Shown in pieces: positions 1 through 22,031 of a stretch of DNA of 22,031 nt; the stretch's first letter is position 1; each line of letters opens with the position of its first letter. Under the pieces are notes generated by a model that ran no database searches, was not told where the DNA came from, and worked only from the letters and a program-made list of their open reading frames with translations. Source of the stretch: a virus; IMG/VR virus record IMGVR_UViG_3300042090_002387, positions 1 through 22,031 of that record, one strand, 5' to 3'. The position numbers and the translations under genes were made by a program.

Positions 1-86
1 TCATGCTCGATTTGCTGGAGAAGTTCGACCCGCCGATATTAGCAAAAGGCCATCAGGGAATCTGGAACTGGCCGCACCCAGCCTGA
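1..86 (+). CDS. 3' end of an unidentified gene (partial)
   Basis: An open frame read from base 3 runs off the left edge and ends at the TGA at 84-86, leaving only 27 visible codons. The visible C-terminus is rich in Pro, Trp and His (ends GIWNWPHPA). The ATG at 3-5 may be internal, and the true start may lie outside the window. Too little is present to name a family. Its stop lies inside a start-site cassette that recurs at 1748, and the next gene begins 27 bases later on the same strand. Confidence 0.4.
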   Translation, partial: MLDLLEKFDPPILAKGHQGIWNWPHPA

Positions 87-118
87 GTTCGGGGGCGGAG
101 GAGGGAGAGGGAGATGAG
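77..118 (+). repeat. Recurring start-site cassette, copy A (second copy at 1748-1786)
   Basis: The stretch CCCAGCCTGAGTTCGGGGGC followed by a purine-rich Shine-Dalgarno tract and ATGAGC is closely repeated at 1748-1786. Its AGCCTGAG core is the reverse complement of the CTCAGGCT octamer at 552-559, 722-729 and 934-941, each of which also lies about 20-30 bases before a start codon. Such leaders may be spread by recombination between small genes; that is inference. Confidence 0.55.
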
Positions 119-242
119 CGAACCAAAGTGTATTTGCTGCAAGAAGCCTACGATGCCGAATTCAAAGTACTGCTTTCATTGCGGCGGCCAGCTATCACAA
201 CGAGGCGAGTGCGTTCTGTGCCAATGCCGGAGACAGCCGTGA
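114..242 (+). CDS. Cys-rich zinc-ribbon mini-protein
   Basis: A 42-residue protein starts at ATG 114 behind a very purine-rich Shine-Dalgarno tract (gagggagagggag). Cysteines form pairs typical of small zinc ribbons: C6/C8/C9, C20-x2-C23 (CFHC), and a third group CVLCQC near the C-terminus. With up to eight Cys in 42 residues it probably binds one or two zinc ions, possibly to contact nucleic acid or another protein. It sits first in a run of tiny same-strand genes and is separated from the next by about 60 bases. No specific family is recognised. The gene is real on the basis of RBS and composition; the function is unknown. Confidence 0.6.
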   Translation: MSEPKCICCKKPTMPNSKYCFHCGGQLSQRGECVLCQCRRQP

Positions 243-300
243 CCCGCCCTCCGTGGCTGTGGGGTGCGCTGGATGCTGATACAGACGTACGGGAGAACAA

Positions 301-492
301 ATGAGCGAATGCGCGTGTTGTGGTAACCATGAAATGGTCGCGGAATTGAAGGCAATCAGGAAGGCTTTGGAAGTTCTATCATCGGCTGTGGTGAATACGA
401 AGCGCAGCACCAACGGTGGGAGAACTTGGCTGGAGTCTGGTCCGGCTCTGATGGTTACTAGCAAAACATTCGTCAACGAGTCGGATGCGTAA
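301..492 (+). CDS. Small hypothetical phage protein
   Basis: A 63-residue protein begins at ATG 301 behind GGGAG with a short spacer. The N-terminus carries three Cys and a His (CACCGNH, residues 4-10), then an amphipathic, probably helical stretch (residues 12-34, MVAELKAIRKALEVLSSAV), then a polar tail. The arrangement suggests a metal-binding head joined to a short helix or coiled coil, but no family is recognised. It lies in the cluster of Cys-rich mini-proteins. An 87-base gap follows that holds a CTCAGGCT cassette before the next gene. Confidence 0.55.
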   Translation: MSECACCGNHEMVAELKAIRKALEVLSSAVVNTKRSTNGGRTWLESGPALMVTSKTFVNESDA

Positions 493-579
493 CCAAGCCC
501 AAGGCCCCGTGCCCGCACCTAAGTCTTAGCTACAGGGTGCGCTGCGCGAGTCTCAGGCTTCGGCCAAAGGAGAAAGCAA

Positions 580-747
580 ATGACTGACTGTAATCACGTG
601 AATCTGAAGTTACTCGGTGGTCCGATTCATCCTAACGGCAAGGATTATTACTGCCTCTCGTGCGGCCAGCAATTCCGCGTCGAAGAGGCGAACATCACCG
701 TCAGTTTCGGCAAGCCGCCGTCTCAGGCTGAGAGGGAGGGGCGATGA
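580..747 (+). CDS. Zinc-finger-like mini-protein
   Basis: A 55-residue protein starts at ATG 580 after the strong ribosome site AAAGGAGAAAG. Its layout (C4-N-H6 near the start, a glycine/proline turn, then YYCLSCGQQF with C25-x2-C28) resembles small phage zinc ribbons in which a Cys/His pair and a CxxC knuckle bind one zinc. The C-terminus is polar. The stop TGA (745-747) overlaps the ATG of the next gene in the ATGA configuration, implying translational coupling. The CTCAGGCT octamer lies both 28 bases before its start and near its 3' end. Exact role unknown. Confidence 0.65.
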   Translation: MTDCNHVNLKLLGGPIHPNGKDYYCLSCGQQFRVEEANITVSFGKPPSQAEREGR

Positions 748-968
748 GCCAGCGGATGAATGAAATTGTCAACGTCGGCGCATTCGATTGCCCAAGGTGG
801 TTCGCTGAAGGATTGACCTGCCTGATAGAACTTGAGGCAGTGAAGCAGGAGGTCGGCGTCATGTCCAAGAAGGAAGTAGAAGCCCATTGCAACGGCTGGC
901 TGATAGGGAACGGATTTGCGCCGTTGCGGCGCTCTCAGGCTTCAGGGGACAGGAAAGCAGGAGCGTGA
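744..968 (+). CDS. Small hypothetical phage protein
   Basis: A 74-residue protein begins at ATG 744, overlapping the preceding stop by ATGA and preceded by GAGGGAGGGG. It has scattered cysteines (FDCPRWF, LTCLIE, AHCNGW) but no CxxC knuckle. The middle (LIELEAVKQEVGVMSKKEVEAH) should be helical, and the C-terminus is basic and polar. No family is recognised. A tRNA-like gene starts 35 bases after its stop. A third CTCAGGCT octamer lies within its 3' end. Confidence 0.55.
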   Translation: MSQRMNEIVNVGAFDCPRWFAEGLTCLIELEAVKQEVGVMSKKEVEAHCNGWLIGNGFAPLRRSQASGDRKAGA

Positions 969-1002
969 GCCGGCGCAGTGGACAACGCATAGTTAATTAC
1001 AT

Positions 1003-1081
1003 GGCCCGATGGCGTAACGGTAGCGCACTCTCACTATCCTAGGCGAGAGGGGAGCGGGTTCGATTCCCGCAGAGGCCGCCA
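1003..1081 (+). tRNA. Atypical or degenerate tRNA (anticodon uncertain, possibly CCT/Arg)
   Basis: The right-hand half is canonical: T-stem GCGGG/CCCGC (1054-1058 with 1066-1070), T-loop TTCGATT, 3' acceptor strand 1071-1077, discriminator G and encoded CCA (1079-1081). A D-arm GCGT/GCGC (1012-1015 with 1023-1026) has a GG-containing loop. The anticodon stem CTCTC/GAGAG (1028-1032 with 1045-1049) is a perfect 5 bp. Two things are wrong. The acceptor stem pairs only at its outer four positions (GGCC with GGCC), with three mismatches below. The anticodon loop is 12 nt instead of 7. A CCT triplet preceded by T and followed by A (1037-1041) is the best anticodon candidate, which would decode Arg AGG. 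It could be a decayed tRNA, a tRNA-like RNA or a relic of integration into a host tRNA. Confidence 0.6.
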
Positions 1082-1125
1082 AATTTAGCAGTTAATGCTA
1101 CGTTGATTGATAAAGGATTACTTGA

Positions 1126-1392
1126 ATGGAAAAAATCGAGACGCATCCGGTACAGGCCAGGGACCGCAATGGATTCCGACGCGATGGAGCGCGATGCCCT
1201 ACGGTAGTGACACTGGCGGCGTACGAGGTCTATTCGGAAGTATATGCCCCGCAGCCTGCTTTGGTCACGGGCGATTGTCGCGGCGGATTTGGGATGGGTG
1301 AGCTGGTCGCGTTTCTTTACGCACGGTTCTTCCCGCGAAAGGAATGGAAGCAGCGAGTAGACGAGGCTCTGACTGGAATGGAGAACTTTTAG
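1126..1392 (+). CDS. Conserved phage hypothetical protein
   Basis: An 88-residue protein starts at ATG 1126, with AAAGGA about nine bases upstream. The central segment (roughly residues 28-62: TLAAYEVYSEVYAPQPALVTG then CRGGFGMGELVAFLYARFFP) resembles small uncharacterised proteins I recall from tailed phage genomes, often near early genes. It contains a Gly-rich turn followed by a hydrophobic helix and a basic amphipathic C-terminal helix (KEWKQRVDEALTGM). No catalytic motif is visible. An alternative start at 1107 in another frame gives an incoherent product and was discarded. Function unknown. Confidence 0.65.
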   Translation: MEKIETHPVQARDRNGFRRDGARCPTVVTLAAYEVYSEVYAPQPALVTGDCRGGFGMGELVAFLYARFFPRKEWKQRVDEALTGMENF

Positions 1393-1426
1393 TAATTAAT
1401 CGGTACTTGACTCATAGGAGGAAGTG

Positions 1427-1729
1427 ATGCCTTTCAGTAACGAACTTTCCGATGCCCAACTCGAACGGTTAGCCATCCTTGCAGAAGAGATGGGCGAGGC
1501 GCAGCAGGCTATCGGTAAGATTCTCCGGCACGGCTACGAATCATACAATCCGGTTGTGGATACTGGAATGACCAACCGCAGGGAGCTTGAGCGCGAGATT
1601 GCGGGCGTTTGGGTGGCTTTGGAGATGATTATGGACGCCGGGGACGTGTCTAGGTCGGGGGTTATTGACCGCGCGAACGTTAAGAAGCAGAGCATCAAGC
1701 GCTGGCTGCACCACCAAAAGAGCAATTAA
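1427..1729 (+). CDS. MazG-like nucleotide pyrophosphohydrolase-fold protein, metal site altered
   Basis: A 100-residue protein starts at ATG 1427, five bases after AGGAGG; the in-frame GTG at 1424 is too close to that site. Its all-helical layout matches phage MazG-like NTP pyrophosphatases, which hydrolyse (d)NTPs to NMP and pyrophosphate using Mg2+ held by an EExxE helix and an ExxD helix. E20-E21-x-x-E24 is present (LAEEMGEAQQAIGKILRHG). In the second helix, related proteins have an EIGD-type ending, while here it reads E57-I-A-G60, so the metal-binding Asp appears replaced by Gly. The protein may be inactive, bind metal differently, or act as a binding protein. Family call is moderately firm; activity is doubtful. 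Confidence 0.65.
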   Translation: MPFSNELSDAQLERLAILAEEMGEAQQAIGKILRHGYESYNPVVDTGMTNRRELEREIAGVWVALEMIMDAGDVSRSGVIDRANVKKQSIKRWLHHQKSN

Positions 1730-1747
1730 TAGTGAATTGTCTTTGCG

Positions 1748-1786
1748 CCCAACCTGAGTTCGGGGGGCGAAGGCGGGAAGATGAGC
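1748..1786 (+). repeat. Recurring start-site cassette, copy B
   Basis: CCCAACCTGAGTTCGGGG plus a purine-rich tract and ATGAGC closely match the cassette at 77-118. In copy A the ATG opens the real downstream gene. In copy B the corresponding ATG (1781) opens only a 29-codon frame, while the coherent membrane protein begins at GTG 1788 in a different frame. Confidence 0.5.
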
Positions 1787-1787
1787 C

Positions 1788-1946
1788 GTGCCGTGGGAAA
1801 TCAAAAGCCGACGCTCTCCGTGGAAAGTGGCGCTGATAATCACCCTCGCGCTCATCGTGCTAGGCGTTGAGTTTTGGCAGTTGGGCATTTACACGTTGGA
1901 GCTTAATGACTTTTTGGATTGGCTGAGGCAGGCAGCGAAACCATGA
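1788..1946 (+). CDS. Small single-pass membrane protein
   Basis: A 52-residue protein reads from GTG 1788, about seven bases after GCGGGAAG. It has a basic start (EIKSRRSPWK), one transmembrane helix (about residues 12-30, KVALIITLALIVLGVEFW) and an acidic/polar tail ending in RQAAKP. The positive-inside rule places the N-terminus in the cytoplasm. The stop overlaps the ATG of the next membrane protein (ATGA), so the two are probably co-translated and may work as a pair. Small paired membrane proteins in phages can be lysis proteins or superinfection-exclusion proteins, but nothing here decides. The GTG start is the only one available in this frame, because a TGA lies just upstream. Confidence 0.55.
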   Translation: MPWEIKSRRSPWKVALIITLALIVLGVEFWQLGIYTLELNDFLDWLRQAAKP

Positions 1947-2302
1947 AAACTAAAATATTCGCGGCATTGATTCTGATCATCGGGATGATCGGCGTGGTGG
2001 CTGGTTTCTGGCTGGGGCTTTGCTACGTCGACCAGGCGCGAGTGACCCTGCACACGGCCGCGCCGCCGGCACCAGATATGTTTCGCGTGCACGTGCCGAG
2101 GCAGACATTCCACGAGCCGGGTGGCCAGATCTGGTACGACAATGTTTGGGCTAGCGATGACTGTGGATTCGCGGAGTCAGGCCCAATTTTCAGTTGGCCC
2201 GGATCCACGGATTCAACGAGCGCGATGGACATGATGAACAAAGCGCTAGACGCATGCGCGCAACAAAAAAAAGAGGCTAAGCGTGCCGCAAAATCAAAAT
2301 GA
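1943..2302 (+). CDS. Membrane-anchored or secreted hypothetical protein
   Basis: A 119-residue protein starts at ATG 1943, coupled to the previous gene by an ATGA overlap. It has a short basic start (MKTK) and a long hydrophobic segment (about residues 5-27, IFAALILIIGMIGVVAGFW), which acts as an uncleaved signal anchor or a signal peptide. The exported part is Trp/Pro-rich with two Cys (DDCGF and DACAQQ) that could form a disulfide, and it ends in a Lys/Ala-rich helix. This layout is compatible with an envelope-acting phage accessory protein. No family recognised. A TTG 24 bases upstream gives a longer reading but lacks an RBS. Confidence 0.6.
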   Translation: MKTKIFAALILIIGMIGVVAGFWLGLCYVDQARVTLHTAAPPAPDMFRVHVPRQTFHEPGGQIWYDNVWASDDCGFAESGPIFSWPGSTDSTSAMDMMNKALDACAQQKKEAKRAAKSK

Positions 2303-2573
2303 GGGACCAATCACCTGCATCGACTGCACGTGGCTGATTAAGGGCGACGATCGAGTCGTCAAGTCCTGCCAGCGGCATGCGGCCGTCGAGGATTTGATCG
2401 AAGCGATCCGGAACTCAGTCGTCATAAAGTGGAATGACGATGAGTGGGCCTGTTGGTGTGGAAACTGTATACCGCCGCGGCGCGGCCCGGACAACGAGCC
2501 TTTGGATGAAGGAATTTCGAAGAACGCGATGTGCGTCCGATTTCGGGCGGCGCTCGCAAAGGCGGGAGAATAA
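2283..2573 (+). CDS. Cys-rich, probably zinc-binding protein
   Basis: A 96-residue protein starts at GTG 2283, overlapping the preceding gene by 20 bases. It carries a CIDC knuckle (residues 12-15), a single Cys plus His (SCQRH), a dense CWCGNC cluster near residues 57-62 and a last Cys near residue 82 (AMCVRF). The spacing suggests one or two structural metal sites. The remainder is mixed charged helix (AVEDLIEAIRNSVV) and a Pro/Arg-rich loop. It belongs to the run of small Cys-rich proteins in the left third of the window. Function unknown. Confidence 0.6.
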   Translation: MPQNQNEGPITCIDCTWLIKGDDRVVKSCQRHAAVEDLIEAIRNSVVIKWNDDEWACWCGNCIPPRRGPDNEPLDEGISKNAMCVRFRAALAKAGE

Positions 2574-2795
2574 ATGTTTAACAGGGTACGAAGAAACGCC
2601 CGATTTAATAGGTCACACCCGGCGGGTGCAAGCCCAAAGCGCGGCGGAGGAATGACCGACGAAGAGATGGACAAATTGGCAGTTGCCTGTGTCAACATCA
2701 TGTGGGCCGTTGGAAAGTGGATTGGGCGTGTTTTAATCGGCCTCGCATTGCTGAGCGCCGCGTTCTACTATGGCGTCATGCACCGAGCACATTGA
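2574..2795 (+). CDS. Small membrane protein
   Basis: The frame starts at ATG 2574 directly after the previous stop, with GGGAG five bases upstream, and encodes 73 residues. A second ATG at 2652 follows GGAGG closely and would give 47 residues; both starts are plausible. The basic N-terminal region (VRRNARFNRSHPAG) is followed by an acidic stretch (MTDEEMDKL) and one or two hydrophobic helices (about residues 37-68, VACVNIMWAVGKW then VLIGLALLSAAFYYGVM). It resembles small holin-like or inner-membrane accessory proteins in size and layout only. Its stop overlaps the next ATG (TGATG). Confidence 0.5.
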   Translation: MFNRVRRNARFNRSHPAGASPKRGGGMTDEEMDKLAVACVNIMWAVGKWIGRVLIGLALLSAAFYYGVMHRAH

Positions 2796-3055
2796 TGAGC
2801 GACGAAACCGGTAAGACCGTTGCGCAAATCATCCGCGACATGGAATCGACCGACGGTGCCGGACCTGGACCGCCGAAGATGGTCCCGCTCCCCTGGCATT
2901 TTCTGGCCACAGCGCCGCTCGCGCTGCCGACGCTGCAGCAACGATTCGTCGCAATGGACCTCTCGACCAAACCAGATCGCACGGTAATCACCACGTTCGC
3001 GCAGGATGCCGAACAGATGCCCACGATCATCGATAACGAGGAGATTGAATTCTAA
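2795..3055 (+). CDS. Hypothetical cytoplasmic phage protein
   Basis: An 86-residue protein begins at ATG 2795, overlapping the previous stop in TGATG. It starts with a polar helical region (MSDETGKTVAQIIRDMESTD), then a Gly/Pro-rich linker, then a hydrophobic patch (LPWHFLATAPLALPTLQQRF), and ends in an acidic tail (IIDNEEIEF). No Cys pairs, signal peptide or membrane helix is clear. Its stop overlaps the next start as TAATG, so it is in an operon with the surrounding genes. No family recognised. Confidence 0.55.
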   Translation: MSDETGKTVAQIIRDMESTDGAGPGPPKMVPLPWHFLATAPLALPTLQQRFVAMDLSTKPDRTVITTFAQDAEQMPTIIDNEEIEF

Positions 3056-3498
3056 TGTCACCCAATTCTCTGTTGCGCGCCGGCTGGGCTGTTCTAGCGG
3101 TAGGCACATTGGCGACACTGCCGTTTTTGACTTCGCAGCACCCGGCGCGCGCACCGCAGGAAAGCCGGCCGCCTGCGATGTCCGGTCCGAACTGCTCTCG
3201 GGGGCAAACGCTGAATGACAAAAGCGCGTGCACCGCGCCGCCCTACATTGAACTTCGCCCCTTGACTGCCGATGAGAGCCAAGCGGAAGCCTGCATGATA
3301 ATGGAAAATCCAGATGGCTCACGAACGCTTGTCAATCCGGATCAAACGTGGGCCGATTGCTTCGCCGCCCTTGTCAGGAATATGCCTGTGGACCATCCTG
3401 ACGAATTTTATCGGGAGAATCCGCCGAGAGATAAAGTAGGCGAAGGCTACGGTGACGGTGAGCGCAATGCTCATCGGCACTGGCTACAAAGAATCTGA
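3055..3498 (+). CDS. Secreted or periplasmic hypothetical protein
   Basis: A 147-residue protein starts at ATG 3055, coupled to the gene before it by TAATG. The N-terminus is a signal-type sequence: Arg, then a hydrophobic core (about residues 10-26, AGWAVLAVGTLATLPFL), then small and polar residues (SQHPARA) offering a cleavage site. The mature part has four or more Cys (PNCSRG, SACTAP, EACMIM, ADCFAAL) that could form disulfides outside the cytoplasm. No enzyme motif is visible. An envelope-directed accessory protein is inferred from the signal alone. Confidence 0.6.
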   Translation: MSPNSLLRAGWAVLAVGTLATLPFLTSQHPARAPQESRPPAMSGPNCSRGQTLNDKSACTAPPYIELRPLTADESQAEACMIMENPDGSRTLVNPDQTWADCFAALVRNMPVDHPDEFYRENPPRDKVGEGYGDGERNAHRHWLQRI

Positions 3499-3532
3499 TG
3501 TTTTTCACATCCCAAAATCTTCTGGAGAAAAC

Positions 3533-3805
3533 ATGGGCATGAGCCGCGGTTACGATATTCACGAAGTCGCCAAAGAATTCATGGGAAAGGATCGCGCGGA
3601 CCGGCGCGACCTGATCGAACTTTTCAAACGTGCATTCAATCACGACAAGGCCGTACAAACGCTTGTCGCCCAGGTTGGCCAGAGCTGCATCAATGCCGGC
3701 AGCGCGCCGATCCAGGTCGTCGCGATCGGGATGATGTACGGGATGGTCCTCGGGATCCGGATGGAGCAAGAACGCGCGAACAGAAAGCTCGTGCGGGAAA
3801 ACTAG
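3533..3805 (+). CDS. Hypothetical helical phage protein
   Basis: A 90-residue protein starts at ATG 3533, five bases after GGAGA. A GTG at 3452 in the same frame would add 27 residues and overlap the previous gene but lacks an RBS. The protein is mostly helical with charged faces (HEVAKEFMGKDRADRRDLIEL) and a hydrophobic centre with many Met (PIQVVAIGMMYGMVLGIRMEQE). No signal peptide or Cys motif is seen. It is the last gene of the left-hand cluster: a strong hairpin follows seven bases later. Confidence 0.6.
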   Translation: MGMSRGYDIHEVAKEFMGKDRADRRDLIELFKRAFNHDKAVQTLVAQVGQSCINAGSAPIQVVAIGMMYGMVLGIRMEQERANRKLVREN

Positions 3806-3811
3806 ATTGAA

Positions 3812-3853
3812 GGTCGGAGCCGGTTTATCCGGGGGGATGGCCGGCTCCGGACC
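3812..3853 (+). terminator. Strong GC-rich hairpin after the left gene cluster
   Basis: GGAGCCGG pairs perfectly with CCGGCTCC, extended by GGTC/GGACC across a one-base bulge, giving about 12 bp around an 18-nt loop. No T-run follows, so it may be a Rho-assisted terminator, an mRNA 3'-end stabiliser or an attenuator rather than a classic intrinsic terminator. Its position directly after the stop at 3805 and before the promoter at 3950 supports a transcript boundary. Confidence 0.5.
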
Positions 3854-3949
3854 TAAGACGGCGGGTGGAGCCCGAAGGCGTCACGCCGCGCGCGTCTCGC
3901 CCCCACAATAATCCCGGAATGTGCACTTTCGGACAGAAATAATATTCAC
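3854..3949. other. Intergenic region without a recognised gene
   Basis: The 181-base gap between 3806 and 3987 holds the hairpin above, a GC-rich segment with a small GGCG/CGCC hairpin near 3878, and then an AT-rich run leading into the promoter at 3950. No ORF with a ribosome site is visible here on either strand. Confidence 0.4.
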
Positions 3950-3977
3950 TTGTTTGTAATGTGAAACAGGGTAGAAT
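3950..3977 (+). promoter_or_regulatory. Sigma70-like promoter
   Basis: TTGTTT (3950-3955), a 16-bp spacer and TAGAAT (3972-3977) form a good -35/-10 pair in an AT-rich stretch. The predicted transcript start is near 3984, four bases before ATG 3988, so the mRNA would be almost leaderless. Together with the terminator at 4597 it brackets a single gene. Confidence 0.5.
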
Positions 3978-3987
3978 CACTGCCGAA

Positions 3988-4572
3988 ATGCAATTTGTCC
4001 TGACACTCGACGAACCCACCCGGGAACTGTTCAAGCAGCTCATCGCTGCAGTGCAGGGCATCGAAAAAAACACGGCTCCCTCGCGTTTCGCAGTAGCATT
4101 CACAATCGCGTTGGTCAACAAGGAGAACACCATGAAAGCAGGAAAACTTTTCAAATTGGTAAAGGGCCGTGCGGGCGCCTCCGCGCCGATTTCGATCAGC
4201 GACTCAGCACCGCAGGCAATCGCAGTGTTTGGACAGGACGCCGAAGGCGAATACGGCGCCCTACTTCCAGCCGGTGCGTCGATCGCGCTCAGCGTCGGTC
4301 CGGGCGCCAATGGGACTCCTGGGACGCTCCTTCAGGACGCCACTCCCGGCATATTTACTTTCACCGACGCGGCTGGCGTCGTGCACACCAATGTTCAGGC
4401 GCTTGGTTCCGCTGTGTTCACTCCGACGCCGGCACCGAACGCGGATGTGAACGATCCCTTCTCGTTCAACTATCAAATCACAGGCGGCGATGGCGACAGC
4501 GGTTCACTGCTCCTGCAGACGGCCGTTGGCGCGGATGTCAGCGAAGTCATTGCCCTGCCAACCGGTTCCTAA
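3988..4572 (+). CDS. Beta-rich, Ig-like-fold hypothetical protein with possible internal start
   Basis: From ATG 3988 the frame gives 194 residues. Residues 1-48 form a polar/helical leader (DEPTRELFKQLIAAVQGIEK). Residue 49 is a second Met (ATG 4132) with an ideal ribosome site AGGAGA five bases upstream, so a 146-residue product is at least as likely and may be the main one. That shorter part starts basic (MKAGKLFKLVKGR), then is Gly/Ala/Ser/Thr-rich with alternating beta-strand patterns and Pro-rich turns, like Ig-like or virion decoration domains. There is no signal peptide. The gene is bracketed by its own promoter and terminator, marking it as an accessory unit. No family recognised. 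Confidence 0.6.
   Translation: MQFVLTLDEPTRELFKQLIAAVQGIEKNTAPSRFAVAFTIALVNKENTMKAGKLFKLVKGRAGASAPISISDSAPQAIAVFGQDAEGEYGALLPAGASIALSVGPGANGTPGTLLQDATPGIFTFTDAAGVVHTNVQALGSAVFTPTPAPNADVNDPFSFNYQITGGDGDSGSLLLQTAVGADVSEVIALPTGS
4123..4128 (+). promoter_or_regulatory. Internal Shine-Dalgarno site for ATG 4132
   Basis: AGGAGA with a short spacer precedes ATG 4132 inside a longer open frame. It is the best ribosome site in this part of the window and suggests either that translation really begins at 4132 or that two in-frame products are made. Confidence 0.5.
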
Positions 4573-4596
4573 TTCCTAAACCCCACGGCGATGCAC

Positions 4597-4636
4597 AACC
4601 CCGGGGCTGGCTAGCTGGCCCCGGGTTCTTTTTTTT
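4597..4636 (+). terminator. Intrinsic transcription terminator
   Basis: AACCC(C)GGGGC pairs with GCCCCGGGTT across a short loop containing CTAGCT, with one bulged C, followed by C and eight T (4629-4636). This is a textbook Rho-independent terminator, 25 bases after the stop of the preceding gene. Confidence 0.9.
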
Positions 4637-4648
4637 AGGAGTCCCCCA

Positions 4649-4810
4649 ATGTTGCTTCTTATAATCGTCCTACTTTTACTTTTCGGTGCCGGCGGCGGCT
4701 TCTACGGATACAACCGCTGGGGCTATGGTGGCGGAATCGGGATTGTCGGAACGGTGCTGGTCATCATCGCCTTGCTTTATCTGATGGGATACTTTCCGCG
4801 CTTGCACTAG
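4649..4810 (+). CDS. DUF3309-like mini membrane protein
   Basis: A 53-residue protein starts at ATG 4649 behind TAGGAG. It has a very hydrophobic start (MLLLIIVLLLLFGAGGGF), a short aromatic/Gly loop (YGYNRWGYGGG) and a second hydrophobic helix (about residues 30-47), ending in FPRLH. Length and the hydrophobic, Gly/Tyr/Trp, hydrophobic pattern match the DUF3309 family of tiny bacterial membrane proteins of unknown function. Such proteins are more typical of bacterial chromosomes than of phage cores, which supports host-derived cargo. A -10-like TAGAAT overlaps its stop codon and probably serves the LuxR-type gene downstream. Confidence 0.65.
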   Translation: MLLLIIVLLLLFGAGGGFYGYNRWGYGGGIGIVGTVLVIIALLYLMGYFPRLH

Positions 4811-4813
4811 AAT
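4808..4813 (+). promoter_or_regulatory. -10-like element of a leaderless gene
   Basis: TAGAAT ends seven bases before GTG 4820, so the expected transcription start coincides with the first base of the start codon. No convincing -35 is seen about 17 bp upstream, so the promoter may depend on an activator or extended contacts. The local string CTAGAAT-N6-GTG recurs at 6952-6967. Confidence 0.45.
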
Positions 4814-4819
4814 GGCTGC

Positions 4820-5185
4820 GTGAAAATATCAGTTAGCAAGGATGGGAGCGAGTTCATCATCAGAATTCCGCGAGCTGAATTCCTGCGCCTAGGCGGCTTT
4901 CCTCTCAACAAACCGCTATCCAATCGCCAGCGCGAAATACTTTCCATGATCGCGATGGGCAAGCAAAATAGGGAAATCGCCTATGACCTAGGAATTACCG
5001 TGCGCACGGTCAAACATCACGTTAGCGCGTTACTTCAAATTCACGGCGTGCAAACGCGGCACGAACTGCTGGTCACGTATGTTAAGATCCAATCACAAGG
5101 AGCTTCCGATGAAAATCCGCAAGCTGCTGTTCCCGGCCTTGATCCTCTTGGCAGTCGTAGCAATCCCGCAGCAAGCCAACGCTAA
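4820..5185 (+). CDS. LuxR-type helix-turn-helix transcription regulator
   Basis: The 121-residue product starts at GTG 4820. Residues about 32-90 form a LuxR/FixJ-type C-terminal HTH: LSNRQREILSMIAMGKQNRE, IAYDLGITVRTVKHHVSALL, then a helix with TRHELLV. These match the family's conserved L-x-x-R-E-x-E/I-V-L, NKEIA-like and TVKxHxxxI-like positions. The part before it is only about 30 residues, so there is no receiver or autoinducer domain; it resembles single-domain GerE-like regulators. The last 26 codons overlap the next gene. There is no Shine-Dalgarno, and the -10-like box at 4808 predicts a leaderless mRNA. It probably controls the adjacent secreted-protein genes or phage promoters (inference). 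Confidence 0.8.
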   Translation: MKISVSKDGSEFIIRIPRAEFLRLGGFPLNKPLSNRQREILSMIAMGKQNREIAYDLGITVRTVKHHVSALLQIHGVQTRHELLVTYVKIQSQGASDENPQAAVPGLDPLGSRSNPAASQR

Positions 5186-5582
5186 TTGGTTTCACAAACA
5201 CAAGAAAGCGAAGGCAAGCGATCAACTGAAAGCCGCTGCGGCGCCACACTCGAACAATCTTTCTTGGGTGCAGTCAGTGATTCCGGCTGGCGCAACCTGC
5301 CCGGCGGGATCCACGGCGACGTCGACGGCCGTTACCTCGAATAGCGTGTATCGCTCGACTACTTCCGGCGGCGAGGCCGGCACGACACCGATTTCAGTTT
5401 CAGCGGCCGCAGAGACGACGTACAGCGATACCACGGTCGCTCCGGGGAATGTTTTCTACTACACGGTGACGGCAACGAACTGCGGCGGCACGTCCCCTAT
5501 GTCGAACGAAGTGGGGCCGCTTACGACGCCGAATCCCCTGCCGCCCAACGCGCCTACTGGCTTGACCGGAACAGCGCAGTAG
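5109..5582 (+). CDS. Secreted fibronectin type III-like domain protein
   Basis: A 157-residue protein starts at ATG 5109 behind AAGGAG, overlapping the regulator's 3' end by 77 bases. Residues 1-25 are a clear Sec signal peptide: MKIRK, hydrophobic core LLFPALILLAVVAIP, and an ANA-NW cleavage site. A basic linker (HKHKKAKAS) is followed by one FN3-like domain (about residues 45-145): a SW-V strand, a SVYRSTTSGG strand-turn, a TTYSDTTVAPG turn, FYYTVTATN, and a closing SNEV. Two Cys (TCPAG, TNCGG) may form a disulfide. Such domains bind proteins or carbohydrates at surfaces. With the next gene it forms a secreted pair, possibly a lysogenic-conversion function; that is inference. Confidence 0.75.
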   Translation: MKIRKLLFPALILLAVVAIPQQANANWFHKHKKAKASDQLKAAAAPHSNNLSWVQSVIPAGATCPAGSTATSTAVTSNSVYRSTTSGGEAGTTPISVSAAAETTYSDTTVAPGNVFYYTVTATNCGGTSPMSNEVGPLTTPNPLPPNAPTGLTGTAQ

Positions 5583-5590
5583 GAGGCTTC

Positions 5591-6235
5591 ATGCGTTCGC
5601 GAATTTGCGTGGTGCTCGCTCTGGTCTGTGCCTTCATCTTCCCCGCGAAGGCTCAGACCAAATACAATTTCGTCCTGAAATCCGCCCCAACCTCGTTGTC
5701 TTACGCTTGGACCACAGGTCAAGCCACGCCGGCCGCACAGACGATTCGGATCTTCGACAGCTCGACGTGCGGCACCGACCCGGTTTGTACGTTCGCGGCA
5801 ACAGTGGCAAGCGATTCGTCCTGGTTGACAGTCTCTCCGTCCAGCGGCACTACCGCATTCACGATTTCGGTTGGGATCAATACCAATGGCCTGGCGGCGG
5901 GCTCATACACCGGACACATAGTAGCGACGGCGCCGCTGCTCACTACCCCGACGCTTTCTATTCCGGTGACCCTTGCTGTTACGGCCGCTCACAAAATCAC
6001 GTTGACCTGGGCGACGGGCGCAACAGACTCAACGCACGCGCCTGCGACGAGCTTCAATATCCTGCGGTCGACAGGGTTTCCGGGCACGTTTGCTCAGGTG
6101 GGCACGAGCACGATGCCGACGTATACGGATTCAACTGTGACGGCCGGGCAGACGGTGTGTTACGAAGTTGAAGGCGTGGCCAACGGCATGAGCTCGCCAG
6201 TTGCGGCGGCTACCGCGTGCTTCACAATTCCCTAG
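5591..6235 (+). CDS. Secreted BACON-like plus FN3-like domain protein
   Basis: A 214-residue protein starts at ATG 5591 behind AGGAGG, eight bases after the preceding stop. Residues 1-22 form a signal peptide with an AKA-Q cleavage site. Residues about 30-130 look like a BACON or similar Ig-like domain: SSWLTVSPSSGTT, an ISV strand, a NTNGLAAGSYTGHI turn, and a closing PVTLAVT. Residues about 133-212 are FN3-like: KITLTWATGA, SFNILRSTGFPG, PTYTDSTVTAGQT, CYEVEGVAN. BACON domains are thought to bind carbohydrates or mucins and occur in gut bacteria and crAss-like phages. Tandem Ig-like folds with a signal peptide point to an exported adhesin-like protein. Function otherwise unknown. Confidence 0.75.
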   Translation: MRSRICVVLALVCAFIFPAKAQTKYNFVLKSAPTSLSYAWTTGQATPAAQTIRIFDSSTCGTDPVCTFAATVASDSSWLTVSPSSGTTAFTISVGINTNGLAAGSYTGHIVATAPLLTTPTLSIPVTLAVTAAHKITLTWATGATDSTHAPATSFNILRSTGFPGTFAQVGTSTMPTYTDSTVTAGQTVCYEVEGVANGMSSPVAAATACFTIP

Positions 6236-6240
6236 ATATT

Positions 6241-6288
6241 GGTGGTTAAATTTTTACAGTGGTGTTAAATATTTCGCGGGTGTAAAAT
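6241..6288 (+). promoter_or_regulatory. Three-fold GGTG-TTAAA motif with a -10-like box
   Basis: Three AT-rich elements led by GGTG occur at 6241 (GGTGGTTAAAT), 6261 (GGTGTTAAAT) and 6278 (GGGTGTAAAAT), spaced 18-20 bases, about two helical turns. The last contains TAAAAT (6283-6288), whose predicted transcription start (6295) lies five bases before ATG 6300. The arrangement could be an operator array over a promoter. No good -35 is visible. Confidence 0.4.
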
Positions 6289-6299
6289 TCCGCGCATCA

Positions 6300-6605
6300 A
6301 TGTCCAAATCTCCTTATCTGCTCAACACCCGCATGCTGGAAGTCAGATGGTCTGGGGGTTCGTGCGGGCAATCTGGATGCACCGATCCGGAATGCGTTTG
6401 CGCCCTGTGCGCCAAGCCGATTGGAATTTCTGATCAAGACCCGCGCAAGGCCAATCACGATCCCGAATGCTTCGGCTGCGATTTGTGCGTCGACGACGTG
6501 CCAATAATTTTATTTCGTGGCGAAGGCAAAGATTCAGGACAGGCCGCCTTTCACGACCATTGCTTCAAAACGCTGTTACTAAATCCGGCAAATGACGCGC
6601 GCTAA
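6300..6605 (+). CDS. Cys-rich metal-binding protein
   Basis: A 101-residue protein starts at ATG 6300 without a Shine-Dalgarno, just downstream of a -10-like TAAAAT, so it is nearly leaderless. It holds many metal-ligand candidates: SCGQSGC, PECVCALC, ECFGCDLC, and a C-terminal FHDHCF. The CALC...CFGCDLC...H..HC layout is reminiscent of LIM/PHD-like or zinc-ribbon folds with two sites, but no family is recognised. It overlaps the next gene by 14 bases. A longer reading from a TTG at 6201 would overlap the secreted protein upstream and lacks an RBS. Confidence 0.6.
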   Translation: MSKSPYLLNTRMLEVRWSGGSCGQSGCTDPECVCALCAKPIGISDQDPRKANHDPECFGCDLCVDDVPIILFRGEGKDSGQAAFHDHCFKTLLLNPANDAR

Positions 6606-6945
6606 AACTTCGACTGCCCTTGCTCCACTACTCTTCCCGCAACCGGAGGAAACTCCGGCGCTGAAATCCTGGGCGCTTGTCGAACTATTCGGACACCAGC
6701 GCATCGTTGGCCACGTGACGGTAGATCCGCCGGACTTCCCGGGCATGGTGCGCGTGGACGTACCGGCGCTGAAAAAGGATGACAAAATAATCCGCGAAGC
6801 ATTCACCCGCTACTTCGGACCGAAGGCACTTTACTCGGTCAGTCCAGTGCAAGAGAAAGATATTCCCATGCTGCTGGCGCAGATCGATGGTCGGCCTGTA
6901 CAACCCGTCTCATTCAGCAACTATCGCGACCGCGAAGATTTCTAG
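6592..6945 (+). CDS. Conserved phage hypothetical protein
   Basis: A 117-residue protein starts at ATG 6592, overlapping the previous 3' end. The central block (about residues 24-60: KSWALVELFGHQRIVGHVTV, DPPDFPGMVRVDVPAL) and later FTRYFGPKALYSVSPVQE resemble a family of small proteins I recall near early or accessory genes in tailed phages, with a W-A-x-V-E-L-x-G-H start of a beta barrel. Predicted content is mainly beta strand. No catalytic residues are evident. The name is unknown; conservation suggests a real function such as nucleic-acid or protein binding. Confidence 0.65.
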   Translation: MTRAKTSTALAPLLFPQPEETPALKSWALVELFGHQRIVGHVTVDPPDFPGMVRVDVPALKKDDKIIREAFTRYFGPKALYSVSPVQEKDIPMLLAQIDGRPVQPVSFSNYRDREDF

Positions 6946-6950
6946 GCCGT

Positions 6951-6958
6951 GCTAGAAT
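6951..6958 (+). promoter_or_regulatory. Extended -10-like element of a leaderless gene
   Basis: TAGAAT (6953-6958), with TGC immediately upstream as in extended -10 promoters, ends exactly seven bases before GTG 6965. The predicted mRNA therefore starts at the start codon. There is no recognisable -35, which is acceptable for extended -10 promoters. Together with 4808 it defines a repeated CTAGAAT-N6-GTG motif. Confidence 0.5.
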
Positions 6959-6964
6959 TCGCGC

Positions 6965-7156
6965 GTGCAATTCGTCTCAGTGCGCCTCACCAAGCGCGAC
7001 CGCTTTCTCGGATTACGCATTCACCTAATCCCCATTGGAACCAAACCCCCAAAGCCGGCGAAGCGATGTAAAGTGTGTTCAGTGCTGCTCGAGGACCGAG
7101 CGAAAGACCGGTGCGCGATTTGCGGCAAGGCTGGATTCAGAGGAGCTGCTAAATGA
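6965..7156 (+). CDS. Small zinc-ribbon protein upstream of portal
   Basis: A 63-residue protein starts at GTG 6965. The basic beta-rich N-terminus (SVRLTKRDRFLGLRIHLIPI) leads into a compact four-Cys ribbon: CKVC (residues 35-38) and CAIC (residues 50-53). This is the typical spacing of a rubredoxin-like zinc knuckle. Its stop overlaps the portal ATG (ATGA), so it is translationally coupled to the portal and might assist head assembly or regulate it. There is no Shine-Dalgarno; the -10-like box at 6953 suggests a leaderless transcript that would also cover the portal gene. Confidence 0.65.
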   Translation: MQFVSVRLTKRDRFLGLRIHLIPIGTKPPKPAKRCKVCSVLLEDRAKDRCAICGKAGFRGAAK

Positions 7157-8853
7157 CGGAACGAAGATCCACACCGCGGAGCGTCAAAAGCATCGCGCGC
7201 AAAATGCTCGCGGAAGAAACCAAGATCACCACCGGCCTGGCTCGAATCGAAAAGAAAAATCAGACGCTCACGCCGGGCAGCATCTTACACCCTACGCGCG
7301 TAAACGATAGCTTCCAAAACTTCGCGGCCGCGCTGGGGATGCAGACGTCCAACCTGATGGCGCAATCCACGTACGGATTCAATCCGATAACCCGGATCCG
7401 CACGCTCCTTGAATGGATTCACCGCGGTAGCTGGATTGGCGGCGTGGCGATCGATATCGTCGCCGACGACATGACGAAGGCCGGCGTCGACTTCAAGGGA
7501 GAGATTGAGCCGGACGATATCGAGAAAATAAACGAGGAGGCTGTCAATCTCGGCGTCTGGAATTCGGTAAACGACACTATCAAATGGTCGCGGCTCTACG
7601 GCGGCGCACTGGGAGTGCTGCTCGTCGAGGGGCAAAACCTCGCGACGCCATTTCGCGTTGAGACGGTCGGACGCGGACAGTTTCGCGGGATCCTCGCCAT
7701 GGACCGTTGGCAGGTCGAGCCAAGCCTTGAGAACCTGGTACAAGATTGGGGACCGCACTTCGGCCTGCCGATGTACTACCGCGTGACGCAGGATGCTCCG
7801 GCGCTATTCGGCCAGAGGATTCACTATACCCGCTGCATGCGCCTCGAGGGCATCCGCTTGCCGTACTGGCAGCGAGTGATGGAAAACTTGTGGGGGATTT
7901 CGGTCCTCGAGCGGCTGTACGACCGCATGGTCGCCTTCGATAGCGCCACAACCGGAATGGCCCAGCTCGCGTACAAAGCCTACCTGCGCACGATCAAAAT
8001 CAAAGGACTGCGCAATATCGTCGCGGCCAGCGGATCTCTCAACTACCGCGGCCTGATCAAGCAAGTGGAATTTATGCGGCTCACCCAAACGAACGAAGGC
8101 ATTACCATGCTGGACGGTGACGACGAATTCGAAGGGCTGCAAAACACGACGTTCACCGGAATCGGCGATGTTGTCATGCACCTGGGAGAACAGCTTGCGG
8201 GCGCCACAGGGATACCGCTTACTCGCCTGTTCGGGCAGGCACCGGCCGGACTCAATGCTACCGGCGAGAGCGACATGCAGATTTACGAGGGCGGAATCCA
8301 CCAACAACAGGAACGGCACGTGCGCGCGCCAATGACCATGGCATACCGCTGCATCGCACAATCGATCGGTGTCAAGCTGCCGAAGGGATTCGGGCTCAAA
8401 TTCAAGCCACTGCGCCAGCTCACGCCGGAGACGAAGGCATCAGTCGCGAAGGATAACATCGAAGCGATTACGGCGCTGGCGTCGGGCGGCTATATCAGCG
8501 ACAAAACCACACTCAAGGAAGTGAAGCAACAATCCAGTGTTACCGACGTCGGCACGAACATCACCAATGAGGACATCGAAAAGGCCAGCGACGTTCCGGT
8601 GCCGCCGGCGGAACTGGCCATGGATCCGGACGGCGACGAGGAAGGCGCCGCGCCGAAGCCACCGAAAAAACCGGCCACGGGCGACAGCCTCGAGAAACTT
8701 TCGCAACAGGAAGCGGGCTACGTGGACAAATCCACAAAGGCGACGCACTGCGGAATCTGCAGGCGATTCCAAAAGCCAAATGGTTGCAGATTGGTCGAGG
8801 GCGTGATAAAGGCTGAGGGCGGCTGCCTCTTTTATTTGAAGCCGGCGCAGTAG
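7153..8853 (+). CDS. Phage portal protein, DUF1073 type, with C-terminal four-Cys module
   Basis: The 566-residue protein forms the dodecameric portal ring through which DNA is packaged and ejected. Recognisable DUF1073 features run in order: the N-terminal DSFQNFAAALG segment, TLLEWIHRGSWIGGVAIDIV and ADDMTKAGVDF (about residues 93-120), IKWSRLYGGALGVLLVEGQ, LYDRMVAFDSATTGMAQLAY, and the TGIPLTRLFGQAPAGLNATG signature around residue 355. A Pro/acidic linker (about 490-520) follows, then a compact tail with C533-x2-C536-x8-C545-x12-C558 and the pattern F-x-x-P-N-x-C-x-x-V-E-G. A C-x2-C-x8-C layout like this occurs in small iron-sulfur (HiPIP-like) or zinc proteins in some phages, but it is unusual fused to a portal. 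DUF1073 is also linked in databases to Acb1-like names. Confidence 0.88.
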   Translation: MTERRSTPRSVKSIARKMLAEETKITTGLARIEKKNQTLTPGSILHPTRVNDSFQNFAAALGMQTSNLMAQSTYGFNPITRIRTLLEWIHRGSWIGGVAIDIVADDMTKAGVDFKGEIEPDDIEKINEEAVNLGVWNSVNDTIKWSRLYGGALGVLLVEGQNLATPFRVETVGRGQFRGILAMDRWQVEPSLENLVQDWGPHFGLPMYYRVTQDAPALFGQRIHYTRCMRLEGIRLPYWQRVMENLWGISVLERLYDRMVAFDSATTGMAQLAYKAYLRTIKIKGLRNIVAASGSLNYRGLIKQVEFMRLTQTNEGITMLDGDDEFEGLQNTTFTGIGDVVMHLGEQLAGATGIPLTRLFGQAPAGLNATGESDMQIYEGGIHQQQERHVRAPMTMAYRCIAQSIGVKLPKGFGLKFKPLRQLTPETKASVAKDNIEAITALASGGYISDKTTLKEVKQQSSVTDVGTNITNEDIEKASDVPVPPAELAMDPDGDEEGAAPKPPKKPATGDSLEKLSQQEAGYVDKSTKATHCGICRRFQKPNGCRLVEGVIKAEGGCLFYLKPAQ

Positions 8854-8861
8854 GAGACACG

Positions 8862-9098
8862 ATGTGGGAGAAATTGTGGTGGGCGGGGTATTGGATGTGG
8901 TGCGAGCCGGCCGGACAACTGACGGGCCTGATAATCGCAGCTTTGATCGTGCTCGCTTTTTTGTGGGCATGGATTTTCGACTCAAGGCGAGTGATGCTGT
9001 GTGCGTCCGCAGCATTGGCCTGTTTTTTAGTTTTTCTTTTCTGGTGGGTCGTGCCTTTGATCCACGATATTTTGTTGGTCGACATCAACAGCCATTAA
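8862..9098 (+). CDS. Two-helix membrane protein
   Basis: A 78-residue protein starts at ATG 8862 behind AGGAGACACG, eight bases after the portal stop. It has a Trp-rich N-terminus (MWEKLWWAGYWMW), a first transmembrane helix (about residues 19-37, GQLTGLIIAALIVLAFLWAW), a short charged turn (FDSRR) and a second helix (about residues 44-68), then a polar tail. Two helices with a short turn is a layout shared with some class II holins, but nothing else here suggests a lysis cassette. It is the first gene of the cargo block after the portal. Confidence 0.6.
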   Translation: MWEKLWWAGYWMWCEPAGQLTGLIIAALIVLAFLWAWIFDSRRVMLCASAALACFLVFLFWWVVPLIHDILLVDINSH

Positions 9099-9107
9099 GG
9101 AGGGGCG

Positions 9108-9365
9108 ATGCAAATCCCAGCAGCAGAACAAATCGAAGGTGCCGCAGATTCAATCACCACGCTTTCTGATTTTGTGCGAACGGACCAACTTGCCGAACTC
9201 AGGGAAGCTATGGGTGCAGACACTATAAAGAAACTTGGGGCGCCACTTACTACATCCGATGATTTTAATATCGGTTACACGCTTGGCTTGCAGGTCGCGC
9301 GCACAATGCTCTCCAACAGTGCCAAGCTCGCGATCGCGGGAATCGATCCCGGCGATTTGCTTTGA
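9108..9365 (+). CDS. Small hypothetical phage protein
   Basis: An 85-residue protein starts at ATG 9108 behind the strong site AAGGAGGGG. It is acidic, mostly helical (IPAAEQIEGAADSITTLSDF, DQLAELREAMGADTIKKLG) with a Gly/Tyr turn (FNIGYTLGLQVARTML). No Cys pairs, signal peptide or catalytic motif are seen. Its stop is three bases before the next ATG, indicating co-transcription. Function unknown. Confidence 0.6.
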   Translation: MQIPAAEQIEGAADSITTLSDFVRTDQLAELREAMGADTIKKLGAPLTTSDDFNIGYTLGLQVARTMLSNSAKLAIAGIDPGDLL

Positions 9366-9368
9366 TCA

Positions 9369-9653
9369 ATGGGCGATAAAATTCACAAGGCGGGACCGGA
9401 TGGCCACGGCAACGAGCTGTATGTTTTTCACTGTCCGGGCTGCGGCTACGGCCACAATGTGCCAGTGCCGCGGTGGACATGGAATGGATCGCTTGACAAG
9501 CCAACTTTCTCTCCGTCGCTCGACGTCAACAAGCAACATCCTGAGTATCGATGCCACTCGTTCATCAAGGACGGACAGATCCAGTTCATGAACGATTCCT
9601 GCCACAAGCTGAAAGGCCAGACGGTCGATCTGCCGGATTGGGACTGCGAATGA
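9369..9653 (+). CDS. DUF6527 family protein
   Basis: A 94-residue protein starts at ATG 9369. It matches the phage DUF6527 family: an N-terminal strand with FHCPGCGYGHNVPV (CxxC plus His), the WTWNGSLDKPTFSPSLDV block where F-x-PSL is invariant, CHSFIKDGQIQFMNDSCHKL, and the closing GQTVDLPDW. Conserved Cys and His suggest a bound metal. These proteins are common in tailed-phage genomes and have no established function. The stop overlaps the next ATG (ATGA). Confidence 0.8.
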   Translation: MGDKIHKAGPDGHGNELYVFHCPGCGYGHNVPVPRWTWNGSLDKPTFSPSLDVNKQHPEYRCHSFIKDGQIQFMNDSCHKLKGQTVDLPDWDCE

Positions 9654-9850
9654 GAATCACGCTGGTACAAATAATCGAAAGCGGTAAGGGGCGCAAGGAG
9701 GTCGGCATCGCGGTCGAATCATTGAAGTGGTGGCACGATGACGGGGATCATGGGTACGTGACGTTCATCGATTCGACCAACATGGACGTTGTGGAAAACA
9801 AAGCGGAAATCGACAGGAAAATTGCTGAGGAAGAAAAAAGATTAGCTTGA
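9650..9850 (+). CDS. Small hypothetical phage protein
   Basis: A 66-residue protein starts at ATG 9650, coupled to the gene before it by ATGA. It is highly charged: an N-terminal beta segment (RITLVQIIESG), then KEVGIAVESLKWWHDDGDHGYV, and a C-terminal acidic/basic helix (NKAEIDRKIAEEEKRLA) likely to form a coiled coil. No family recognised. A longer frame from 9551 lies inside the DUF6527 gene in another phase and is not credible. A promoter overlaps its stop. Confidence 0.55.
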   Translation: MRITLVQIIESGKGRKEVGIAVESLKWWHDDGDHGYVTFIDSTNMDVVENKAEIDRKIAEEEKRLA

Positions 9851-9875
9851 CGTACAATCTTGGATGGTTTATTTT
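9847..9875 (+). promoter_or_regulatory. Sigma70-like promoter for the replication-type gene
   Basis: TTGACG (9847-9852), a 17-bp spacer and TATTTT (9870-9875) give a near-consensus promoter overlapping the preceding stop codon. The predicted start near 9882 leaves a 5' leader of about 115 nt before ATG 9997, in contrast to the leaderless genes elsewhere in the window. Confidence 0.6.
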
Positions 9876-9892
9876 CCTTGCGCGGTATTGCT

Positions 9893-9976
9893 CTCGGATG
9901 CGGTCCTTCGGAATGTTAGCCTTGCCGGGTCGACGCCGATAACCGCATCCGAGCGGCTGTGAATGGTTGACCCGGC
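9893..9976 (+). promoter_or_regulatory. Two interleaved inverted repeats in the 5' leader
   Basis: Arm 1 CTCGGATGCGGT (9893-9904) is perfectly complementary to ACCGCATCCGAG (9942-9953). Arm 2 GCCGGGTC (9924-9931) is complementary to GACCCGGC (9969-9976). The order 1-2-1'-2' is the topology of an H-type pseudoknot or of two crossing DNA operators. A Shine-Dalgarno GAGGA follows at 9984. This could be an autoregulatory RNA element or a binding site; the sequence cannot separate the two. Confidence 0.6.
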
Positions 9977-9996
9977 GAACACTGAGGAAAAACTGA

Positions 9997-10590
9997 ATGC
10001 CGAAACGCATTATCGAGTTCGAGTCCGTCTGGGCATCGGATAAATTAGCGGCATGCCAGGAACAAAATCGAGTTGAGTATGTGTGGCTTTACGGACTGGC
10101 CGACGCAAATGGCAGCTTCGAAATCACGAACATGCGGGTCGTTTGGGGCAAGGTTTCACCCATTAGACCGAGCCTCACGCTGGAGAGATTGACCGACGTT
10201 TTCCGGGACTTTGAGGAACATGGTTTGATGTTCACGTGGGAGGAAAACGGCAAGAAATTCGCTCATTGGGTTGGTAGTACTAAGCCTGGTAGGCTGCCAG
10301 CGGAAGGACATAGGGCAAGATACCAATCATTTGCGCCTAACGTACCAATGAATCAGTTACTTGCATACTCGAAGGAACACGGGATGACCGATTCCGGAGT
10401 TAGTCCGGATAAGGTCCGGACAGGAAGGGATGGGATTGGGATTGGAAGGGATGGGATTGGGTTTGGAGTGGCTGCGCCACAAGGCGCGCCTGAGAGCGAT
10501 TGGGAGTACCTGAACCATCCTGTCTATGGAGAGCAAAGACGGAAAAGGCTTGAGGCGGAGCGGTCGTCGACAGCCAAGAGGAAACCATGA
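9997..10590 (+). CDS. Replication organiser / DnaD-DnaT-like N-terminal domain protein
   Basis: A 197-residue protein starts at ATG 9997, eight bases after GAGGA. Residues 1-105 resemble the winged-helix N-terminal domain of phage replisome organisers: FESVWASDKLAACQEQNRVE, YVWLYGLADANGSFEITNMR, then a RPSLTLERLTDVFRDFEEHG helix, LMFTWEENGKKFAHWVG and GRLP. The middle is low-complexity (GRDGIGIGRDGIGFG), encoded by a 21-bp tandem repeat, and the C-terminus is basic. Such proteins bind the origin and recruit helicase or its loader. No helicase or loader is in the window, so partners would be elsewhere or host-supplied. Its stop overlaps the next gene (ATGA). Confidence 0.65.
   Translation: MPKRIIEFESVWASDKLAACQEQNRVEYVWLYGLADANGSFEITNMRVVWGKVSPIRPSLTLERLTDVFRDFEEHGLMFTWEENGKKFAHWVGSTKPGRLPAEGHRARYQSFAPNVPMNQLLAYSKEHGMTDSGVSPDKVRTGRDGIGIGRDGIGFGVAAPQGAPESDWEYLNHPVYGEQRRKRLEAERSSTAKRKP
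10393..10464 (+). repeat. Iteron-like repeats inside the replication gene
   Basis: Three TCCGGA palindromes lie exactly 11 bases apart (10393, 10404, 10415), followed by a 21-bp tandem duplication (10423-10443 and 10444-10464, differing at one base) built of GGAAGGGATGGGATTGGG. The + strand has six GGG tracts with mostly 2-3 nt loops, a strong G-quadruplex candidate. Phage lambda carries its origin iterons inside gene O, so an origin here is reasonable but unproven. Confidence 0.55.
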
Positions 10591-10853
10591 GCGAAGAAAA
10601 AACGAGGGTCGATATCCAGCGGGGTCGGCTAAACGATGGCCGCATGGATCCTGACGATATCGCGCGGCTCGAGGCGATGGGGAACTGTGGAAAAAAAATT
10701 GTACTGCTGATGCGCGCGCAGAAAATTGAGAATCGTTCCATTCACGTAATCCAAATCACTCACGATGAGTGGTGCCCGAATGCAGCGCACCCGGAAAGCG
10801 TCTGCACGTGCGACGCCGACGTCAGAATGATTCCGGTGCAGAGAATACCGTGA
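10587..10853 (+). CDS. Conserved phage hypothetical protein
   Basis: An 88-residue protein starts at ATG 10587, overlapping the previous stop (ATGA). The first 55 residues are helical and charged (DPDDIARLEAMGNCGKKIVL). The C-terminus carries IHVIQITHDEWCPNAAHPES, then VCTCDADVRM, a pattern with clustered His/Cys/Asp that looks like a metal site and resembles small proteins I recall from other phages. Function unknown. It shares a GTGA stop/start overlap with the next gene. Confidence 0.6.
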   Translation: MSEEKTRVDIQRGRLNDGRMDPDDIARLEAMGNCGKKIVLLMRAQKIENRSIHVIQITHDEWCPNAAHPESVCTCDADVRMIPVQRIP

Positions 10854-10999
10854 AGCTGCGCGCGCGAATCCGGGAGATTGCGGCGCAGAAATCCATGGGC
10901 GGGAAAATCACGATCGAGCCCAGCGACGAAACGAAGCGAAAAATTATCGATGCGCAAAAGGCTGCGCTGGAGCGGAGATTGAAGGAATTGAAGCGATGA
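10850..10999 (+). CDS. Short basic helical protein
   Basis: A 49-residue protein starts at GTG 10850 in a GTGA overlap with the upstream stop and ends in an ATGA overlap with the next gene. It is very rich in Lys/Arg/Glu and predicted to be almost wholly helical (KLRARIREIAAQ, KRKIIDAQKAALERRLKELK), so a coiled coil or nucleic-acid-binding helix is plausible. An upstream extension from 10769 would overlap the previous gene and is not preferred. No family recognised. Confidence 0.55.
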   Translation: MKLRARIREIAAQKSMGGKITIEPSDETKRKIIDAQKAALERRLKELKR

Positions 11000-11295
11000 G
11001 TTTGGAAGGGAAAATACAGAGAAAAATTCCTGTGAGCGAGCATGCGCTCACAGTCATATTTTTTCCGAAGGGCTTCGCGGACGGGGTGTTGATCCACGAA
11101 CTTAGCCCTGCGTCGGGGAGGTGCGCTTGCGGGTGGGACTACGTGCCATCCGAATCCAACGGGTATGAGCGAGTCGAATCTTTGCGGTCAGCATATTGGA
11201 AACACATCGGAGATGTTCTCAAGGGGGGCAACCATGACGACGTGCAAAAAAATAAAATCCGGCTATGCCGGCCAGCGCTACCAGGTCAGCTTTGA
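10996..11295 (+). CDS. Small hypothetical protein
   Basis: A 99-residue protein starts at ATG 10996 (ATGA overlap). Residues 1-78 look protein-like: a beta-rich start (PVSEHALTVIFFPKG), a Cys/Trp motif (GRCACGWDYV) and a polar helix (RVESLRSAYWKHIGDVL). The last 20 residues, which overlap the next gene by 62 bases, are less convincing, so the 3' end may have drifted by a small frameshift. The CxCxW motif suggests a metal or structural site only. No family recognised. Confidence 0.5.
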   Translation: MSLEGKIQRKIPVSEHALTVIFFPKGFADGVLIHELSPASGRCACGWDYVPSESNGYERVESLRSAYWKHIGDVLKGGNHDDVQKNKIRLCRPALPGQL

Positions 11296-11467
11296 GGATG
11301 CCGACGGCAAGCGGAAAACAATGGGCTGGACGGAGCGCGCCGACGGCGAGCCGCTAGTTGGTTCGATCAATGCGCACCCGGTTTGGAAAAATCCGCAGGT
11401 GTTCGATCTGCAAACCACGAAAAATTGGAACCTTCCAAGCGACGCAGAGCCGGAGAACAAAGAGTGA
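11234..11467 (+). CDS. Conserved phage hypothetical protein
   Basis: A 77-residue protein starts at ATG 11234, behind AAGGGGGG. The body is SGYAGQRYQVSFEDADGKRK, TMGWTERADGEPL, then a HPVWKNPQVFDLQ block. This YA-QRY-V ... GW ... HP layout recurs in small hypothetical proteins of tailed phages as I recall them. It should be beta-rich. The stop overlaps the methyltransferase GTG (GTGA), so it is coupled to it. Starts upstream (11165) would overlap the preceding gene heavily. Confidence 0.65.
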   Translation: MTTCKKIKSGYAGQRYQVSFEDADGKRKTMGWTERADGEPLVGSINAHPVWKNPQVFDLQTTKNWNLPSDAEPENKE

Positions 11468-12705
11468 TCATTCGGGGGGACGCACGGAATATTCCGCTGC
11501 GGGATGAGTGTGTCCAGTGTGTGGTGACGTCGCCGCCGTATTGGGGCCTGCGGAAATATGAGGGCGAACAGGGCGCAGAGCCTTTCGGCCTCGAGCCAAC
11601 CATCTCCCTTTACATCGAACACACGGTGGAAATCCTGCGCGAAATCCGGCGCATCCTGCGTACCGATGGCGTGGTCTTCTGGAATATAGGCGATAGCTAC
11701 TGCACAGGCGCGCGGACGGTCCGGACACAATCCACGAATAAAGTTTTCGATCGCGCGCGGTTCGTGGCAGCGAATTGCGTGCCACGCAACGGCCAGCCCG
11801 AAGGATTAAAGCCGAAGGATTTATGCTTGATTCCCGCGCGCGTGGCGATCGCCGCACAGGCGGATGGCTGGTGGATCCGTTCGCTGATCATCTGGGCGAA
11901 GCCCAACCCGATGCCGGAAAGTTGCCAGGACCGCCCCACCGATGCGTACGAACACATAATCATGCTCACAAAATCCGAGCGCTACTATTGGGACGCCGAT
12001 GCGGTTTGTGAACCTGTGAGCCATAACACCCATTTGCGGATTTCGCAGGATTTAGCAAATCAAATCGGAAGCGACCGCGCCCACGGCGGTGCGAAAACAA
12101 ACGGACGAATGAGAGCAGTGATCAAGGGAAGCACCCGCAAGATCGCTGAGGCTGGATCAGGAATTAAAGCGAACGATTCTTTTGAATCCGCTTGCATTCT
12201 ACCGGTAATCACTCGGAATATGCGCAACGTATGGACATTCCCCACGCAGCCGTACAAGGGCGCGCACTTCGCCACCTTCCCCGAAGAATTGCCGCGCCGG
12301 TGCATCCTGGCCGCCACATCGGAGCGCGGCTGCTGCGCGAGTTGCGCCACGCCCTACGTGCGCGTGACGGCGCCGGTGAAAACCAGTGGCAAAAGCTGGA
12401 ACGGGGATGATCTGAAATCGCAGGGGGTGAACCGCGGGGAACTGCAGGAATACGCTGGTGCGAAGTTTTATCAGAATTACGCGCCGCCCCAGACCTTGGG
12501 ATGGAAACCGGGATGCCGATGTTTTCCCGGCGAATCGATCCGCCCCGAACCCTGCCTCGTACTCGATCCCTTCGGTGGCAGCGGCACTACAGCTCGAGTG
12601 GCCGTAGAACTGAATCGCCGCGCGGTTTCGATGGATTTGGCGTACCACGACCATGCAGAAAAGCGCACGCGCAACGTCCAGCGGAGACTGACCTGTGCCG
12701 GATAA
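11464..12705 (+). CDS. Orphan DNA methyltransferase (N4-cytosine/N6-adenine, beta-type order)
   Basis: A 413-residue protein starts at GTG 11464, overlapping the previous stop. The N-terminus IIRGDARNIPLRDECVQCVV runs into the catalytic motif T22-SPPY-WGL (motif IV). Near the C-terminus, LDPFGGSGTTARVAVELNRR (about residues 367-386) is the S-adenosylmethionine-binding motif I. Motif IV before motif I is the beta-class order. SPPY is frequent in N4-cytosine enzymes but also in N6 enzymes, so the target base is open. A Cys-rich insert (RGCCASCATPYV and GCRCFPGE) is a common zinc-ribbon-like feature in phage homologues. No restriction endonuclease is nearby; protection of phage DNA or gene control is likely. 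Confidence 0.85.
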   Translation: MIIRGDARNIPLRDECVQCVVTSPPYWGLRKYEGEQGAEPFGLEPTISLYIEHTVEILREIRRILRTDGVVFWNIGDSYCTGARTVRTQSTNKVFDRARFVAANCVPRNGQPEGLKPKDLCLIPARVAIAAQADGWWIRSLIIWAKPNPMPESCQDRPTDAYEHIIMLTKSERYYWDADAVCEPVSHNTHLRISQDLANQIGSDRAHGGAKTNGRMRAVIKGSTRKIAEAGSGIKANDSFESACILPVITRNMRNVWTFPTQPYKGAHFATFPEELPRRCILAATSERGCCASCATPYVRVTAPVKTSGKSWNGDDLKSQGVNRGELQEYAGAKFYQNYAPPQTLGWKPGCRCFPGESIRPEPCLVLDPFGGSGTTARVAVELNRRAVSMDLAYHDHAEKRTRNVQRRLTCAG

Positions 12706-13486
12706 AAAAAAATCTAAGCCGCGTCGGCCAACTGCAGCCGAACTCCGGCGCGCGCTCGAGCAGCGCTACACCCGCGGTCGCAAAGCCGAAGCGCAATACC
12801 GCCGTCAGCTCGTTGGCGTCGGCAAGCAGGTCGGATCCCTCATCCGCGGGTTCGCGCCCGGCGGCGTCATCACAAATCTTGAAGGCTTGACGGCCGTGCT
12901 GAATCGCTACGCGGAAATCTTGAAGCCGTGGGCCCGGGCTATCACTTTCAACATGCACGCATCGGTTGCCCGCCGGGATCTCGTTACCTGGGAAGAACGC
13001 GGCAAGGAAATGTCGCGCGCGCTGCGCAAGGAACTTCTTTGGGCGCCAACCGGAGAAGCTATGCGCGCAGCGATGGAAGAACAGGTCACGCTCATCACGT
13101 CACTTCCGATCGAAGCGGCGCAGCGCGTCCACAAAATTGCCCGGGAGCAAATCCTGAATAGCGAGCGTTATCCGGAACTGCAAAAAGAAATCATGCGCTC
13201 CGGGCACGTCACTGAATCGCGCGCCCGGTTGATTGCGCGGACGGAGACGGCACGCACCGCTTCGCTGCTAACTGAATCGCGCGCGCGCTATGTTGGATCG
13301 ACGCATTATATTTGGCATTCGGTAGGAGATTCTGACGTCCGGCCGCGACACCGTAAATTAAACGGCCACGTTTTCGCCTGGGATGATCCGCCGGTATCCG
13401 GCGAGAGCGGTGAGCGCTCGCACCCGGGGCAGATTTACAACTGCAGGTGCTTTGCGGAACCGATTATTCCGGATGTGCTGAAATGA
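12695..13486 (+). CDS. Head morphogenesis protein, SPP1 gp7 / Mu gpF type
   Basis: A 263-residue protein starts at GTG 12695, overlapping the methyltransferase by 11 bases. It begins with a very basic stretch (MPDKKKSKPRRPTAAELRRA) and is helical to about residue 165. It then carries the family hallmark C-terminal domain: RARLIARTETARTASLLTES, then THYIWHSVGDSDVRPRHRKLNG, FAWDDPP, and the signature HPGQIYNCRCFAEPI. In SPP1 and Mu this minor head protein is packaged in the procapsid and interacts with the portal. Its usual place is directly after the portal gene; here the 3.8-kb cargo block separates them. Its stop overlaps the next ATG. Confidence 0.88.
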   Translation: MPDKKKSKPRRPTAAELRRALEQRYTRGRKAEAQYRRQLVGVGKQVGSLIRGFAPGGVITNLEGLTAVLNRYAEILKPWARAITFNMHASVARRDLVTWEERGKEMSRALRKELLWAPTGEAMRAAMEEQVTLITSLPIEAAQRVHKIAREQILNSERYPELQKEIMRSGHVTESRARLIARTETARTASLLTESRARYVGSTHYIWHSVGDSDVRPRHRKLNGHVFAWDDPPVSGESGERSHPGQIYNCRCFAEPIIPDVLK

Positions 13487-13926
13487 TCAAAGGCCCGTGC
13501 GGCACCTGCGCATTTCGCAAAGGCTGCGAAACCGCCGGCGAACCGGACAACGTTCTAAAAGCCGAAATCTGCGCCGCCGCCGGCCTGCCGTTCTTTTGTC
13601 ACCACGAAACGAACATGCACCTACTCGAAAGGCAACCTATGCGCGATGAACTGCGCGCAAATGGAATTTGCCGCGGGTGGCAAGTGGAAGTCCGGAAGCG
13701 CAATGCTGCCGGATTTTTCAAGACGCACAGGATTTATCGCAAGGCCATCGGCCGCGCCGCGATTTTGTTGTTGGATATGTTTATTGCCGCCAAGAGTAAG
13801 CGCGAAAAAAAATCGATTCTTACCAAGCTCCGCGACGCCCTTTTCATCTTGAAACGGCCGGACCTCAGGCCGGAAATTTCTCGTGCGCGCATCCAAAAAG
13901 TGAACGAATACCTATCGCCGTGGTAA
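13483..13926 (+). CDS. Cys-rich N-terminal phage protein
   Basis: A 147-residue protein starts at ATG 13483 (ATGA overlap). The N-terminus has CGTCAFRKGC (C6, C9, C15), a further Cys near residue 34, and PFFCHHE, giving a C-x2-C-x5-C ... C ... CHH set of ligands that could hold a zinc or iron-sulfur site. The same kind of N-terminal CxxCxF-x-x-x-C / F-x-CHH module occurs in small phage proteins of unknown role. The rest is basic and helical, including a hydrophobic segment (AAILLLDMFIAAKS). It is the last gene before the independent promoter at 13955. Confidence 0.6.
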   Translation: MIKGPCGTCAFRKGCETAGEPDNVLKAEICAAAGLPFFCHHETNMHLLERQPMRDELRANGICRGWQVEVRKRNAAGFFKTHRIYRKAIGRAAILLLDMFIAAKSKREKKSILTKLRDALFILKRPDLRPEISRARIQKVNEYLSPW

Positions 13927-13954
13927 GCGATGTGCCGTAATAGACACCTACCCC

Positions 13955-13983
13955 TTGACAATTCCAAATAAGCACCTTACGTT
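13955..13983 (+). promoter_or_regulatory. Sigma70 promoter of a leaderless gene
   Basis: A perfect TTGACA (13955-13960), a 17-bp spacer and TACGTT (13978-13983) form a good promoter. The predicted +1 is base 13990, the G of the GTG start codon. It is the clearest leaderless case in the window and opens a unit closed by the terminator at 14871. Confidence 0.7.
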
Positions 13984-13989
13984 CTCAAT

Positions 13990-14286
13990 GTGAACTCGCT
14001 TCTCAAGCAATACTCCGTTGACTTCACTTCCGACGGCGAATCCACGGTAGTTGAAATCGACACGAGCGTAGTCCCTGTAAGTGAGGATTTTCGCGGAAAT
14101 GCGCCAACCGCTGTATCGCAACAGGCGGTCACCGGCGAAGGAATCACCGGCAATCTCCCGAACACGACCGCAACGCTGCAAGGCACGACGGTGACGATCA
14201 CCCTGCCGGCCGCCTTGCCGCAGTACGACGCGAACCAAAATTTAATAATTTACAATGTGACGTTTTACTTGCAGTATGGGGGCTGA
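13990..14286 (+). CDS. Beta-rich hypothetical protein with leaderless start
   Basis: A 98-residue protein starts at GTG 13990 with no Shine-Dalgarno; the predicted transcript start is the same base. It is Thr/Val/Asn-rich with alternating strand patterns (QYSVDFTSDGESTVVEIDTS, ATLQGTTVTITLPAALP, NLIIYNVTFYLQYGG), like a small beta-sandwich or virion surface protein. There is no signal peptide. It lies between head genes but has its own promoter, and it is followed after 12 bases by a second gene and then a terminator. No family recognised. Confidence 0.6.
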   Translation: MNSLLKQYSVDFTSDGESTVVEIDTSVVPVSEDFRGNAPTAVSQQAVTGEGITGNLPNTTATLQGTTVTITLPAALPQYDANQNLIIYNVTFYLQYGG

Positions 14287-14298
14287 CGGAGGACCGAG

Positions 14299-14820
14299 AT
14301 GAAAAACAAGTTTCTATCCGCGCTTCGAGGTTTCACAGTTGCCGCAATAGTTGCCGCGATGTGCCTGGGCGCGATGGACGGGATCCATTCGGCAGTCGAG
14401 CACAACCTGATTGCACCGTCAAATGTGCTGGCGCAGTCGATCACATCACTTTTCCCGAATTCGAAATTCCCGCCGATGGTGTTCACGGCGACGTCGCAGA
14501 CCAAAAAGCAGACGCTTGGCGGATTCTCGACGGCCACGCTGGAAATTACGGGAACGGCCACGTCCTGCATCTTGCAGGTCGAAGTAAGCAATGACGGCGG
14601 CTCCAACTATTTTGCGACGCCCTATTTTGCCGGCGTCTACACTTCGAACGTCCCGGTTATTGTGACGGGCGCAGCCTTTCCAACGTACAACAACTCGCCC
14701 GTGCTTTACTGGATCAGCGTAGCGGGCATGACGAATCTGGAAGTCGTCTCGAGCGGCACGTTCACCGGCACGAGCTGCACCGTGCAGATCACGGCGAGCT
14801 CGAATAAATATTTGCCGTAG
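14299..14820 (+). CDS. Exported or surface hypothetical protein
   Basis: A 173-residue protein starts at ATG 14299 behind GGAGGACCGAG. A long N-terminal hydrophobic stretch (about residues 12-26, FTVAAIVAAMCLGAM), then a polar region and a VLAQSI site near residue 45, suggests a signal anchor or a long signal peptide. The mature part is beta-rich (TLGGFSTATLEITGTATSCI, QVEVSNDGGSNYFATPYFAG, SGTFTGTSCTVQI) with two Cys that could pair, and resembles small phage or host Ig-like domains. It is co-transcribed with the gene at 13990 and ends 50 bases before a strong terminator. An exported accessory function is inferred. Confidence 0.6.
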   Translation: MKNKFLSALRGFTVAAIVAAMCLGAMDGIHSAVEHNLIAPSNVLAQSITSLFPNSKFPPMVFTATSQTKKQTLGGFSTATLEITGTATSCILQVEVSNDGGSNYFATPYFAGVYTSNVPVIVTGAAFPTYNNSPVLYWISVAGMTNLEVVSSGTFTGTSCTVQITASSNKYLP

Positions 14821-14870
14821 GATTCTAGTTCGGCCTGTAATCTAGGTTCCCGCGAGGGATCAACCGGGAT

Positions 14871-14910
14871 TGGCCAGTGTGGCGAAGTTGCCGCGCTGGC
14901 CATTTTTTTT
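14871..14910 (+). terminator. Intrinsic transcription terminator
   Basis: TGGCCAG (14871-14877) pairs with CTGGCCA (14896-14902), continued inward by GTGTGGC-type pairs with wobbles to a 6-nt GAAGTT loop, giving a 13-bp stem. Eight T (14903-14910) follow. It is a strong Rho-independent terminator closing the 13955 unit and lying directly before the ribosome site of the next head gene. Confidence 0.92.
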
Positions 14911-14918
14911 GGAGCGCG

Positions 14919-16379
14919 ATGAAAGTTTTCACCACCCAGCAGCTTTCGGAAAATCGGGAAATGACCCCTGAGGGGTTCCTGATGATTTACGATTGCGTGC
15001 TGGCCCGCACCGGCGAACAGAAATATGCGCCGGAAGAAATCGGCGGGAAGATCGAGCCCAATTCCGACGGCTACGTCGTCATTGATCGCCCCGAAGAAGA
15101 AGTTTTCCGCGAGGATACGATCAACAGTTTCAGCGGAAAATCACTCACCGTCGGACACCCGCAGAATTCCGACCCATACCTCGTCAATCCCAAGAACTGG
15201 AATGAACTCACGGTGGGCATTGTCCTGAATCCGCGGCGGGGCAAAGGCGCCTTCCGTGATTTTCTTATGGGCGACGTGCTCGTCACCGAAGAGAACACGA
15301 TCGTCCTTGTCCTTTCCAACAAGATTCGTGAATTGAGCTGCGGCTACCTTTGCGATTACAAGCGCACCGGACCGGGACGCGGCTACCAGCAAAATATCGT
15401 CGGAAACCATCTTGCGCTCGTAGGCAGCGCGCGGTGCGGATCCGTCTGCAGTGTCGGCGATGAAGATAACGGAGGGAGCGAAATGGCTAAGAAGAATTTT
15501 TTCGAGATGCTGCGCTGCGCGGTCAAGTCCGGCGATAAGACCAAGATCGAAAAGGTGCTGGACGAAGCTCCCGATGAAGCCAAAGTTTTGACGGTTGACG
15601 CCGCATCGGGAGATGAGGGCCCCACCGTCCACATCCACACTCACATGGGCGTAGCCGGCACGCCAGGTCCCGGCGCCGCGACGCCTCCGTCCACCGATGA
15701 CAAAAAGTGGAACGATGCTGCCATCGAAAGCCGCTTCGGCCAAGTCGAGAAAAAGGTCGAGGACAATCACAAATCCGTGATGGATGAACTCAAGAAAATT
15801 TCGGACAAGATGACCGGCGCACACGACGAGTCCGAAGAAGAGAAAAAGAAGCGCGAGGAAAAAGAGAAAGAGTCCAAGGATGCCGCCGGCAAGGAAATTG
15901 AGGGTGAACTCAAGGAAGAAGCGCCGCCGGGGACCGGTGACAAGGCCGCGAAAGCCAACGATAGCGCGCTGCTCGAGGACAGTTACCAACAGACCGTTGC
16001 GATGGCCGAAATCATCGCCCCGGGAATTCAGATCCCGACGTTCGACTCCAAAGCCAAGCCCGGAGACTCGCTGTTGAATATTTGCAGGCTTCGGCAGCGG
16101 GCCCTCACGTTTGGTCTGCACGATCCGGCTACGGAAGGGATGATCGCAGTGGCGCGCGGTGGGCGGCATATGACCGGAGATGAAATCGCCAAACTTCCTT
16201 GCGCAGAGACGCGGGTGCTGTTCCATGCAGTCGCCGCGCAGAAGCGCATGGCCAACAGCACGTCAACCGGCGGTGCGCGAACCAGGACCGGGGACAATGG
16301 CAATGCCGCGGGCAAGGTGATCACGGTGAACGATTGGAACGAAAAAAACCGCAAGTATTGGGAGAAGAAGCAAGCGTAA
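14919..16379 (+). CDS. DUF2213 protein (putative prohead protease/scaffold)
   Basis: A 486-residue protein starts at ATG 14919 behind GGAGCGCG. Residues 1-185 match DUF2213: MTPEGFLMIYDCVLARTGEQ, YAPEEIG, VFREDTINSFSGKSLTVGHP, NWNELTVGIVLNPRRGKGAF, DVLVTEENTI, IRELSCGYLCDYKRTGPGRG and NIVGNHLALVGSARCG. In phages this domain sits where the capsid maturation protease lies and is thought to be that enzyme; a Ser/His pair is present in GNHLALVGS, but no catalytic role is shown. The rest is scaffold-like: a coiled coil (about 280-345, KEKE-rich), a loose linker, and the ending VNDWNEKNRKYWEKKQA. That ending resembles the C-terminus of the protein at 18963. Confidence 0.8.
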   Translation: MKVFTTQQLSENREMTPEGFLMIYDCVLARTGEQKYAPEEIGGKIEPNSDGYVVIDRPEEEVFREDTINSFSGKSLTVGHPQNSDPYLVNPKNWNELTVGIVLNPRRGKGAFRDFLMGDVLVTEENTIVLVLSNKIRELSCGYLCDYKRTGPGRGYQQNIVGNHLALVGSARCGSVCSVGDEDNGGSEMAKKNFFEMLRCAVKSGDKTKIEKVLDEAPDEAKVLTVDAASGDEGPTVHIHTHMGVAGTPGPGAATPPSTDDKKWNDAAIESRFGQVEKKVEDNHKSVMDELKKISDKMTGAHDESEEEKKKREEKEKESKDAAGKEIEGELKEEAPPGTGDKAAKANDSALLEDSYQQTVAMAEIIAPGIQIPTFDSKAKPGDSLLNICRLRQRALTFGLHDPATEGMIAVARGGRHMTGDEIAKLPCAETRVLFHAVAAQKRMANSTSTGGARTRTGDNGNAAGKVITVNDWNEKNRKYWEKKQA

Positions 16380-16429
16380 CGACTTTCGTTTTGCCGAATT
16401 GATTTTTTGAATTTAAGGAGCCGATCGAC

Positions 16430-17065
16430 ATGAAATCCGAAACCTTGCGACGCATTCTTTCCCTGAATTCCATCCGCGCCCGCCGGGAGCGCGGGGGTGA
16501 ATTTGTCGGTCGGATGAAAGCCAATGATGCGGCCGCGTTCCCGTATCGCATGGGCGCGGGATATTCCGGCGACGTGAACCGGACGCATCCGTTCGACGTC
16601 GAGTCCTGCCTGATCGATTCGACCGCGCCGCCGACGTTCTTTGGCCAGGGCTGCTACGCAGATGCGGCCAGCCCGAACGGCGTGCGTGTGCCGACGACCG
16701 GCGACACCGACATCAACTTTTACGGGATCACGGTTCGGCCGTTCCCGTTCCAACAGCAATCGAGCTCGAACTACGGCGCTGTAGCCCTGGGCGTGGCCGG
16801 GACGCCTCCGTCGAGCGGAATCATCGACGTGCTGAAATCCGGCTACATCATCGTGACGCTGCAAGGGTCGGCGGCCGCGTTCAAAGGCTCGGCGGTCTTC
16901 CTCTGCATCATCGCCGGAACCTCAGGCGTCGTTGGCGGATTCTCGGCGGTGGCTTTCGGCGGCGGCGCGGCAGGCACCACGGTTGCGCTGACTCACACCG
17001 GCCAGACCTATTTCAACGGCCCGGCGGATCCGAGCGGAATCGTCGAACTGGCATTCAACCTGTAA
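16430..17065 (+). CDS. Putative capsid cement / structural protein
   Basis: A 211-residue protein starts at ATG 16430, behind AAGGAG. It resembles phage structural cement (gp24-like) proteins: AAAFPYRMGAGYSGDVNRTH, an AVPTTGD-like GVRVPTTGDTDINFYGITVR, and a long Gly/Ala/Val-rich beta C-terminal half. It comes just before the major capsid gene, the usual place of a decoration or cement protein. Residues 18-33 (R-x-x-RGGEFVGRMKANDA) closely match residues 12-27 of the capsid protein (RASRGGEYVGRFRANDQ). This shared N-terminus could be a cleaved delta domain or scaffold-binding tag. Confidence 0.65.
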   Translation: MKSETLRRILSLNSIRARRERGGEFVGRMKANDAAAFPYRMGAGYSGDVNRTHPFDVESCLIDSTAPPTFFGQGCYADAASPNGVRVPTTGDTDINFYGITVRPFPFQQQSSSNYGAVALGVAGTPPSSGIIDVLKSGYIIVTLQGSAAAFKGSAVFLCIIAGTSGVVGGFSAVAFGGGAAGTTVALTHTGQTYFNGPADPSGIVELAFNL

Positions 17066-17120
17066 AAAACGGGTTGCGACTTTGGCTTTGCGATTTGAAT
17101 TTGTAAAGGGAGCGAACGCG

Positions 17121-18287
17121 ATGCGATCAATTCAGGAAATGTTCTCCGGCCACCGCGCATCACGCGGCGGTGAATATGTCGGACGGTTTCGCGCCAATGA
17201 CCAGATGATGACCTTCGATCACCAGGTCGCGACCGTCGATCAGGGCCAGCCTGTCGCCGCCGGGAAGAAACTTCCGTTCCCAGCGATGACAACTGATGGC
17301 GAGGGTCGAACGCGAACCTGCGACTCGACGGGCGCGTTCCTTGTCGGAGAACTCGAGCGCCTCGACATGAAGCTCCACGATCCATTGGCCGCAGTGACGT
17401 GGGGACGCGATATCGATCTTCGTGAGGATGCGACGATCGCGGATGAAGTAACCAGCTTCACCGTTTCCAGCTATGGCAGCGCCGGCGGTCTTGGCACTGG
17501 CAACAGCATCGGAAACGGTAAAGCGTGGATGGGCAAGAACACCGACCAAATCGGCGGAGTCGGTTTGGATATCGGAAAACTCGTCTCGCCCTTGCGCCTG
17601 TGGGGCCTCGAGCTGAAATACACGATTCCGGAACTGGAAAGCGCTGCGCGCCTTGGTCGTCCGGTTGACGTGCAGAAATTCCAGGGCATGCAGCTCAAGT
17701 ACCAGATGGACGTCGACGAGCAAGTGTATATGGGCGATACCGCGACGGGCGATACCGGCCTTATCAATCGCGCGGGAATCAGCACCACCAACGTCGTCAC
17801 GGGCGCGTCTGGATTCACGACATGGGCGAACAAGAGCCCGCTGGAAATTCTTGCGGACGTGAACACCGCTCTCGTCACAACGTGGACCAACGCGGTTTGG
17901 GCTGTGATGTCCAACCGCATCCTGATCCCGCCGGCGCAATACGGCTACATTTCTACCGAACCGGTCACGCTGGCCGGGAGCAAGTCGATCCTGCAATATT
18001 TGCTCGAAAACAATCTGCTCGCGCGCCAGGGTGGCCAGAAACTAGAGATTCTGCCGCTTAAGTGGGCCATCGGCGCCGGCGTCGGCGGCACGATTGGAAC
18101 TCTCGGCACTGTGGACCGCATGATCGTCTACCAAAAGGAATACGACCGCGTCCGCTTCCCGATCACGACTTTGCAGCGCACGCCCATTCAGTACGATAGC
18201 ATTTACCACAAAACGACCTATTTCGGGCGCATCGGCGTGATGGAATTCGTCTATCCGCAGTGCGTCTCTTATTGGGACGGCATCTAA
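17121..18287 (+). CDS. Major capsid protein, DUF2184-like (HK97 fold inferred)
   Basis: A 388-residue protein starts at ATG 17121 behind AAGGGAG; an in-frame TTG further upstream lacks a site. The body is capsid-like: AVTWGRDIDLREDATIADEV, a long flexible Gly/Ser segment (GSAGGLGTGNSIGN), LKYTIPELESAARLGRPVDV, YQMDVDEQVYMGDTATGDTG, NTALVTTWTNAVWAVMSNRI, PPAQYGY and a final RTPIQYDSIYHKTTYFG. The RLGRP, DxxVYMGD and late Y-x-x-I-Y blocks agree with the DUF2184 capsid family. It forms the icosahedral shell. The N-terminal 27 residues are shared with the preceding protein. A stem-loop follows the gene. Confidence 0.85.
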   Translation: MRSIQEMFSGHRASRGGEYVGRFRANDQMMTFDHQVATVDQGQPVAAGKKLPFPAMTTDGEGRTRTCDSTGAFLVGELERLDMKLHDPLAAVTWGRDIDLREDATIADEVTSFTVSSYGSAGGLGTGNSIGNGKAWMGKNTDQIGGVGLDIGKLVSPLRLWGLELKYTIPELESAARLGRPVDVQKFQGMQLKYQMDVDEQVYMGDTATGDTGLINRAGISTTNVVTGASGFTTWANKSPLEILADVNTALVTTWTNAVWAVMSNRILIPPAQYGYISTEPVTLAGSKSILQYLLENNLLARQGGQKLEILPLKWAIGAGVGGTIGTLGTVDRMIVYQKEYDRVRFPITTLQRTPIQYDSIYHKTTYFGRIGVMEFVYPQCVSYWDGI

Positions 18288-18310
18288 GTCCCGCGGTTGA
18301 CAGGATCGGT

Positions 18311-18333
18311 GCGATGGATTGAGAATCCATCGC
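18311..18333 (+). terminator. Perfect hairpin after the capsid gene
   Basis: GCGATGGATT (18311-18320) pairs perfectly with AATCCATCGC (18324-18333) around a GAG loop. There is no T-run, so it is more likely a partial terminator or an mRNA-stabilising element that sets capsid expression above the downstream genes than a full stop. A TTGACA at 18297 upstream has no good -10. Confidence 0.45.
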
Positions 18334-18354
18334 GAAGGAAAAACGGAGAAGCCA

Positions 18355-18954
18355 ATGACCGAAATAAACGCAACAACCGCGCACGATGAAGCAGTCGCCT
18401 ATGTGATCAGCCGCGGCTACTCTCCGCAAGCTGCCGCCGTGATCGTCAACAAACAAACTCCCGAAGCGATTTTGGCTGGGCGCGATGCGGAGGAAGCAGC
18501 CGACGAAGAAACCGTCCAAATGCAATTCGATCGGCCCGTGCTGCTGACGGTCCGTGCAGGCAAGACGATCGCCTTCAATCGCGGAATCAATTTGGTGCCG
18601 AAGCGCCTCGCAAATCACTGGTATCTCAAGGCGCACGGCGTCAAGCCGTCGGAGGCGCAGGTGCCGGTCGTAAGCGAAAAACCGAATCCGGACCGAGCTC
18701 GCGCGATTGCGTTTCTTGTCTCCCGCGGACAGACCCCGGAGAGCGCGCAAGCGACTGTGGATGCGGAGGGCACGCGCGTCGTGCTGGCGCAGGCGGAAGA
18801 AGCTGCGAAAGCGGACGCCGAAACCCTCAAAGGCGGCACGCCGGCCGCCAAGCCGGATGACAAGAAATCGGCAAAGGCCGACGCCGCAGCGAAAAAGAAT
18901 GCGGGCGGTCCCGCAGAGCCGAACGCGACGGCAGGCGAACCGAACAAGACGTAG
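18355..18954 (+). CDS. Capsid-region protein with internal repeat
   Basis: A 199-residue protein starts at ATG 18355 behind GGAGAAG. Residues about 12-49 (EAVAYVISRGYSPQAAAVIV..., ILAGRDAEEAA) are repeated, divergently, at about 116-153 (RAIAFLVSRGQTPESAQATV..., VVLAQAEEAAK). Between them is a beta-rich unit (about 54-96, VQMQFDRPVLLTVRAGKTIAF, ANHWYLKAHG) like small phage proteins found near connectors. The C-terminus is Lys/Ala/Pro-rich and disordered. The helical repeats resemble UBA-like or HeH-like three-helix bundles (inference). It probably belongs to the virion or its assembly. Confidence 0.6.
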   Translation: MTEINATTAHDEAVAYVISRGYSPQAAAVIVNKQTPEAILAGRDAEEAADEETVQMQFDRPVLLTVRAGKTIAFNRGINLVPKRLANHWYLKAHGVKPSEAQVPVVSEKPNPDRARAIAFLVSRGQTPESAQATVDAEGTRVVLAQAEEAAKADAETLKGGTPAAKPDDKKSAKADAAAKKNAGGPAEPNATAGEPNKT

Positions 18955-18962
18955 GAGATTTT

Positions 18963-19187
18963 GTGCCGCTGACCGAGAAGGGTTCGGAAATTAAGGAAAA
19001 GATGGAGTCGGAATACGGCTCCAAAAAAGGTGAGGAAGTTTTTTACGCCAGTCGCAATGCCGGCACGATCACTGGCGTGGACGAACACTCACTGGACGCG
19101 AGCGGATCCGGCGGCGATGCGATCCCGATAAAAATCACGCCGGCGGAAATCAACAAAAAGAATCGAGAATTTTGGCGCGAAACATGA
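18963..19187 (+). CDS. Small capsid-region phage protein
   Basis: A 74-residue protein starts at GTG 18963 behind AGGAG. The N-terminus MPLTEKGSEIKEKMESEYGS, KKGEEVFYASRNAGTITGV matches a small protein I recall from many phages near the connector genes (a KGxxIxxxMxxxYGxxKGxxVFYAxxN pattern). After a Gly/Ser linker, the end PIKITPAEINKKNREFWRET repeats the N-x-K-N-R-x-aromatic-W motif seen at the end of the DUF2213 protein. Such a C-terminal peptide could be a docking tag for the capsid. Confidence 0.7.
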   Translation: MPLTEKGSEIKEKMESEYGSKKGEEVFYASRNAGTITGVDEHSLDASGSGGDAIPIKITPAEINKKNREFWRET

Positions 19188-19193
19188 GGCACC

Positions 19194-19718
19194 GTGGCTT
19201 TTTCGAACGTAACACCGAACGTTACACCCGCGCAGTTTTTGGGCGACTATCCTGAATTCCAGGATTCGAAGAAGTATCTTCCGTCCACGATTCTTTATTG
19301 GCTTGCCGTAGCAACCATCCTGCTGAACAAGGAGCGCTTTCCGGATCCCAACGTGTTGTACCTCGCGACAGAGCTCTTGTGTGCGCACGAAATGGTCATC
19401 GAAGCAATGAATCGGGATACCGCAGAGGTTGACGGCTGGCCCGGAATCAGCAAAGGCGTCGTCTCGAGCGAAAGTCCCGGCGCAGTGTCGATCAATTACG
19501 ATACAGCCCCAGCGCTGGAAGAGGGCGCGGGAAATTTCAATCTAACGACATACGGCACGCGGCTCTGGAAACTGATTAGCAACGCCGGCGCTGGCCCAAT
19601 TCAGATTGGTCCAAGCGGAGACTGCGGGCTCGTTGGAGTCGTACCGGGTTCGAGCCAGGGTGGGCCAGCCTATTCCGGACCGCCGTGCTTTCCCGGAATC
19701 ACCACGTTTGGGGGCTAG
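19194..19718 (+). CDS. Head-tail connector protein, DUF4054-like
   Basis: A 174-residue protein starts at GTG 19194, with GAGG upstream and a seven-base gap from the previous stop. It matches DUF4054 connectors: VTPAQFLGDYPEFQDSKKYL, a helical LPSTILYWLAVATILLNKER, PNVLYLATELLCAHEMVIEA, and the late GTRLWKLISNAGAGPIQIG. The C-terminus is Gly/Pro-rich (VGVVPGSSQGGPAYSGPPC). These proteins bind below the portal and complete the head so the tail can attach. It leads the connector cluster. Confidence 0.75.
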   Translation: MAFSNVTPNVTPAQFLGDYPEFQDSKKYLPSTILYWLAVATILLNKERFPDPNVLYLATELLCAHEMVIEAMNRDTAEVDGWPGISKGVVSSESPGAVSINYDTAPALEEGAGNFNLTTYGTRLWKLISNAGAGPIQIGPSGDCGLVGVVPGSSQGGPAYSGPPCFPGITTFGG

Positions 19719-19720
19719 CG

Positions 19721-20248
19721 ATGCCTCAGCCGCCCATTCGAATCACCGCAAAAATCCTGAAAACAATCGATCGCACAGCGAACTTCGGTAAAGCTCTGGC
19801 AGCGCTGGAAAAAACCGATGTGCTCGTTGGAATTCCGCGTGAGAAAGCCGCACGCGAACCGGACCCCAAGACGGGTAAGGTCCCGGGTATCAACAATGCC
19901 GCCCTGGGCTACATTCACAATTACGGCATGCCGACTAAGAATATTCCGGCGCGTCCGTTCATGGAGCCCGGAATCAAAGATGTGCAAGGCGCAATCTCTC
20001 CGCGCATGGGCGACGCCGCGCGCGCAGCGCTGACGGGACGACCAGACGTCGTGCTTCGAAACTTGAATGCAGCGGGACTGGTGGCGCAGGTTGGAATCCA
20101 GAAGAAAATCCGCAGCGGACCTTTCCAACCGCTGAAACCTGCTACGCTGGCCGCGCGCCGCCGCCGCGGCCGCACCGGCACGAAGCCGTTGATCGATACG
20201 TCTCAGTTGCTACAGCACATTTCCTACGTCGTGAGGACTGCAAAATAA
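19721..20248 (+). CDS. Neck/tail-completion protein, HK97 gp10 / Mu gpG-like
   Basis: A 175-residue protein starts at ATG 19721, two bases after the previous stop. The typical virion-morphogenesis pattern is present: a central DVLVGIPREKAA strand, NNAALGYIHNYGMPTKNIPA (N-A-x-x-A-x-x-x-E/H-x-G), and RPFMEPGIKDV. The C-terminus KKIRSGPFQPLKPATLAARR then PLIDTSQLLQHISYVV corresponds to the P-L-x-x-x-T-x-L-x-x-x-I motif of these proteins. It acts in the neck or as tail terminator. The stop shares a base with the next start. Confidence 0.75.
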   Translation: MPQPPIRITAKILKTIDRTANFGKALAALEKTDVLVGIPREKAAREPDPKTGKVPGINNAALGYIHNYGMPTKNIPARPFMEPGIKDVQGAISPRMGDAARAALTGRPDVVLRNLNAAGLVAQVGIQKKIRSGPFQPLKPATLAARRRRGRTGTKPLIDTSQLLQHISYVVRTAK

Positions 20249-20664
20249 TGGCGATGATAGACATGACGGTCGCGCTCACGAATCCTCAGACGTTGCAGAA
20301 GTTTGCGGTGCTGCGCCGGAAGCAGTTCGTGAACAATTTCGGCGAAACAAAAATGGAAATCGAGACGATTCCGCGCGTGTTTGGGGTCATCCATCCGGAA
20401 GGGCCGAATGATATCGCACGCCGGCCGGAAGCACAGACGAACGCCAAGACCATGGTGGTGATTACGAAATTCCGCTTGCGCGGCGAGTCGGAAAATATCG
20501 ATGGGGTGAACTACCAGCCGGACGTGATCCAGTGGGGCGGAAATAATTTCCTGGTGGCGCGGCCGGAGGACTACAGCAAATACGCACGAGGGTTCATACG
20601 GGCGACGATCACGTCGACCGATATTGTCGATCGGCCGCCGAAGATTCGGCAGGGACAGCAATGA
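20248..20664 (+). CDS. Neck-region phage structural protein
   Basis: A 138-residue protein starts at ATG 20248, directly at the previous stop. It is beta-rich with a basic start (NPQTLQKFAVLRRKQFVNNF), IPRVFGVIHPEGPNDIARRP, AKTMVVITKFRLRGESEN and GVNYQPDVIQWGGNNFLVAR. This layout and its place between the gp10-like and neck-terminator genes match a family of small connector or tail-completion proteins in myovirus-like phages, for which I know no firm name. It overlaps the next gene by ATGA. Confidence 0.65.
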   Translation: MAMIDMTVALTNPQTLQKFAVLRRKQFVNNFGETKMEIETIPRVFGVIHPEGPNDIARRPEAQTNAKTMVVITKFRLRGESENIDGVNYQPDVIQWGGNNFLVARPEDYSKYARGFIRATITSTDIVDRPPKIRQGQQ

Positions 20665-21311
20665 ATCAGGCACCGCAAATCCAGCCCGGCCCGGGAAGCT
20701 ACGTTCTTCCGTCGTCCACCAATGGCGAGCTCAACGATTATTTGCTGGACCGCTTTTTGCAGCAGGTTGTTGTAGGCGTTACCGGCATGCAGGGGCAGTA
20801 CGTGCGGCCGCGATGGCAGCAGGAACCGCCAAACCAACCGGACCGCGAAATTAGTTGGGCGGCGATTGGCCAGGTGAATCGCGCGCGCGATGCATTCGCA
20901 GATGTGCACCATTGGACGTCCGCGAATGATTTTCAGAAAGCCAATGATCGCGTGGTGCGCAATCAGATTTTCGAGATCCTTTGCAGTTTTTATGGCCCGG
21001 AAGCTGAGGCGAATAGTGAACTACTTGCGATGGGATTCGCCTTGGAGCAAAATCGAAACCAGATGAGCGCGAACGGTTTCAAGCTGTTGTCGGTCGCGGA
21101 CAGCTTGAAAGTTCCCGCACTGATCAAGGAAGAGTGGATCATCGGAATCGATGTCCGTTTTCGGCTGCGCCGTCAGCAAATCTACACGTATCCGAGCCCG
21201 AATTTGCTGGCAGTGAAGTTCACGATCAATTACGAAGAAGGAGATGACGGCTATTCAGTCGCTCCGGGATATGGCCAGCTTCCGTATGGGCTGGGACCGT
21301 TCGATCTTTAG
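20661..21311 (+). CDS. Phage neck terminator protein
   Basis: A 216-residue protein starts at ATG 20661 (ATGA overlap). It resembles neck terminator (gp12-like) proteins: ELNDYLLDRFLQQVVVGVTG, VRPRWQQEPPNQPDREISWA, AIGQVNRARDAFADVHHW, then FEILCSFYGPEAEANSELLA and RDGLALEQNR-like FALEQNRNQMSANG, FKLLSVADSLKVPALIKEEW, and a final R-x-Q-Q-x-Y beta strand. These proteins cap the tail or close the neck ring. It is followed after 11 bases by the tail gene. Confidence 0.75.
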   Translation: MNQAPQIQPGPGSYVLPSSTNGELNDYLLDRFLQQVVVGVTGMQGQYVRPRWQQEPPNQPDREISWAAIGQVNRARDAFADVHHWTSANDFQKANDRVVRNQIFEILCSFYGPEAEANSELLAMGFALEQNRNQMSANGFKLLSVADSLKVPALIKEEWIIGIDVRFRLRRQQIYTYPSPNLLAVKFTINYEEGDDGYSVAPGYGQLPYGLGPFDL

Positions 21312-21322
21312 AGGGAGACGCG

Positions 21323-22031
21323 ATGTCAACAGCCACGTTGCCGATTTCCAGCCTGATCAGCGTTAACGTTTCGCTTACCGCTCAGGCGGCGCAGGCGCAA
21401 AACCTCAACGCGCTTTTAATTCTCGGCGAGAGCACGGTAATCGACGTTGTGACACGCATCCGTAGTTATACGTCCCTCGCGCAAGTGGCAGCGGATTTCA
21501 CAACGAGCGCGCCGGAATATCTGGCGGCCTTGCTGTGGTTCTCGCAGGCTCCGCAGCCGACGCAACTCTACATTGGCCGGTGGGCCAAGACGGCCTCAAG
21601 TGGCCAGCTATACGGAGCGCCGCTCACTCCTACGCAGCAACTTATTGCGACGTGGAACGCCATCGTCAGCGGCGGCCTGACGGTCACAATCGATGCGGGT
21701 TCCCCGCAGCATCTCACCGGCCTAGATTTCGCGTTGGCCGCCAACATGAATGGGGTCGCCGCCGTAATCCAGGCCGCCCTTACGGGCGCAACGATCGTTT
21801 GGAACGCCATTTACAATCGCTTCATCATCACCAGCAACACGACGGGGGCGACGTCGGCTGTCAGTTTCGCAACTGCACCGGGATCCGGCACTGATATCAG
21901 CTCCCTAACCGGCCTTGCGCAGAGCGACAGCGGGTCGTACCAGGCGCCGGGCATCGTCGCCGAAACTGCACTTGCGGCCGTCACATATTTCGACACAACT
22001 TTCGGGCAGCAGTTCTTTGGCCTTGCCGTCA
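21323..22031 (+). CDS. DUF3383 family tail protein (sheath-like), partial
   Basis: The gene starts at ATG 21323 behind GAGGGAG and runs off the right edge after 236 codons. The N-terminus LPISSLISVNVSLTAQAAQA, QNLNALLILGESTVID, RIRSYTSLAQVAADFTTSAP, then LLWFSQAPQPTQLYIGRW is characteristic of DUF3383, which is found at the tail sheath position of contractile-tailed phages. Later parts contain repeated Thr/Ala/Gly beta segments. The full family length is about 350-500 residues, so roughly half is missing. It supports a contractile tail. Confidence 0.8.
   Translation, partial: MSTATLPISSLISVNVSLTAQAAQAQNLNALLILGESTVIDVVTRIRSYTSLAQVAADFTTSAPEYLAALLWFSQAPQPTQLYIGRWAKTASSGQLYGAPLTPTQQLIATWNAIVSGGLTVTIDAGSPQHLTGLDFALAANMNGVAAVIQAALTGATIVWNAIYNRFIITSNTTGATSAVSFATAPGSGTDISSLTGLAQSDSGSYQAPGIVAETALAAVTYFDTTFGQQFFGLAV

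Follow-up and report, generated by a model that had tools for sequence, protein, structure and literature searches.

Two genes of an uncultured soil phage, at positions 13990 and 6965, together with a third at 3988 that would carry a leader of a few nucleotides, are likely to open transcription units driven by promoters of the sigma-70 type in which the -10 element adjoins the start codon. Related phages share at least two of these layouts, which therefore look real; on this comparative basis we consider the layout to be real and conserved for at least two, and probably three, genes. The window, meaning the whole stretch of DNA analysed (22,031 nucleotides), is the whole 22-kb IMG/VR record of this phage and encodes the head module of a contractile-tailed phage. 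The relevant features are as follows (SD, Shine-Dalgarno sequence; Nx, x nucleotides).

3972..3977, + strand: -10 element TAGAAT, N10 before ATG 3988; predicted 4-nt leader, weak -35 only
3988..4572, + strand: gene 3988, 194 aa, ATG start, with an internal in-frame ATG at 4132
4600..4625, + strand: intrinsic terminator closing the 3988 unit
4808..4813, + strand: -10-like TAGAAT, N6 before GTG 4820; its TAG is the stop of the gene 4649-4810
4820..5185, + strand: LuxR-type helix-turn-helix gene, 121 aa, GTG start without SD; possible leaderless start, the least supported
6283..6288, + strand: -10-like TAAAAT, N11 before ATG 6300; predicted 5-nt leader
6300..6605, + strand: gene 6300, 101 aa, cysteine-rich, ATG start without SD
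6950..6958, + strand: extended -10 TGcTAGAAT (hexamer 6953-6958), N6 before GTG 6965; no recognisable -35
6965..7156, + strand: gene 6965, 63 aa, four-Cys zinc-ribbon-like, no SD; predicted leaderless, ATGA overlap with the portal start
7153..8853, + strand: portal protein gene, SD AGGAG; probably co-transcribed with 6965
from 12695: Mu F-like head morphogenesis protein gene
13955..13983, + strand: promoter TTGACA-N17-TACGTT (TTGACA 13955-13960, TACGTT 13978-13983), N6 before GTG 13990
13990..14286, + strand: gene 13990, 98 aa, GTG start without SD; predicted leaderless, conserved in four phages starting at residue 1
14299..14820, + strand: second gene of the 13990 unit, 173 aa, SD GGAGG; co-inherited with 13990
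14871..14902, + strand: intrinsic terminator closing the 13990 unit (14-bp stem, T8, z = -5.7)
from 14919: DUF2213/head maturation protease gene
from 16430: cement protein gene of the XM1 gp53 / E217 gp24 kind
from 17121: major capsid gene
from 21323: tail sheath gene

Layout of the gene starts in the window

The original prediction placed -10-like hexamers just upstream of the starts at 4820, 6965, 13990, 3988 and 6300, and all these hexamers and coordinates were confirmed, as were the perfect TTGACA with its 17-bp spacer at 13990 and the extended -10 TG at 6965. When a single rule (a TANNNT hexamer beginning 10-17 nt upstream of the start codon) was applied to the 45 usable starts of the window, these five were the only ones that complied. 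The distance is -12 at 4820, 6965 and 13990, and looser at 3988 (-16) and 6300 (-17). GTG is the first in-frame start codon in ORFs 4820, 6965 and 13990, and the TAG of the -10 doubles as an in-frame stop at 4820 and 6965. The layout genes had also been said to begin with GTG throughout, which does not hold, since 3988 and 6300 start with ATG (2/5), as do two further cases in a related phage; a GTG start is not diagnostic of the layout. Predicted folds of the first 60 nt are ordinary, which counts against the leaderless reading.

With an SD defined as a stretch of 4 nt or more matching AGGAGG, none is present upstream of the five layout genes (0/5) versus 29 of the 40 other genes (Fisher P = 0.0036), a contrast that is mildly circular as the window starts were hand-chosen partly by SD. 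The starts of the layout genes are forced by their ORFs, so that the comparison with a related phage described below is free of this circularity for these genes. Among the eleven remaining genes that lack an SD, many begin at or beside the stop codon of the preceding gene.

TANNNT falls exactly at -12 in three of the 45 genes against 0.21 expected from the window-wide rate (P ~0.001), and at -12/-13 in three against 0.46 expected when the background is taken from the sequence upstream of the genes themselves (P = 0.011). The string TAGAAT-N6-GTG occurs twice against 0.05 expected, a count reached in 0/100 shuffles, for a pattern that was picked post hoc. Taken alone, the spacing signal of the window is thus modest and suggestive only.

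Conservation in related phages

The most informative relative, G400 (IMGVR_UViG_3300031718_000012), is a 60-kb contig comprising loci L174 and L181-L183 and is syntenic with the window, with roughly 32-69% protein identity. Among 22 orthologous starts, the layout is present in G400 for all three layout genes that could be paired (3988, 6965 and 13990) versus 0/19 of the others (Fisher P = 6e-4), and an SD (AGGAGG sub-match of at least 4 nt) is absent at all three. The orthologue of 3988 reads TATCAT-N7-GTG, that of 6965 TGtTAGATT-N6-GTG and that of 13990 (in L174) TTGACA-N17-TAGATT-N7-GTG. G400 also supplies two further promoters of this kind: TTGACA-N17-TAGAGT-N6-ATG opens an operon, apparently an early one, of a 60-aa RHH-like gene followed by a nuclease-like gene (both named by inspection), and TTGACA-N16-TACACT-N7-ATG lies ahead of a gene for a small membrane protein. 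No integrase was recognised in G400 by eye.

The 13990 family was retrieved by local tblastn followed by a profile search. Peptide-pattern searches with the single proteins 4820, 13990 and 16430 gave zero homologues in viral contigs, and the product of 13990 has zero PHROG or Pfam matches. In the four phages found to carry it, the gene starts with GTG at the same residue (4/4), with 41-61% identity to the window copy, and TANNNT lies at -12, -13, -12 and -14 (window, G400, L115 and L024, respectively), each time with a recognisable -35. The L115 homologue (41-43% identity) has an extended -10 (TGGACA-N18-TGtTAGCAT-N6-GTG) and that of L024 (49% identity) reads TTCACT-N18-TATCAT-N8-GTG. Consensus promoter scans of the three relatives' regions each list the promoter of the 13990 homologue. 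The comparison of -10-to-start distances in related phages, which had been put forward as the check, therefore shows that the spacing is conserved along with the protein start for 13990 and 6965. A distant L002 homologue of 6965 (28% identity), the only one found in a layout search upstream of other portals, has no -10 at any candidate start.

The gap between the Mu F-like and protease genes is below 400 nt in 56 of 106 relatives and reaches 1433 nt in the window, where it holds the 13990 unit, while other relatives carry various inserts in the same slot. As a control, TANNNT at -10 to -17 was found for 5 of the 75 called insert genes, namely two 13990 homologues and three isolated cases, which leaves 3/73 once the 13990 homologues are excluded. 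These counts indicate that the layout belongs to the 13990 family and lineage and not to inserts generally.

Broader surveys were less informative. Pooling 11 contig pieces of relatives gave a -12/-13 hexamer in 7/369 starts, which is not clearly significant, and a first pooled spacing profile over mixed relatives gave noise. An all-frame promoter-to-start histogram within this clade rises at gaps of 5-8 but includes several internal false starts, and we therefore relied on orthologous starts instead.

Transcription units and probable host

Of all terminator-like hairpins in the window, the two strongest are those at 4600-4625 and 14871-14902, which close the 3988 and 13990 units. G400 has a hairpin and T run at the place matching the former and a 15-bp terminator (in L174) at the position matching the latter; no terminator was found for the 13990 unit in L115. 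Both 3988 and 13990-14299 thus form promoter-gene(s)-terminator cassettes, which makes them moron-like. Indeed, a sigma-70-type promoter of their own is seen for 13990, where it is conserved, and for 3988 as a -10 with a weak -35; a factor-independent terminator of their own is seen for both units in the window and in G400; and insertion between genes adjacent in relatives is seen for the 13990 unit, the one examined in this respect. The 3988 and 13990-14820 cassettes sit beside or within the head genes. The product of 14299 has a signal-peptide-like N-terminus (by inspection). Profiles of 13990 and 14299 gave no convincing match in about 386 acidobacterial genomes, nor did that of 14299 in 389 proteobacterial genomes.

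The stop of 6965 overlaps the portal start (ATGA), so that its promoter probably serves the head genes. The suggestion that this mode of initiation marks accessory genes is consequently only partly sustained, and a role as an early or lysogenic marker is not supported and is in part contradicted: 13990-14820 and 3988 are moron-like, whereas 6965 overlaps the portal gene and the same layout opens the early-looking operon of G400. What the layout genes share is not accessory status but their leading position in a transcription unit that has a promoter of its own.

A single tRNA, carried by a relative, leads us to infer that the host probably belongs to the Acidobacteriota: tRNA-Thr from G400 matches (E <= 1e-5) 104 of 149 Acidobacteriota versus 12 of 150 Pseudomonadota genomes, with a best match of 84% over nearly full length. 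Relatives of the window portal are found in prophages of many Proteobacteria and in a few Acidobacteriota MAGs, and ranking by tetranucleotide correlation mixes MAG, prophage and Proteobacteria loci. Of five acidobacterial genomes with at least 200 kb sampled, one has a strong -12/-13 peak and the others, sampled less deeply, have a weak peak or none; in 800 kb of the acidobacterial genome G356, TANAMT occurs at these distances 25 times against 3.2 expected (P = 2e-14). No such peak is present in 300 kb of a Paraburkholderia genome.

Probable mode of initiation and comparison with known systems

With sigma-70 RNA polymerase, transcription begins some 7 nt beyond the -10 element, and a 6-nt gap consequently places +1 on the start codon. 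We infer that the host polymerase would start on the GTG of 13990 and 6965, give or take 1-2 nt, and some 4 nt ahead of the ATG of 3988, and that the ribosome would then initiate on a leaderless or near-leaderless mRNA, the later genes of each unit being presumably translated from SD sites or through ATGA coupling. 70S ribosomes are able to bind leaderless mRNAs, and GTG is a good leaderless start in some bacteria but a poor one in E. coli (review PMC9031893). Most likely, the phage would borrow a mode of initiation that its probable acidobacterial host uses natively. The leaderless initiation originally predicted is thus favoured by comparison for 13990 and 6965, becomes near-leaderless for 3988 (-10-adjacent, with a supported prediction of a 0-4 nt leader), and lacks a conserved counterpart at 4820 and 6300, the latter having no orthologue found.

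That the matches are due to chance among some 45 gene starts is very improbable. The generic pattern TANNNT-N6-RTG is indeed as frequent over the whole window as in shuffles (10 versus 7.5, no enrichment), but the orthologous starts of G400 are fully concordant and the 13990 family keeps the layout in 4/4 members at 41-61% protein identity, two facts that contradict chance for 13990 and 6965 but not for 4820 and 6300. A somewhat unlikely reading, although far less so than chance, accepts the promoters as real but gives the mRNA a leader of 1-5 nt, with SD-independent 30S or 70S binding near the 5' end; this would be a near-leaderless variant and not true leaderless initiation. The gaps after the -10 of 7 (G400 13990), 8 (L024), 10 (3988) and 11 nt (6300) speak for it, as leaders of 1-4 nt would fit with gaps of 6, 7, 8 and 10 nt, whereas the exact 6-nt gaps at 4820, 6965, 13990, the L115 homologue and the G400 orthologue of 6965 predict +1 at the start codon given the 7-nt step.

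For 4820 only, there is a little under an even chance that TAGAAT arose by accident from the stop codon upstream and that ribosomes reach the gene by termination-reinitiation after translating the one that ends at 4810, in which case the transcript carrying it would start further upstream. The TAG at 4808-4810 ends a 53-aa gene 9 nt from the GTG, stop-adjacent starts are common among the eleven other genes without SD, and 4820 has no visible -35, no TG extension, no G400 orthologue and no conserved layout counterpart. Against reinitiation, 4820 shares both the hexamer TAGAAT and its spacing with the better supported 6965, and the terminator at 4600-4625 lies upstream. We keep -10-adjacent, leaderless or near-leaderless starts as the preferred reading for 13990, 6965 and 3988.

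Leaderless genes amount to 9.7-19.4% of genes in all three acidobacterial genomes examined in 2011 (Zheng et al., PMC3160421), and the TA-led genes of that study (TANNNT near -12) show the same hexamer, spacing and SD absence in the probable host phylum; here, in contrast, the layout is found in a tailed phage, at starts of transcription units, and some of the promoters keep a full -35. The same arrangement is known in another phylum, Deinococcus-Thermus, where leaderless mRNA is produced from a -10 motif located within a few bp of the ORF and an added -35 makes this promoter stronger (Zhong et al. 2025, PMC12340547), experimentally there and by prediction here. Phage morons are autonomous accessory units, as discussed in PMC7067206 (citing Juhala et al. 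2000). Like them, 13990-14820 and 3988 have their own promoter and terminator and are inserted in a variable slot; unlike them, they have the promoter joined directly to the start codon. Among phages, lambda cI provides a leaderless mRNA with its promoter at the start codon (cited in PMC9031893), but it is one repressor gene with AUG, whereas several units, mostly with GTG, are concerned here. The layout is therefore ordinary in kind if the host is acidobacterial, and new as a conserved feature of such phages. As far as found in the literature searched, conserved starts of this putatively leaderless type are undescribed in uncultured phages of this little-studied phylum.

Such starts may be misplaced by SD-based gene callers. 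From sequence alone, the -10-to-start spacing inexpensively flags independent transcription units (morons) and hints, weakly, at the host. Because the state of the cell affects leaderless translation differently from SD-led translation, a role in regulation is open to testing. It is conceivable, but rather improbable, that Acidobacteriota phages deliberately divide two initiation modes, leaderless for autonomous units and SD-led for the remainder, with 3988 using both; leaderless units would then be translated when 70S initiation is favoured (stress, lysogeny), and the 3988 ORF would give a long (near-)leaderless product and a short one from AAGGAG-N6-ATG 4132. The AAGGAG before this internal ATG, its 6-nt spacing and its place are conserved in G400, and the internal start may thus yield a second, shorter 3988 product; AAGGAG also codes for a conserved Lys-Glu, so that its conservation could be for the protein. 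Finally, GTG starts were also found in several SD-led genes of the window.

Possible internal start in gene 3988, and repeats in the window

Gene 3988 (194 aa) contains an in-frame ATG at window position 4132, preceded by AAGGAG-N6, and this arrangement is conserved in its orthologue in the syntenic relative G400 (locus L181, about 14212, - strand). A second, shorter product could possibly be made from this codon.

Two repeat structures were also observed in the window:
3812-3853, downstream of gene 3533, a long inverted repeat rich in GC (GGTCGGAGCCGG...CCGGCTCCGGACC) that lacks a T run
6241-6290, three near-repeats (GGTGGTTAAAT, GGTGTTAAAT and GGTGTAAAAT) spaced by ~18-20 nt, upstream of gene 6300; these are possible operator sites

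Genes near the head cluster

Three of the phages carrying the 13990 unit (genes 13990 and 14299) have a small LuxR/GerE-type helix-turn-helix gene near the head cluster, at differing positions (window 4820-5185; L024 8796-9134; L115 449-643). Two exported-looking genes with counterparts in G400 lie upstream of the portal gene (window 5109-6235); the second of them matches a BACON domain at a score below threshold.

tRNA and tRNA-like sequences

The tRNA-like sequence at window 1003-1078 (+ strand) scored 29.4 bits against Rfam, right at the gathering threshold of 29 bits, and was not called by the ARAGORN tRNA scan. It may be a decayed or unusual tRNA, since its anticodon stem encloses a 12-nt loop (ACTATCCTAGGC) instead of the normal 7 nt. 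G400 itself carries a phage-borne tRNA-Thr (CGT) (L181 13050-13123, - strand), whose closest matches are from Acidobacteriota.
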